Of a stretch of 64,000 bases of DNA, positions 1 through 64,000 are shown one piece after another. The notes below the pieces were generated by a model that saw only the letters and a program-made list of their open reading frames with translations, had not been told where the DNA came from and did not search any database. Source of the DNA: Bacillus sp. FJAT-22090 (GTDB lineage Bacteria > Bacillota > Bacilli > Bacillales_A > Planococcaceae); assembly GCF_001278755.1 (NCBI RefSeq), contig NZ_CP012601.1, forward strand, positions 124,001-188,000. The letters run 5' to 3'. Positions within the stretch are counted from its first letter, which is position 1, and every line of letters starts with the position of its first letter. Made by a program: the position numbers and the translations under genes.

Positions 1-1
1 C

Positions 2-697
2 GTAAAAGGTGGACGTTGTGAAGCCTGTCGTGGAGACGGAATTATCAAGATTGAAATGCACTTTTTACCTGATGTATATGTACCTTGTGAGGTATGTCAT
101 GGAAAACGCTATAACCGTGAAACATTAGAAGTACATTACAAAGGGAAAAATATAGCAGATGTATTGGAAATGACAGTAGAAGATGCTTTAGCATTTTTTG
201 AAAATCATCCAAAGATTAGCCGTAAGCTACGTACCATTGTAGACGTAGGCCTTGGTTATATGAAATTAGGTCAACCCGCAACAACATTATCCGGTGGAGA
301 AGCACAACGAGTAAAGCTTGCTTCCGAATTGCATAAACGGTCCAACGGAAAGTCGTTTTATATATTGGATGAACCTACGACTGGGTTACATATCGATGAT
401 ATCGCCCATCTTCTAGAGGTCCTTCAACGTTTAGTAGAAAATGGTGATACTGTACTTCTTATTGAACATAATTTGGATGTTATTAAAACTGCAGACTATA
501 TGATTGATATAGGACCAGAAGGTGGAGATAAAGGAGGGACTATAATAGGTGTTGGTACTCCAGAAAAAATTGCGGAAACTAAAGGATCCTACACAGGTAA
601 ATATTTAAAGACAATCTTGGAACGTGATCGAAAAAGAATGGATGAAGTAGTATCCAAGGCATCTAAAAAGAAAAAAGAGACTGTTAAATCCAATTGA
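2..697 (+). CDS. uvrA: UvrABC excinuclease subunit A, C-terminal part (truncated by window edge)
   Basis: This is the 3' end of uvrA, the damage-recognition ATPase of nucleotide excision repair. The frame is open from base 2. It shows the second zinc-finger cysteine pairs (CEAC, then CEVC about 20 residues later), the ABC signature [15 protein letters not shown], and the Walker B/D-loop stretch [11 protein letters not shown] followed by the switch histidine segment [10 protein letters not shown]. The tail is Lys-rich. The 5' part, including the first ATPase module, lies outside the window. The identification is certain from the signature motifs, and its position upstream of a YvlB-like gene and hprK agrees with the order in Bacillus. 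Confidence 0.97.
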
Positions 698-764
698 AAC
701 CTTTTTTTCCCTGATTCGTATTAGGTAGAGTACAGACTTTTAACTTAAAAGGAGGCCATTCACA

Positions 765-1886
765 ATGCAAGAAGAACGTAAACGTATTTTAGATATGGTT
801 GAAAATGGTACTATCACTGCCCAGGAAGCTTTAGGGCTTTTAGAGGTACTTGGCAAACAATCAGCTCCAGAAGTAAAAGCAGAATCTCAACATCAGGGTT
901 ATGAACATAGTAGAACGCAGCAAAAGCAACAAAATACCGATTTCTTTGAAGATTTAAAGAGAGATTTTAACGTAATGGGAGAACGTTTCATGCAGTTCAT
1001 GCAAGGAACAGTTGAAAAAATTAAAGATATTGATTTTGAAATGCCTTTCGGTGAACCTGTTGTATTTCAAGAAAAATTAGTGCTTGAACAAGCTCAGTTC
1101 GATGATATATCCATTGATATTGCGAATGGTAAAATCGATATTTACCCAACAGAAGAAGAAACTACACATGCGGACGTGACCGTTAAGTCTTATAAGAACT
1201 CTTCAGAGGAAGAAGCCAAAAATCGTTTTCAGAACGATTTTCTGTTTAAGACAGAAGGAAATAAATTACGTATATATAGTGATATGAAAACGACTTCTGT
1301 TCAAATTTCCTTATTTGTACCTAAAAAAACTTACAATGATATTTCGGCACGTTTATTTAATGGAGAATTTAGTGCGAAGAGTCTTGAAGTAAAAACACTT
1401 AAAGTGAAAACGACTAACGGAAAAGTAAATCTTGACGCTATACAGATTGGTAAAGCAGATATTGAAACAGTAAATGGTTCCGTACAAGTTCAAAACATCG
1501 AGGGAGAATCAGTAGAGGTCGAGACAATAAATGGCCGTATTTATGTAGACGGAAAATTGAAGGAGCTCGAAGGTTCTTCTGTCAGTGGACATGTTATTTT
1601 AACCACGAAGGATAAGGATGCCCGTAAAATCGAAGGCTCTGCAGTTGCAGGTACTGTCGAATTATATGTAAGAAAAGATGTGTCTTTAAAAGGAGAAGTT
1701 ACTTCTCAATTAGGAAAAATAGATGTCCAACTATTAGATGTGACGCAATTGAACCAATCAGAGCAATTGTTAAATAAGAAAGTTGGTTTTACGAAAATAG
1801 TAGACTCCGAAGCAGATCCGCTCAGAGTATATGGAGATGCAAAAACAGGAACAATCCTTGTACGCTATACAGTAGAAGGTGAATAA
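765..1886 (+). CDS. yvlB: YvlB-like DUF4097 family protein
   Basis: A protein of 373 residues. The first ~30 residues (QEERKRILDMVENGTITAQEALGLLEVL) form the short helical domain often placed in front of DUF4097 proteins. After a Gln-rich linker, residues ~100-370 consist of repeating short beta strands with recurring 'NGxI/xVNGSVxV/TINGRIYV' turns, typical of the DUF4097 beta-helix. There is no signal peptide or membrane segment. The start has a strong ribosome site (AAAAGGAGG, 9 bases upstream). YvlB in B. subtilis also sits between uvrA and hprK and belongs to the cell-envelope-stress yvlABCD group; the neighbours yvlA, yvlC and yvlD are not present here. The biochemical role is unknown. 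Confidence 0.85.
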   Translation: MQEERKRILDMVENGTITAQEALGLLEVLGKQSAPEVKAESQHQGYEHSRTQQKQQNTDFFEDLKRDFNVMGERFMQFMQGTVEKIKDIDFEMPFGEPVVFQEKLVLEQAQFDDISIDIANGKIDIYPTEEETTHADVTVKSYKNSSEEEAKNRFQNDFLFKTEGNKLRIYSDMKTTSVQISLFVPKKTYNDISARLFNGEFSAKSLEVKTLKVKTTNGKVNLDAIQIGKADIETVNGSVQVQNIEGESVEVETINGRIYVDGKLKELEGSSVSGHVILTTKDKDARKIEGSAVAGTVELYVRKDVSLKGEVTSQLGKIDVQLLDVTQLNQSEQLLNKKVGFTKIVDSEADPLRVYGDAKTGTILVRYTVEGE

Positions 1887-1888
1887 AA

Positions 1889-1932
1889 GAAAAAGCTGAC
1901 AGAAGAATTCATTTCTTCCGTCAGCTTTTTTT
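1889..1932 (+). terminator. Rho-independent terminator after yvlB-like gene
   Basis: The arms AAAGCTGACAGAAGAA and TTCCGTCAGCTTT pair (one bulge) around a short loop and are followed by a T run. It starts 3 bases after the stop codon. Confidence 0.9.
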
Positions 1933-2089
1933 GCTTATAATCTGTCTTATTTTTGTACCGTGCTACTAAAACTTTTTGATAAGGAAACACATAATTATTC
2001 AATTTGATTCTCAGCATTTTCTGATTAAGAACTATTGATACTAGACTAAAAGAAATAATTTTACAGAAGGAAGATAACTAACTAAATAA

Positions 2090-2500
2090 TGTCGTCCGAT
2101 AAATAAGAAAATCGTTGAAACGACTCCCTTTCCGCGGGCGTTGCCTTAGCCTCCTAGGCCAACACGATGTTGGTCATGCAATCGTTGCCGCAGGATGCGG
2201 CGAACTTAGATTGCCTTCCCCTCAACTGAGGGGTCTTCGTCTAACGCTATCCCCGCAGGAGTGTCGCCTTTTTCAACGATTTTCTATAAATACTAATTGA
2301 AAAAATTTAAGTGATAAAAACTTGCTCTATTAAAGGCTAACGTTTTGTATGAAAAGCGGATTCTAGTATGAGCTGAAGACCCTGGACTGAGCGTAGCGAA
2401 ATTAATTTTTGCGACGAGCTTGCGCAGGAGCAAGGGAAGCGGCTGAAGCCATGCCGGCGGAACGCGTCCGCCTGGAACGGATATTAACGGGTCCAAAACA
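2090..2500 (+). repeat. ~400-bp dispersed repeat, copy 1 (inverted copy at 32528-32860)
   Basis: Several blocks recur as reverse complement near 32.5-32.9 kb: the GATAAATAAGAAAATCGTTG segment, the AAGTGATAAAAACTTGCTC segment, the GAGCTGAAGACCCTGGACTGA segment and the GCCGGCGGAA...GGCGGAC...GGGTCCAAAA segment, all in the same relative order. The stretch is GC-rich compared with the surroundings and carries no credible gene. It fills the gap between the YvlB-like gene and the amidase. Such a repeat could be a non-autonomous element or a composite of two elements. Confidence 0.85.
2107..2284. mobile_element. MITE-like element with 14-bp terminal inverted repeats
   Basis: The 178-bp stretch begins GAAAATCGTTGAAA and ends with its exact reverse complement. 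The inside is GC-rich and non-coding. A shortened form, with the same ends but almost no interior, lies at 32783-32840. No clear target-site duplication was verified. Confidence 0.6.
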
Positions 2501-2559
2501 AGATTGATATGTGAACAACTTGTCGTTTACATACAGTTATGAAATCACATTGAGGAACT

Positions 2560-3102
2560 TTATTTCCAACGAAGAATTGCAAAGGCGATTGCTTTAGCGC
2601 AAAGTATTCTATATGTCCTAGATTGAAGTAAGGCTGCTTCTATTTTATTTGTCATAAAACCACATTCGACTAATACTGCTGGCATTTTTGTATCGCGTAG
2701 TACTGCAAAATCAGCTTGTTTTACTCCACGGTTTTTACCTTTTGTAATAGAACATAAAGCATCCTGAATAGACTTTGCAAGTAACGTAGATTGTGCGGAA
2801 GCTTTTGAATACGTAAATGTTTCAATACCGGTTGTGTTATTCCATGTAGATCCAAACGCATTAGCATGTATAGAAATAAATGCGTCCACTTCCAGCTTAT
2901 TGGCAAGTGTTGTCCTTTCATAAAGGGGAATATCTAAATTACCAGGATGACTTACTAAAACGATCACCCCGCAATTCTTTAATTCATCCTTTAAGAATCC
3001 TACAACTGCATTATTAAATTCGAATTCCTTCATTTTCCCATCTGGTGTGCGTTTCCCGAGTGTTTCTGGCCCATGTCCTGCATCTAGCATGATTTTCAAC
3101 AT
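2560..3102 (-). CDS. N-acetylmuramoyl-L-alanine amidase (Amidase_3 family)
   Basis: A zinc amidase that cleaves the bond between MurNAc and L-alanine of peptidoglycan. The single catalytic domain spans the 180 residues: the DAGHG motif gives His10, Glu26 is the second metal ligand candidate, SIHANA gives His79, and VLVECGF gives the catalytic Glu146. There is no signal peptide and no cell-wall-binding repeat, so it resembles the CwlC/CwlD-like or phage-type minimal amidases; it may be released on mother-cell lysis or exported by an unusual route. It is encoded opposite to all its neighbours, between a repeat and hprK. A ribosome site (GGGAGAG) precedes the ATG. Confidence 0.92.
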   Translation of the reverse strand: MLKIMLDAGHGPETLGKRTPDGKMKEFEFNNAVVGFLKDELKNCGVIVLVSHPGNLDIPLYERTTLANKLEVDAFISIHANAFGSTWNNTTGIETFTYSKASAQSTLLAKSIQDALCSITKGKNRGVKQADFAVLRDTKMPAVLVECGFMTNKIEAALLQSRTYRILCAKAIAFAILRWK

Positions 3103-3224
3103 TAAAATCTCTCCCTTCTTTTAATAAATAGAAGATGAAAAGATAAATGGATACTATTAAATAGAGTAATCATGCTAAAATAAGAACTATGTGAGAAATA
3201 GTAGCGAGAAAGGGGACTCAATAT

Positions 3225-4160
3225 ATGCCACATGTGACGACAAAGGACGTAAAAGAAAAGTTTAACCTCACATTAATTAGTGGAGAAGAAGGTATGGGGC
3301 GGCATATTGCATTAAGTGATATATCAAGACCTGGAATTGAAATAGCAGGTTATTTTACACATTACCCATCTAATCGCATTCAACTATTAGGAAAAACAGA
3401 AGTTTCCTTTTTTCAGTTATTAGAACCAAATGAAAAAGAAGAGCGTATGAGGAAACTTTGTGCTCCTGATACACCTGTAATCATCGTTTCACATGGTATG
3501 GAAGTTCCCGAAGAATTAATAGTAGCTTCCAATAAAAATTCTGTTCCTGTACTAACGACTAGTATGGCGACAACTCGATTTTCGAGTATACTAACTAACT
3601 TCTTAGAAAGCATGCTTGCACCAACTACAGCAGTACACGGCGTATTAGTAGATATTTACGGGGTGGGCGTGTTAATCACTGGGAAAAGTGGTGTCGGGAA
3701 AAGTGAGACAGCACTTGAACTCGTGAAGAGAGGGCACCGATTAGTTGCGGATGATTGTGTGGAAATTAGACAAGAAAGTGAAGATACGCTAGTTGGTAGT
3801 GCACCAAAATTAATTGAGCATCTTCTAGAAATACGAGGTATAGGCATTATTGATATTATGACTATGTTCGGGGCTAGTGCAATTCGTACATATAAACGTA
3901 TTACATTAGTAATTGAATTAGATTTATGGGATGCTGAAAAAACGTATGAGCGACTTGGACTTGAAGAAGACAAAATGGAAATATTTGATACAGCTATTAC
4001 AAAGCTGACCGTTCCAGTTCGACCAGGTCGAAACTTGGCAGTAATAATTGAAGTAGCGGCGATGAACCACCGTTTAAAACGAATGGGTGTCAATGCTGCA
4101 GAAGATTTTGCGAAACGATTAGATGATGTAATTAGCCAAAATGGAGAAAATGAATATTAA
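3225..4160 (+). CDS. hprK: HPr(Ser) kinase/phosphorylase
   Basis: A bifunctional enzyme of carbon catabolite repression that phosphorylates and dephosphorylates Ser46 of HPr and Crh. The protein has 311 residues, the usual length. The N-terminal domain is at ~1-130, and the P-loop GKSGVGKS at residues 153-160. The HPrK signature follows ([21 protein letters not shown]). It heads the conserved hprK-lgt-yvoD-ppaX-yvoF cluster; lgt starts 25 bases after the stop. Its substrate Crh is encoded in this window at 19467-19724. Confidence 0.98.
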
Positions 4161-4184
4161 TATAACGATTGAAAGGAGTTTCAT

Positions 4185-4994
4185 ATGAATTTATTACAAG
4201 CTATTGATCCAGTAGCTTTTTCACTCGGACCGTTGGAAGTAAGATGGTACGGAGTGATTATTGCAGTGGGAATTATACTAGCGTTTATAGTAGCACAGCG
4301 TGAAATGGTGAAGCGTGGTTTTCATCCAGAGTACTTAACGGATTTATTGATTTGGGCTGTCCCTTTAGCAATTGTGGGGGCAAGAATATACTATGTAATA
4401 TTTAAATGGGATTTTTATAGTCAAAATCCGGAAAAAATTATTCAAATCTGGAATGGTGGTATAGCAATTCATGGCGCTTTAATCGCTTCTTTTTTAACTG
4501 CTTATTTTTTTACGAAAAAAAGAGGCACCTCTTTTTGGAAGCTTACAGACGTTGTAGCTCCTAGTTTATTAATAGGTCAAGCAGTTGGACGTTGGGGTAA
4601 CTTTATGAATCAAGAGGCACATGGAGGAGAAGTAACAAGAACATTTTTAGAAAACTTGATGCTACCTAACTGGATAATAGAGCAAATGTACATAGATGGT
4701 AAATATTATCATCCGACATTTTTATATGAATCCGTCTGGAACATTATAGGAGTTATTATATTAATTTCACTTCGTAAAGTAAATTTACGTCGTGGAGAAA
4801 TATTCTTATTATATATCATCTGGTATTCTGTAGGTCGTTTCTTTATTGAGGGTATGAGAACGGATAGCCTTTATTTAATTGGAGATTTGAGAACTGCTCA
4901 AGTCGTTTCACTACTAGGTATTATCATAGCATTAATTTTACTTGTTTATAGAAGAATTACTGTTAAGCCTGTGGTGCATTATTTAGATAAGTAA
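4185..4994 (+). CDS. lgt: Prolipoprotein diacylglyceryl transferase
   Basis: A membrane enzyme that transfers diacylglycerol from phosphatidylglycerol to the lipobox cysteine of prolipoproteins. The 269 residues contain about seven hydrophobic segments. The Lgt signature [14 protein letters not shown] is present, with Arg136, Asn139, Asn142 and Glu144. The ribosome site (GAAAGGAG) fits the ATG. It lies between hprK and yvoD as in other Bacillales, presumably co-transcribed with them. Confidence 0.98.
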
Positions 4995-5011
4995 GGAAAG
5001 AAGGAAGAGGA

Positions 5012-5953
5012 TTGGAAACTTTAAAAAGGGGTTTTTTAGCTGGGCTTAAAACTACTTGGACTTTGAGTAAAATAATATTTCCTATCACATTATTTGTAGT
5101 CATATTGCAATACACACCTATTTTCCCTTGGATCATCCAGGTTATTTCTCCATTTATGGAGCTTATTGGTTTACGAGGAGAGGCAGCAATCCCTTTAGTT
5201 CTGGGAAATGGTCTTAATCTATATGCTGCAATTGGTGGGATTCTTTCATTAGAACTTACTGTAAAAGAAGTATTTATATTAGCCACAATGCTTTCTTTCT
5301 CCCACAATATTTTTATCGAAACGGGTGTAGCTCTTCGGGTGGGAGTAAAGCTGTGGATTGTATTAGTTGTTCGATTTGGATTAGCGATTCTCTCTGCTGT
5401 CATTATTAATTTGGTATGGCAGGGAGGCGGAGAAATCGCTAAATATGGCATAACAACTGCTACTCAGCAAATACCAGATGGCTGGTTAGAAATAGCGATT
5501 TTAGGTATACAAAAAGCGACGTTTGGTGTCTTGCAATTGGCGATAATTGTCATACCGTTAATGGTTATTATTCAGTTTTTAAAGGAAAAGGGTTATTTAC
5601 AAAAATTCTCAGAAATGATAGGGCCCTTCACAAAAATAATTGGATTAAAACCAAATGCCTCATTAACTTTAGTTATTGGATTAGTGATGGGATTAGCAAT
5701 TGGAGCAGGTGTAATGATTCAAGCTGTAAAAGAAGATGGTGTAAGTAAAAAAGATGCAACAATCGCATTTATCTTCTTAGTTGCTTGTCATGCTGTGATT
5801 GAGGATACATTAATCTTTATTCCTTTAGGAGTTCCGATACTACCATTATTTTTGATTCGAATTATGACAGCATTTGTCTTGACAATCATTGTTGCATACT
5901 TATGGAATAAGGCGGAGCAGACAAAACAAAAGGAAGTGGCAACACCATCATGA
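5012..5953 (+). CDS. yvoD: YvoD-like membrane protein (nucleoside-recognition/Gate domain family)
   Basis: A 313-residue polytopic membrane protein with two similar halves; each holds a long hydrophobic region with Gly/Asn-rich motifs (PLVLGNGLNLYAAIGG; ASLTLVIGLVMGLAIGAGVM). These are characteristic of the 'nucleoside recognition'/Gate-domain family also found in spore maturation proteins. The substrate is not known. The start is a TTG preceded by GGAAGAGG. The gene sits 17 bases after lgt and overlaps ppaX by four bases (ATGA), so translational coupling is likely. Confidence 0.85.
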   Translation: METLKRGFLAGLKTTWTLSKIIFPITLFVVILQYTPIFPWIIQVISPFMELIGLRGEAAIPLVLGNGLNLYAAIGGILSLELTVKEVFILATMLSFSHNIFIETGVALRVGVKLWIVLVVRFGLAILSAVIINLVWQGGGEIAKYGITTATQQIPDGWLEIAILGIQKATFGVLQLAIIVIPLMVIIQFLKEKGYLQKFSEMIGPFTKIIGLKPNASLTLVIGLVMGLAIGAGVMIQAVKEDGVSKKDATIAFIFLVACHAVIEDTLIFIPLGVPILPLFLIRIMTAFVLTIIVAYLWNKAEQTKQKEVATPS

Positions 5954-6603
5954 GAAGTCCTTATAAAGCCTTACTATTCGATTTTGATGGAACACTACTA
6001 AATACAAATGAACTTATCATAGAAACCTTTTTACATGTTTTAGGAGATAAATTTCCTGGGAAATATAATAGAGAAAGTGTTTTGCCTTTTTTAGGGCCAC
6101 CTTTAGCAGAAACTTTTAATACAATTGACCCTAATTTAACGAAAGCACTTATTGAAGCGTACAGATCTTGGAATATACAAATGCATGATCAAATGGCTGT
6201 TCCTTTTGATGGAGTTGTAGATACACTATATAAGTTGAAAGATGAAGGTTACAAATTAGCTGTCGTGTCGACAAAAAGACGAGTTATGATTGATAAAGGC
6301 ATTAAGCTGATGCAATGTGAAAATCTTTTCGACACAATTGTAGGTATAGATGATGTTAAACAGCCAAAACCAGACCCTGAACCAATTGAACTGGCCCTTA
6401 AGAAACTAAATGTAAAAAAAGAAGATGCACTGATGATTGGTGACAATTTACATGACATAGTTGGAGGACAAAGGGCTGGAGTTGATACTGCAGCAGTTGC
6501 ATGGTCCTTAAAAGGAGAAGCCTTTTTAGCTACTTTTCTACCTACCTATATGTTACATCATATAAATGATTTGCTTATAATTGCAAAGGGGCAAACAGTA
6601 TGA
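5950..6603 (+). CDS. ppaX: Pyrophosphatase PpaX (HAD superfamily)
   Basis: A HAD hydrolase of 217 residues. Motif I is LLFDFDGTLLNT (Asp10 and Asp12), motif II is VVSTK, motif III is the lysine in QPKPDP, and motif IV is MIGDNLHDIVGG. The family hydrolyses inorganic pyrophosphate formed when HprK dephosphorylates P-Ser-HPr. The link with hprK three genes upstream supports that role over a general phosphoglycolate phosphatase. It overlaps both neighbours by four bases. Confidence 0.9.
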   Translation: MRSPYKALLFDFDGTLLNTNELIIETFLHVLGDKFPGKYNRESVLPFLGPPLAETFNTIDPNLTKALIEAYRSWNIQMHDQMAVPFDGVVDTLYKLKDEGYKLAVVSTKRRVMIDKGIKLMQCENLFDTIVGIDDVKQPKPDPEPIELALKKLNVKKEDALMIGDNLHDIVGGQRAGVDTAAVAWSLKGEAFLATFLPTYMLHHINDLLIIAKGQTV

Positions 6604-7106
6604 GAAAGACTGAAAGGTATCCTGTGAGTGGAGCAAATTCCTTGTGGCATGTGTATGATACTGTCCCATTTTGGAAAGTTGTTAAAAATTTTATTTTTAT
6701 CCAAGCAGCTAGGTATTCACCATTTTTAAGTTGGAAAAACTTCTTTTATCGCACTTTTTTAAAGATGAAAGTTGGTAATGAAACATCTTTTGCATTAATG
6801 GTTATGGTAGATGTAATGTTTCCGGAGCGAATTAAAGTTGGTGATAACTCTATCATTGGGTATAATACGACGATTTTAGCACATGAATATTTAATAGACG
6901 AATATCGTATTGGTGATGTTATTATTGGCAATCGAGTGTTGATTGGTGCCAATTCGACGATTTTGCCTGGTGTGACAATTGGTGATGATGCCATCGTATC
7001 GGCTGCGACGCTTGTAAATAGTGATGTGCCAGAAGGTTGCTTTGTTGGAGGAAATCCTATGCGGATTATTTATACGAAAGAAGAAATGCTGGAACGCAAT
7101 AGATGA
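6600..7106 (+). CDS. yvoF: YvoF-like hexapeptide-repeat acyltransferase
   Basis: A protein of 168 residues with a left-handed beta-helix made of [LIV]GxxxxI repeats (IKVGDNSIIGYNTTIL; YRIGDVIIGNRVLIGANSTILPGVTIGDDAIVSA). It ends with VPEGCFVGGNPMRIIY, the usual close of acetyltransferases of the maltose/galactoside acetyltransferase group. The substrate is unknown. It is translationally coupled to ppaX (ATGA overlap) and ends the hprK operon, followed directly by a terminator. Confidence 0.88.
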   Translation: MRKTERYPVSGANSLWHVYDTVPFWKVVKNFIFIQAARYSPFLSWKNFFYRTFLKMKVGNETSFALMVMVDVMFPERIKVGDNSIIGYNTTILAHEYLIDEYRIGDVIIGNRVLIGANSTILPGVTIGDDAIVSAATLVNSDVPEGCFVGGNPMRIIYTKEEMLERNR

Positions 7107-7111
7107 TATAG

Positions 7112-7160
7112 AAAAGCTATTCTAATTAGACAGTAAGCTCTAGTTGAATGGCTTTTTTTT
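7112..7160 (+). terminator. Terminator of the hprK-lgt-yvoD-ppaX-yvoF operon
   Basis: The arms AAAAGCTATTCTAATTAGA and TCTAGTTGAATGGCTTTT pair imperfectly and are followed by eight T. Confidence 0.8.
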
Positions 7161-7183
7161 ATATATAAAAAGGCTCTCGTATG

Positions 7184-7212
7184 TTGACGAAAGGATAAAA
7201 ATAAGATAAAAT
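7184..7212 (+). promoter_or_regulatory. Sigma-A promoter of the his operon
   Basis: TTGACG and TAAAAT are separated by 17 bases. They lie 60 bases upstream of hisZ. The leader is too short for a T-box and shows no His-codon leader peptide. Confidence 0.7.
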
Positions 7213-7272
7213 TTAAAATAATTTATCGTATTAGTACTCTAGTGTATTAAAGTGAATTTAGGAGTGAACTAC

Positions 7273-8451
7273 ATGAGTAAAATTCAAATGTTTGAGAAAC
7301 CTTTAGGGATGAGAGATTCATTTCCTGAAGTGAATGAACAAAAAGAATATATACGGTCAACTGCGAGAGATTTTATACGAAACAAAGGATATGACTTTAT
7401 AAAAACGCCATCAGTGGAGTATTTTGAGACGATAGGAAGAGCATCTGCCATTGATGAATCCTCTCTTTTTAAATTAGTAGACAATCAAGGGGAAATGCTT
7501 GTATTACGACCAGATATGACGACTCCGATTGCGAGAATCGCGGCTGCTAAACTATTAAAGGAAAAAAATCCATTACGATTGGCTTACTATGCTAATGTAT
7601 TTCGCGCTCAACAAAGAGAAGGTGGTAGACCTGCAGAATTTGAACAATTAGGGCTTGAGTTAATCGGCGATTTTAGTGCATACGGAGATAGCGAAATCAT
7701 ACATACAGCAGTCGAACTTGTGAAAGAACTTGGTGTGGAGAGCTTTCGTATTACTATTGGACACGCAGGATTGTTAACAGCAATTTTAAGAAATAATACT
7801 CAAACAGACAAACAAGTAGATTCCTTGCGACAACTATTAGTTGAAAAGAATTTTGTAGGCTTTGAACAAAAGTTAGAGGAGCTAGAGTTACAACAAATAC
7901 AAAAAGTGAATCTTACGAACTTGATTGAGTATACGGTCGAATCTAAAGCATTAGAGGAGTTTCGACAATTTTTAACAAATGATCAACAGTACTTGATGGA
8001 TCAAGTAGATCAACTTCGAGATTTACTAGAGTTACAATTATGTGATACTTCCATTGCATCCTTTGATTTTACACTAGCAAGTCACATGAGTTATTACACG
8101 GGTATGCTTTTTGAGATTCATGCTGCAGGAAGTGGCTTTCCTATTGGTAATGGTGGAAGATACGATGCATTATTTAATCTTTTTAATGAAAAAGTTGGTG
8201 CTATTGGGTTTGGAATTAGAGTAGACAGACTTTTAGAGGTACTGCCTAGAAATGAGTTAAAAGAAAAGCATACGTTGATCTTATTTCAAGAGGGACTTTA
8301 TAGAAAAGCTAGTGAACTTGCAGAAGAACGAAGAAAAAAAGCAGAAAGAGTAACGCTTCAATATATGGCAAGTGTAAATGATATAGATGCCTATAAAAAG
8401 ACATTTGATGATGTTATTACTGTCTCAGAAGGTGGTTCTTTACGTGAATGA
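7273..8451 (+). CDS. hisZ: ATP phosphoribosyltransferase regulatory subunit HisZ
   Basis: A class II HisRS-like paralogue that activates the short form of HisG in the first step of histidine synthesis. The chosen ATG ([12 protein letters not shown]) has GGAGTGA 7 bases upstream and gives 392 residues; an earlier in-frame start would lack a ribosome site. HisRS-type motif 2 is visible ([31 protein letters not shown] has the class II arginine and the QLG motif), and motif 3 is [11 protein letters not shown]. It lacks the anticodon-binding domain, which separates it from a true synthetase. It overlaps hisG by 8 bases. Confidence 0.95.
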
Positions 8452-9073
8452 TTTAACAATTGCAATGCCAAAAGGACGCATATTTGAAGAAGCATATAAA
8501 TTATTTGTAGAAGCAGGATTCGATTTACCAAAAGAAATAAATGATTCTAGAAAGTTGATCGTAGAAGCGCCTAAGGAAAATATAAAATTTATATTAGCAA
8601 AACCAATGGATGTTCCGGTTTATGTGGAGCATGGGGTTGCAGACATCGGAATTGCTGGAAAAGATGTACTATTAGAACAACAACGAGATGTCCACGAATT
8701 GCTTGATTTATATATAAGTAATTGCTATATAGCAACTGCAGGACTTCCTAGCACTCATATGAACGAGATTGCTCCGAGAGTAGCCACGAAATACCCAACT
8801 ATAGCAACGAACTTTTATAAAGAAAAAGGGGAGCAAGTGGAAATTATCGAGCTAAATGGTTCTATTGAGTTAGCTCCAATGATAGGTTTAGCAGATCGAA
8901 TTGTGGATATAGTATCTACTGGTCAAACGTTAAAAGAAAATGGACTCGTAGAATATGAAAAAATTGTCGACATCTCTTCTCGATTAATTGTTAATCCCGT
9001 TAGCTATCGAGTAAAACGGGAAAGAATTAAAGAGTTCGTTGCACAATTAAAAAATGAATTAAATAAAAGGTAG
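8444..9073 (+). CDS. hisG: ATP phosphoribosyltransferase catalytic subunit, short form
   Basis: Catalyses the condensation of ATP and PRPP, the first step of histidine synthesis. With the GTG inside the end of hisZ ([17 protein letters not shown]) the protein has 209 residues, the short HisZ-dependent form lacking the C-terminal feedback domain. The PRPP-binding signature appears as [19 protein letters not shown]. The GTG start is chosen because it aligns with the family N-terminus ([10 protein letters not shown]) and overlaps hisZ, implying coupled translation; the longer frame upstream is only hisZ read in another phase. Confidence 0.95.
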
Positions 9074-9081
9074 GGAATGTT

Positions 9082-10365
9082 ATGCAAATAGCAAAGCTTT
9101 CGAATACAATTTCGCTACAACGATCAGTGGAACAGGCGAATGCAGATCATGTAACTACAGTTCGTGAAGTAATTGAACAGGTCCGAAAAAATGGAGACAA
9201 AGCTCTATTTAACTATACCGAGAAATGGGACGGGGCAAAGCTTACGAACCTAAGAGTAACTGAAGAAGAGGTTGAGGAAGCGTTTGCTAGTTTTGATTCG
9301 CAGTTAATAACAGATTTAGAGGAAGCAGCAGTAAATATTCGTGCCTTCCATTTGCAACAAGTCCGTCAAAATATTGACTTTCCATTAGAGAAGAAATCTT
9401 ATATACATTATAAAATCACACCATTAGATGCAGTTGGATTATATGTACCTGGTGGAACTGCTGCTTATCCATCATCTGTTTTAATGAATGCGATACCAGC
9501 GATTGTTGCAGGAGTCAAACGAGTGGTAATCGTTTCACCTCCATCAAAAGAAGGGAAGCTTCCAGCTTCTGTACTAGTTGCTGCTAAGATAGCTGGGATA
9601 AAGGAAATATATAAGGTCGGTGGAGCTCAAGCGATTGCTGCTCTAGCATATGGAACGGAAAGCATCCAAGCAGTAGATAAAATTACTGGCCCAGGGAACA
9701 GTTATGTTGCACTTGCAAAAAGAGAAGTATTCGGAAAAGTAGCGATTGATATGATTGCTGGACCGAGTGAAATAGCGATTATTGCCGATGAGACAGCTTT
9801 TGCAGATGAAGTAGCTTCTGATTTGTTAGCACAAGCGGAGCATGACCGATTTGCCAGTACGGTTTTAGTTACAACGAGTGAAAAACTTGCAAGAGAAGTG
9901 GCGGATGAAGTAGAAATACAGTTAAAACAATTACCTCGAGAAGAAATTGCGAGAGCGTCTATCGAAAATTTTGGTCGTATTTATATTGCAGAATCTTTGG
10001 CACAGGCGGTAGATGCTATTAACGAGCTTGCTCCGGAGCATTTAGAAATAATGACGAAACGTCCAGAAGCTATAAGTGACCAAATTAAGCATGCTGGTGC
10101 AATATTTGTTGGAAGATTTAGTAGTGAGCCAGTTGGTGATTATTTCGCTGGAACGAACCATGTACTTCCTACTAATAGTACTGCGAGATTCTCTAGTGGG
10201 CTTTGCGTAGATGATTTTATTAAGAAAACAAGCGTTGTATATTATTCAGAGGAAATGTGGCAGGAGCAATACCCTAAAATTGCTCGTTTAGCAAGACTGG
10301 AGCAATTGGAAGGTCATGCACGATCGGTAGAATCAAGAAGTTGGAAAAAGGGGGATTCAAATTGA
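9082..10365 (+). CDS. hisD: Histidinol dehydrogenase
   Basis: A zinc-dependent NAD+ enzyme that oxidises L-histidinol to L-histidine in two steps. The 427 residues show the family signature (AYGTESIQAVDKITGPGNSY with the following DMIAGPSEIAIIADE), and the catalytic EH in DLLAQAEHDRFAST and in ELAPEHLEIM. The start follows AGGGAATGTT, 8 bases after hisG. The stop overlaps the TTG start of hisB. Confidence 0.97.
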   Translation: MQIAKLSNTISLQRSVEQANADHVTTVREVIEQVRKNGDKALFNYTEKWDGAKLTNLRVTEEEVEEAFASFDSQLITDLEEAAVNIRAFHLQQVRQNIDFPLEKKSYIHYKITPLDAVGLYVPGGTAAYPSSVLMNAIPAIVAGVKRVVIVSPPSKEGKLPASVLVAAKIAGIKEIYKVGGAQAIAALAYGTESIQAVDKITGPGNSYVALAKREVFGKVAIDMIAGPSEIAIIADETAFADEVASDLLAQAEHDRFASTVLVTTSEKLAREVADEVEIQLKQLPREEIARASIENFGRIYIAESLAQAVDAINELAPEHLEIMTKRPEAISDQIKHAGAIFVGRFSSEPVGDYFAGTNHVLPTNSTARFSSGLCVDDFIKKTSVVYYSEEMWQEQYPKIARLARLEQLEGHARSVESRSWKKGDSN

Positions 10366-10958
10366 CGAATGATAGAATTGCTAAAATTGAGCGAATGACG
10401 AATGAAACAAAAGTTTTTGTTGAAATAGATTTAGATGGAGAAGGAAAAGCAGTAATTGATACTGGTGTTCCTTTTATGGATCATATGCTTGATTTGTTTA
10501 CAAAACACGGGCTATTCAATACAACAATAAAAGCGATTGGCGATACTCATATTGATGATCACCATACGACAGAAGATATTGGAATTGTACTGGGCCAGGC
10601 GGTTAAAGAAGCATTAGGTGATAAAAGAAGTATTAAACGATACGGAAATGCTTTTGTTCCAATGGATGATGCTTTAGCACAAGTAGTAATAGATATCTCC
10701 AACCGTCCACATTTAGAATTCCGTGCACAATTCCCAACACAAAAAGTCGGGAATTTTGATACAGAGCTTGTGCATGAGTTCTTATGGAAGTTTGCATTGG
10801 AAGCACGTATGAATGTCCATGTCATTGTCCACTATGGTGCAAATACTCATCATATGATTGAAGCAATCTTTAAAGCACTAGCTCGTGCCATTGACGACGC
10901 AATCACAAAGGATGAGCGTGTAAAAGGCGTTCCTTCCACAAAAGGATTACTTACATAA
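10362..10958 (+). CDS. hisB: Imidazoleglycerol-phosphate dehydratase
   Basis: The Mn-dependent dehydratase of histidine synthesis, monofunctional form. The signature clusters of His residues are present: GVPFMDHMLDLFTKHGLF, DDHHTTEDIGI and GANTHHMIEAIFKALAR. The TTG at 10362 overlaps the TGA of hisD and has AAGGGGG 7 bases upstream, giving 198 residues. An ATG at codon 12 is possible but has no ribosome site. The gene is followed after only 35 bases by hisA, where hisH would be expected. Confidence 0.96.
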   Translation: MTNDRIAKIERMTNETKVFVEIDLDGEGKAVIDTGVPFMDHMLDLFTKHGLFNTTIKAIGDTHIDDHHTTEDIGIVLGQAVKEALGDKRSIKRYGNAFVPMDDALAQVVIDISNRPHLEFRAQFPTQKVGNFDTELVHEFLWKFALEARMNVHVIVHYGANTHHMIEAIFKALARAIDDAITKDERVKGVPSTKGLLT

Positions 10959-10993
10959 GAATAGCGCAAGGCGCCTAAAAAGGAGATATGAGC

Positions 10994-11737
10994 ATGACAT
11001 CCATTCAAGTGTACCCAGCGATTGATATGAAAGGCGGAAAATGTGTCCGCTTATATCAAGGGGATTATGAGCAAGAAACTATATATGGAGATTCTCCATT
11101 TGATATGGCTAAAAAGTTTGCAGACGAAGGAGCAAGCTGGATTCATTTGGTAGATTTAGATGGTGCGAAGGATGGCGAAAAGATACATGCTAATGAAGTC
11201 ATTCGGATTGCAAAAGAACTCCCTGTGAGTGTTCAAATTGGCGGAGGGATTCGATCGAAAGAGGATGTTCAATTTTATTTAGAAAAAGGGGTTAACCGTG
11301 TCATTATTGGTAGTCTAGCGATTGCACAACCTGAACTAGTAGCGGAATTACTGGAAGAATTCGGTGGAGACAGAATTGTAATAGGCTTAGATGCAAAAGA
11401 TGGAATGGTAGCAACACACGGATGGCTAGAAACCTCTTCTAAATCTGCTGTGGAAGTAGGACAGTATTTTGCTTCTAAAGGGGCAAAAAATGTTATTTTC
11501 ACTGATATTGCAACAGATGGAACACTTCAAGGACCAAATTTAGCTGCCAACAAAGAGCTTGCACAGGCAACGGGTCTTTCAGTAATTGTTTCGGGAGGTA
11601 TAAGTTCGCTTAAAGATCTTGGAGAAGTCGCAAGGCTAGCAAAAGATACAACCGTGAGCGGGGTCATTACAGGCAAAGCGTTATACAATAATCGCTTTAC
11701 TCTGAAGGAAGCATTGCAGGAGGTTACAAAGTGGTAA
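10994..11737 (+). CDS. hisA: ProFAR isomerase (HisA)
   Basis: A (beta/alpha)8 isomerase converting ProFAR to PRFAR. The 247 residues include the catalytic aspartates in [14 protein letters not shown] (first strand) and [14 protein letters not shown], and the phosphate sites IGGGIRS and VSGGISS. Two in-frame ATGs lie six bases apart; the second (10994) has the proper 8-base distance from AAAGGAG, so it is chosen. It overlaps hisF by 7 bases. Confidence 0.96.
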
Positions 11738-12486
11738 AGAAAATTATTCCTTGTCTAGATGTGAAAGATGGACGAGTTGTCAAAGGAATTCAATTTGTTC
11801 AATTAAGAGATGCAGGAGATCCTGTAGAGCTAGCAGCTTTTTATGATAAGGAAGGGGCAGATGAGCTAGTATTTCTAGATATTTCTGCTTCTGTTGAAGG
11901 ACGCGAAACAATGATTGATGTCGTGAAAAAAACGGCTTCTCAAATTTCTATTCCCTTAATTGTTGGAGGGGGAATAAGAACGGTAGAAAATATGAAGCAA
12001 TTAGTAGAGGCTGGAGCAAGTAAAATTTCCATTAACTCTGCCGCAATTAGCAATCCATCTGTAATTACAGAGGGGGCAAAAACATTTGGTTCCAATAAAA
12101 TCATTGTAGCGATCGATGTAAAGTGGTCTGATGCCGATCAAGAGTGGTTTGTATACACTCATGGGGGTAATCAGAAAACAGATTGGAAAGCAGTAGACTG
12201 GGCCAAAGAAGTAGAAAAACGTGGTGCTGGAGAGATTTTACTTACGAGTATGGATCGTGATGGAGAAAAGGATGGATATGATATTGCCATCACAAAGCTT
12301 GTGAAGGATGCTGTATCGATTCCTGTCATTGCTAGCGGTGGAGCTGGGAATGTGGAACATATATTAGCAGCGTTTAAAGAAGCAAATGCTGATGCTGCAC
12401 TAGCAGCTTCCATCTTTCATTTTAAAGAAACTAGTGTGCGAGAAGTAAAAAACTACGTTCGTGAAAGAGGAGTAGATGTAAAATGA
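11731..12486 (+). CDS. hisF: Imidazole glycerol phosphate synthase cyclase subunit HisF
   Basis: The cyclase half of IGP synthase, which uses ammonia delivered by the glutaminase HisH to close the imidazole ring. The 251 residues start at a GTG preceded by GCAGGAGG. Catalytic Asp11 is in [15 protein letters not shown], Asp130-equivalent in [15 protein letters not shown], and phosphate motifs are VGGGIRT and ASGGAGN. The partner hisH is not next to it and not found elsewhere in the window. It overlaps hisI by four bases (ATGA). Confidence 0.97.
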
Positions 12487-13106
12487 CAAACTTAACATTT
12501 GATGAAAAGGGTCTTATTCCTGTTATTGTTCAACATGCTATTACAAGAGAAGTTTTAACCCTTGCTTATATGAATGAAGAGGCATATTCAAAAACAGTGG
12601 AAACAAAGGAAACTTGGTTCTTTAGTAGAAGTAGACAAGAATTATGGCATAAAGGGGAAACTTCCGGTAATACGCAACAAGTTGTTTCTATTCGTTCGGA
12701 TTGCGATTCAGATGCTTTAGTAGTAGAGGTGTTGCCTAATGGTCCTGCTTGTCATACTGGAGAAAATACTTGCTTCCATAATACTTTAGAAAAACTGGAC
12801 GATACGGTTGGATACAATGTCATTACATCCTTAATTGATATTATTGCGGAAAGAGAACAAACGATGCCAGAGGGTGCATATACTACTTATTTATTTGAAA
12901 AAGGCGTAGATAAAATTTGTAAAAAGGTCGGAGAAGAATCTTCGGAAGTCATCATTGCGTCCAAAAACAATGATGCAGAGGAATTGAAGTGGGAAGCAGC
13001 AGATCTTCTTTATCATTTACTTGTTTTATTACAAAACCAGAAAGTGAGCTTTTACGATTTACTGCAAGTGCTTCAGAAGAGACATGAGAGTAAAAAACAA
13101 AAGTAA
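12483..13106 (+). CDS. hisI: Bifunctional phosphoribosyl-AMP cyclohydrolase / phosphoribosyl-ATP pyrophosphatase
   Basis: A fusion of HisI (residues ~1-105) and HisE (~115-207). The HisI part has the metal ligands in the cysteine motifs DCDSDALVV and [12 protein letters not shown] and the motif [20 protein letters not shown]. The HisE part is an all-helical MazG-like domain ([31 protein letters not shown]). It carries out steps two and three of the pathway, and is the last gene of the operon. Confidence 0.96.
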
Positions 13107-13331
13107 CCAGACTGTTAACAAACGCTCACATTCTTCGTTACGTTCACATAGATGTTAGCTCATGAACTAAACATTCCATTCGCTTCTAGTGCAGGTTCTG
13201 GTTCACACCAGGTAAATCATGACCGGGATGACGCTTATGATAATATCTACGAAATTCATCAAGTAGTAGTTTTTGTAATTAATATAAAACACATAAATAA
13301 TAGATGTTTATGATATACTGAGGGATATACT

Positions 13332-13366
13332 AATAAGGGACGTTATATACGTTCCTTATTATTTTT
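13332..13366 (+). promoter_or_regulatory. Strong hairpin with T tail directly in front of the TPR gene
   Basis: AATAAGGGACGT and ACGTTCCTTATT pair over 12 positions (one G-U), followed by ATTTTT and immediately by the ribosome site CGGAGG of the next gene. It may be the terminator of the his operon placed unusually far downstream, or a leader attenuator of the TPR gene; a possible -10 element (TATACT) lies just upstream. Confidence 0.6.
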
Positions 13367-13378
13367 CGGAGGATTATC

Positions 13379-14905
13379 TTGAATAAAAAACGTAAAAAGG
13401 ATTTAAAAGAAAATATTATTTCGTTTTTGCCAACTGGCGATTACTACTATAAAAAAGCATTAGGTGAACTTCAAAAAGAACAATATAATAAAGCACATAA
13501 ATATTTGAAAAGAGCAGTTGAGTTAAGTCCGAATGACGCATCTATATTATTGCAATACGCAATACTACAAATGGAATTAGATAATTTCGAAAAGGCACAT
13601 GAACTTTTAAGAGAGGCTAATGTGCTTAACCCAACGGAGCCAGAAATTGTCTTCCTCCTTGCAGAAGTAAATGCCCATTTAGGAAACTTTGTGGATGCAA
13701 ATCGTTTTGCTAGAGAATATTTAGAAATGGATATTCAAGGTGAATATACAGAAGAAGCAATGGAGATTGTGGATTTTACGGAACAAGATAACTTAGAGCT
13801 ACTAGATATCGACAGTCCTTCTAGTGAAGCACTTTTTCAACAAGAAAAATCCCGCCGATTGATGGAAGAAGGAAAGTTTAATGAAGCGGTAGAATTACTT
13901 GAATCGATTATTACCGATAATCCAGAGTTTTGGGCAGCGTATAATAATTTAGCATTAGCTTATTTTTATATTGGGGAAGAGGAACAAGCAAAAGCTTTGC
14001 TCCATCAGGTATTAACTGAAAATAGAGGGAATATTCATGCGCTTTGTAACTTGGCAGTCATCCATTATTATGAAAAAAATACGGAGGAATTAGAAGGAAT
14101 TACAAGTATTCTTTCGAAAATAAATCCTTATTTTGTGGAGCATCGATATAAGCTAGGGGCTACTTTTGCGTTAATCGGAAAGTATGATGAAGCTTATAAA
14201 TGGTTAAGAAGTTTACAGCGTAAGGGGTTCGAAGGAGATCCTGGGTTTTATTTTTGGCTTTCTCATTCTGCATATTTTGCTGGACATGAGGAAGTTGCCC
14301 GAAATGCATGGAAAGCCTTACTAAAGTTAGATCCAGAAAAAGCAGGATTTGAACCTTGGTTGCCTCAGATGAAGGATATAAATAGTGATGGTTCAGAACA
14401 TCAAAGAGAGTTTATATTGGAAAAACTTCAAAATAAACATGTAAGTGAACGCATTTTTGGTTTTTATCTACTGGGAAAATCAAAGCATCGCCAAGAAATA
14501 ATATCTCATCCCCAATGGATTAAAGTAGAAGAATTGACGACGATGGAAAAATTGTTCTTGGCACAATCATTAGGACATTCTTTTGATGAAAAATCGGTTG
14601 CTGAAAAAGCATTTATGCGAGCGATTGCGGCAACTGATTTATTGTATGAAAAATATAAACCTCTTACTCAGACTGCTACGTACATTTTTCAAATGTGGTT
14701 CGTGTTAGTTGAACGAGCTCTTGAAAAAGGTTATGGGTTTAAAAATCCTAAAGCGTTGGCAGCTGCAACGGAATATATGTTTGAATCTTCACGTTCTAAA
14801 AATGTGACAAAAAAGTATTATGCTGACCAGTATGGAATAACAACTAACACACTAACAAAGTATGTGAATGAATTAATGCAATTTCTACCGCTTTTTGATG
14901 CTTAA
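13379..14905 (+). CDS. Tetratricopeptide-repeat protein (YvcD-like)
   Basis: A soluble protein of 508 residues. TPR units are visible at ~20-120 (YYYKKALGELQKEQYNKAHK; ASILLQYAILQMELDNFEKA) and ~155-290 (RLMEEGKFNEAVELLESII; AAYNNLALAYFYIGEEEQA). The C-terminal ~170 residues are helical without clear repeats and end in a segment resembling a helix-turn-helix (YYADQYGITTNTLTKYVNEL). The start is a TTG with CGGAGG 7 bases upstream. B. subtilis yvcD, also a TPR gene near trxB, is the likely equivalent. No partner is known; the role is probably protein-protein interaction. Confidence 0.8.
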   Translation: MNKKRKKDLKENIISFLPTGDYYYKKALGELQKEQYNKAHKYLKRAVELSPNDASILLQYAILQMELDNFEKAHELLREANVLNPTEPEIVFLLAEVNAHLGNFVDANRFAREYLEMDIQGEYTEEAMEIVDFTEQDNLELLDIDSPSSEALFQQEKSRRLMEEGKFNEAVELLESIITDNPEFWAAYNNLALAYFYIGEEEQAKALLHQVLTENRGNIHALCNLAVIHYYEKNTEELEGITSILSKINPYFVEHRYKLGATFALIGKYDEAYKWLRSLQRKGFEGDPGFYFWLSHSAYFAGHEEVARNAWKALLKLDPEKAGFEPWLPQMKDINSDGSEHQREFILEKLQNKHVSERIFGFYLLGKSKHRQEIISHPQWIKVEELTTMEKLFLAQSLGHSFDEKSVAEKAFMRAIAATDLLYEKYKPLTQTATYIFQMWFVLVERALEKGYGFKNPKALAAATEYMFESSRSKNVTKKYYADQYGITTNTLTKYVNELMQFLPLFDA

Positions 14906-14963
14906 GCAAAAAAGTTGAAGTAAGTTGAGAATTCCTTTAGATTGAGTGTTAGTAGAATTGTAG

Positions 14964-15926
<963 letters not shown>

Positions 15927-16028
15927 TTTAAATTAATCTTATTTTAATTCGTTTGTAACCTTCTTGAAACACATCAAGTGTATAGTAAGAAATATAAATT
16001 GACCCCCTTTTTATATAGAAATTATTGG

Positions 16029-16074
16029 ACAGGCTGTTTCTCGATTTTAATCGATGAAGCAGCCTCTTTTTTTG
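16029..16074 (+). terminator. Terminator after trxB
   Basis: AGGCTGTTTCTCGATT pairs with AATCGATGAAGCAGCCT and is followed by a T run. Confidence 0.85.
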
Positions 16075-16130
16075 TTTTTCATGTATAATATAAAGTAATT
16101 AAGTATTTATTGGTTTGGAGTGATTATTAC

Positions 16131-16613
16131 GTGCAACGAATCGCAAATCTACTCGTATATAAAAATGGGCAAGTTCTTTTATTAAAAAAGCCTAGAAGAA
16201 ACTGGTATGTTGCTCCGGGAGGTAAAATGGAGCAAGGTGAATCCATTCTTAGTGCCGCCGTCCGAGAGTATACAGAAGAAACGAATACTACTCCAATCCA
16301 TCCACATTTAAAAGGTATTTATACAATGGTGATTGAAGAGGATGGAGAACAAATCGATGAATGGATGCTCTTCACCTTTATTGCAAGAGACTTAGAAGGA
16401 ACACCCTATAAAGAAACAAAAGAAGGTGTTCTCGAATGGCATCCAGTAGAAGATTTACAAGTCTTGCCTATGGCGGAAGGAGATCGTACGAATCTACTTT
16501 TTGCTGTTAAAGAACACGGAGTTCAATATGGAACATTTGTGTACACGCCAGAATTTACCCTACTAAAAGAAACGATTCAGCAATCATCGGAGGGAGAAGT
16601 AAATAATGGATAG
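16131..16613 (+). CDS. yvcI: Nudix hydrolase (YvcI-like)
   Basis: A Nudix pyrophosphohydrolase of 160 residues from a GTG start preceded by GGAG at 10 bases. The Nudix box GX5EX7REUXEEXGU is seen as [23 protein letters not shown], split here only by a Thr at the last Gly position. The substrate is not established, although the MutT/8-oxo-dGTP group is closest in style. It opens the conserved yvcI-rapZ-yvcK-whiA-crh cluster and overlaps rapZ by 8 bases. Confidence 0.9.
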
Positions 16614-17490
16614 TCAACAAAAGCTTGAAACAGAAGTAGTTATAATTACCGGTATGTCTGGAGCGGGGAAGACAGTAGCAATTCAAAGCTTTGAGGATCT
16701 TGGCTATTATTGTATCGATAATTTACCTCCTGAACTTTTAGGCACATTCATTAATCTAATGATGGATTCGAATAAACAGCCTCGCAATATTGCCGCAGTG
16801 ATGGATTTGCGTGGGGGAGAAATGTTTAATACTTTAGCTGATTCGATTAACAGCTTACAAGAAGCAACGTCTGTAACTCCGAAAGTATTATTTTTAGATG
16901 CGCAAGATGAAGTATTAGTTAGGAGATATAAAGAAACGAGAAGATCTCATCCTCTAGCGAACTCTGGGCTTCCTTTAGATGGTATTAAAAAAGAAAGAGA
17001 ATTACTTTCTGATTTAAAAGGAAGAGCACAATTCATCTATAATACATCAAAAATGAAACCACGAGAGCTACGTGAAAAAATACAAGATGAATTCTCACCA
17101 AAAGGAAGCAATGTTTTTACAGTCAATGTTATGTCATTTGGCTTTAAACATGGGCTTCCTATCGATGCGGATTTAGTATTTGATGTACGTTTTCTACCAA
17201 ATCCATACTATATTGAAGAGTTGCGTTTAAAATCGGGACTGGATGAAGAAGTATCTGGTTACGTACTAAAATGGGTAGATACAAAAACGTTAATTGAAAA
17301 ATTAACAGATTTGTTTCAATTCATGATTCCCCAATATAAACGAGAAGGCAAAACCCAGCTTGTAATTGCTTTCGGATGTACTGGAGGACAGCATCGCTCC
17401 GTAACTCTTGCCGAATATTTTGGGAAACTTTTAAAAGCAGATGACAAAACAATCATAACGCATAGAGACGTTACAATAAGAAAGGAATGA
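16606..17490 (+). CDS. rapZ: RNase adapter / nucleotide-binding protein RapZ (YvcJ)
   Basis: A P-loop ATP/GTP-binding protein of 294 residues: Walker A is GMSGAGKT at residues 16-23, and the family C-terminus has [16 protein letters not shown]. In enterobacteria RapZ guides RNase E to GlmZ RNA; in B. subtilis YvcJ is a GTPase with effects on competence and phosphate metabolism. The ribosome site is GGAGGG. It lies four bases before yvcK, in the classic cluster. Confidence 0.96.
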
Positions 17491-17494
17491 AGTA

Positions 17495-18457
17495 ATGGAT
17501 CGTACGAAACACCATAAAAAGAAAATAGCAATTATTGGTGGTGGTACGGGATTATCTACTTTACTTCGTGGTTTGAAGAAATTCCCGCTCGATATTACTG
17601 CAATTGTCACTGTGGCAGATGATGGAGGAAGTTCTGGGCGCTTACGGGATAATTATGATATTCCACCACCCGGTGATGTTCGAAATGTATTAGCTGCACT
17701 TTCAGATGTAGAGCCATTAGTAGAGGAAATGTTTCAGTATCGTTTTTCCGACTCAAGCGAATTAGAAGGTCATTCGTTAGGGAACTTAATGCTTGCGGCC
17801 TTAACTTCCATTACAGGAGACTTTGCAAATGCTATTCGAGAAATGAGTCATGTATTAAAAGTACACGGCAAGGTTCTTCCAGCGGCCAATCAAATTGTTA
17901 CACTTCATGCAGAATTTGAAGATAAAACCATCATTACTGGGGAATCTAAAATCCCGCATTATGGACATAAGATTGAGAGAGTATTTATTACACCTTCCGA
18001 GGTGAAACCGTTACCGGAAACAATTAAAATTATTTTAGAGGCAGATATCATTGCTATAGGACCCGGTAGTTTATATACAAGTATTCTTCCTAATTTATTA
18101 GTAAAGGATATAAAGAATGCGATTATTCAATCTAAAGCAAAGAAAGTATACATTTGCAATTTGATGACGCAGGCAGGGGAAACGAGTAATTATTCGGCAT
18201 CTGATCACGTGCAAGCACTTATTGATCATGTAGGAGAAAATTTTTTAGATACTGTATTAATTAGCAAGGAAGAAATTCCTGAAAATGTACAGTTTTTATA
18301 TAAGCAAGAAAAAGCATCACCAGTGAAAATAGATGTAGAAAAGTTAGAAACATTAGACATAGACATCGTAAAAAAAGATATTTCAGTTGTGTATGATGGA
18401 GCAGTTCGTCATGATGCGATGGAAGTAGCAAAATGGCTAGTAGAATATGCTGGTTAA
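17495..18457 (+). CDS. yvcK: Gluconeogenesis factor YvcK/MgfK (CofD-like)
   Basis: A UDP-sugar-binding protein of 320 residues needed for growth on gluconeogenic carbon sources and for correct PBP1 localisation in B. subtilis. The CofD-like Rossmann fold begins IAIIGGGTGLSTLLRGLK; further family motifs are VTVADDGGSSGRLR, PPPGDVRNVLAALS and AIGPGSLYTSILPNLL. It is located between rapZ and whiA, as in nearly all Firmicutes. Confidence 0.96.
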   Translation: MDRTKHHKKKIAIIGGGTGLSTLLRGLKKFPLDITAIVTVADDGGSSGRLRDNYDIPPPGDVRNVLAALSDVEPLVEEMFQYRFSDSSELEGHSLGNLMLAALTSITGDFANAIREMSHVLKVHGKVLPAANQIVTLHAEFEDKTIITGESKIPHYGHKIERVFITPSEVKPLPETIKIILEADIIAIGPGSLYTSILPNLLVKDIKNAIIQSKAKKVYICNLMTQAGETSNYSASDHVQALIDHVGENFLDTVLISKEEIPENVQFLYKQEKASPVKIDVEKLETLDIDIVKKDISVVYDGAVRHDAMEVAKWLVEYAG

Positions 18458-18505
18458 TCTAAAATCACCACCAATAAGTCACTAGCAAGAAAGGGGGAAA
18501 CGGTT

Positions 18506-19447
18506 ATGTCGTTTGCTTCTGAAACAAAAAAAGAGATGACCCAGGAAGAGTCAAAGCCTTGTTGTTCAAAGGCTGAACTTTCTGCGCTTATTCGAATGAA
18601 CGGTTCTTTATCGTTTAGCAATAAAATGCTAAGTTTGGACGTCCAAACTGAAAACGCAGCAATTGCTAGAAGACTATATACATTGATAAAATCATTATAT
18701 CCCTATCAAGTAGAATTACTTGTTCGTAAAAAAATGAGATTGAAAAAGAATAATGTGTATATATGTCGTGTCCGTGAAGGGGCAAAGAACTTACTAGAGG
18801 ACTTAAAAATTTTGAAAGAGAATTTTCAATTTGAGTATTCTATTTCAAAGGAACTGGTTAAAAAGAATTGCTGTAAGCGAGCTTATCTTAGAGGTGCTTT
18901 CTTAGCTGGTGGTTCTGTTAACAATCCAGAAACGTCTTCTTATCATTTGGAGATTTATTCATTATATAAAACACATAGTGATGCGTTAGTCGAACTAATG
19001 AATGAATTTGAGCTAAATGCAAAAACAATTGAACGGAAAAAAGGCTATATTGCTTATTTAAAGGAAGCAGAAAAAATTTCTGATTTCTTTAGCATTGCTG
19101 GCGCACATAATGCATTGTTAAAATTTGAGGATGTACGCATCATCCGAGATATGCGAAACAGTGTAAATCGTTTAGTTAACTGCGAAACAGCTAACCTCAA
19201 TAAAACAATCAGTGCTGCAATTAGACAAGTTGAAAACATCCGATTTATTGAAAATACAATTGGATTAGATCAATTACCTGATAAATTAAGAGAGATTGCA
19301 AGGTTGCGTGTTGAATACCAAGATGTTACATTGAAAGAATTAGGTGAAATGGTTTCCACTGGAAATGTGAGTAAATCAGGAATAAATCATCGTTTGCGTA
19401 AAATAGATGAAATTGCAGACGCACTTCGTAGAGGCGAGACAATTTAG
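18506..19447 (+). CDS. whiA: Sporulation/cell-division regulator WhiA
   Basis: A DNA-binding protein of 313 residues with an N-terminal LAGLIDADG-homing-endonuclease-like domain ([25 protein letters not shown]-type segment at ~130-155) and a C-terminal helix-turn-helix ([20 protein letters not shown]...[17 protein letters not shown]). In Bacillus it acts in cell division and chromosome segregation. The ATG follows AAGAAAGGGGG. It is followed by crh, 19 bases on. Confidence 0.96.
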
Positions 19448-19466
19448 GGAAATGGAGCGTAGAAAA

Positions 19467-19724
19467 ATGACAGAAAAACAAGTCGAAGTCAAATTACCAG
19501 CCGGACTACAAGCGAGACAGGCAGCTTTATTTGTCCAAGAGGCTAATCGTTATATTGCAGATGTTTATTTAGAAAAAGATGCGAAGAAAGTAAATGCAAA
19601 AAGTATCATGGGAATTATGAGCCTAGCTATCAGTAAAGGAATCACCGTAACATTGAGTGCAGATGGTTCGGACGAGGAAGAAGCAGTAGAAGCGTTAGCA
19701 AAATTTATTTCTCATGAAAATTAA
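19467..19724 (+). CDS. crh: Catabolite repression HPr-like protein Crh
   Basis: An HPr paralogue of 85 residues. Position 15, the PTS phosphorylation histidine in HPr, is Gln (GLQARQAALFVQEA), while Ser46 is kept (AKSIMGIMSLAISKG). That combination defines Crh: it can be phosphorylated by HprK but cannot carry PTS phosphate, and P-Ser-Crh is a CcpA co-repressor. The ATG at 19467 has GGAG at 9 bases; a longer upstream frame only overlaps whiA. hprK is 15 kb upstream in this window. Confidence 0.95.
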   Translation: MTEKQVEVKLPAGLQARQAALFVQEANRYIADVYLEKDAKKVNAKSIMGIMSLAISKGITVTLSADGSDEEEAVEALAKFISHEN

Positions 19725-19727
19725 AAA

Positions 19728-19775
19728 AGAGAGCGCCCAACTAGTCAGCTAAGACGAAAAGGCGGTCTTTTTATT
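19728..19775 (+). terminator. Imperfect terminator after crh
   Basis: GAGAGCGCC and GGCGGTCTTTTT can pair imperfectly across a long loop, with a T run behind. Weak but well placed. Confidence 0.45.
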
Positions 19776-19830
19776 TAGGCTTTTTATTATAGTGGATATG
19801 CTAAGGGTTCTTTACATTGGCTTACAATGT

Positions 19831-19950
19831 TTGTGACCGGATAAAGTTATTTCTGACCGGATAGTTATTAATGTGTCTGGATAAAAGAATTACTGACCGT
19901 ATAAAATATTTTCTGTCCACATAAAAGGTTTTCTGACCAAGCAGATGTTC
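19831..19950. repeat. Six-unit array with exact 20-bp period
   Basis: Units begin at 19831, 19851, 19871, 19891, 19911 and 19931. Each has a core close to TTCTGACCGGATAAAA with drift between units (GACCGG, GACCGG, GTCTGG, GACCGT, GTCCAC, GACCAA). It lies between the ends of the convergent crh and clpP genes and carries no gene. Confidence 0.9.
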
Positions 19951-19967
19951 CATACATCGTAATCTAT

Positions 19968-20013
19968 AAAAAAGAGTGGAGGGGTTGACCAAAGTCATTT
20001 CCCTCCACTCTTT
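19968..20013 (-). terminator. Terminator of clpP
   Basis: AAAGAGTGGAGGG and CCCTCCACTCTTT are perfect arms; on the minus strand the stem is followed by a T run. It ends 31 bases from the clpP stop. Confidence 0.9.
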
Positions 20014-20043
20014 AATGATTCTTAATCACTTAGGATCTTCTAA

Positions 20044-20640
20044 TTATGCTTTTTTCATTTCGCTACGGTCGATAATATGGTCGATTAAACCATATTCTTT
20101 TGCACGTTCAGCAGTCATGAAATTATCACGATCTGTGTCTCTAGCGATTACTTCGATTGGTTGACCAGTGCGTTCAGAAATAATGTTGTTTAATTTATCA
20201 CGTAAAAATAAAATGCGTTTTGCAGCAATTTCAATTTCCGTTGCTTGCCCTTGTGCTCCACCAAGTGGTTGGTGAATCATTACTTCAGCGTTAGGAAGCG
20301 CATAGCGTTTTCCTTTTGCCCCGGCTGTAAGAAGGAAAGCACCCATGGAAGCAGCCATACCGATGCAGATTGTTTGTACATCGGGTTTGATGAACTGCAT
20401 TGTATCATAGATGGCCATACCAGCTGTAATACTTCCGCCTGGGCTATTAATATAGATGGAAATATCTTTATCTGGATCTTCTGCTTCTAAGAATAGTAGT
20501 TGGGCAACAATGGAGTTAGCCACGTTATCATCGATACCGCTTCCAAGCATAATAATACGGTCTTTTAATAATCGGGAGTAGATGTCATATGCACGTTCTC
20601 CACGATTTGTTTGTTCAATAACTGTAGGAATTAAATTCAT
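20044..20640 (-). CDS. clpP: ATP-dependent Clp protease proteolytic subunit
   Basis: The serine peptidase ring of ClpXP/ClpCP. The catalytic triad is Ser98 (GMAASMGAF), His123 ([10 protein letters not shown]) and Asp172. The start ([28 protein letters not shown] has the standard N-terminus) is at 20640, with AAAGGAGG 8 bases upstream; this gives 198 residues. The frame extends further upstream but through the promoter and operator. Regulation by CtsR is indicated by an operator next to the -35 box. Confidence 0.98.
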
Positions 20641-20709
20641 CCTGATTGCCTCCTTCAAAGGTGGTTTGATTATTTGATTACTGAGAAAAGTTCCCTCAGC
20701 TGTAACTTT

Positions 20710-20739
20710 ATCATACACATTAAGGTCAAGGAAGGTCAA
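20710..20739 (-). promoter_or_regulatory. Sigma-A promoter of clpP
   Basis: Read on the minus strand, TTGACC (20739-20734) and TATGAT (20715-20710) are separated by 18 bases. The -35 box lies inside the CtsR site. Confidence 0.7.
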
Positions 20740-20740
20740 A
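20724..20740. promoter_or_regulatory. CtsR operator
   Basis: On the plus strand GGTCAAG-GAA-GGTCAAA: the CtsR heptamer direct repeat RGTCAAA-NAN-RGTCAAA with one mismatch. It overlaps the clpP -35 box, consistent with heat-shock repression. The ctsR gene is not in the window. Confidence 0.85.
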
Positions 20741-20804
20741 TATTAAGCACTGAAATGATAGCTTGAATTATTTGCATTCCATTTGTATAATAGAAAGGTC
20801 GCTT

Positions 20805-20876
20805 GCCCTCGTAGTTTAATGGATATGACACAAGATTCCGGTTCTTGGAATGGGGGTTCGATTCCCTCCGAGGGCG
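20805..20876 (+). tRNA. tRNA-Arg (anticodon CCG)
   Basis: GCCCTCG pairs with CGAGGGC as acceptor stem. The anticodon arm CAAGA-TTCCGGT-TCTTG gives anticodon CCG, reading the Arg codon CGG. The T loop is TTCGATT between GGGGG/CTCCC-type arms. The CCA end is not encoded. A decayed tyrosine-recombinase gene follows directly, suggesting this tRNA served as an integration site. Confidence 0.95.
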
Positions 20877-20910
20877 TATTTCAGTCTCTTTGGGTTGAGG
20901 TTAGAATTTA

Positions 20911-21075
20911 TTAGAAGTACTCTGATTCGTTGCTACTACAACGTTTTGGGGTATTTTTTATTACATTAAATGTATTCATTTCTTCTTCTTTACGTAATTC
21001 CTTTATAACATGAGAATATGTTCTTAAAGTAGTATCAATACCAGCATGCCCCAATCTTTCACTGCCAAGGAGCTA
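20911..21075 (-). pseudogene. Tyrosine recombinase (integrase) C-terminal remnant
   Basis: Only the end of the gene survives. Translated on the minus strand it reads LLGSERLGHAGIDTTLRTYSHV, here shown as the family's box with the catalytic His-x-x (LGHAGIDTT) and the active-site Tyr (RTYSHV), followed by ~25 residues and a TAA. Upstream there is a stop (TAG) and no further similarity, so the catalytic domain is lost. Its place beside tRNA-Arg points to an element that integrated there and decayed. Confidence 0.8.
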
Positions 21076-21356
21076 ATTAAAAATGCCAGATGATTCGTAT
21101 GAAAAAGTATTAGCAGGCCTTAAAGACTGGAAACCAAGCAAGTATGAAATAGTTTCTGTGCATTTGCAATACATCTAATCGTTCCCATGCCATTTATAGA
21201 AACATATAAAATTCGCAAGTGATTTGAGAAATAGGCAAGTTACCAAAGGAACAATGGTAAGTTATCAACATCTTAGTCACAACTGTGGGTAAAATGCGGA
21301 AATATTTTAAAAATTCCTCCGAATTAAGACGTAGTAGAACCATTAAAAGGAGGAAT

Positions 21357-21506
21357 ATGAAATGCATGAAAAAACTTGCAAAGAAACTGAATGGAAAGTT
21401 AATTGAATCAAGTGAGTATAGAGTTTTAGCGGATGGTTACGAGTTGTCGAATTACAAATGTAAAGATTACGAAAAAGAAGCTATTAAATACACAATCCGA
21501 ACATAA
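21357..21506 (+). CDS. Small hypothetical protein, 49 residues
   Basis: Starts at an ATG closely behind AAAAGGAGG and begins MKCMKKLAKKLNGKLIESS. It is basic at the N-terminus and mixed-charge after, without a membrane segment or known motif. The frame is open further upstream but without a ribosome site. It ends before a bidirectional terminator shared with the small secreted peptide gene on the other strand. Its location in the decayed tRNA-Arg element suggests an accessory gene. I do not recognise it. Confidence 0.5.
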   Translation: MKCMKKLAKKLNGKLIESSEYRVLADGYELSNYKCKDYEKEAIKYTIRT

Positions 21507-21518
21507 TATGCACTAAAA

Positions 21519-21543
21519 AACAGCCAATTAAACGTTGGCTGTT
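21519..21543. terminator. Bidirectional terminator between two small convergent genes
   Basis: AACAGCCAA and TTGGCTGTT are perfect arms around a 7-base loop; A run on one side and T-rich on the other. Confidence 0.8.
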
Positions 21544-21552
21544 CTTGATCAA

Positions 21553-21687
21553 TTAGTTATTATCGTAACAAGGTTTAGGGGAACCACCACAACCTTGCCA
21601 ACTACCTCCAGCTGATGCTGCGCTTGGTCCTACTAGAAGTGCTGCAAGGCATAAAGCTGAGACAACAAGTTTAAATCTTTTTTTCAT
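21553..21687 (-). CDS. Tiny secreted Cys-containing peptide (44 residues)
   Basis: Not long enough for a normal ORF search. The precursor begins MKKRFKLVVSALCLAALLVG and has a textbook signal peptide with a likely cleavage after PSAASA. The mature part would be GGSWQGCGGSPKPCYDNN: 18 residues, two cysteines, Gly/Pro-rich, with an aromatic GGSW start. The ribosome site AGGAGT is 7 bases upstream of the ATG, and a terminator follows. The GGxW start recalls the lactococcin-972 group, but the peptide is much shorter; no transporter or immunity gene is next to it. A secreted signal or bacteriocin-like peptide are both possible. Confidence 0.65.
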   Translation of the reverse strand: MKKRFKLVVSALCLAALLVGPSAASAGGSWQGCGGSPKPCYDNN

Positions 21688-22024
21688 ACTAGTCACTCCT
21701 TTCTGAATGTTAAAATAATTATATCGTATTTTTAATGGAAATAATAGGTAATTTAGTATTAAAGTTTCTACCTAATTCGACATAATTTGTCATTAATGAG
21801 ACTGTAAATTGTAAAGCAATTGTAAAGCAGTTTATAAATGCTAAATTACTTAGATCATAAGGAAGCAGGGTCTCGACTTGCCCGCATGCAGAAAATGCGA
21901 AAAGAGATGCAAAAACGGTGGAAAGTGCAAGTTTTAACGGATTCGGTAGTTAGCAACTTCTGATAGAAGTTACTCTGGATAACATTGTATTATTCAATAG
22001 GCTTTTTGGAGGATACCATTTAAA
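21688..22024. other. Gene-free stretch
   Basis: AT-rich, holds the promoter side of the secreted peptide gene. A 41-codon open frame at 21838-21963 lacks a ribosome site and is not called. Nothing else is recognised. Confidence 0.5.
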
Positions 22025-22058
22025 ACACTCTACACATAGCTTTATATGTGTAGAGTGT
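22025..22058 (-). terminator. Terminator of the catalase-like gene
   Basis: ACACTCTACACATA and TATGTGTAGAGTGT are perfect 14-base arms. It lies 5 bases from the stop. Confidence 0.85.
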
Positions 22059-22062
22059 CTTA

Positions 22063-23013
22063 TTATTCATTGTTCCGTCTATTATAAGAAACGCTGTAAG
22101 CTTCATGACGGAAGTGTAAGATTGGATCATTGGTTAGTTCGATGCCTTTTCCTACAATCGTCGGATCGAATAATAATTCTTCCTTCGGTTGAAGGGCTTT
22201 TAATAATGTAAGTTGTCCAGCTACAATTTTTTCTCGATCATCTGGCCATGGATCGGTAGGATCATCGGTAGGGTCGCTATCTAATCCTAATCGAATAACC
22301 AAATTAAATGAAACCGGGCCATTTGCCAATCGAGCGTTGAGATCCTCGCTAAGATAGTTTGGTGAAGATTTACTCACATCCAAATTAGATGAGCTTTCTA
22401 CTAGTTTTACAGGTTGCCACTCGTATTTGATTGCTTGCCGCTTACCATCTTTATTAACAAAGTAAAAGGCATGTATAGGGTAATAGTTTAAGAGTGCATA
22501 ACTTGTTGGTGGTTGCTTCAGTTGTTCTTTAAGCGCGGCGAAAATGTTTTTTCTATCGGGATATTTTTTTAAGATATTTACTATACCTAATCCTAAATCT
22601 ACCTTATCTAGTCCTGTTTTGTCGGCAGTTAGTGTTTTTAGCATGTCTACAAATATTTCAGGACTCTTCGTTATAAACATGGGGACTGTCGTGCTGACTA
22701 AATGACTTGTTTTACCATCTGGTAAGTGGAAGTGGACAGACATACCTTTAGCAGGTGAAAGGAAATCAGCTGCTGATGGATTTGGAGGACTATTTGAGAA
22801 CCGAACAGTCACAGGGATTTCTTCGTTTTGAAGATGCTCAGCAATCGTAAAAGGTTTTGCGTTTCCTGTTGGTTTAAAAATGGCCTCGTAATATATACCT
22901 TTTGCATGGGCACGACGAGATCCGGGAAACCTACCTTCTATGTTTTCTAGTGCATCGACTGCTTCGGTCGGCAAAGTGCTATGTTGCTCATTAGATGTAT
23001 TGATCTGAATCAC
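22063..23013 (-). CDS. Catalase-family (SrpA-like) heme peroxidase
   Basis: A 316-residue mini-catalase. The segment GRFPGSRRAHAKGIYYEAIF carries the distal-histidine region (RRAHAKG), VTVRFSNSPPNPSAADFLSPAKGMSVHFHL resembles the catalase core with the Asn, and ALLNYYPIHAFYFVNKDGKRQAIKYEW is the conserved barrel motif of catalases. Such small members (YhdB/SrpA type) act as peroxidases. The start is a GTG with a weak ribosome site (AATGGGG), so the precise start is uncertain. It has no signal peptide. It is a single gene, opposite to lemA. Confidence 0.88.
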   Translation of the reverse strand: MIQINTSNEQHSTLPTEAVDALENIEGRFPGSRRAHAKGIYYEAIFKPTGNAKPFTIAEHLQNEEIPVTVRFSNSPPNPSAADFLSPAKGMSVHFHLPDGKTSHLVSTTVPMFITKSPEIFVDMLKTLTADKTGLDKVDLGLGIVNILKKYPDRKNIFAALKEQLKQPPTSYALLNYYPIHAFYFVNKDGKRQAIKYEWQPVKLVESSSNLDVSKSSPNYLSEDLNARLANGPVSFNLVIRLGLDSDPTDDPTDPWPDDREKIVAGQLTLLKALQPKEELLFDPTIVGKGIELTNDPILHFRHEAYSVSYNRRNNE

Positions 23014-23167
23014 CCCATTAAATAAACTTTATTTATCATTACCACTCATGGATAAAATTAAACAAAAGCAGTACTAACATTCTTGTTTCTAGCGAATAGC
23101 ATGGAATGTTTTAGATTTTAGAATTTAAGGTAGATTAAGACTATACGCAAATTAGAGGTGAATGAAT

Positions 23168-23746
23168 ATGAAAAAATTATTAGGTCCAATTGTTATAATT
23201 GTGGTGATTATTGCAATTTTTACAGCCATTTTAATACCAAGTTATAACGGTTTTGTTAACGGAGAAGAAGATGTAAATAAAGCATACGCGCAAATTGAGA
23301 ACCAATTACAACGACGTATGGATTTGATACCAAACTTAGTGAACACAGTTAAAGGTTTTGCTGCACATGAAGAAGAAGTGCTTGGAAATATAGCAGATGC
23401 ACGTTCTAGATTGGCTGGAGCGAATACTCCAGAAGAACAAGCGGAAGCGAATAATGAGTTATCAGGTGCTTTGAGCAGATTATTAGTTGTTGTAGAAAAT
23501 TACCCGGAACTAAAAGCGGATGCAAATTTCCGTCAACTAATGGATGAGCTTGCAGGAACTGAAAATCGTTTATCTGTAGCACGTGAAGATTATAATGCAG
23601 TAGTTTCGGATTACAATAAAAAAGTAAAGAGAATGCCAGGAAGTATCGTTGCTTCTATATTTGGATTTGATGAGAAAGAGTACTTTGAAGCAGACGCAGC
23701 AGCTCAGGACGCTCCGAACGTTGACTTTGAAGGGGATGGCGAGTAA
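23168..23746 (+). CDS. lemA: LemA family protein
   Basis: A small membrane-anchored protein (192 residues) with one N-terminal membrane segment (residues ~3-25) and an outer helical bundle. The LemA motif EEDVNKAYAQIENQLQRRMDLIPNLVNTVKGFAAHEEEVL is clear; it is quoted here in parts: VNKAYAQIENQLQRR and DLIPNLVNTVKG. The second of two ATGs has the better spacing to AGAGGTG. It overlaps the stop of the TPM gene start by one base, and LemA/TPM pairs are common; their function is not settled. Confidence 0.93.
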   Translation: MKKLLGPIVIIVVIIAIFTAILIPSYNGFVNGEEDVNKAYAQIENQLQRRMDLIPNLVNTVKGFAAHEEEVLGNIADARSRLAGANTPEEQAEANNELSGALSRLLVVVENYPELKADANFRQLMDELAGTENRLSVAREDYNAVVSDYNKKVKRMPGSIVASIFGFDEKEYFEADAAAQDAPNVDFEGDGE

Positions 23747-24543
23747 TGGTAAAAGTTGCGCGAATGCTCATCGTTGCGCTACTTTTATGTCTTAGTATAC
23801 CAATAGTAACTGTAGCGGCGTCTAATATTCCTGAGCCAATTCCAGGTGAATTGTATGTTCAGGACTACGAAAATTATTTATCTGATACGACAGAGCAACA
23901 GATTGAAGAGTTAGGAGTTAATTTAGATAATGCTACAGGCTCACAAATAGTTGTGATGATTATCAACTCCTTAAATGGTCAAGATGTGAACCAATTTAGT
24001 GTAGATGTGATTCGAGAATTCGGTATTGGTGATAAAGAAAAGAACAATGGTGTTCTACTTGTAATCGAAACAGATCCCGAAAAGGTTGGAGATAGAGAAG
24101 TATATATTGCAGTTGGTCAAGGATTAGAAGGTGCACTACCCGATGGAAAAATAGGACGGATTATTGATGAATATACAATGCCTTATTTAAATCAAGGTTC
24201 TGTAGATGAAGCGGTACTTTCAACTTATCAATTTCTCTACAATGAGGTTGCAACTGAATATGGTTGGGACGGAGAATTGGTAGAACCTAAGAACCCGGCT
24301 GATACAGATGGAGGGTTTTCTTTTACAACGATCATTGCAATAATAATTGTAATTTATATTATCTTCTCTATTATGAATGGAGGCGGTAGAGGTGGTCCTG
24401 GTGGACGTCGTCGTTCTCGATCCATAATGTTCGGACCTGGCAGCTTCGGAGGTGGCTTTGGCGGCGGTAGAAGCTCTGGTGGAGGTTTCGGTGGATTCGG
24501 AGGAGGAAGCGCTGGAGGTGGCGGTGCAGGACGTAAATGGTGA
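23746..24543 (+). CDS. TPM-domain protein (YgcG-like) with Gly-rich tail
   Basis: Starts inside the stop of lemA. A signal peptide (residues 1-24, ending VAASN) is followed by a TPM_phosphatase domain at ~35-175 (YVQDYENYLSDTTEQQIEEL; GSQIVVMIINSLNGQDVNQF), a membrane segment at ~190-208 (TTIIAIIIVIYIIFSIM), then a tail of Gly, Ser and Arg with repeated GGGFGG units. TPM proteins are found in photosystem II repair in plants, but the bacterial role is unclear. It works presumably with LemA at the outer face of the membrane. Confidence 0.9.
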   Translation: MVKVARMLIVALLLCLSIPIVTVAASNIPEPIPGELYVQDYENYLSDTTEQQIEELGVNLDNATGSQIVVMIINSLNGQDVNQFSVDVIREFGIGDKEKNNGVLLVIETDPEKVGDREVYIAVGQGLEGALPDGKIGRIIDEYTMPYLNQGSVDEAVLSTYQFLYNEVATEYGWDGELVEPKNPADTDGGFSFTTIIAIIIVIYIIFSIMNGGGRGGPGGRRRSRSIMFGPGSFGGGFGGGRSSGGGFGGFGGGSAGGGGAGRKW

Positions 24544-24591
24544 TGGTCTAGTTGATAAATGCTTATTATGTAAGTAATATTGTAATTAATC

Positions 24592-24622
24592 GAACGCTCA
24601 ATCTTTGAGCGTTCTCTTTTTT
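24592..24622 (+). terminator. Terminator after lemA-TPM operon
   Basis: GAACGCTCAA and TTGAGCGTTC are perfect arms with a TCT loop, followed by a T run. Confidence 0.9.
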
Positions 24623-24638
24623 CAAGGAGGCAATGTAA

Positions 24639-24869
24639 GTGAAAGTTTATTTATATACAAGACCAGGATGCCATTTGTGCGATGATGCCAGATTAATGTT
24701 AAAGCTTGTACAAGAGGACGTTTCTTTTGAAATGAGTGAAGTGAATATAGAAGAAGACGATGATTTACATGAAAAATATATGCTTATGATCCCAGTAGTT
24801 GTTTTTGAGGATGAAATTATTCAATATGGAAAGGTAGATTACGCTACGTTACTGGAAGCATTACTATAA
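24639..24869 (+). CDS. Glutaredoxin-like protein
   Basis: A 76-residue thioredoxin-fold protein. The redox pair is in TRPGCHLCDDA (Cys11, Cys14), and the cis-proline segment is MIPVVVFEDE. It belongs to the small glutaredoxin family proteins often annotated near cggR in Bacillales. The GTG start follows CAAGGAGG. It is a one-gene unit between a terminator and the cggR promoter region. Its redox partner is unknown. Confidence 0.88.
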   Translation: MKVYLYTRPGCHLCDDARLMLKLVQEDVSFEMSEVNIEEDDDLHEKYMLMIPVVVFEDEIIQYGKVDYATLLEALL

Positions 24870-25105
24870 GTATGCTTCCGTACTTTTGCTTCTCACGATA
24901 AATAAAAGTTATTAGCTATATTTTCTCTTTAGTCGCAACATTCCCATGCATACTCGCTACATTAATATGACTATTCGCTACATTTATATGATTACCCGCT
25001 ACTTACTTTGATTTCCTACACGTAAGAAGCGAAGCTACACCTTAATATGCAGAATCTCATCTATTCTTCGAATCTCCCTTGTCTACCGAAATAATGCACA
25101 AATAA
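24870..25105. other. Intergenic stretch upstream of cggR with periodic array
   Basis: No gene. Holds the 21-bp-period array listed separately, then AT-rich sequence leading to the cggR promoter. Confidence 0.7.
24934..25003. repeat. Four-unit array with exact 21-bp period
   Basis: The core CGCTACATTAATATGA (with variants CGCAAC, CGCTAC, CGCTAC, CGCTAC) begins at 24934, 24955, 24976 and 24997. A fifth, badly drifted unit may follow. No gene. Confidence 0.8.
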
Positions 25106-25134
25106 TTGCCAATTTGAATATTATATTGTATGAT
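25106..25134 (+). promoter_or_regulatory. Sigma-A promoter of cggR-gapA
   Basis: TTGCCA and TATGAT with a 17-base spacer, 90 bases before cggR and just upstream of the CggR operator. Confidence 0.7.
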
Positions 25135-25166
25135 TATTTTATTGATTCACTTTTTTTTTAAGTAAC

Positions 25167-25201
25167 TGGGACATTTTTTGTGGTAGTGGGACAAAAATGT
25201 C
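25167..25201 (+). promoter_or_regulatory. CggR operator
   Basis: TGGGAC-N6-TGTG-N4-TGGGAC-N5-TGTC matches the known CggR site CGGGAC-N6-TGTC-N4-CGGGAC-N6-TGTC at nearly all fixed positions; the half-sites begin with T instead of C and the second spacer is one base shorter. It lies between promoter and cggR, as in B. subtilis, where fructose-1,6-bisphosphate lifts repression. Confidence 0.85.
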
Positions 25202-25223
25202 ACATTAGGTTAGGAAGTGAAAT

Positions 25224-26261
25224 ATGGACCCTTTGCTCACAGCTCAATTAAAGCTAATTCCTGAAATGAGTGATTTGTTACAAAAGAGATATCAAATACT
25301 GCAAATGATTCAGATCTCTAAAGGGATTGGACGTCGTGTTTTAGGAGAACAACTAGGTTTATCAGAAAGAGATACACGAAAAGAACTAGATGCTTTAAGG
25401 ATGCAAAACTTAATTGAGGTTTCACGAGAAGGAGCAGCTATTACTCCAACCGGAACCCAAGTACTACTAGATTTAAAAGAAGTTGTTCGAGAATGGTCAG
25501 GTAGATTAACGCTTGAACAAACACTTTTAAAATATTTACACGTTAAAGAAGTGATAATTGTACCTGGAAATGTAGATACTAACAAAAATGCAGAAATGCT
25601 TTTGTCACAAGAAGCAGCAAAGTATTTGGAGAGTATTTTAAACGATGACAAAATAATCGCTGTTACTGGCGGTTCTACCATTGCATCAATTTCCAACTTC
25701 GTACATGAAACATCCCGATGGAAAAACTTAATGTTTATCGCTGCAAGAGGCGGTGTTGGAAAAGATGTCTCATTACAAGCTAATACGATTGCCTCTCTTT
25801 TTTCCGATAAAATGAAAGGAACTTATCGGACATTGTATATGCCGGATAGTTTAAGTGAAGATGCATACACTACGATGAAGAAAGAACCATTTATACAAGA
25901 AATGATGGACCTATATGAAAGAACAAATATTATTATTCATGGTATAGGTGATGCAGCTGAAATGGCTCGAAGAAGAAATTCTACTGAAGCTGAGATAGAA
26001 CGTTTAAAAGAGATTGGTTCTGTCAGTGAAGCATTTGGGTATTATTTTAATGAACAAGGCGAAGCTGTACATCGAATTAGAACGATTGGAATCCAATTAA
26101 AACAATTAAAAAATATAGAGTATTTGCTTGCAGTTGCAGGTGGTGCCAAAAAAGCAAAAGCACTTTTATCTTATTTTAAACAAGCGCCGTCACAAACTGT
26201 GTTAGTGACGGATGAGGGTGCAGCAAACGAAATGATGAAAATAATCTCACAAACAAACTAG
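25224..26261 (+). CDS. cggR: Central glycolytic genes regulator CggR
   Basis: A SorC/DeoR-type repressor of 345 residues. The winged helix-turn-helix lies at ~25-85 (IGRRVLGEQLGLSERDTRKELDALRMQNLIEVSREGAAITPTG region), and the sugar-phosphate-binding domain from ~90 on (ITVTGGSTIASI as IIAVTGGSTIASISNF, AARGGVGKDVSLQANTIASLFSDK). It represses its own operon through the operator just upstream; the effector in Bacillus is fructose-1,6-bisphosphate. gapA starts 11 bases after the stop. Confidence 0.96.
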   Translation: MDPLLTAQLKLIPEMSDLLQKRYQILQMIQISKGIGRRVLGEQLGLSERDTRKELDALRMQNLIEVSREGAAITPTGTQVLLDLKEVVREWSGRLTLEQTLLKYLHVKEVIIVPGNVDTNKNAEMLLSQEAAKYLESILNDDKIIAVTGGSTIASISNFVHETSRWKNLMFIAARGGVGKDVSLQANTIASLFSDKMKGTYRTLYMPDSLSEDAYTTMKKEPFIQEMMDLYERTNIIIHGIGDAAEMARRRNSTEAEIERLKEIGSVSEAFGYYFNEQGEAVHRIRTIGIQLKQLKNIEYLLAVAGGAKKAKALLSYFKQAPSQTVLVTDEGAANEMMKIISQTN

Positions 26262-26272
26262 GAGGAAATAAA

Positions 26273-27280
26273 ATGACAGTAAAAATAGCTATTAACGGTT
26301 TTGGACGAATTGGACGTAAAGTTTTTAGAGAAGCGTTAGAAGAGAAAGATCTTGAAGTGGTTGCAATCAATGATTTAACAGATGCTGCAATGCTTGCACA
26401 TTTGTTAAAATATGATTCTGTACATGGAATTTTTGATGCAGAAGTTACTTCTGAGGGCGATTACTTAATCGTTAATGGAAAAAACATTCGTGTATTCGCG
26501 GAAAAAGATCCTTCTGCACTTCCTTGGAAAGAGCAACAAGTGGACATTGTTATTGAATGTACAGGTATTTTTAGTACTACTGAAAAAGCTGGGAAACATA
26601 TTGAAGCTGGAGCTAAAAAAGTTATTCTATCTGCACCAGCAAAAGATAATATGCCTACATTTGTTATGGGTGTAAATGCAGATAAATATAATCCAGAAAC
26701 AGATCATGTTGTATCAAATGCTTCTTGTACGACAAACTGTCTAGCTCCTGTAGCAAAAGTGTTACAAGATCAATTTGGTATTAAACGTGGAATGATGACG
26801 ACAGTTCACTCATACACAAATGATCAACGTATTTTGGATTTACCACATAGTGATTATCGTCGTGCTCGTGCAGCAGCAGAATCGATGATTCCTACAACTA
26901 CTGGGGCAGCATCAGCAGTTGCTAAAGTACTTCCTGAACTAAAAGGTAAATTAGATGGAATGGCTGTTCGTGTGCCAACTCCAAATGTTTCCTTAGTAGA
27001 CTTTGTAGCAGAATTAGAAAAAGATGTAACAGTAGAACAAATTAATACTGCATTAAAAGAAGCTTCGGAAAATGAGTTAAAAGGAATACTAGCTTACAAC
27101 GAGCTACCTCTTGTTTCTATCGACTATAATGGAAATACTTCTTCCTCTACAGTTGATGGACTCTCAACGATGGTACTTGGAGACAATCTTATTAAAGTAA
27201 TCTCTTGGTATGACAATGAATCAGGATACTCAGCACGTTGTATCGATCTAGCTCTTCTTATGATGAAAAAAGGACTATAA
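26273..27280 (+). CDS. gapA: Glyceraldehyde-3-phosphate dehydrogenase (glycolytic)
   Basis: NAD-dependent GAPDH of 335 residues, tetramer in the cytosol. NAD-binding INGFGRIGRKVFR, and the active site SNASCTTNCLAP with Cys152. Position 33-35 NDL favours NAD use, as expected of the glycolytic GapA rather than GapB. It follows cggR with AGGAGG. A terminator-like hairpin separates it from pgk, as in Bacillus, where differential transcript stability sets gapA levels. Confidence 0.98.
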   Translation: MTVKIAINGFGRIGRKVFREALEEKDLEVVAINDLTDAAMLAHLLKYDSVHGIFDAEVTSEGDYLIVNGKNIRVFAEKDPSALPWKEQQVDIVIECTGIFSTTEKAGKHIEAGAKKVILSAPAKDNMPTFVMGVNADKYNPETDHVVSNASCTTNCLAPVAKVLQDQFGIKRGMMTTVHSYTNDQRILDLPHSDYRRARAAAESMIPTTTGAASAVAKVLPELKGKLDGMAVRVPTPNVSLVDFVAELEKDVTVEQINTALKEASENELKGILAYNELPLVSIDYNGNTSSSTVDGLSTMVLGDNLIKVISWYDNESGYSARCIDLALLMMKKGL

Positions 27281-27349
27281 TACGCCGAATTGTATTGAAT
27301 TTGTAAATAGCGTTTATGTTTAATAACCTCTATAATGGAAGAGGGTAAA

Positions 27350-27387
27350 AGGAGCAAGGGTTACCCTTCGCTCCTTATTTTTTTATA
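27350..27387 (+). terminator. Terminator after gapA
   Basis: AAGGAGCAAGGGT pairs with ACCCTTCGCTCCTT (one bulge) and is followed by TATTTTTTT. Confidence 0.85.
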
Positions 27388-27392
27388 AAAGA

Positions 27393-27422
27393 TTGACAGT
27401 GATTAGTTCTATAAAGTACTGT
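27393..27422 (+). promoter_or_regulatory. Possible promoter of pgk operon
   Basis: A perfect TTGACA box with a weak TACTGT 18 bases on, directly after the gapA terminator. Between it and pgk lies a GC-rich segment with a GCGCCAGCTGC...GCGGGCGAC pattern that looks like a dispersed repeat. Confidence 0.35.
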
Positions 27423-27501
27423 CGAGACTTCAGGCGCCAGCTGCTTGTCGCGGCTAAGCGGGCGACTTACTCATTTCTCATTATATTAGGGGGCTTTTCT
27501 C

Positions 27502-28686
27502 ATGAATGAAAAACAAACAATGAAAGACGTTTCTTTACAAGGTAAGAGAGTATTTTGCCGAGTAGACTTTAACGTACCTATGGAAGATGGAAAGATTACG
27601 GACGATACACGTATTCGAGCAGCACTACCAACGATAAACTATTTAATCGAGCAAGGTGCGAAAGTAATTTTGGCGAGCCATATGGGACGCCCTAAAGGGG
27701 AAGTAAAAGAAGAACTTCGTTTGACAAAAGTGGGAGAGCACTTATCTAAAGTATTAAATAAGCAAGTTAAAAAATTGGATGAATCGATCGGGTCTTCAGT
27801 GGAACAAGCTGTTTCCCAAATGAATAATGGAGATGTACTATTACTTGAAAATGTGCGTTTCCATTCAGGGGAAGAAAAAAATGATGCTGAACTTGCTAAA
27901 GCGTTTGCATCTTTAGCAGACGTATATGTTAATGATGCATTTGGTGCAGCTCATCGTGCTCATGCTACAACAGAAGGTATTGCTAAGCTTTTACCAGCTG
28001 TTTCTGGATTATTAATGGAAAAAGAACTAGATGTTTTAGGTAAAGCTTTATCGAATCCAGAAAGACCATTTACAGCAATCATAGGTGGAGCAAAAGTAAA
28101 AGATAAAATTGGTGTTATCGATCATTTATTAGACAAAGTAGATAATATTTTAATCGGTGGTGGATTATCGTATACTTTCTCAAAAGCTCAAGGGCATGAT
28201 ATCGGGAAGTCTCTTGTAGAGGAAGATAAAATCGAACTTGCACAGTCTTTTATTGAGAAAGCGAAAGAAAAAGGTGTTGCTTTCTATTTACCAATTGATG
28301 CAGTTGTAGCAGACGCGTTTTCAAAGGATGCAAACACGAAAGTGGTAGATATTGATCAAATCCCTTCTGATTGGATGGGGCTTGATATTGGACCAAAAAC
28401 TGCAGCACTATATTCCAATGTCATTAAGGATAGCAAGCTGATTATTTGGAACGGCCCAATGGGTGTATTTGAAATGGATGCTTTTGCAGAAGGAACAAAG
28501 GGCGTTGCTAATGCAATGGCTGACACTGCTGGGTATACAATAATCGGTGGTGGAGACTCTGCAGCAGCAGTAGAAAAATTCGAAGTTGCGGATAAAATGG
28601 ATCATATTTCGACTGGTGGCGGAGCTTCTTTAGAGTTTATGGAAGGTAAGGATTTACCAGGAGTTTCTGCATTAAACGATAAGTAA
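27502..28686 (+). CDS. pgk: Phosphoglycerate kinase
   Basis: The ATP-forming glycolytic kinase, 394 residues. N-terminal substrate site [43 protein letters not shown]-terminal nucleotide site [10 protein letters not shown] and [12 protein letters not shown]. The ribosome site is AGGGGG. It is the first gene of pgk-tpiA-gpmI-eno. Confidence 0.98.
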
Positions 28687-28701
28687 TGGAGGAGAAGTCA
28701 T

Positions 28702-29455
28702 ATGCGTAAACCTGTAATAGCAGGGAATTGGAAAATGTATAAAACCCTCACGGAGGCAAAAGATTTCGTAGAACTGTTAAAAGGAAGACAAGTAGATAGT
28801 AGCAAAGTCGAAACAATTATTTGCGCTCCTGCTTTGTTTTTAGACCAACTTGTCCATGATGCAAAAGATTCTTTTATTTCCATAGGAGCACAAAATATGC
28901 ACGAGGAAAAAGAAGGAGCTTTTACAGGGGAAGTAAGTGGTCCTCAGCTAAAAGATTTAGGCGTGAGCTATGTGGTCATTGGACATTCTGAAAGACGCCA
29001 ATATTTTAATGAAACAGATGACTCTGTTAATAAAAAAGTAAAAGCCGCATTTGAAAATGATTTAACTCCTATTATTTGTGTAGGAGAAACATTGGAACAA
29101 CGAGAACAAAATGAAACGGAAACCCTTGTTTCCAATCAAGTTATGTCAGCATTAGAAGGTCTTTCAGAAGAAAATGTGAAAAATTCGATCATTGCATATG
29201 AACCAATTTGGGCTATTGGGACTGGTAAAACTGCTACTGCTGATGATGCAAATGATGTATGCCAAGCAATTCGTGAAACAGTGCTTGATAGTTTTGGTGA
29301 AGAAGTTGCCAGCAGCTTGCGTATTCAATATGGTGGAAGTGTGAAGCCAGAAAATATAGAAGAATTGCTATCCAAAGAACATATCGACGGAGCATTAGTT
29401 GGCGGAGCGAGCTTACAAGTAGACTCATTCGTTAAACTTTTGGAGGCTGGAGAAA

Positions 29456-29463
<8 letters not shown>
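28702..29463 (+). CDS. tpiA: Triosephosphate isomerase
   Basis: A (beta/alpha)8 isomerase of 253 residues. Lys in GNWKMYKT, the catalytic His in [11 protein letters not shown], the catalytic Glu in [15 protein letters not shown], and the phosphate loop YGGSVKPEN. It begins 15 bases after pgk (GGAGGAG) and overlaps gpmI by 8 bases. Confidence 0.98.
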
Positions 29464-32292
<2,829 letters not shown>

Positions 32293-32323
32293 ATTTGAGC
32301 ATCACTTTTTACAACTGAAATTA

Positions 32324-32420
32324 TTTAGTTGGAAACTAGAAGTGTTTAGTTGGAAAAAAGACTATTTTAGTTGGAATTTTAGAGCATTTAGTTGGAAAAT
32401 TCACTACTTTAGTTGGAATA
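32324..32420. repeat. Five-unit array with exact 21-bp period
   Basis: TTTAGTTGGAA recurs at 32324, 32345, 32366, 32387 and 32408; the 10 bases between cores vary freely. It sits in the 3' untranslated part of eno, before the terminator. Confidence 0.92.
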
Positions 32421-32456
32421 TCCTTTTAATGTAAAGAGTTTAGAAAATAGTCATTC

Positions 32457-32496
32457 AAGGAGCGGGAAGTGACACAGTCACTTCTCGCTCTTTTTT
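32457..32496 (+). terminator. Terminator of the glycolytic operon
   Basis: GGAGCGGGAAGTGAC and GTCACTTCTCGCTC pair around ACA, followed by six T. Confidence 0.92.
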
Positions 32497-32527
32497 AATG
32501 TAGTAGTCACATTCTCGATTTTTATTT

Positions 32528-32860
32528 TGGACCCGTTAATTTCCGTTCTAGGCGGACGCTTTCCGCCGGCATGGCTTTAGCCGCTTCCTTCACTACGTTC
32601 AGTCCAGGGTCTTCAGCTCATGCACCTGCCGCTTCGCTTTCGGTGCAGAAAACATTTGCTATTCCTGCTGGAGTCGCCGCCTTCCACTCCAATCAACTAT
32701 TATCCGCTTTTCAATTAGAAAACCATCATGCCATCAATCGAGCAAGTTTTTATCACTTAAATGTTTTCGAATAGTATATATAGAAGATCGTTGAAAAAGG
32801 CGACACGCCCGCGGAAAGGGTGCCGTTTCAACGATTTTTCTTATTTATCGGATGATAATT
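32528..32860 (-). repeat. Dispersed repeat, copy 2 (inverted relative to 2090-2500)
   Basis: Reverse complement of the copy at 2.1-2.5 kb, with the same order of blocks. The middle differs: this copy has a CTGCCGCTTCGCTTTCGGTG stretch where the other has GACGAGCTTGCGCAGGAGCAA, and the MITE-like end block is shortened. No credible gene inside. Confidence 0.82.
32783..32840. mobile_element. Short derivative of the MITE-like element
   Basis: Only the two ends remain (GATCGTTGAAAAAGGCGACA and GTGCCGTTTCAACGATTTTTC-like end, each under 21 bases) joined by a short CCCGCGGAAAGG piece. The ~120-bp interior of the 2107-2284 element is missing. Confidence 0.55.
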
Positions 32861-32871
32861 ATTTAGTAGGA

Positions 32872-32903
32872 AAAAGCTCCTTAACGAATGTTAAGGAGCT
32901 TTA
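32872..32903 (-). terminator. Terminator of the membrane protein gene
   Basis: AAAGCTCCTTAAC and GTTAAGGAGCTTT are perfect arms around GAAT; directly after the stop at 32907 on the minus strand. Confidence 0.85.
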
Positions 32904-32906
32904 ACT

Positions 32907-34448
32907 TTAAAAGAGATATGGTCCAATCAAAAGAAATAATATTGCGAGATTCATAAATGTCGTATATAAAACGAAAAGATTGAACGTTTCTTCGGACACT
33001 TTGTAACGAACAAGGAACAAAGGAATGGTTGATAGAATCATAGCAAGTAACAAAAGTAATATAAAATGCCAACCTTCCGTTATGAAAGGAATGTTATGAA
33101 GGATGGATTGAATAGTTGTAAATTTAAACAAGGAAATCGATTGCATACTAAAAAGTGCGATAAGATGAATGGTAAAAGCAATTTTATATGATTGCTCCGG
33201 TTTAAATTTACCTAGTAAAAATAAACTACCATACGTTACGATAAATGTTAGAAAAATCCATACAAAAGAAAACATCGCTAATATAAATCCATGAAAGAGA
33301 TTACTTAATAAAGTATAAAAAGCGGCTTTATAATCTCCTTGCATGATTTCTTTCGTTTCTTTTTTCTTGATTTCCTCGGAGGATGAATATTCTAAAATGC
33401 GGTTGGAGCCCTTCATTTTTAAATAGGCAACCGTCTCCTCGTTTAATAGAATAGAACGTTCATAACGGTTTCCTACTTTAGTAACAGCATTTGCTTGGAC
33501 GGTATTATCTACTAAATCACCAACAAATATTTTGTTGACCTTCCCGAGAGAGGGGTCATACAATGAAGCAGAAAATGCTATAATCGGTGCTTGTTCACCT
33601 TGATATATCATAGGAGACTGAATATCGCTTAATGAGCTATTTGTTTCATTTTCCACAAAGGACAGTTTATCGAAGGTCGGTGATTGATGATTGCTTAGAT
33701 CGAATTGTGCTAATTCAATATTTTTTGTACTAGAGCCACCAGCTAATACTTTTTTATCAAGCGCAATAGCATAATTCTTATCTTTTAATTGAAAAATTTG
33801 CATTGATAAAAGGTTTTCTTGACCACTAACAGTAAAAGTAAATAGTTCTGATAACTCGTCGTTGGAGAGACTATACAACGTATAAAGCTTGTCTTGCTTA
33901 TTTTCAGTTACAACAAAGATTTGATCTTCAAGAATTTTAACAAAATTCACAGCCTCATCAGCTCTAAAACGTTGTTCTTCTTTAGTAAAAGGACTTTCTA
34001 ATATTACAATATCATTATTCTCCGTCCAATAAACAAGTGAATTTACTGTCTTTGAAAAGTTAGCAACATCTGAAGCGATAACTTTTTCTCCTGAAGTTGT
34101 ATTAGTATGAATAAGCGAATTTTCTCTTATAAAGTAGGAGTCCGTTCCATCGCTCCAACTATTTTTGTATGTATTAAGCGAATCAATCGTACGGTTTCTT
34201 TTACACTCTAACTCCTTGTCACACGTCAACACCTCTAGCTTTTTGAAGTCAAGCATGCTAATAGTGTATCCGTTTTCTTCTCGAACGCTTTGAAGTTTAG
34301 AAAAGTTACCTTCTATCGTTTCTAATTGAAAAGACCTACTCCATTGTTCGGATGGAGGATGAGTTTGTTCTTGTAGAGTTTCCCAATAAAGAAACCCTGT
34401 TATGCATACTATAATGAGTATACTAAGTCCTATTAATTTGTATTTCAC
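32907..34448 (-). CDS. Membrane protein of unknown function with large extracellular domain
   Basis: A protein of 513 residues beginning at a GTG (GGAAGG upstream). Residues ~4-22 form a membrane anchor (LIGLSILIIVCITGFLYW). Residues ~30-370 are outside, rich in short strands with recurring 'xVxSDVANFxKTVNSLVYW / QIFVVTENKQDKLYTLYSL' units that look like a beta-propeller. Four hydrophobic segments close the protein (~385-510). No catalytic motif is recognised. It is a single gene on the minus strand between the glycolytic operon and secG. A sensor or envelope-associated role is conceivable, but nothing here proves it. Confidence 0.75.
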   Translation of the reverse strand: MKYKLIGLSILIIVCITGFLYWETLQEQTHPPSEQWSRSFQLETIEGNFSKLQSVREENGYTISMLDFKKLEVLTCDKELECKRNRTIDSLNTYKNSWSDGTDSYFIRENSLIHTNTTSGEKVIASDVANFSKTVNSLVYWTENNDIVILESPFTKEEQRFRADEAVNFVKILEDQIFVVTENKQDKLYTLYSLSNDELSELFTFTVSGQENLLSMQIFQLKDKNYAIALDKKVLAGGSSTKNIELAQFDLSNHQSPTFDKLSFVENETNSSLSDIQSPMIYQGEQAPIIAFSASLYDPSLGKVNKIFVGDLVDNTVQANAVTKVGNRYERSILLNEETVAYLKMKGSNRILEYSSSEEIKKKETKEIMQGDYKAAFYTLLSNLFHGFILAMFSFVWIFLTFIVTYGSLFLLGKFKPEQSYKIAFTIHLIALFSMQSISLFKFTTIQSILHNIPFITEGWHFILLLLLAMILSTIPLFLVRYKVSEETFNLFVLYTTFMNLAILFLLIGPYLF

Positions 34449-34695
34449 GATATACCTTCCTTTTGCTATTATTTTATAAGTTTACCAATTTACCAATTTA
34501 CTTAATTCTCTATAGGTTGTGAATTTCCTTTTTTACTTTTTTGTGGATTGTAATCGATTAAATACATTGCTAAATTTTTTGATATATAATGAACCATTTA
34601 ATACTATACTGTTTTATCGATAGACTGTTGTATGTTCTAGTTTTTTTTGGTAAAATTAATATTGTTGTGAACGTTCTTATCAGGAGGTGGAATAA

Positions 34696-34923
34696 ATGCA
34701 TGCGTTTTTAATGATTTTACTAGTCATCGTATCGCTCGCATTAATCGTTGTCGTGTTGTTACAATCAGGGAAAAGTGCTGGTCTATCAGGAGCCATCTCT
34801 GGTGGGGCTGAACAACTATTTGGAAAACAAAAAGCTCGAGGCATGGACCTTGTATTACATAGAGTGACGATTGTACTTGCAGTATTATTTTTTATTTTAA
34901 CTATTGCTGTTACTAAATTTTAA
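34696..34923 (+). CDS. secG: Protein translocase subunit SecG
   Basis: A 75-residue membrane protein with two hydrophobic segments (residues ~2-21 and ~52-72) joined by the conserved loop [25 protein letters not shown]. It is the third component of the SecYEG channel. The ribosome site is CAGGAGGTGG. It comes before esterase and rnr as in Bacillus. Confidence 0.97.
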
Positions 34924-34929
34924 AACAGA

Positions 34930-34972
34930 TCGCCTGACCGACTTCTGATTGGTTAGGCGTTTTCTTTTAAAA
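34930..34972 (+). terminator. Terminator after secG
   Basis: GCCTGACC and GGTTAGGC pair around an 11-base loop and are followed by a T-rich stretch. Confidence 0.75.
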
Positions 34973-35084
34973 ATTTTTACATACATATTAAGCTTGTATA
35001 TAGTAATGTCTGGCTACTGGACTTTTCCGTTATGAATGAAAGTAGTTAGAGGCATACTGTATTTTATATTGGAGGTATTTTTCT

Positions 35085-35831
35085 ATGCGAATCACAACGC
35101 CTAAACCTTTTTTCTTTGAAGCTGGTAAACGAGCAGTGCTTCTACTACATGGATTTACAGGAAACTCATCAGATGTACGAATGCTTGGACGTTTTTTAGA
35201 GAAAAATGGATATACATCATTAGCGCCACATTATAAAGGACATGGTGTACCGCCTGAAGAACTTTTGGAGACAGGTCCTACTGATTGGTGGAAAGACGTC
35301 ATGATGGCTTATGATCGTTTAAAGGCTGCAGGTTACGAGGAAATTGCTGTTGCTGGTCTATCACTAGGAGGCGTATTTTCATTGAAATTGGGGTATACAG
35401 TTCCTGTGAAAGGAATTGTAACGATGTGTTCCCCAATGTCCATGAAAACAACTGACATTATGTTCGAGGGTGTATTAAAATACGCAAGAGAATATAAAAA
35501 GTATGAAGGAAAAACCGACGAAGAAATCGAAAAAGAAGTAGAAGCAATACGGGAAACACCAATGGAAACATTATCAGATTTAAGAGATTTTGTTTATAAT
35601 GTACGTGATCACGTTGATCATATTTATGCTCCACTCCTTGTTACACAAGGTAAAAAGGATTCGGTCATTGATGTGAATTCGGCTAATATCATTTATGAAG
35701 AAGCAGAATCAATCGAAAAAAATCTAAATTGGTATGAAAATTCTGGTCATGTCATTACACTTGGTCCAGAAAAGGAACAATTACATGAAGATATATTAAA
35801 CTTTTTAGAGTCACTTGATTGGAATGTGTAA
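35085..35831 (+). CDS. est: Carboxylesterase (YvaK/Est30-like)
   Basis: An alpha/beta-hydrolase of 248 residues. The nucleophile is Ser93 in GLSLGG, the acid Asp192 (KKDSVIDV), and His222 (NSGHVITL). The HGFTG oxyanion motif lies at 22-26. Est30-type enzymes hydrolyse short-chain esters; the in vivo substrate is unknown. It is placed between secG and rnr as in Bacillus. Confidence 0.94.
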
Positions 35832-35873
35832 AACGAACCAAAAGTGCACACGCTGAAAAAGGAGGGATGTAAC

Positions 35874-38186
35874 ATGGAAAATTTAAAAGATACGCTACTT
35901 GAATTAATGAGAGCAGATGAATATAAACCACTTACAATTAAAGAAATCGAGGAACATTTCGGTTATAGCCATTCGGAGGAATTTAAAGAATTGGTTAAAA
36001 CACTTGTTCAAATGGAAGAAAAGGGCTTAGTTGTCCGTTCAAGATCAAACCGATATGGTGTACCTGCACGTATGAACTTAGTAGTTGGAAAATTCATAGG
36101 GCACGCGAAAGGCTTTGGTTTTGTTGCACCAGAAGAGGATGGCATGGATGATATTTTCATTCCACCAACTGAAGTAAATGGGGCAGTGAATGGGGATACA
36201 GTACTTGTTCGTGTATCCCGTGAAACTTCTGGAGATCGAAGAGAAGGCTCGATTATTAAAATTACGCAAAGAGGAATTTCTAAGATCGTTGGTACTTTCC
36301 AAGACAATAAAGGCTTTGGATTTGTTATTGCAGACGATAAAAAAGTTCCAATGGATGTCTTTGTTGCAAAAGGTGATACACTCGGAGCAATTGAAGGGCA
36401 TAAGGTTGTTGTAGAAATTACGGATTGGCCTAGCGATAGAAAATCGGCAACTGGTATTGTCACGCAAATTTTAGGGCACAAAAACGATCCAGGAGTAGAT
36501 ATTTTATCTATTATTTATAAACATGGAATTACGATTGATTTTCCTCAGGAAGTAATCGATCAAGCGGAAGCAGTTCCTTCCGAAATCGATGAAAAAGATT
36601 TAGAAAATCGCAGAGATTTACGTGATGAAGTGATTGTTACGATTGATGGTGCTGATGCGAAAGATTTAGATGACGCCGTTACTGTGACAAAGTTTCCAGA
36701 TGGTACATTTAAACTTGGTGTACATATAGCGGATGTTAGTCATTATGTGACAGAAGGTTCACCTCTTGACCGTGAAGCATATGATCGTGGAACAAGTGTT
36801 TACTTAACAGATCGTGTTATCCCTATGATTCCACACCGTTTATCTAACGGTATCTGTTCGTTAAATCCACAAGTGGATCGTTTAACATTATCTTGTGAAA
36901 TGATGATCGATGGATCAGGAATGGTCACATCACATGAGATATTCCAAAGTGTTATACGTACAACAGAAAGAATGACGTACTCGGATGTATATAAAATCTT
37001 GGAAGAAAAAGATGCGGCTTTAATCGAAAGATACGAACCACTTGTACCGATGTTCGAAACGATGGCAGAGTTAGCAGCTGTCCTAAGACAGAAGCGTGAA
37101 GATCGTGGAGCAATTGACTTCGATTTTCCAGAAGCAAAAATTTTGGTTGATGAAGATGGTTGGCCAACAAATGTTGCAATTCGTGAAAGAACTGTTGCAG
37201 AGCGTCTTATTGAAGAATTCATGCTTGCTGCCAATGAGACAATTGCAGAACATTTCAAATGGATGGATGTTCCGTTCATTTACCGTATTCACGAAGATCC
37301 AAAGCCAGAAAAGCTTCAACGCTTTTTCGAGTTTTTAACGAACTTTGGACTTGTCGTTAAAGGAACAGGGAACAATATTCATCCGAAGGCATTACAGGAA
37401 ATTATCGAGTCCATTGAAGGAATGCCGGAAGAACCGGTTATTTCGACAATGCTTTTAAGATCATTACAACAAGCAAAATATTATGCAGAGTGTCTAGGAC
37501 ATTTTGGTTTATCAACGGAGTATTATACACACTTTACATCACCGATCCGTCGTTATCCCGATTTAATCGTTCACCGATTAATCCGTACGTATTTAGTAGA
37601 AGGAGATGTATCTCAACCTACAATCAACCATTGGGGAGCAATAATGGATGATATCGCTGAACATACTTCTAAACGTGAAAGACGTGCAGTAGATGCAGAA
37701 CGCGATACTGATTCATTGAAGAAAGCTCAATATATGGCGGACAAAATCGGAGAAGAATTCGAAGGTATCGTAAGTTCTATTACGAATTTTGGTATGTTCA
37801 TCGAGCTTCCGAATACAATAGAAGGTCTTGTGCATGTGACGAACATGACAGACGACTATTACCGATTCGACGATCGTCAAATGATGATGATTGGGGAGCG
37901 TGCAGGGAAGCAATTCCGCATCGGGGACGAAGTAACTGTACGAGTTGCCGATGTAAAAGTGGAAGAGTCATCCGTAGACTTTGAAATTGTCGGAATGAAA
38001 AAAGCATTCCACCGAACTCGAAAAGAAACACCAAAAGTTATACACGCGAAGAAAAAAGAAGGTTCTGGCAATCAAAGAAAAGGTACTTCTCAACCAGGCC
38101 CGAAAAAAGAAGTAAAACAGAAAAAGAAATTCTACGAATCCGTAGCTAAAAACTCACAAAAACGTAAACGATCAAAGAAAAAATAA
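35874..38186 (+). CDS. rnr: Ribonuclease R
   Basis: A processive 3'-5' exoribonuclease of 770 residues. The helix-turn-helix-like N-terminus (~1-60) and two cold-shock domains ([38 protein letters not shown]) precede the RNB domain, with the catalytic aspartates in [16 protein letters not shown]. The S1 domain is at ~635-715, and a Lys-rich tail follows. The ATG at 35874 has AAAGGAGG 9 bases upstream; the longer frame upstream lacks one. RNase R works with SmpB-tmRNA in trans-translation, whose genes follow. Confidence 0.97.
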
Positions 38187-38419
38187 GGAGCGAGAAATCG
38201 CTCCTTCAGACTGTAGACAAACAGCTTCCTTTCTAGCGCTTCGTGCGGGGGTCTCGTCTGTCTCGCTTATCCCGCAGGAGTCGAGCAGACGCTTCTCCAA
38301 ACCAAAAAATCTACTATTCTCAGGAAGAATAATATTGAGCTCAATTAGCAAACTTCCTTTTGTCTACAACCTGAAGGAGAGAAATTGCTCCTTTCCTACT
38401 TTTTAAAGAGGTGAATGAG

Positions 38420-38887
38420 ATGGCAAAAAAGAATGACGATAAAGTCCTTGCACAAAACAAAAAAGCCGGCCATGATTATTTTATAGAAGAAACAATCGAA
38501 GCAGGCATTGTATTGCAAGGTACAGAGATTAAATCGATTCGTAATGGCAAAGTACAATTAAAGGATTCCTTTGTACGCATTCGAAATAACGAAGCATGGA
38601 TTTCCAATATGCATATTAGCCCATACGAACAAGGAAATCGTTTTAACCACGATCCTTTACGTTCCAGAAAACTACTTTTACATAAAAAACAGATTAGCAG
38701 CTTAATTGGTGAAACAAAAAGAGAAGGGTTCACGATTGTTCCGCTAAAAATGTATATTAAAAATGGTTATGCAAAAGTATTGATCGGAATCGGTAAAGGA
38801 AAGAAAGATTACGATAAACGTGATGTGCTGAAGAAGAAGGAAGCAAAACGAGAGATTGAAAGAGCATTCAAGGCTCGTAACCAGTAA
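38420..38887 (+). CDS. smpB: SsrA-binding protein SmpB
   Basis: A tmRNA partner of 155 residues that brings tmRNA to stalled ribosomes. Typical features are [27 protein letters not shown] (parts of it) and the basic, lysine-rich C-terminal tail [17 protein letters not shown]. The ATG at 38420 (MAKKNDDK) is chosen over an upstream GTG in the ribosome site (AAAGAGGTGA). The 233 bases upstream hold a GC-rich repeat-like segment (38216-38290). ssrA follows after 95 bases. Confidence 0.96.
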
Positions 38888-38918
38888 GCGACTATCCAAT
38901 ACTGGTAAGATGTCTCAC

Positions 38919-38947
38919 TTGAATTTTGACCTAATTTGATGTATAGT
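38919..38947 (+). promoter_or_regulatory. Sigma-A promoter of ssrA
   Basis: TTGAAT and TATAGT with a 17-base spacer, 36 bases before the mature 5' end of tmRNA. Confidence 0.7.
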
Positions 38948-38982
38948 AAGCAATGTAACGAAGCTTACATTATTCCATAAAC

Positions 38983-39334
38983 GGGGACGTTATGGATTCG
39001 ACAGGGATAGTCTGAGCTTGAGTTGCGCGTCGGAGGCTCGGCTCCGTAAAAACGGACCTTATAATAACAGGCAAAACAAACAACAACTTAGCATTCGCAG
39101 CGTAAGCTCGGATCTGCTTTATCTATCCATCGCCCATGTGGCTAGGTAGAGCTCAACTTTAGTGGGATACGGTTGGCAGTGCCACTTGAGCTGTCAGCAA
39201 GAGATTTCCAAGTTAGCGTACAGGACGCCCGCTTATCGGCATAATGCTACGCGAAACTTTAAATAGGTAAGATACACGCGTAGAAGCTTAAGTGTTAGAG
39301 TTTCTGGACGCGGGTTCAAATCCCGCCGTCTCCA
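38983..39334 (+). ncRNA. ssrA: tmRNA (10Sa RNA)
   Basis: GGGGACG at the 5' end pairs with CGTCTCC at the 3' end, and the start GGGGACGTTATGGATTCGAC and the T arm GGGTTCAAATCCC are classic. The tag frame runs from 39070 to 39105 and codes GKTNNNLAFAA followed by TAA; the resume codon would be the triplet before it. The CCA end is not encoded. It rescues stalled ribosomes together with SmpB. Its 3' end is the integration site of the island that follows. Confidence 0.97.
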
Positions 39335-39335
39335 T
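39320..39335 (+). other. attL of the genomic island (tmRNA 3' end)
   Basis: ATCCCGCCGTCTCCAT matches CTCCCGCCGACTCCAT at 57643-57658 in 14 of 16 positions. Confidence 0.7.
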
Positions 39336-39374
39336 AATAAGAAATCATATGATTTCATACAGTGTCATGTGACG

Positions 39375-39412
39375 TAAAGCATAAAATTTCCATTTGGAAA
39401 CTTTATGCTTTA
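39375..39412 (+). terminator. Terminator downstream of ssrA
   Basis: TAAAGCATAAA-TTTCC and GGAAA-CTTTATGCTTTA pair, followed by a T-rich stretch. A second hairpin (TATATCCTTGCCA / TGGCAGGGATATA, 39455-39490) with seven T follows. Confidence 0.75.
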
Positions 39413-40205
39413 TTTTATTTTAGGAAATTTTATGCTTGAATATGTGAAATAATATATATCCTTGCCATTATGGCAGGGATATACTTTTTTTGTTTTAAGC
39501 GAAAATATATTTAATCTGATTTTAGACATTCAAGGAGCCGTCTATTCTTTCCAATATACCACCAATGTGGAAATAACTTTTAAGAATATTTATTTGATGT
39601 GGATGCTATCATTTTAGAGTAGTATGAATTAAGCGGAGACTTTACAACGAGTGGCAATTCCGTAAAATATGGTGCCTCACCAAATTAAAACATTTCTTCA
39701 TTATTACCGAGATGAATCTCTGCGAACACCTTTTTACTCGCTACTTATCTAAGAATGGAAAGAGGGAAAATTTTAAGGCAAAACCCTTATATGGCATGAT
39801 TTTTGCTGTTTTTTATTTTCCCATAAAGTTAAGGGAAGAAGGATTAATGCAAAAACGACTGAAAATCGAGCAAATATGATGGAATAAATGAAGATATTGT
39901 AGTTATTGAACTAGTTAAACCTGAATAAAGGGATTTTGAAGAAACTGATGAAATAAATATGAGTGTTGATTCTGGAAAGGATTAAAGCTCTTTTTGTTAA
40001 ACTTCTATAGCTCTCATGAAAATTAAAAAATGCTCAAAATCTAATAAATTGCATAACAAAAGAGACTCAAGAGATAGAACATAAATTTAGGATTGTTATG
40101 TATTAGATTCAAAGAATAAAAATTGAATAGAAGAATGAGAGTATATTATGTAGAAATCTGTAATATAATAGAATATAAGAAGAATTCAGAAAAAGGGAAA
40201 TAAAA
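39413..40205. other. Gene-free, degraded start of the island
   Basis: Apart from the second hairpin at 39455-39490 no gene is seen. Short frames around 39890-39985 (EDIVVIELVKPE, then EETDEINMSVDSGKD) are broken by stops and look like relics of coding DNA. Confidence 0.6.
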
Positions 40206-40529
40206 ATGCCGATGTATAGAAATCCTAAATTTTACGAATTAGAAGAAAAATTTTCAAATAGTGTTAAGGTTATTGGTGAGAATCACTCGTTTTATATTGC
40301 CTTGATTAATAAGCCTTTTCCAACAAAAATACTTTAGTACGATTGGAAAGTAACGTTAGATGATGGAACAGAGTTTAATGTTTCAATGGGGTCTGATAGT
40401 ATAACTTTTCCATACACAAGATTGGAGCGGATAACTGAACGCTTAGATAAGGTGGGAAAATACAAAAGAGATTATTTGGCTAATGCAATCAACGACAAAA
40501 TTGATGTAATTTCTAGGGAGTATAGATGA
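40206..40529 (+). pseudogene. Small gene broken by one in-frame TAG
   Basis: The frame starts MPMYRNPKFYELEEKFSNSV behind AAAGGGAAAT, meets a TAG at codon 44 (40335), and continues in the same frame as YDWKVTLDDGTEFNVSMGSD... up to a TGA at 40527. Without the TAG it would code 107 residues. No family is recognised. The ribosome site and a following gene 18 bases away suggest it was once the first gene of a small operon. Confidence 0.6.
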
Positions 40530-40547
40530 ATCAAAGGAGAGATGGTA

Positions 40548-41000
40548 ATGGCTTGGGGAATAATAAGTTTTGGTAATTATCAAGGAATTAGTATCCCACA
40601 ATTAGTATTTAAGGATCCTGACTACTTTTTTTGGGCAATGGAGAATGACGTTTTTAATGGAACATATTTAGTCCTTGAAGCAAAAGATGTATACAAAAAA
40701 TCGAGAAATATTAAAATCCCTAAATTTGGTCACAAAGCAGAATACGTTACCTATAAAGGAAAATTTCAAGACATAAAGTTGGTGCCAATAGAACGACCAG
40801 CGCATATAGGTTCAAGTTCTACTTTTCGAGAAGATAAAATTGATATGGGATTTGTTAGAGAGACTAAGGGTTATGATAAAAGAGGCGGAGAAATATTAAT
40901 TCATTCTTTAAAATCCATTCTGTTTGGAAGTAGTAATTATAGAATGAGTAAAAAGAGATGCGAAGATTTTTTTGAAAATCCATCTAACTTTACTTTATAA
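40548..41000 (+). CDS. Hypothetical protein with ExoX-C/DUF3820-like N-terminus
   Basis: A protein of 150 residues; the second ATG is chosen for its spacing to AAAGGAGAG. The first ~35 residues (ISFGNYQGISIPQLVFKDPDYFFWAMENDVF) follow the short 'fGkykG..i.ev...DpdYl.W' pattern found in DUF3820 proteins and at the C-terminus of exodeoxyribonuclease X-like proteins. The rest is basic and unlike anything I know. It may bind DNA. It is followed by a small gene 24 bases on. Confidence 0.6.
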   Translation: MAWGIISFGNYQGISIPQLVFKDPDYFFWAMENDVFNGTYLVLEAKDVYKKSRNIKIPKFGHKAEYVTYKGKFQDIKLVPIERPAHIGSSSTFREDKIDMGFVRETKGYDKRGGEILIHSLKSILFGSSNYRMSKKRCEDFFENPSNFTL

Positions 41001-41024
41001 CTAATTTGAATGGTGGGATGATAA

Positions 41025-41213
41025 ATGGATTATGAAGAATATTCTTATAGAACTGGTGACTATCTGTATCAAATTGACAAAGAACATTCTTGCATTACCG
41101 TATATAAATACTACACTGTTATTGATAATATACCTAATAACTACAATAGGGAAATTACTAGAGAGCAGTTTATAAAATTAGTATTGGATTACTCGGTAAA
41201 ATACAGAAAATAA
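41025..41213 (+). CDS. Small hypothetical protein, 62 residues
   Basis: Begins MDYEEYSYRTGDYLYQID behind GGTGGGATG. Tyr-rich, no membrane segment, no known motif. Same direction as the gene before, 24 bases behind it, so probably co-transcribed; the terminator at 41370 would close the unit. Confidence 0.5.
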   Translation: MDYEEYSYRTGDYLYQIDKEHSCITVYKYYTVIDNIPNNYNREITREQFIKLVLDYSVKYRK

Positions 41214-41369
41214 TTTATCTAGCTCTATATAGAAGTATCGTTACGTCCAGTAATACAAAGTTGAATGGATACAGGTATTACAACCATTCGAACTTCAATC
41301 TACAAGTTTTGTAGATACTAAATTGAATTGGAACTCTTTTTGGGTTCCTGATGTATTTTAAATAGCAAA

Positions 41370-41402
41370 ACAGCCCGACTTTTTAGAAGCGGGCTGTTTT
41401 TT
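41370..41402 (+). terminator. Terminator of the 40.2-41.2 kb gene group
   Basis: ACAGCCCG and CGGGCTGT are perfect arms with a 12-base loop; A run before, T run after, so it can work in both directions, also for the gene at 41534-42331. Confidence 0.85.
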
Positions 41403-41533
41403 CTATAATGAGTTAGGTAGAGGTTATTATTTTCTAATAATAAAAATGCAGGTATGAAGAAAACTTTTTCTTAAAAATTCTTTCACCGCTTAATCATTAT
41501 TTATTCATTCTTAAATTAATATCTTTAGTTTAA

Positions 41534-42331
41534 TTAGGATTTCAATTCTAATGACTCTACTAAAATAAACAAGTGTTCCATATGTTCCGGGAAAATTTTT
41601 TCTATAATAACTCTCGAAACAGAAGTTATTAAAGACCTGGTAATTTTAAGATTAAATTCGTCCTTTAAGTCTACATTTTGATATCGAATGGGTCTTAAAT
41701 AAGTACCAGAATCATCACTGTAAAAATCACGCAAAGCCGTATAACCATGTGCATCTACTGATAACATCCCATATATGAAATCAATGAGACGATTATGAGG
41801 CTCTTTCCTTCCTATAAACTTTGCTAGAGCATTTATTCACTTAGGACCTCCATCTAATGAATACCACTTTGGTTCATTATCAGTATGTGGCTTATTTATA
41901 TCAATTTTCCGCTTTTTCCACTCTTTTAAAATGTTTTGGTATCTATCACTTGCTAATTCATTTTTAAGTATTTTTATCTTTTCTTTTGTATTTTCATCTA
42001 AATTTTTGGCCAATCTATTTTCTCCAACTTTTATCTGCTGAATATAATATCCTACTCTATAAGCTGAAGTGCGTTTTTCTATATTGACATCATCCATTAA
42101 TATGTACTTCAATGAAAGAAAGATTTCTATAGCCCCTCTAAAGTTAAGAGAGGCTGGTCCATGAAGTCCTTTTTCGGCAGCCACGTAGACACCATCTGCA
42201 AATTCTATTAGTTTTCGATATAAAGCTATAATAACTTCTGTTGAACGATTCAATTCATTATTCGCTAGATATTCGGTTATTAAATTTTCACCAAACCTCA
42301 TTGTTAGATCAAGCTCTTCAAACTTGTTCAT
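41534..42331 (-). pseudogene. DUF5677-like gene broken by one in-frame TGA
   Basis: Two open frames (42331-41837 and 41767-41534) are in the same phase and joined by open sequence; only a TGA at 41837-41839 separates them. Together they code ~265 residues: MNKFEELDLTMRFGENLI..., with RGAIEIFLSLKYILMD and a later IYGMLSVDAHGYTALRDFY. The helical layout with the Ser/His motif near the end (LSVDAHG) resembles DUF5677-type proteins of defence neighbourhoods; I am not sure of the family. AGGAGAG precedes the ATG. It could be a recent inactivation. Confidence 0.65.
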
Positions 42332-42589
42332 AGATATATCTCTCCTTTTTTTTCCTATTCAAATCACTAAATATTCCCTTCACTATAATTGATTTCTTCT
42401 ATTTATATATTCTCTCCAAATAACTATCATTTCCAACTATGAATCGCGTGGTTTTCTTTTGCAAAAACCTTATACCAGTTTAGATTTTATTATATCCTAA
42501 TTGTGGAAGGGGTGGAAATAGGGTGTATAAAGAACCACCTGTAGTAACATGGTCTACATTGATAAGATTTATCAAAAATTAATGTGAAT

Positions 42590-42609
42590 TTTTGCACCAA
42601 TTTTGCACC
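42590..42609. repeat. Paired direct repeats TTGCACCAAT/TTGCACCAAC
   Basis: Two copies of the 9-mer TTGCACCAA spaced by 11 bases. Similar pairs lie at 42857-42877 and 49244-49264. Candidate integrase arm sites or the last codons of lost integrases. Confidence 0.45.
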
Positions 42610-42654
42610 AACTACTAAAATAGAAAAAAATTTTGAATTAATAAATCCACATAC

Positions 42655-42875
42655 ATTTATGCATCAAGACTTGTGGATTATGAATTTAATGGTCCCGACT
42701 GGTCTCGAACCAGCGACCCCCACCTTGTCGAAAGTATCTGGCCAAATTAAGCTAGTTCAGCTCAGTAAATTAAGTATGAGAAACGTTGATTTATCAAGGT
42801 TTTCATCAATCATAAAATCAACTGAGTTAAATAAAAACAACTGAAAAAAATAATTTTGTGAGCATTTTGGTGAGC
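42655..42875. repeat. Module-boundary repeat, copy 1, with tRNA-3'-end-like remnant
   Basis: TTATGCATCAAGACTTGTG, TGGTCCCGACTGGTCTCGAA, CCAGCGACCCCCACCTTGTC and TATCTGG recur in order at 52130-52210 with mutations. The minus strand reads GGGTCGCTGGTTCGAGACCA-GTCGGGACCA, which folds as a T arm (CTGG-TTCGAGA-CCAG) followed by an acceptor-like end. Behind it, the paired direct repeat GTGAGCATTTTGGTGAGCA lies at 42857-42875. Confidence 0.65.
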
Positions 42876-42975
42876 AAGTGATCTGTTACAAACTGATTAT
42901 AGAAAGTATTTTAAAATTTCCTTTAGTTTTTAATATGTACACATTTAACCTGAGTGGATGTAGCAAAACAAGAGG

Positions 42976-43022
42976 TGTTGGCGAGCTCGATTCTAATGAT
43001 GGGAATCGAGCCTTTATTTTCT
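42976..43022 (+). terminator. Hairpin with T-rich tail in gene-free stretch
   Basis: GGCGAGCTCGATTC and GAATCGAGCC pair, followed by TTTATTTT. It may be the terminator of a gene that was lost. Confidence 0.6.
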
Positions 43023-43099
43023 TTATTTCTACTGGAATTCCTTTAAATTTATACTGGTAAATACAGGGTAGAAATTAAATGAGCGATGTCATCTGTTTA

Positions 43100-43382
43100 T
43101 TAGATATTCTGTTTAAATGCAATTTGTTCGTTTTTAAGATTGATTTCTTTTTTTCTCCCACCCATAATCTAACCAGACACTACATTGTCTAGATTTCTCT
43201 GTATAAGAATTGGCCCACCTTGCTTTATTATTCCTTGCTGTATAAGGTAGATTTCTTTAAATAATGTTTTCGATTGCTTGAAAAGATAATGTTATTTCTA
43301 ACTTTCCTTCATGCGCTTGTTTATTTAGAAACTGACTTAAAGGTAATGATCTGATACTTTGCTCATGAAATTCAACTCCCAT
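43100..43382 (-). pseudogene. Remnant of a DNA-processing-associated small gene
   Basis: Translated on the minus strand from 43382 it reads MGVEFHEQSIRSLPLSQFLN, then LEITLSFQAIENII, a TAA, and RNLPYTARNNKARWANSY followed by CSVWLDYGWE; after that one frameshift restores INLKNEQIAFKQN and a stop. The pattern 'f..Ie.i....LP.sA...r..WaN......aWl..Gw.v..vd.....v.F' is a common small family near restriction and replication genes. It is clearly inactive. Confidence 0.5.
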
Positions 43383-43667
43383 GTTTTTTTCACTTTATCT
43401 ATCGAAATTCCACATAGCTGTTCTCTGTTCAATATTTAAATGCAATTTCTTTCGTTTTGCACTTCATCCATCTCACCATCCTATAAATTTCATAAGTAGG
43501 AGCAGCGATGTATGAAGTGGTAAGGAAAGACCAGTAAACATTGAGTTTTAACGTTTACAGATTGTTCAAATGATATATTCTACTGGTCTAAATATTCAAA
43601 TATATATAAACATTTGAATTGAATAACTATATAATGGTATTAAATAGATTTAAATGGGGGTTAATGG
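43383..43667 (+). promoter_or_regulatory. Upstream region of the primase-RT gene with two inverted repeats
   Basis: AGACCAGTA (43528-43536) pairs with TACTGGTCT (43581-43589), and ATTCAAAT (43594-43601) pairs with ATTTGAAT (43612-43619). A -10 box TATAAT lies at 43630-43635; the second inverted repeat covers the place of the -35 box. This looks like an operator and/or a structured RNA. Some defence reverse transcriptases use a neighbouring non-coding RNA, so an RNA here is possible but not shown. Confidence 0.5.
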
Positions 43668-46600
43668 GTGGTTATTCAATCAACAGCTATTTCTAATAGT
43701 AGTGGAAAAGGTGCTTATAGAGAGGTATCAAAATTAATACAACAAGTCTTCTTTTATAATCAAGAAGCTTATGGTAAACAACAATTTGATGAGAATGGAA
43801 AAGTAATATATAAAACAATTTATAGCCGAATAGATGCTCATATTATTCATTATTCAATAGAGAATAAAAAAGCATTAATGGCGTATCAACAAAAGTTTAA
43901 TAAATTAAAGTGGCTATGTTTAGACTTCGATATCAAGAGTTCTGTATTAGAATCTGGATATGATTTTTTTAAGGATGATATACATAGACCTTTGTTAATA
44001 CAAGAGGTAAATAAAGCAATAAACTATTTGAATGAAAATAAAATCAATTATTTATTGGAGTTCTCTGGAAGCAGAGGGTTCCACATTTGGATTGTTTTAG
44101 ATTGTGAAGTTAGCAAACAGTTAGGAAGTAAGATACTTGAGAGTCTAGTAGAGAATTTTAGTTTTGATTATTTAAATGACAAATCAAGTTCAATCGTTTT
44201 AGATATGTATCCTAAAAATGCTAATCCGAAAGGAAATAAAATTGGCTTAGGAGTAAAAATCCCTGTGTCTTTTCATCTGAAAAGTGGAAGATACTCTATG
44301 TTATTGAGTAGTATAGATGATGTTGATATAGTAACAGAGTTAACTACAAAAATAATATCTGAACAAGAAAATATTCTGAGAGACTATAAAGTTAATGATA
44401 TTAACGATTTGATAAAAGTCTTAGGTATAAGTATATCTGTTGAGGAAAAAAAATATGACAGAATGATTGGAACTGTTGATAAAAGTGAGAGTTTAACAAA
44501 TATAATTACCAAGTTATCCAAATGTGGTGTTTACAAACATTTATTTTCAAAAAGCATAGCTGATTTAAATGAATTCGATAGAGCAATTATAGTAGGCACA
44601 TTTATAAGATTGAGAAATGATTCGGATCTATATTACGGTAAAAAACTACTATTAGAATTTTTTGCTGAGGATGCAGAAAAATTTAATGAAACAATTACTA
44701 GAGATAAGTTAGAATTAATGCAAAATTTTTATCCACCATCAATAGAATATCTTCACAAAAAATATGATATAGATTGTTCTCATTGTAATGGCATCAATAA
44801 TATTCTGGAGTTGATTGAAGGAATAACTTTACAAGAGGATTTAAATTCAGAGGAAAGGTTTTTAAATTGGATTATTAGAGCAGAAAAAAAATACTTAACT
44901 CAAAATGATGAAGTTCCTTTGAATCATATATATGATGAGCTTAGCGAGGTTTCTATAGAAGATTTAAAAATGAAAATAGAAGGAATTTCTATGGGGGAGT
45001 ACCCCATGATATCGGCAAATATTTTCATCAGGAAAGAAGAGGAAAAAGAAAGAATTTTATATGGTTTATCTGCTCCTGATAGAGTGTTAACATCATACAT
45101 AATGTACGAAATAAATAAAATATTATATGGAGAATATAGCTCTACAAATTCATATAGTTATAAATTAAATTATGATTTTAGATACAATGATATATTTGTC
45201 AATTGGAATAGAATGTGGTTAATGTATGTTAAGGAAATTGAAGATAAAATATTTAATGAAGCCTATAATGATTACTATATATTAAAGTTAGATATACGAG
45301 GTTTCTATGATTCAATAAATAGAATTTTTTTAAGGGAAATATTATATAACAAACCTTCGACAATGATTGAACTAATATTAAAAAATTTAAGTCCAGAAGA
45401 AAAACGAAAATATGTTTATATGTGCGAATATTTGATTGATGCTGCAAGTAAAGTCAGTAGTACGGGTGTCCCTCAAGGACCAGCATTTGCTAGGTATCTA
45501 GCTGAAATTTATTTAGCTCCTTTAGATCAATTAATAAGTTCGAATATTATAGATGGGTTTGAACATTACTATAGATATGTTGATGATATGGTGATAATAG
45601 TCGAAACAAAAGAGAAAGCAGAGGCTTTATTAGGGGATATTAAAAATTATTTAAATACAAGGGATTTAAACTTAAATGACAAAGTAAAACATGGTTATGT
45701 TAACGAATTAAAATACGAAATAATTAACCAAGATTTACAAAAATATTTTGTTGATTCAATAGATGAAGACACTGCCCCTATAAAGGTTATTAACAAGGCT
45801 ATTGAGATGTTAAATGAGATGTTAAATGATACTTATGATAGTCTTAACAAAAAGAATCTGCCGTTTTTCTTAACACATTTAATAGATGCAGATTATTTAC
45901 AAAGTAAATTAGAAGTAATTGTACCAAATGTAGTAAATTCTGAGATAGGAAGAGGTAGTTTATTTAAGCACTTCTATAAAAATATAATATTTAAACATTC
46001 AGAATTTATTAGTATAGATTTCTATAAATTATTAAAAGGCTTATCGCGTGCAAATTTTATAAATGAAATGGCAAAGAATGTGGAATTGATTTCAGAAGAG
46101 GTTGTCGCAGAAATAATTCAGTATTACCTTAATGAAGATTTATTTCCATATGAAAGGGTAGAGTTGTTACGTATTCTTTTAAAAACTGGATATAAATGCG
46201 AATTAAATTTAGCTTATGAGGATTTAGAGATTATTTTATTTTTAGTTAAGTATACTAACGATATAATTTGGTCGGATGAATTATTGAAACAAGTAACAAA
46301 GCATTTACAAGGAAAGACAGATAAAAGAGAAGTTATTATTAATTTAGAGGATCTTTTAAATTCCTCCAAAAAGATTGTGGATACTTCGAATATAGTTCAG
46401 ACAATTTACATTTCTTTATCTTTACATTTTGATGATTTATATAGTAAGGATATTTCACAAAAGATTTTCAATTTAATTTCTTATGTATCAATTTTTTTAG
46501 AAGAAATCCAAGTAAAAGATATTTGGAGAAAATTCTATAAGTCTGTAAACGGAAGTCCACTAAATTTAAATACAAGACAATGGTATAAGTTTAAATCAAT

Positions 46601-48986
46601 TATCAATAAAGCTGAATTAAATGATGCAACTGTTATTGTTATTTTAACAAGGGTATTTAAGAGAGAAGGCATAATTCAATCTATAGGCACATCTAAAACC
46701 GAAGAAGAATATGCTCTCTATTTATTTTTATTTTTATTTAAAAGTGAAGAATATAACGAGCGTACGTTAATGGTAGAAAAAGTTAAAGAAATCGTAGAAG
46801 AAAATAATATTGAGTTTCTTAGATGGTGTTTGGACGAGGATGTAAGATATTTCCCTAGTGATGAATTTGCAATAAAAAATATACAATTCAATAATAGAAT
46901 TGTGATGATTAATAACCAAAAGTTGTTAGTTCGTGGACTTCCGGAAATTTTTGTGGACTATGAAGAGCATGAGATAAAGAATGATTTGTGGTATAACGAT
47001 AGCGAATATAACTATATAGAAATTGATGTCAATGAACAATTATTAAATATAGAAGATAAGATATTTAGTATGCATTTATTTGAGGCGCTAGATTTTTTAA
47101 TTAGCACAGAAGAAATGAGCAATTACAACGGGCGATATATAAATGTTTTTGAGAAAGGTACATTTATTGCAGCGGAAAAAAAGCTTCAAATGTCGTACAG
47201 TAAAAACGATAAATTTATAGTATTAAATGATAGTGACCCAGTTTTAAATAGTAGATCACATTTTATAAATGCTCTTATAAAAGTTTTCAAAAAAACAAAA
47301 GTTCAAAATGTGGAATATAACCTTAAATATAGTATAGAATCTGAAAAGTTCTTTGATGAATTTGTTCCGAAGAGTATAGATAAACCTCTAGAAATATGGG
47401 AATATTTAAAAATTCTTAATATGAATCTGAAGAGATATATCGAAAGTTTAGGAGATAAGATTTATGTTGTTGAATTAGCGAAAATTGAAAGTATTAAAGA
47501 ATATGTGAATCAGGTAAGTAGAATCAAATCCAATGAAAAGTCAAAAGGAGAAGTTCAATTCGGGAAGTTTTCAAAAGTACTTAGAATCCTAAATTTATAT
47601 CATTCTTTAAATCCTAATAGTGAATTTGAAAAACATTTATTATATTCACATCAAGAATTAGATCCTTCTAATCTACAAGTATTAATATCAGGAGTTATAT
47701 TATCTATTACTAAAAATATTGAACATGAAGATTTAAATTTTATATGTGATTTTTTAAATCAAGAATTGAATCAAATAAAAGAGAATCATCCCAATTTAAC
47801 AGACTTTGAATTGATAGATGTTCAAAGGCATCCGTTTAATAAAAATAAAATTAAAATTAATGGAACTGATTATGAAATAGAAAATATAGACATATATGAA
47901 TATGGTGCTGAATCAGTAATAAGAGAGCTAAGTATTAAGGACATTATGAATTTAGAAACAAATTATATATACTTTAATAAGCAGCTAATGGTAGTGTTAC
48001 CTAATGTAATTGCAAAATCAATTGAAATAATAGGGAATAAAGTAAATACGTTTGATAAAATACACTTTGTTCAAAATGCACATATTAGCAATATAGACGG
48101 TTATAATCAATCTATAAATGTAATAATGAATCAAAATCAAGTTTCAAAGGCAGAAGCTGAAATGAGATTATATGATTTTTTAAAAGATAAAGAGAACCGA
48201 TATTATGAATCTATTATAAATGTGATATCTTCTTATAGGATTATGGATAAGTCTGAAATTAATTACCTAGTTGAAACAATAAAATTAAAAGTAGATTTAA
48301 ATAATGAAATGGACTGTATTTTACCCCTAAAATCAGATAGTGATGATAATGGTTTGCATCAAATTTTATATGTCAAAAATAAAGAGATTTTTGATAGAAA
48401 CACACCGTACAAAAAAAGGTTAATTAATGATTTTGAAAAACTTAATACTGCTCAAAATTTAAATGAGATAATAATCGTATCTGATATTGGTGTAAGTGGT
48501 AAACAATTTATTGATACTTTTAAGAAATATTGTGAAGTTAAAAAAGGTATTAATTTAAAATCTGTATATCATAAAATAAAAGATGGGGAGATATTTAAGG
48601 GGAATATATTGAATGCTGGTAAAATATTGATTTTGACTTGTGTTTATACAGATAAGTTTAAAAGTAGTATTCAAGAATATTTTGATGAGATTGGTTATAG
48701 AGGGTCATTAGAATTTTTGGGAACTAAAATTAATTATAAAGACTATTTATTTAATACACTTATTGATAAGAAAATTAACAGAGAATTATTTATAGAGTTT
48801 ATAAATAAATATTTTGCGGATAAAGATCTTAGAGTGAGTGGCAATAGTTATTTAGACTTTATAAGCCAAGTTGAAGATGATGATACCAAAAATATGCTAA
48901 TATGCAGATACAAAAGCATGCCAAAATATCACCATGTAATATTAACTAAAAATAATGCAATTTTTAATTATAGAAACGACAAATAG
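43668..48986 (+). CDS. Primase (AEP) - reverse transcriptase - PRTase-like fusion protein
   Basis: A 1772-residue protein with GTG start behind ATGGGGG. Residues ~1-230: archaeo-eukaryotic primase-type domain; metal motif LCLDFDIK (Asp86, Asp88), SGSRGFHIW (Ser133-Trp141, His139) and the later VLDMYPKNANPKGNKIGLGV, as in primases of the TOTE/herpes-like group. Residues ~470-740: reverse transcriptase; LDIRGFYDS (Asp542), GVPQGP (600-605), YVDD (637-640), all catalytic residues kept. Residues ~750-1450: long helical region. Residues ~1560-1720: PLKSDSDDNG and IIIVSDIGVSGKQF (V1604-K1612), resembling the PRPP loop of phosphoribosyltransferases, with RGSLEFLG after it. I recall primase-containing UG/Abi reverse transcriptases (UG10, DRT type 7) and a PRTase-CE domain from conflict systems; this protein fits them. 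Anti-phage defence is inferred. It stands alone in module B. Confidence 0.85.
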   Translation: MVIQSTAISNSSGKGAYREVSKLIQQVFFYNQEAYGKQQFDENGKVIYKTIYSRIDAHIIHYSIENKKALMAYQQKFNKLKWLCLDFDIKSSVLESGYDFFKDDIHRPLLIQEVNKAINYLNENKINYLLEFSGSRGFHIWIVLDCEVSKQLGSKILESLVENFSFDYLNDKSSSIVLDMYPKNANPKGNKIGLGVKIPVSFHLKSGRYSMLLSSIDDVDIVTELTTKIISEQENILRDYKVNDINDLIKVLGISISVEEKKYDRMIGTVDKSESLTNIITKLSKCGVYKHLFSKSIADLNEFDRAIIVGTFIRLRNDSDLYYGKKLLLEFFAEDAEKFNETITRDKLELMQNFYPPSIEYLHKKYDIDCSHCNGINNILELIEGITLQEDLNSEERFLNWIIRAEKKYLTQNDEVPLNHIYDELSEVSIEDLKMKIEGISMGEYPMISANIFIRKEEEKERILYGLSAPDRVLTSYIMYEINKILYGEYSSTNSYSYKLNYDFRYNDIFVNWNRMWLMYVKEIEDKIFNEAYNDYYILKLDIRGFYDSINRIFLREILYNKPSTMIELILKNLSPEEKRKYVYMCEYLIDAASKVSSTGVPQGPAFARYLAEIYLAPLDQLISSNIIDGFEHYYRYVDDMVIIVETKEKAEALLGDIKNYLNTRDLNLNDKVKHGYVNELKYEIINQDLQKYFVDSIDEDTAPIKVINKAIEMLNEMLNDTYDSLNKKNLPFFLTHLIDADYLQSKLEVIVPNVVNSEIGRGSLFKHFYKNIIFKHSEFISIDFYKLLKGLSRANFINEMAKNVELISEEVVAEIIQYYLNEDLFPYERVELLRILLKTGYKCELNLAYEDLEIILFLVKYTNDIIWSDELLKQVTKHLQGKTDKREVIINLEDLLNSSKKIVDTSNIVQTIYISLSLHFDDLYSKDISQKIFNLISYVSIFLEEIQVKDIWRKFYKSVNGSPLNLNTRQWYKFKSIINKAELNDATVIVILTRVFKREGIIQSIGTSKTEEEYALYLFLFLFKSEEYNERTLMVEKVKEIVEENNIEFLRWCLDEDVRYFPSDEFAIKNIQFNNRIVMINNQKLLVRGLPEIFVDYEEHEIKNDLWYNDSEYNYIEIDVNEQLLNIEDKIFSMHLFEALDFLISTEEMSNYNGRYINVFEKGTFIAAEKKLQMSYSKNDKFIVLNDSDPVLNSRSHFINALIKVFKKTKVQNVEYNLKYSIESEKFFDEFVPKSIDKPLEIWEYLKILNMNLKRYIESLGDKIYVVELAKIESIKEYVNQVSRIKSNEKSKGEVQFGKFSKVLRILNLYHSLNPNSEFEKHLLYSHQELDPSNLQVLISGVILSITKNIEHEDLNFICDFLNQELNQIKENHPNLTDFELIDVQRHPFNKNKIKINGTDYEIENIDIYEYGAESVIRELSIKDIMNLETNYIYFNKQLMVVLPNVIAKSIEIIGNKVNTFDKIHFVQNAHISNIDGYNQSINVIMNQNQVSKAEAEMRLYDFLKDKENRYYESIINVISSYRIMDKSEINYLVETIKLKVDLNNEMDCILPLKSDSDDNGLHQILYVKNKEIFDRNTPYKKRLINDFEKLNTAQNLNEIIIVSDIGVSGKQFIDTFKKYCEVKKGINLKSVYHKIKDGEIFKGNILNAGKILILTCVYTDKFKSSIQEYFDEIGYRGSLEFLGTKINYKDYLFNTLIDKKINRELFIEFINKYFADKDLRVSGNSYLDFISQVEDDDTKNMLICRYKSMPKYHHVILTKNNAIFNYRNDK

Positions 48987-49569
48987 ATTTATCTCTTTTT
49001 CTTTACACAAATATTATACAAGTCTACCTTTAATTGCTTGTCATCCAAGGCGATATCATCGGAAAATTTACAATCAAGTCAAATTGAAAACACCCGCAGA
49101 CGTGATAAACAAGCGTTTTTGGGTGTTTTTATGTTTTTAAGCAGTTGATAGAAAACGATAAGATTTGAAGCCTGATTTAAAAAGGTTTTCGCAGTTGTGA
49201 TAATCATTTGAGTAAAATAAGATCGGTTCAAAAAATTAATTATGCGGACAAATTGCGGACAAATGAGTGAACAGGTGGTCAGTATTACTTCTGGGATAGA
49301 AACAGTATATAACAGTTTTATTTCCTTGCAATTTTTTAATAATCCTATAGATGGGATATTACAAAAAAATACCTTAAGCTATATTAACAGTTAAAATAAT
49401 GTTCACTTGTTTAAAAAACAGGTGGCATTTTTTGAAGTAAATATTATGTCGTTATATTACTTAATATGATCTATCCTTTAACAACTTTAAAGAGAAATAA
49501 TAATTTTGTTTATTTATTTAAGTATAGTAATGTAGAATTACAGAAAATAGGTATTTAGGAGGGAATTTT
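48987..49569. other. Gene-free stretch between modules B and C
   Basis: Holds a weak hairpin (AAAACACCC / GGGTGTTTTT, 49086-49137) that may end the primase-RT transcript, the paired direct repeat GCGGACAAATTGCGGACAAA at 49244-49263, and a terminator (CACTTGTTT / AAACAGGTG plus T run, 49404-49433). No gene seen; a structured RNA cannot be excluded. Confidence 0.6.
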
Positions 49570-50040
49570 TTGAATAAACCATCATTATCAATATTTTTGG
49601 GAATAGGAGCAGAAATAGGTTTTGGGCTGCCATCAGGGGGGAAATTCGCATGAGAAATTTTCAAATGTTCAACCGAAGAGGAAAAAGAGGTTATTCGTCA
49701 ATAAAATCAAGGTATTAATCGAATGACTCAACTTGCTAAACAAATGGCCTACTGATAATTACTCAAATAAACTTCTAAATGTTTTTGGTAACTGAGAATT
49801 TGAATGATTAATAGCTTCAAGCTCAGGGAATCAACGGTTTAACATTCTAAACTACCTCAATAACTTTGATGAAAAAGTCACTAGCCTTCTACAAGATTGG
49901 TATCTATGAACTCTCCTTTTTGGAGTTGGCCAATTAAATGGGACCTTTGATTTAAGTGCAATGACTTATCCAATGAATCTATTAAAGAATATTAATTCTC
50001 AGGTTTCTAAAAGGAAGGTATACTTTGTGAAACTTAATAA
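49570..50040 (+). pseudogene. Broken gene with Gly-rich N-terminal motif, upstream of the nuclease gene
   Basis: From a TTG with AGGAGGG upstream the frame reads NKPSLSIFLGIGAEIGFGLP SGGKFA (20-residue part shown first), then a TGA, EIFKCSTEEEKEVIRQ, a TAA, NQGINRMTQLAKQMAY, a TGA, and later NILNYLNNFDEKVTSLLQDW and VKLNKELCLIKIKNIF. The start resembles the 'FLGAGAS...G.PSG..fa.ei' motif at the N-terminus of SIR2-like proteins, but I cannot assign it firmly. At least four stops make it inactive. It may have been the partner of the next gene, which begins 50 bases later. Confidence 0.55.
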
Positions 50041-50091
50041 AGAATTATGCTTAATAAAAATAAAGAATATTTTTTAAAAGGGAGAATAAAC

Positions 50092-52068
50092 ATGTCTAAA
50101 GTATTAGAACTCAATGAACTTGATATCTTCAGTAATTCAGCTGATGTATGGGAATTTTTACAGAAGAGAGGTGGAATTGATACTAAATATTACGATAAAG
50201 GTATTGAAAGCGATTTAAGGGATAATTTAGGCCTCTCACATACAATTAGTGTTAAGAAACAATTACAGGATAAAGAGATTAGTATCGAGCTTTTTTTACA
50301 GGCTTTTTTTACATCCCTAAATCCTTTTTCACAAATGTTTAATGATTTAATTAAACTGTTTGAAAGTAATAGTATCAGAGAAACTAATGAATCAATATTA
50401 ATTAAATTTGACTTTCAAAATGAAATTGACTCCTTAGAATTTAATTTAGATCAATTTAAAGTATGGGTAAAAGAATGGAAGTCTATCAAAACAAAAATTA
50501 ATCTCTTAGATATTAACAAAAATAATTTGTATCGTTTACAGAGAATTTTTGATGAATTCAACGATATTTATAAATTTACGACTAAAATAGATTATGAAAA
50601 TAAAGAGTATCTTACAACAGAAACGAGTGAATGGTTAAAAGAATATTATTTAAATTGGCCAAATGGTAGTAATTTAATATTACCTAAAACAAATAATAGA
50701 AATTTGAATGATTTGTTAAATCAGATTCAAGTTATCTTTAATAGTGTGATAGATTCTTTGTCTTTATTAGAGGTAAATTATTCAAAGTTATATACTTTTT
50801 TATCAGAATCTGAAAAAAACAATAATCAGGATGAATTACCAGACTATGCATGGAATGAGGTCGATTTTTGGGCAGGAAACTTTTTAAAACAATATTCTAT
50901 TTTAATTTACGGAATTAATAATAACTCGGATTCAATAAATGTTGAGCTAATAAGAAATCTTTGTGTTCAGTTAGAGTTATACCTAAGCTCCATCTCAAAT
51001 AGTATAGAAAATTCAGCTATTATACAGGAACTGATGGAATTTCTACAGCTTCCTATTTGGAAAAAACGATACGATTTTTACGCTACTTGGATTTTAACTC
51101 AGATTTCTGATTCATTAGGAAGGGAAAGGTTACAATTCCATACTACCAATGGAAAGCTACAATTTTCTTTTGCGGGTTCACACCTGGCAACAACAAACGC
51201 TTTTCCAGAGTTACATATATGGTCTGAACTGAGATCTACTCTTTTAAACCCTATAGGTAAAGGTAGGAAAAATGGAATTCAACCAGATTATTCCATCATC
51301 ATACCTCCATTATCAGACATAGTTTCCTCAACTTTATTAGTTGTGGAGTGTAAACAATATAGAAGAGCTTCAAAAAAAAATTTTAATAATGCGTTAATCG
51401 ATTATGCTAACGGAAGACCTAATGCTGAAATAGTATTGGTGAATTATGGTCCAGTTAATAATAAGATTCTAAATGAAATAGAACCTAATTTAAGAACGAG
51501 AACACATATAATTGGAGAAATGAAACCCGGTAATATAGAATCAATTAAAAAATTCAAAGAATTAGTTCAAAAGGCTACTAAATTGTCTGACACAAAAAAC
51601 GATATTCCTCGAGATATAGATAAAAAAGTTGAATGGAATAATAGTAGGAACGTGAATATTAAACTAACATGGGACGAACTACCACTAGATTTGGATTTAA
51701 ACCTTTTCCTAACTGAACCTAATAAAAATTGTCATGTAATTAATTATAATAATAAGGGGAATAAACATGTTAAACCCTTTATTGAATTAGAAAAAGATAT
51801 AACTAATGGAAAAGGCCCGGAGATTGTAACTATTAACAAATTTTTGCAGGGAAATTATTTAATTGCAATTTATAACTTTTCAAACGATCAACCGCTTACT
51901 ACTAGTAATGGTAAAATTGAAGTAGAAATTGACAATAAAAATTTCATATTTGAATGTCCTAAAAATGGAGAGGGCAGGTGGTGGGTTGTATTAGAAGCTT
52001 CCCCATTTGGCGGTGATTTTTTTATCCATAATAAGATTCAGGATAATATACCAGAAAGTAATTATTAA
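50092..52068 (+). CDS. PD-(D/E)XK nuclease-like protein with YfaP-like C-terminal domain
   Basis: A protein of 658 residues from the ATG (MSKVLELNELDIF) behind AAAGGGAG; the longer frame has no ribosome site. Residues ~1-330 are helical and unassigned. Residues ~345-490 fit a restriction-endonuclease fold: RKNGIQPDYSIIIPP with Asp399, then LLVVECKQYR with Glu419-x-Lys421. Residues ~525-650 (LTWDELPLDLDLNLFLTEP, then LEKDITNGKGPEIVTIN) follow the YfaP/DUF2135-like beta-sandwich pattern 'DlDLhv..P.g......i..D...G.GPE'. The joining of a nuclease with this domain, in a defence-like island, suggests an effector with a binding part. The actual target is unknown. Confidence 0.7.
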   Translation: MSKVLELNELDIFSNSADVWEFLQKRGGIDTKYYDKGIESDLRDNLGLSHTISVKKQLQDKEISIELFLQAFFTSLNPFSQMFNDLIKLFESNSIRETNESILIKFDFQNEIDSLEFNLDQFKVWVKEWKSIKTKINLLDINKNNLYRLQRIFDEFNDIYKFTTKIDYENKEYLTTETSEWLKEYYLNWPNGSNLILPKTNNRNLNDLLNQIQVIFNSVIDSLSLLEVNYSKLYTFLSESEKNNNQDELPDYAWNEVDFWAGNFLKQYSILIYGINNNSDSINVELIRNLCVQLELYLSSISNSIENSAIIQELMEFLQLPIWKKRYDFYATWILTQISDSLGRERLQFHTTNGKLQFSFAGSHLATTNAFPELHIWSELRSTLLNPIGKGRKNGIQPDYSIIIPPLSDIVSSTLLVVECKQYRRASKKNFNNALIDYANGRPNAEIVLVNYGPVNNKILNEIEPNLRTRTHIIGEMKPGNIESIKKFKELVQKATKLSDTKNDIPRDIDKKVEWNNSRNVNIKLTWDELPLDLDLNLFLTEPNKNCHVINYNNKGNKHVKPFIELEKDITNGKGPEIVTINKFLQGNYLIAIYNFSNDQPLTTSNGKIEVEIDNKNFIFECPKNGEGRWWVVLEASPFGGDFFIHNKIQDNIPESNY

Positions 52069-52124
52069 TATTCATTATTCAGGAGTATTAATTAGAATTT
52101 CTCTTGCTAAGATGCAACAAACCT

Positions 52125-52345
52125 TTATGTATCAAGATTTGTGAATTAAATCTAATGATGGACCCGACTAATTTTGAACCAGCGCCACCCATCTTATCGA
52201 ATTTATCTGGCAGAGAAATTCTAGTTAAAATGAATTCAATTAAGTTAAATAAGTTTGATTTAATAAGGTTTTAGTGCCTGGTAAAGACATTTCAGAATTA
52301 AAATTGGTGACAACAAAATAATCTACGGACAAGAGAGCAAATAAG
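52125..52345. repeat. Module-boundary repeat, copy 2, with degenerate tRNA-like remnant
   Basis: TTATGTATCAAGATTTGTG, TGGACCCGACTAATTTTGAA, CCAGCGCCACCCATCTTATC and TATCTGG match copy 1 at 42655-42745. The T-arm pairing is partly lost. ACGGACAAGAGAGCAAATAAGT follows at the position where copy 1 has the paired direct repeat (quoted in 11-base halves: ACGGACAAGAG, AGCAAATAAGT). Confidence 0.6.
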
Positions 52346-52575
52346 TGTTCTGTATCTTTTTTTTTTGAAGAAAATAGTAAGTAACAGTTGCAATGTGCTA
52401 ATAAAATTTATTTTTATTGTGGTAAAGATTAAAAATAATGGAGTACTGCACTCTTGAAGAGCGTGTTACTTTTGTCAGGTCAAATGGTAATAAAGGATTT
52501 ATAAAGCTTGCAAATGTTTAAGCCATATTTTTTAAATATAAGAGTGACCATAATTGGTGTTATGGGCAGTGAGAG

Positions 52576-52610
52576 AAGGAAAGCACTGTATTTTTTCCAG
52601 TGCTTTTGTT
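52576..52610 (+). terminator. Hairpin upstream of the module D operon
   Basis: AAAGCACTG and CAGTGCTTT are perfect arms around TATTTTTTC, with a T-rich tail. It insulates module D from module C transcription. Confidence 0.75.
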
Positions 52611-52665
52611 AAGTGAAGAGATTTTTAAAATATTTACTTTTTAATGTAGGGGAGATGGGATAAAA

Positions 52666-54246
52666 ATGGATATTGATTTTGAATCGCTAGTATCTGAAGG
52701 AACATTAGGATTTTATAAGTCATGTGAAGTAACCACTATTTTTATTTTTGATAAAAACAGTAAAAAGACGTTTAATTTTTATACACTTATAAATTTTGAA
52801 GAAAAAGAATTTTGCGGTACAAATAAGAAAATTTTAAATGAACGCCCTCTGGATTTAACAAGTAATTTAATATTAGGAATTATACAATACAATTTAAATT
52901 TATTAGATATAAAGAAACTCTATTATAGTCTTCTAGAAGTTAATGATTGGGAATTAGAAGGACAAAAACTAAATTTTAATAAATTCACTAAAATTAACAA
53001 ACAATTTATTAAACCTAATGGGACAAAATCAATACCTTTAAACTCTATCTTAAAAAATAATTATAATAATGGGTCATATATTATTGAGTTTTTTGATGCT
53101 ATCAAAAGCTTTCCAAATACTAAATTAACTAATGAATTGTTTCCCAAGATAAATGAATTTATAAAAAGATATCTCCCTATCGATTTAGAATATATAAGCG
53201 ACAGAGTAGGTAATATAATATTTCAATTTCCTTCAAAAATTCTAGATGTTTCAATTACTGCAAATGATGAATGGGATGAAATGAAGTTAAAGGTTGTATT
53301 TGATGAAAAAATACAGACAGATAAATATAAAGTATTAATTACAGGTACACATGATAGTTCTATAATGGGGTTTGGTTTAAAAGACGGTGTAGATGATAAT
53401 ATTTTTGAAATCAAAACTGGTAGTACAAGTTATTTAAATGATGTAAGTATAGTGGATTCTCAAAATAACATTATCGCTTACGCTTCAACTTTTAGTTTTA
53501 TGAAAGAAATGAATTTTATTATGGATATTTCAACTCAACATTCCCAGCAGCGTACTATCAATCTAAAATCTGAAAGCCATGAAATAGCTATTGTCTCACA
53601 AAGCGATAATAAAGTTAAAAGGAATTTAGATTATAAAGATTGGATAAGTAAAAGAACATACAAAAATGAAAAAGATGAGTTAACTCGTAGGTTAGAATTT
53701 GTGCAATATGGTATTACAGGAAACGAAAGAAATAAGGCCTTGGGGGATATAAGAAAATTAATAGATATATATGGTAGAGACGGTGTGTATTTATGGGATC
53801 CGTATTTAACTTCTGAAGATATTCTAGAAACCTTATATCATTGTAAATATATAGGTGTTGAAATGAAAGCTATAACATCATACGATAAAAAACGCCGTAA
53901 AATTTATAGCAAAGAAATTGTTTGTGAAAAAAATACTTTAACTATTGATGAATGGAAAGATTATCAACGCAATAGTTTTCTAGACTCAAGTAATAATTTA
54001 GGAATAAATTTAGAATTTCGATGTCAACATGGTGAATTTGGTTGGAAATTTCATGATCGGTTTTTAATTTTTCCAATTAAAGATTTTGCGCCTAAAGTAT
54101 GGTCTTTAGGGATATCAGTAAATGGATTAGGGAAAGAACATCATATTTTACAACACGTTAGTAATCCTCAAAATATACTAGATGCTTTTAATGAACTTTG
54201 GCATGAGTTAAATAATGATAAATGTTTAATTTGGAGGTCTAAATGA
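52666..54246 (+). CDS. Module D gene 1: PLD-like protein, VPA1262-like
   Basis: A soluble protein of 526 residues; ATG behind GGGGAGATGGG. The N-terminal half is mixed alpha/beta without a known motif. The C-terminal third (residues ~360-526) resembles phospholipase D-like proteins in strand order: VYLWDPYLTSEDILETL, later FHDRFLIFP with His463-Asp-Arg465, then WSLGISVNGLGKEHHILQ, where a PLD enzyme has HxK and GSxN. The lysine of HxK is Arg at +2, so activity is uncertain. I recall similar endings in proteins named 'VPA1262 family'. It overlaps gene 2 by four bases, so the three genes form one operon. Confidence 0.65.
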   Translation: MDIDFESLVSEGTLGFYKSCEVTTIFIFDKNSKKTFNFYTLINFEEKEFCGTNKKILNERPLDLTSNLILGIIQYNLNLLDIKKLYYSLLEVNDWELEGQKLNFNKFTKINKQFIKPNGTKSIPLNSILKNNYNNGSYIIEFFDAIKSFPNTKLTNELFPKINEFIKRYLPIDLEYISDRVGNIIFQFPSKILDVSITANDEWDEMKLKVVFDEKIQTDKYKVLITGTHDSSIMGFGLKDGVDDNIFEIKTGSTSYLNDVSIVDSQNNIIAYASTFSFMKEMNFIMDISTQHSQQRTINLKSESHEIAIVSQSDNKVKRNLDYKDWISKRTYKNEKDELTRRLEFVQYGITGNERNKALGDIRKLIDIYGRDGVYLWDPYLTSEDILETLYHCKYIGVEMKAITSYDKKRRKIYSKEIVCEKNTLTIDEWKDYQRNSFLDSSNNLGINLEFRCQHGEFGWKFHDRFLIFPIKDFAPKVWSLGISVNGLGKEHHILQHVSNPQNILDAFNELWHELNNDKCLIWRSK

Positions 54247-55751
54247 GAAAGATAAATCCAAATTTTTTAGAGAGTGTTAAGAGAGTTACATCATGTAAGA
54301 AGTTAAATAGTAAATATATCGAGTTGCTATTAGATGAGCTGGATAAATTAAAGATACAAGAAATTATTGGTAGTTCAGATTTAATGAATTCATTTTATGA
54401 ATTATTTGATAATGAACTACCATTTATTAAAGAGTATTATGTTTATGGTAATTATCCAGTATATCCCCAAAAGATAGTTGAAGAATCGGAAGTTTTAATT
54501 ACAGCCGATTTTATAGAGTTAATCAATTCTGAAGTAACAAAAATTAATGATGTTAAATCTTTGATTCCAATATTAATAACTTATAAATTTCTAGGTTTAA
54601 GCTATGATGATTATAATTTAATTCAAAATATTGACTCACAAATTAGGCAAAACTTAAAAAATGAATTAGTATTGATTGTTAAATCATTGAAATCAAGTAT
54701 ATCAAAAAGTCAAGGTACCTATTCAGATTTACAGTTCGTTAAAAGCTATGAAGAAGGGACTAAAGCGGCAAATGCTAATCTAATATATGAGTTTGTTGAA
54801 GCTGTAGAACGTGGAACGGGCTTTCATGCACCAGCGTTTATACCAGAAGTAGTTATGTTTCTATTAAAGCTCGATTGTGACTTACTGGTAGAGGGCTTAA
54901 ACGAAAAGCAAGAAGTTTTAGAGATAATACTATTATTAAATTATATTGAATTTCAAGAAAAGATAGATGTTTTAACAAACCCCAATTTAATAAATAAATG
55001 GTGTCTTTACGAGCTATTTAGGCAAATACTTAATGAGTCTCAAAAAATAGACCTATCTCAGGAGTTAATAAAAAAATTAAGCTTCATATTTTTACGAATC
55101 GCAAAGAGTGATATTAGCCTTTATAAGGAGAAATTACTTAATAGAAAATATGATAAAAATTTCATTTTAATATTTGCAAACACAATAAATGGTTTAGAAA
55201 AGAATTTTATTGATGTATATATTGAAACTTTACAATTAAATACACATAGCAATAATTTAGAGCTTAACCGATTGTTTTTAAGTACCTTAATAGACATAAG
55301 TGTAGGAGAGAATGCAGTATATTTATTTGAAAAAATCTATTATAGATGGATAGCCTATTTAGAGGAACTTTATGAGAATGAGGCATATATTTCAGATTTG
55401 GTGTATACAGATTATTATTACTGTGTACTTCACTATTTAATGGAAAAATTAGATAAAAATACAATATATGAAGAGCTAACAACAATAATAGATTGTTTAG
55501 ATTCTTTAGAAACTACTTGGAAAAAAAGTGCTACGACTGAACAATCGCATTTTTTTATCTACATTACTCGACTTTATACCTTGAGCATTATATATAAAGA
55601 AAAAAATATAAAAGTTCCAAACAATTATTATAAACAAGTCACTAAATATACTGATAATCCAAAATTGTGGTTAAAATATTTTAATTGTATAGAGATACCG
55701 AGTATTTTTAAGGAAATTAACAATAACTTAGACATCAAGATTCAAGAGTAA
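54243..55751 (+). CDS. Module D gene 2: all-helical protein of unknown function
   Basis: A protein of 502 residues whose start overlaps the stop of gene 1 (ATGA). It is nearly entirely helical, Leu/Ile/Lys/Glu-rich, with repeating 30-40-residue segments that suggest a HEAT/TPR-like solenoid, but without a clear repeat consensus. No membrane segment, no catalytic motif. The strict coupling to gene 1 suggests that the products form a complex. I do not recognise the family. Confidence 0.65.
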   Translation: MRKINPNFLESVKRVTSCKKLNSKYIELLLDELDKLKIQEIIGSSDLMNSFYELFDNELPFIKEYYVYGNYPVYPQKIVEESEVLITADFIELINSEVTKINDVKSLIPILITYKFLGLSYDDYNLIQNIDSQIRQNLKNELVLIVKSLKSSISKSQGTYSDLQFVKSYEEGTKAANANLIYEFVEAVERGTGFHAPAFIPEVVMFLLKLDCDLLVEGLNEKQEVLEIILLLNYIEFQEKIDVLTNPNLINKWCLYELFRQILNESQKIDLSQELIKKLSFIFLRIAKSDISLYKEKLLNRKYDKNFILIFANTINGLEKNFIDVYIETLQLNTHSNNLELNRLFLSTLIDISVGENAVYLFEKIYYRWIAYLEELYENEAYISDLVYTDYYYCVLHYLMEKLDKNTIYEELTTIIDCLDSLETTWKKSATTEQSHFFIYITRLYTLSIIYKEKNIKVPNNYYKQVTKYTDNPKLWLKYFNCIEIPSIFKEINNNLDIKIQE

Positions 55752-55789
55752 ATTACCTACAAAAAAATTTCCTAATGAAGGGGAATCTT

Positions 55790-57550
55790 ATGAACATTAA
55801 TAAAGAATTAACGAATAAAGTTGATAGACTAATAGAAATAACTAAACATCTTGATACACGTGAAGTAATTGGAATGATTAATGTTGAATTTCAAGTTCAT
55901 TTTATGCAACGTAATGTTTTTGAAGCAACGAATTTAATTTCGCCCTTTAAGCAATATATTTACTTATTAAATCTACTATTAAGTAATCCAAAAGTAGAAT
56001 GTGAGGATCAAGTGGCATTTGAAGATTCTTATGAAGAAATTAAAAAATTGTTAAATGAAATTTCTCGACTTTATGCCTTTATATTTTTTCCTGAAAATAC
56101 TGAAGAAATTTCTGATACATGGAGAAGGCACAGAGAGTTAGCAATGCCTGTATTTATGAATTATTTTAATATGCATTCTTTGCCTTATGAAGAACAAATT
56201 ATTGAGAGACTTATAGATTGGGCAAGCCCTTTTAATTCGACTTTACAAGAAGCAATCGGGATATCTGTAAATGAATCAATTGAGATGTATAGGTATATAC
56301 AGAAAATGTTACAAGAGCAATTAACATCTACTCAAAATGATACTTTACAATTATTAAAGGCACATGAATTTTTTGTTGCTTTAATGGAACGAGAAAAAAT
56401 AGATTTTGATATTGCTATGGAAAAAACTAGAGAAGCGTTCCCATCAAATAATAATCCTTTTGAACAAGACTTTTTTAAAATTAATCTCTCTAAATTCGAA
56501 GATGAGTTTAGTGTAGAAAAAACTGAATGTTTTTTTAACGTTTTTTCATGTGAGAGAGAAGAAAGTGAGTTCTATTATTATACTGAAAAAGGAAATTTCG
56601 ATACTAGACCTATCATTAAAATAAATGGACAATATTATGTACCGATTTATAAGCAAATTTTACATGCTTTTGAATATAGATTCTTTGAGATTTTAGAAAA
56701 TAGTGATAAACGTAGTTCTTTTTTTAAAAACCGTGATAATAAGTCTGAAGAAAAAACTAAATCAATATTTGAAAAATTATTTGGAACTGATGCAGAGTAT
56801 TTTACTTCAGCTTTCGAATCGCCTGATTCTCAAAATGAACATGATTTATTAATAATAACTAAGAATAATACGATATATATCGTTGAAGTTAAAGCATCTA
56901 AATTTAAAGAACCATTTAGAGATCCAGACAAGGCCTATCAGCGTATAAAAAGAGATTTTAAAAGTGATGGAGGTATTCAAAAAGCTTATAATCAAGCAAA
57001 GAGCCTTCATGATTTAATTATGAAACAGGAAAGAACCGATTTATATAATCAATCTGGAGAAGTTATTACTTCAATTGAGCGTTCAAAAATTAAAGCCGTA
57101 TATACTATTTGTGTTACAGCTGAAAATTTCGGTATTGTGGCATCCAACTTGTCGTATTTACTAGAGAAGGGAGTAGAAGATAAATATCCATATGCTGTTA
57201 ACATTTTTGATTTAGAATCGATAGTAGAGTACATAGAATATAAAAAAATTCCAGTAATAAAATTTAATGAGTATTTAGATTTTAGAAGTAAATACCATGA
57301 TAAATTGATTGCTGGTGACGAATTGGATATATTCGGATTGTTCCAGAATAGATTCGATATTCAAAAATTAAATAGCGTAGATAAATACTTTGTAAGTCAT
57401 GAGTACTCAGATATTTTCGATGAAATGTATTTTACAAAATTAGGTATTATAGAAAAAATGCCGAAGCCTAGAGCCAAGCATAAAAATAATCATAAGACTA
57501 AAAATCGAAAAAGAATGGCTAAAGCAAGCAAACGTAGGAATAGAAAGTAA
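55790..57550 (+). CDS. Module D gene 3: PD-(D/E)XK nuclease
   Basis: A protein of 586 residues from the ATG (MNINKELTNKVD) behind GAAGGGG; 38 bases after gene 2. The N-terminal ~320 residues are helical. The nuclease domain at ~330-480 begins FGTDAEYFTSAFESP, with Asp352 (NEHDLLIIT), Glu366-Val-Lys368 (IVEVKASKFKEPF), and a downstream Gln in YNQAKSLHDLI, a complete D-x13-ExK-Q set. The last ~25 residues are strongly basic (Lys/Arg/His), suited to bind nucleic acid. It is the likely effector of the three-gene operon. Confidence 0.75.
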   Translation: MNINKELTNKVDRLIEITKHLDTREVIGMINVEFQVHFMQRNVFEATNLISPFKQYIYLLNLLLSNPKVECEDQVAFEDSYEEIKKLLNEISRLYAFIFFPENTEEISDTWRRHRELAMPVFMNYFNMHSLPYEEQIIERLIDWASPFNSTLQEAIGISVNESIEMYRYIQKMLQEQLTSTQNDTLQLLKAHEFFVALMEREKIDFDIAMEKTREAFPSNNNPFEQDFFKINLSKFEDEFSVEKTECFFNVFSCEREESEFYYYTEKGNFDTRPIIKINGQYYVPIYKQILHAFEYRFFEILENSDKRSSFFKNRDNKSEEKTKSIFEKLFGTDAEYFTSAFESPDSQNEHDLLIITKNNTIYIVEVKASKFKEPFRDPDKAYQRIKRDFKSDGGIQKAYNQAKSLHDLIMKQERTDLYNQSGEVITSIERSKIKAVYTICVTAENFGIVASNLSYLLEKGVEDKYPYAVNIFDLESIVEYIEYKKIPVIKFNEYLDFRSKYHDKLIAGDELDIFGLFQNRFDIQKLNSVDKYFVSHEYSDIFDEMYFTKLGIIEKMPKPRAKHKNNHKTKNRKRMAKASKRRNRK

Positions 57551-57642
57551 TTTACTTAAGTCAAATAAGTTAAAACGTAGTCAAAAAAATCAATTGCCCC
57601 CACAACTATTGATATATCAGTACTTTGAGACGGTTGATTCGA

Positions 57643-57658
57643 CTCCCGCCGACTCCAT
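57643..57658 (+). other. attR of the genomic island (degenerate tmRNA 3' end)
   Basis: CTCCCGCCGACTCCAT copies the tmRNA 3' end (14 of 16), and the region upstream (GACGGTTGATTCGA) still resembles its T arm (GACGCGGGTTCAAA). Confidence 0.7.
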
Positions 57659-57685
57659 TCAAAGAATTTAAATGATTACATATAA

Positions 57686-57720
57686 CGCCAAAATCCTTTA
57701 AATAAAGGGTTTTGGCGCTT
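57686..57720 (+). terminator. Terminator behind the island
   Basis: CGCCAAAATCCTTT and AAAGGGTTTTGGCG pair around AAAT and are followed by CTTTTGCTTTTT. Possibly the original ssrA terminator, displaced by the island. Confidence 0.75.
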
Positions 57721-57892
57721 TTGCTTTTTATACAGTTCCATTAACTATCATTTATCCTTAATATAAAAATATGGAGGTATTCGCTTAATAGTGGAGTGAA
57801 TACTTTTTCTAATAAAAATATAGAAATAAGAATTAACTACATAATTCATGGTAAAATATGTGTATAAGAGGAAGTAGATAGGTGGTTTTAAG

Positions 57893-59521
57893 ATGAATGC
57901 AGTTGAAATTATTACTTGGCCATTTAATGAAACAAATTTAAAAAATATACATAACACCGAAAAATATTTGAATTACCCTGTTATCTATTTACTGAAGGAT
58001 CAAAAGGAAGCATATATTGGAGAAACGGTAGCGTTTAAAAAACGAATGCTTTCGCATTTACAATCAAAAGAGCGACAAAAATTAGATGAGATGCATTTAA
58101 TTCACCATGAAGAATTTAATCGTTCTGCTACATTTCATTTAGAAACGAAATTAATTAATTATTTTTTAGGAGACCAGAAATATAAACTTCAAAATAAAAG
58201 TCAGACGGTTAGTGATATTTCTCATAATTACTACAATAAACAGTTTTATGACCGGGATGTCTTTCGAGAAATTTGGAAGGGTTTAGTTGATAAAGGAATT
58301 GTAAGTAATGAGCAACACGTTATTGAAAATCGAGACGTGTTTAAATTGTCACCTTTTAAAGAGTTATCTGTGGACCAGTTAGAACTCAAACGAAAGGTTA
58401 TTGAGATTTGTGAAAATAACATCACGCGTACAGAAGAAGACAAACCATTTTTATATTTAATTCAAGGTGAAGCTGGTGTAGGGAAAAGCGTTGTATTAAG
58501 TTCAATATTTAATACTATTCAAGAATTATCAAAGGATCCTTCATCAATCTTAAAAGGCACAACAAATTATTTAGTTGTTAACCATGACGAAATGTTAAAA
58601 ACATATAAAAGTATTGCATCTAAATTAAAATATTTAAAAGCTAAAAATTTTGCAAGACCGACACCACTAATTAATCGATTAAAAAATTCTTGTGAAAAAG
58701 CAGATATAATATTCGTAGATGAGGGGCATCTGTTATTAACTCGTCCAGATACTTATAATAATTTTAAAGAGAATAATCAATTAGAAGAGTTGATGAAACA
58801 AGCTAAAATCGTTGTAGTTGTTTATGACGAGAACCAAGTGTTAAAGTTAAAAAGTTTTTGGCAGGCTATGACATTACACCGTTTAATAGAGCAAGCAGAT
58901 ACAGACAACTATGAATTAAAAAATCAATTCCGCATGAAAGCCAATGATTTGGTTATTGAGTGGATTGATCATTTCAAAAATAAAATAGTAAGACCACTTC
59001 CAAAAGATAAAGAATACGAAATGAAAGTATTCGAATCACTCCAAGGTATGCATCAGGCAATCATTGAAAAAAATAAGGTGCATGGCTTAAGTAGAATAGT
59101 TTCTACTTTTGATTATCTCCACAAAAAAGATGGTGGTATCTATTATATAAACGAGGATAAAGGTGAATATAAAATTCCATGGAATATTACAGATAGCAAC
59201 TATACATGGGCAGAAAAAGAATCAACTATTGCAGAAGCCGGTTCCATTTATACAATTCAAGGATTTGACTTAAATTATGTTGGTGTAATTTTAGGTCCTT
59301 CTGTTACTTATAACGGGAAACTAGATAGATTAGAAATAAATCCAAAGTCTTATAAAGACGTAGGTGCATTTGCAGGTGTTGAAGGAATTGAAGATGTAAA
59401 TGCTGCGAAAGAGAAAATAATTTTGAATTCTATTAATGTGCTGATGAAACGAGGGATTAAAGGGTTATATATCTACGCAAGTGATGTTGGGTTGAGAAAA
59501 AGATTATTGGAGCTTGAATAA
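57893..59521 (+). CDS. GIY-YIG nuclease domain fused to DUF2075 P-loop NTPase
   Basis: A protein of 542 residues. Residues ~25-110: GIY-YIG nuclease (VIYLLKDQKEAYIGETVAFKKR, shown in part: IY 31-32, YIG 41-43, Arg51). Residues ~160-540: DUF2075-type helicase-like NTPase, Walker A GEAGVGKS at 192-199, Walker B IIFVDEGHLL (Asp276, Glu277), and a late superfamily I-like motif TIQGFDLNYVGVILGP. Such proteins are thought to act on DNA or RNA and are frequent in defence islands and plasmids. It lies just outside the right att site, so it may belong to a second insertion or to the core genome. The start follows AGGTGG. Confidence 0.85.
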   Translation: MNAVEIITWPFNETNLKNIHNTEKYLNYPVIYLLKDQKEAYIGETVAFKKRMLSHLQSKERQKLDEMHLIHHEEFNRSATFHLETKLINYFLGDQKYKLQNKSQTVSDISHNYYNKQFYDRDVFREIWKGLVDKGIVSNEQHVIENRDVFKLSPFKELSVDQLELKRKVIEICENNITRTEEDKPFLYLIQGEAGVGKSVVLSSIFNTIQELSKDPSSILKGTTNYLVVNHDEMLKTYKSIASKLKYLKAKNFARPTPLINRLKNSCEKADIIFVDEGHLLLTRPDTYNNFKENNQLEELMKQAKIVVVVYDENQVLKLKSFWQAMTLHRLIEQADTDNYELKNQFRMKANDLVIEWIDHFKNKIVRPLPKDKEYEMKVFESLQGMHQAIIEKNKVHGLSRIVSTFDYLHKKDGGIYYINEDKGEYKIPWNITDSNYTWAEKESTIAEAGSIYTIQGFDLNYVGVILGPSVTYNGKLDRLEINPKSYKDVGAFAGVEGIEDVNAAKEKIILNSINVLMKRGIKGLYIYASDVGLRKRLLELE

Positions 59522-59885
59522 AATTTAATTCAACCCTCAAATGCTGATTCCCCATAAAGACATTCATTAGAATAAATTAGATATATAGAGATTAAAAGCT
59601 ACAATTACTGAAGAGAATTCAGTAATTGTGGCTCTTTTGTTGTCTCCGATATGTCCCTACTTTGCAATGTACATATTTTCCAGAAACAGCGGTTAACATA
59701 GAACTGTTTTATAAGAAATTCCAAAGACTATTTAACATAAAAAACCATCTCACAATTCCGAAAATTTGTGTTAAAATAAACTATCAGTCTACTTAAAGTT
59801 TATATAAGTATTTATTATCTTAGCTTGCAGAAGTGGCTGTCGTTTGTACAAAGGGAGTTTTAAGAAAATTAAGGGGGATAGGAAA
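59522..59885. other. Intergenic stretch before sstT
   Basis: Holds a strong hairpin at 59593-59640 (AAAGCTACAATTACTGAA / TTCAGTAATTGTGGCT plus T run) that ends the DUF2075 gene, then AT-rich promoter sequence. No gene. Confidence 0.7.
59593..59640 (+). terminator. Terminator after the DUF2075 gene
   Basis: Long stem with loop GAGAA and a CTCTTTTG tail. Closely related in sequence to the terminator after sstT (61171-61214). Confidence 0.85.
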
Positions 59886-61127
59886 ATGAAAAATTTATTT
59901 GTTAAATGGAATCAAGTGAGCCTTGTAAAAAGGATTGTTATCGGTATTATTGTCGGACTTATATTAGCTTTAACCCTTCCTAAGGCTGCAAGTTGGGTTT
60001 CCATTTTTGGTTCTTTATTTGTCGGTGCGTTAAAGGCGGTTGCGCCAATATTAGTATTATTTATAGTGATGCATGCGATTGCCGTACATAAAAAGGGTAA
60101 GAAGACGAATATGAAGTCGATTCTTGTTCTTTATGCGCTTGGTACATTCCTAGCTGGAGCTGTCGCTGTAGTTGCAAGCTTTATATTCCCAACTACGCTA
60201 ACACTGACAACAGGAGCAGAGGGCGTTACTCCACCAGAGGGTATTCTTGAAGTTTTAGAAACATTATTATTTAACTTAGTTGCCAATCCGATTGATGCAA
60301 TCATAAATGCTAACTATTTAGGTATATTAATGTGGGCTATCGTTCTTGGGATTGCATTAAAAAGTGCAAATCAAAATACGAAAGACATGTTAGGAAATTT
60401 TTCGGATGCCATCACTAAAGTAGTACAATGGGTGATTAGTTTAGCACCGCTTGGTATTATGGGGCTTGTTTTTGATGCAATTGTAACAAGTGGTCTTTCT
60501 GCTTTACTTGAATACGGTAGATTAATAGTAATTTTAGTTGGTTGTATGTTATTTATCGCGCTTATAGTGAATCCGTTAATTGTATTCATCTATACGCGAA
60601 AAAATCCTTATCCACTTGTTTTTATGGTTTTAAGAGAAAGTGGTATTTATGCATTCTTTACACGTAGTTCAGCTGCAAATATTCCAGTAAATATGAAATT
60701 ATGTGAAAAACTTGGCTTAGATGAGGATACTTATGCAGTGTCAATCCCTTTAGGTGCTACTATTAATATGGCTGGTGCAGCCGTTACAATTGCTGTGCTA
60801 ACTCTTGCTACAGTAAATACGCTTGGTATTGAAGTTGATTTTGTGACTGCCCTTATGCTTACTGTTATAGCAGCTATCTCTGCAGCAGGTGCATCAGGTG
60901 TTGCGGGTGGATCACTTTTACTTATCCCACTAGCATGTAGTTTATTTGGAGTTCCAGCTGATATTGCAATGCAAGTTGTAGGTGTTGGTTTTATCATCGG
61001 TGTTATTCAAGATTCTTGTGAAACTGCACTGAATTCATCTTCTGACGTACTGTTCACAGCTACAGCTGAACATGCTAAAGAGCGTAAAGAAGGTAAACAA
61101 GGTAAAGCAGTTCCTGTGAATTCCTAG
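59886..61127 (+). CDS. sstT: Sodium:serine/threonine symporter SstT
   Basis: A transporter of the dicarboxylate/amino acid:cation symporter family, 413 residues with about eight hydrophobic segments. The SstT-like N-terminus [20 protein letters not shown], the serine-rich hairpin [14 protein letters not shown], and [18 protein letters not shown] agree with the family. It probably takes up serine and threonine with Na+. The ATG at 59886 has GGGGGATAGG upstream; the longer frame lacks one. It is a single-gene unit between two similar terminators. Confidence 0.92.
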
Positions 61128-61170
61128 AAACTGTAGAAAGAATAAATAGACTGCGATATATAAATGTTTA

Positions 61171-61214
61171 AAAGCCACGATTACCGAGGATGATTCGGTG
61201 ATCGTGGCTTTTTG
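61171..61214 (+). terminator. Terminator after sstT
   Basis: AAAGCCACGATTACCGA and TCGGTGATCGTGGCTTT pair (one G-U) around GGATGAT, followed by a T run. Confidence 0.88.
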
Positions 61215-61361
61215 GCTATCAATCAAGTGAGAGTGATATAGAAAAAACGCAAGAGGGAATAGTTTCCTTGGACATGATAAGTTAAAACTGTATACTTATT
61301 AAGTAAGTTTGAATGGTCAGACGTTCAACCTTCTAATAATACAACTTTGTGGAGGCATTCA

Positions 61362-62540
61362 ATGAATTATTTTATCTCAATCGTAGGCTTAATTGTTGTG
61401 CTGGGTCTTGCCTGGGTTGCAAGTAACAATCGTAAAAAAATAAAAATTAGACCAATTATCCAGATGATTATTATACAGTTAATTTTAACTTTTATATTAC
61501 TGAATACCAAATTTGGATTGATTCTTATCGAGGGAATAGCAGCCGGATTTACAAAATTACTAGCTTTCGCTAATGAAGGAATCAATTTTGTATTTGCTGG
61601 CATTGCAAATGAAGGACAAGCTCCATTCTTCTTAACTGCTTTACTTCCAATCGTATTCATTTCGGCTCTGATTGGAATTCTGCAGCATATTAAAGTTCTT
61701 CCTTTCATTATGAAATGGATTGGTTGGGCAGTTAGTAAAGTAAACGGCATGGGAAAATTGGAATCTTATAACGGAGTAGCATCCGCTATTGTTGGACAAT
61801 CTGAAGTATTTATTACCGTGAAAAAACAGCTTGGACAATTATCTCCTCAACGTCTATACACACTAAGTGCGTCAGCGATGTCTACTGTATCGATGTCTAT
61901 TGTCGGAGCTTATATGACAATGATTGAACCGAGATATGTCGTAACGGCGATCGTGATTAATTTATTTGGAGGATTCATCATTGCTTCCATCATAAATCCT
62001 TACACTGTAACCGAAGAAGAAGATCTCCTTGTTGTGCAAGAAGAAAAACAAAGCTTCTTCGAAATGTTGGGCGAATATATAATGGATGGATTCAAGGTTG
62101 CAATCGTAGTTGCGGCGATGTTACTAGGATTCGTTGCACTAATGGCAGGAGTAAATAGCATATTTGATATGATATTTGGAATCACATTCCAAGAAATTAT
62201 TGGATATGTCTTTGCTCCAGTTGCGATTTTAATGGGTATCCCTGTTTCAGAATCAGTAACAGCAGGTGGTATTATGGCAACCAAACTTGTTACAAACGAA
62301 TTTGTAGCGATGCTTTCTTTAGGTGAATTAGCTTCAAATCTAAGCGAACGATCTATCGGAATCATTTCAGTTTTCCTTGTTTCATTTGCAAACTTTTCTT
62401 CCATTGGAATCATTTCAGGTGCTGTAAAAGGTCTACATGAAAAACAAGGAAACGTTGTAGCACGATTCGGCTTGAAACTATTATACGGTGCAACGTTAGT
62501 AAGCGTTTTATCAGCAGTAATTGTTAGCTTTATCCTATAA
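61362..62540 (+). CDS. NupC-family nucleoside transporter
   Basis: A concentrative nucleoside transporter of 392 residues. Family motifs include [31 protein letters not shown] (in part), [11 protein letters not shown] and, near the end, [14 protein letters not shown]. Around nine hydrophobic segments. It imports nucleosides with H+ or Na+; pyrimidine versus purine preference cannot be told from sequence. GGAGG lies 6 bases before the ATG. Confidence 0.92.
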
Positions 62541-62592
62541 TCAAAAAAAGAAGAACCTTTAGTCGTTGCGAGGGCACTGAAAAAGTCTATAG

Positions 62593-62635
62593 AAGCAGTT
62601 ATTAACATTCAAATTGTTAATAGCTGTTTTTTCTT
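62593..62635 (+). terminator. Terminator after the nucleoside transporter gene
   Basis: AGCAGTTATTAACA and TTGTTAATAGCTGT pair around a short loop and are followed by six T. Confidence 0.85.
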
Positions 62636-62753
62636 TTAAACCATGCAATTTATGGATGAGGTTTTAGGGAGTACAGAATCCTATCTCAAGACATTATAGA
62701 ATGAAAAGTGTATGGTAATAACTGAATATATAAAAATTGAGGGAGGACTATAT

Positions 62754-63878
62754 ATGAATACGAAATATGAAAAAATCTTTCAAACCTTTACCTTTCCTTC
62801 AGGGGTAGAAGTAAAGAATCGTATTATGGTCGCACCAATGACCAATTATTCATCTCACGATAACGGGGAAGTATCTGAAGCAGAGCTTGCTTATTACAAA
62901 GAGCGTACTGGCGGTGTTGGGACATTTATAACAGCATGTTCTTATGTTAGTAAGGATGGAAAAGGGTTTCCGGGGCAGTTTAGTATTGACGATGACTCTT
63001 TCATACCAAGCTTGAAGAGATTAGCTGAAACCATTCAATCAAATGGAACGAAAGCGATTATCCAAATTTACCACGGTGGTAGACAATCTCCAACAGACTT
63101 ATTGCCAGATCAGCAGCCTGTATCGGCAAGTGCTGTTGCAGCGGAAAGAGAAGGTGCACCTGTCCCTAGAGAAATGTCCGAAGAAGAAATACAGAATACG
63201 ATTAAAGCTTTCGGTGAGGCGACAAGACGAGCGATTGAAGCTGGTTTTGATGGAGTAGAGATTCATGGTGCTAATACGTATCTATTACAGCAATTTTTCT
63301 CACCACATTCCAATCGTAGAGATGATCAGTGGGGTGGAACACTTGAAAAACGCATGAATTTCCCGTTGGCTATCGTAGATACTGTAAAACGAGCTGTCGC
63401 TAAACATGCAAAGGCACCGTTTGTTGTTGGTTATCGTATCTCACCTGAAGAAGGTACAAATCCTGGGATTACATTAGAAGATACTATTCAGTTTGTAGAT
63501 AAATTAGCGGAACAATCCCTCGATTATTTACATATTTCTGTAAACACATTTTGGAATGGGTCTTTCCTTGAGAAAGATAAAACCCAGTCTAGGATTACTA
63601 AAATTCATGAAGTAGTTGGGAGTCGTGTTCCAATAGTTGGTGTAGGTTCATTACATACACCAGATGATGTAGTGGAAGCGTTAGAAACTGGAGTCCCATT
63701 AATTGCTTTAGGTCGTGAATTACTAATGGAGCCAAAATGGATAGAAAAAGTTGAGGCTGGACAAGTAGAACAAATCCGTACAACATTATCTAGACGTGAT
63801 CAGGAAAAATTAGTAATTCCAGATCCATTATGGCAGAGACTTATGAATGTAAAAGGTTGGTTGCCAGTAGTTGAATAA
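62754..63878 (+). CDS. NADH:flavin oxidoreductase of the old yellow enzyme family
   Basis: An FMN-binding (beta/alpha)8 enzyme of 374 residues without an iron-sulfur domain. Family motifs are KNRIMVAPMTNY, IQIYHGGRQS, and HGANTYLLQQFFSPHSNRRD. The ATG at 62754 has GGGAGG 7 bases upstream. Related enzymes reduce activated C=C bonds; the physiological substrate is unknown. It is a single gene, ending in a strong terminator. Confidence 0.93.
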   Translation: MNTKYEKIFQTFTFPSGVEVKNRIMVAPMTNYSSHDNGEVSEAELAYYKERTGGVGTFITACSYVSKDGKGFPGQFSIDDDSFIPSLKRLAETIQSNGTKAIIQIYHGGRQSPTDLLPDQQPVSASAVAAEREGAPVPREMSEEEIQNTIKAFGEATRRAIEAGFDGVEIHGANTYLLQQFFSPHSNRRDDQWGGTLEKRMNFPLAIVDTVKRAVAKHAKAPFVVGYRISPEEGTNPGITLEDTIQFVDKLAEQSLDYLHISVNTFWNGSFLEKDKTQSRITKIHEVVGSRVPIVGVGSLHTPDDVVEALETGVPLIALGRELLMEPKWIEKVEAGQVEQIRTTLSRRDQEKLVIPDPLWQRLMNVKGWLPVVE

Positions 63879-63886
63879 TTAATTTC

Positions 63887-63930
63887 GATGAAGGAACTTA
63901 CAATTGATGAGTTCCTTCATCGTTTTTTTC
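63887..63930 (+). terminator. Terminator after the OYE gene
   Basis: GATGAAGGAACT and AGTTCCTTCATC are perfect arms, followed by seven T. The last 70 bases of the window hold nothing recognisable. Confidence 0.92.
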
Positions 63931-64000
63931 TCTGTACTAGTATGGCTTGTAATTCTTTAAAAACGATACTCCAACATTTGCTATTAATAATAACCTCTGT

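Follow-up and report, generated by a model that had tools for sequence, protein, structure and literature searches.

A DRT7/UG10-large primase–reverse transcriptase of Bacillus sp. FJAT-22090, and the possible relation of its C-terminal tail to type III-A retron effectors

The DNA analysed in this study (the window) is a stretch of 64,000 nt from Bacillus sp. FJAT-22090. At positions 43668..48986 of its forward strand, it contains a single ORF with a GTG start codon, 7 nt downstream of a GGGGG stretch (noticed by eye, unscored), which encodes a protein of 1772 amino acids assigned below to the DRT7/UG10-large family; all the parts of the gene are given below by their positions on the same strand. 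The initial annotation had described this product as a triple fusion of a primase, a reverse transcriptase (RT) and a phosphoribosyltransferase (PRTase)-like domain, and both the ORF and the motifs on which that description was built (DFD, SGSRGFHIW, Asp542, GVPQGP, YVDD and VSDIGVSGK) were confirmed.

The gene has a GC content of 26.0%, and lies in a low-GC variable region (39341-59800, 28.1% GC; both flanks, 36.9%) which adjoins ssrA. The next sizeable ORF listed starts 1060 nt 3' of the gene. Two genes, smpB (located upstream of ssrA) and the transporter gene at 59844, were present in all 19 genomes of the genus searched, this one included. Here, 21 kb separate the two. In 10 of the 18 other genomes, they share a contig and are oriented to each other as in the window, with ~31 to 91 kb between them; of the remaining eight genomes, one has them 12 kb apart but oppositely oriented, two have them more than 300 kb apart on a single contig, and five have them on separate contigs. 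Because spacing and arrangement differ in this way among the genomes of the genus, the stretch between smpB and the transporter gene is considered variable. At the Rfam gathering scores, no ncRNA besides tmRNA was found in 38500-60500, and no second copy of the ssrA 3' end that might form a flanking repeat was found, within 3 mismatches, in the 64-kb window.

Several other features of the region were recorded. An inverted repeat (AAAACACCC ... GGGTGTTTT, 49087-49129), recognized by eye 3' of the UG10 gene, is perhaps a terminator. Two diverged direct copies, very roughly 170 bp long (42656-42850 and 52120-52300), flank the UG10 gene and the ORF at 50047; the former copy holds a tRNA-end-like segment (GGTCTCGAACCAGCG), and the two are perhaps remnants of attachment sites. 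The ORF at 50047-52068 (673 aa) gave no significant family match, and by eye contains a restriction-endonuclease-like part (PDY...VVECKQY). Farther downstream, three ORFs (52666-57550) look like a second defence-like cluster: the first has a VPA1262_N domain (226 bits against a cut-off of 80), the next, at 54243-55751, is unknown, and the last, at 55775-57550, is of the NERD-nuclease type (25.7 bits, cut-off 22.1). The ORF at 57893-59521 joins a GIY-YIG-like N-terminus (22.4 bits, just below the cut-off of 22.6) to a Schlafen group 3 helicase domain, which scored 318.8 bits.

An archaeo-eukaryotic primase (AEP, PrimPol-like) domain spans residues ~46-248 of the protein (43803..44411), as indicated by Pfam, PDB and NCBIfam matches. 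When the N-terminal fragment was scanned, the Pfam family AEP-TOTE matched residues 46-213 with 37.7 bits (cut-off 27, E 2.2e-9); in the whole-chain Pfam scan, AEP-TOTE was not listed. Residues 55-248 matched PDB entries 7nqf and 7nqd (E 1.7e-10), whose PDB name is just 'TPR_REGION domain-containing protein' and which we take to be a CRISPR-associated primase-polymerase. The primase domain is common to the window protein and to CRISPR-associated primase-polymerases or TOTE-type AEPs. The protein differs from the CRISPR-associated enzymes, however, in that it scores under the equivalog cut-off of NCBIfam PrimPol_Msp (E 3.4e-18; 65.5 bits against 200), so that a CRISPR PrimPol equivalog was ruled out, and in that a scan of seven neighbours gave no match to cas genes at E <= 0.1.

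The catalytic residues of the primase are invariant in four of four rows of an alignment of the window protein with three homologues (L015, L016 and L018, see below). This applies to motif I, DFD (residues 86-88; 43923..43931), to Ser133, Gly134, Arg136, Gly137, His139, Ile140 and Trp141 of motif II, SGSRGFHIW (residues 133-141; 44064..44090), and to Asp179 (44202..44204), a candidate for motif III by analogy with AEP enzymes. To judge from these matches and residues, the protein carries a real AEP primase domain, as had been proposed.

The RT core (residues 522-672; 45231..45683) was matched by Pfam RVT_1 with 52.7 bits (E 5.9e-14), and here too Asp542 (45291..45293), GVPQGP (residues 600-605; 45465..45482) and the active-site YVDD (residues 637-640; 45576..45587) are invariant in all four rows, so that the RT retains all its catalytic aspartates. 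The variant YVDD, with Val for the Ala of YADD, is given for 16 G2L3/UG10 members in section 12 of PMC4244168, and motif 5 of the window RT shows this UG10 hallmark. The best of the 5027 PADLOC models was RT_UG10_large, which aligned with residues 17-1771 over positions 2-1686 of 1688 with 1600.2 bits, followed by RT_UG10_small (371 bits, residues 17-823) and by RT_UG17, the best non-UG10 class, with 74 bits; the assignment of the RT to UG10 is based on this profile ranking. A retron RT was ruled out, in that the RT_outgroup model (labelled retron) scored 12.3 bits against 1600 for RT_UG10_large; a group II intron RT was ruled out by the same ranking and by TIGR04416, which scored 58.7 bits against a cut-off of 300.

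The window protein resembles UG10-large (PADLOC PDLC03746) over its full length, i.e. in the primase, the RT with its YVDD and the long C-terminal part, and no excluding difference was found. By profile and motif comparison, it is therefore a full-length member of the known DRT7/UG10-large family. The small form of UG10 (PADLOC PDLC03747) has a model of 824 positions, which matches up to residue 823 and includes neither the middle region nor the tail of the window protein; the remainder consequently looks like an added module. The whole-length architecture is not new: it is already described by one PADLOC model, and three preprints are devoted to DRT7 (cited jointly in PMC13174585, and one each in PMC13213688 and PMC13314766). 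In the passages of these papers that deal with the system, the two names are equated as DRT7/UG10 (PMC13314766), DRT7/UG10 is counted among antiphage systems (PMC13314766 and PMC13213688), DRT7 is entered as a single multidomain fusion (PMC13213688), and the preprints are cited, in all three papers, for DNA made without copying a nucleic-acid template.

The middle region (residues ~824-1479; 46137..48104), which starts where the UG10_small match ends, contains no recognized domain: Pfam gave zero family matches at E <= 10 for residues 645-1400. Identity to L015 is 22-34% per 100-residue block of residues 801-1500, and the predicted model that touches this region is of very low confidence (pLDDT 39.8).

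Three homologues were found. L015, from a Clostridium metagenome-assembled genome (MAG), is full-length (38% identity over the alignment; 1184 bits with RT_UG10_large) and keeps the primase and RT sites. The other two are partial, and have RT_UG10_large as their best PADLOC model: L016, from a Clostridia MAG, reaches residue ~1114 and then a stop near the contig end, and L018, from a plasmid of Peribacillus muralis, covers the first 845 model positions, crosses the start of the record and ends its frame 60 residues farther on. On this plasmid (L018 5983-8718 and L019 8353-10000), the UG10 frame ends near an IS3 element, and the PLSDB table has no gene there.

Sequence searches showed the UG10-large gene to be very rare and patchy. 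Among 101 relatives, the full-length match was confined to its own genome, and the 9 other matching genomes matched in the RT core only. Family searches, whose genome sets overlap, each hit a single genome, one already known, among 398 of the class (threshold E 1e-40), 398 of the phylum (threshold E 1e-30) and 391 of the class of L015 (threshold E 1e-30); in the first two, the gene of this study was matched with E = 0. One scan of genome contigs returned two homologues, and the plasmid search one near relative, other plasmid records matching in the primase or RT core alone. Four scans of viral contigs gave no relative, the 11 phage records that matched the protein did so in the RT core only, and a tblastn search of plasmids with the C-terminal 528 residues gave no match at E <= 5.

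Nor was a common neighbour seen when listed ORFs and annotations at the four UG10 loci were compared, unsystematically. Acetyltransferase-like and channel-like ORFs are close to L015, and the UG10 gene of L016 begins 30 nt past a UvrD-like ORF (unannotated ORFs were named by eye). As no common neighbour was seen among the four loci, the single UG10 gene is probably sufficient, and it looks self-contained, with no visible partner, in agreement with the stand-alone gene initially described. Comparison of the flanks of the homologues revealed no clear similarity and no conserved flanking RNA, which fits the listing of DRT7 as a single multidomain fusion in the entry of PMC13213688.

The nature of the C-terminal tail (residues ~1480-1772; 48105..48983) is less evident. 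The PADLOC model PRTase_III-A, which represents the effector of type III-A retrons, matched residues 1498-1675 with E 4.7e-4 when a 293-aa fragment was used, but was listed neither with a 673-aa fragment (E <= 10) nor with the whole chain (E <= 1). Pfam PRTase-CE matched residues 1516-1713 of short fragments with E 0.017-0.019 (15.4 bits, cut-off 27) and a longer fragment with E 0.21, and was not listed for the whole chain (E <= 1); the tail of L015 matched neither profile. The two profiles describe one family, because L023, a PRTase-CE protein, matches both. Since single profiles saw the tail weakly and the two stand for one family, 12 PRTases were gathered for profile–profile comparison, four from genome searches (L023-L025 and L031) and eight from plasmids (L034-L041).

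A comparison by hhalign of the UG10 tails with a profile of three PRTases failed (probability 0.6%). With the profile of 12 PRTases, the two UG10 tails gave E 7.9e-4 in local mode (24.5%) and E 3.6e-5 in global mode (44.7%), in a collinear alignment in which the PRPP loop and a second, C-terminal motif are in register with those of the PRTases. The best 6 of 39 slices of the chain, in either mode, start at residue 1293 or beyond, and 60 column shuffles gave no E lower than 0.077 (local) and 0.02 (global). In plain hmmsearch, the 4.9 bits of the window tail (residues 1480-1772) were reached by 185 of 20000 shuffles, the 5.7 bits of residues 1500-1772 by 102 of 20000, and the 10.2 bits of the L015 tail by 4 of 20000. 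When 327 slices, taken from UG10 and from other proteins, were ranked by plain HMM score, the top 10 were all UG10 tails; three slices from the N-terminal half of L018 followed closely with 7.4-7.5 bits, near the two best tail slices of the window protein (8.5 and 7.8) and above two further ones (6.9 and 6.3). Pairwise identity between UG10 tails and PRTases is 10-21%. A profile of the two UG10 tails searched against the PDB sequences had a splicing factor as its sole match (E 0.029).

Two motifs are shared with the PRTases. The PRPP-loop-like VSDIGVSGK (residues 1604-1612; 48477..48503) is aligned on the PRPP loop, with SDIG.SG.QF kept in L015, where the loop reads FSDIGISGS. The second motif, NMLICRYKSMPK (residues 1742-1753; 48891..48926), is aligned on a PRTase motif of the type 'LI.F...TPNNT..FW', of which the 'NN' is replaced in the UG10 tail; RYKSMPK is kept in L015. 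PRPP loops usually contain two acids, D-D. The loop is S-D in both the window protein and L015 (IIIVSDIGVSGKQF and LLIFSDIGISGSQF, respectively), so that the first acid is missing. Among the 12 reference PRTases, eight have D-D and four (L037 and its close relative L038, L040 and L041, with VTDFIGSG or VTDLIGSG) have T-D, and in each of these four loci an RT is the next annotated gene downstream. Because PRTases with a T-D loop adjoin RTs, the missing first acid is by itself no argument against an effector role. With a PRTase_III-A model, L037 reaches 376 bits and L041 383, and all seven of the 12 reference PRTases run through PADLOC match PRTase_III-A models; the L024 locus (as L029) gives 344 bits with PDLC02934. 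RT-like ORFs with YADD, recognized by eye, adjoin L029 and L031, and near L034 there is an annotated RT of the retron St85 family, with one small ORF between.

Taken together, these data lend moderate support to a PRTase-related tail, one that is distantly akin to the PRTase effectors of type III-A retrons, and the credit that we give to this reading derives mainly from the slice and shuffle controls of hhalign. The PRTase-like domain of the initial annotation has thus gained from the comparison with the 12 PRTases, while single profiles see it weakly and PRTase-CE stays under its cut-off. What was found, then, is an AEP primase, a PRTase-like signal in the tail and an RT that, by profile ranking, falls with UG10 and not with retrons or group II introns, as the initial annotation had anticipated.

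In the passage on type III-A1 retrons in PMC12548924, PRTase/WH genes are named as their typical effectors. Type III-A retrons (RT, PRTase and winged-helix protein) and UG10-large have in common an RT paired with a part of the PRTase-CE/PRTase_III-A family, and some PRTases of these retrons share the one-acid PRPP loop with the UG10-large tail. The two differ in that the retron PRTase is separate, whereas the PRTase-like part of UG10-large is fused, and its RT is of the UG10 class; no conserved flanking RNA was found at the UG10 loci compared, and the Pfam and PADLOC scans listed no winged-helix match to the window chain or its tail. The DprA system of P2-like phages also has a PRTase as its suspected effector, with a different sensor, according to the part of PMC9122126 devoted to it. 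UG10-large proteins may be one-chain retron-like machines, in which a DNA-writing primase–RT is fused in cis to a PRTase effector of the type III-A retron kind, an idea to which we give slightly less than an even chance. In the literature covered by a non-exhaustive search, no passage seen ascribes a PRTase domain to UG10/DRT7, and such a domain may well be described in the UG/Abi paper and in the three preprints on DRT7; the new point may be this kinship between the tail, in cis with polymerases, and the effectors of type III-A retrons.

As regards the window protein itself, the chances appear about even that it is a DRT7/UG10-large defence RT carrying its own retron-type effector, where we infer from its sequence the activity, the part in defence and the effector role. 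The primase–RT pair would make DNA without a nucleic-acid template, as the preprints are cited as reporting for DRT7, and phage infection would change the synthesis of this DNA, or its product. Such a change would turn on the PRTase-like tail in cis, through the middle region, and the active tail would consume or alter a nucleotide or a PRPP-linked metabolite, by which the infected cell would be stopped. One UG10-large chain would in this way do the job of the RT and the separate PRTase of a type III-A retron. If this is true, one effector family has been recruited by two RT classes, with intramolecular control, and two groups of defence RTs are linked through one effector family. DRT7 is now being worked out as a template-free DNA maker; as to the way in which its DNA leads to defence, a tail of the retron PRTase effector type would mean product-controlled activation of a metabolic effector inside one protein, and would allow a clean comparison of the small, tailless form with the large one.

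The main rival of an effector tail is a UG10-large defence RT whose PRTase-like tail is not catalytic. PRTase folds are also used for regulation, as in PyrR, and the tail could be a ligand sensor or scaffold by which DNA synthesis is gated according to the level of PRPP or nucleotides; the effector would then be the DNA product itself. We consider this somewhat unlikely, because genome context marks the retron PRTases with a T-D loop as effectors, and because the conservation of L015 holds in the three blocks of the tail (32%, 37% and 49% identity, against 22-34% in the middle). It is doubtful, to a greater degree, that the C-terminal domain is no PRTase and that the likeness of its loop is due to chance. 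This would agree with the weak and fragment-dependent scores of single profiles and with the AlphaFold2 models of the tail, which are of low confidence (pLDDT 39.8 and 48.4), and fold searches with the tail model gave weak matches, the best by Foldseek being a hydrolase (E 0.19); the hhalign controls described above point the other way.

The suggestion of the initial annotation that the tail perhaps modifies a nucleotide or the product is one possible reading, but the relation to type III-A retron effectors makes an effector or a nucleotide sensor more indicated than such a modification. In particular, a tail that joins in DNA making, e.g. one that adds a phosphoribosyl group to the priming residue or to the product, appears the least probable reading of all: the physical fusion to two polymerases and the PRTase signals (PRTase-CE, PRTase_III-A and hhalign) would accord with it, but no PRTase is known to work on polynucleotide ends, and the family members found are separate genes by RTs or TOPRIM fusions, in conflict-like contexts. 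It is also highly improbable that the protein acts outside defence, as a DNA repair or tolerance polymerase (a PrimPol–RT hybrid) that happens to lie within a variable region. A preprint title cited in PMC13174585, on a bacterial PrimPol–RT hybrid with a proofreading exonuclease, speaks for such a function; against it stand the rarity and patchiness of the gene, its position in a low-GC variable region among genes read as defence-like, and the counting of DRT7/UG10 among antiphage systems in the pertinent passages of PMC13314766 and PMC13213688.

Finally, two of the PRTases from the genome searches showed other arrangements. In L023 (1411-2877), PRTase-CE forms a fusion with a TOPRIM domain of the OLD-like kind (215 bits), beside an ORF resembling a coiled-coil ATPase. 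The PRTase-CE protein of L025 (1123-2397, reverse strand) is matched by WH_III-A, a winged-helix model, as well (E 1.1e-6), and its gene adjoins an ORF with the look of an HNH nuclease.
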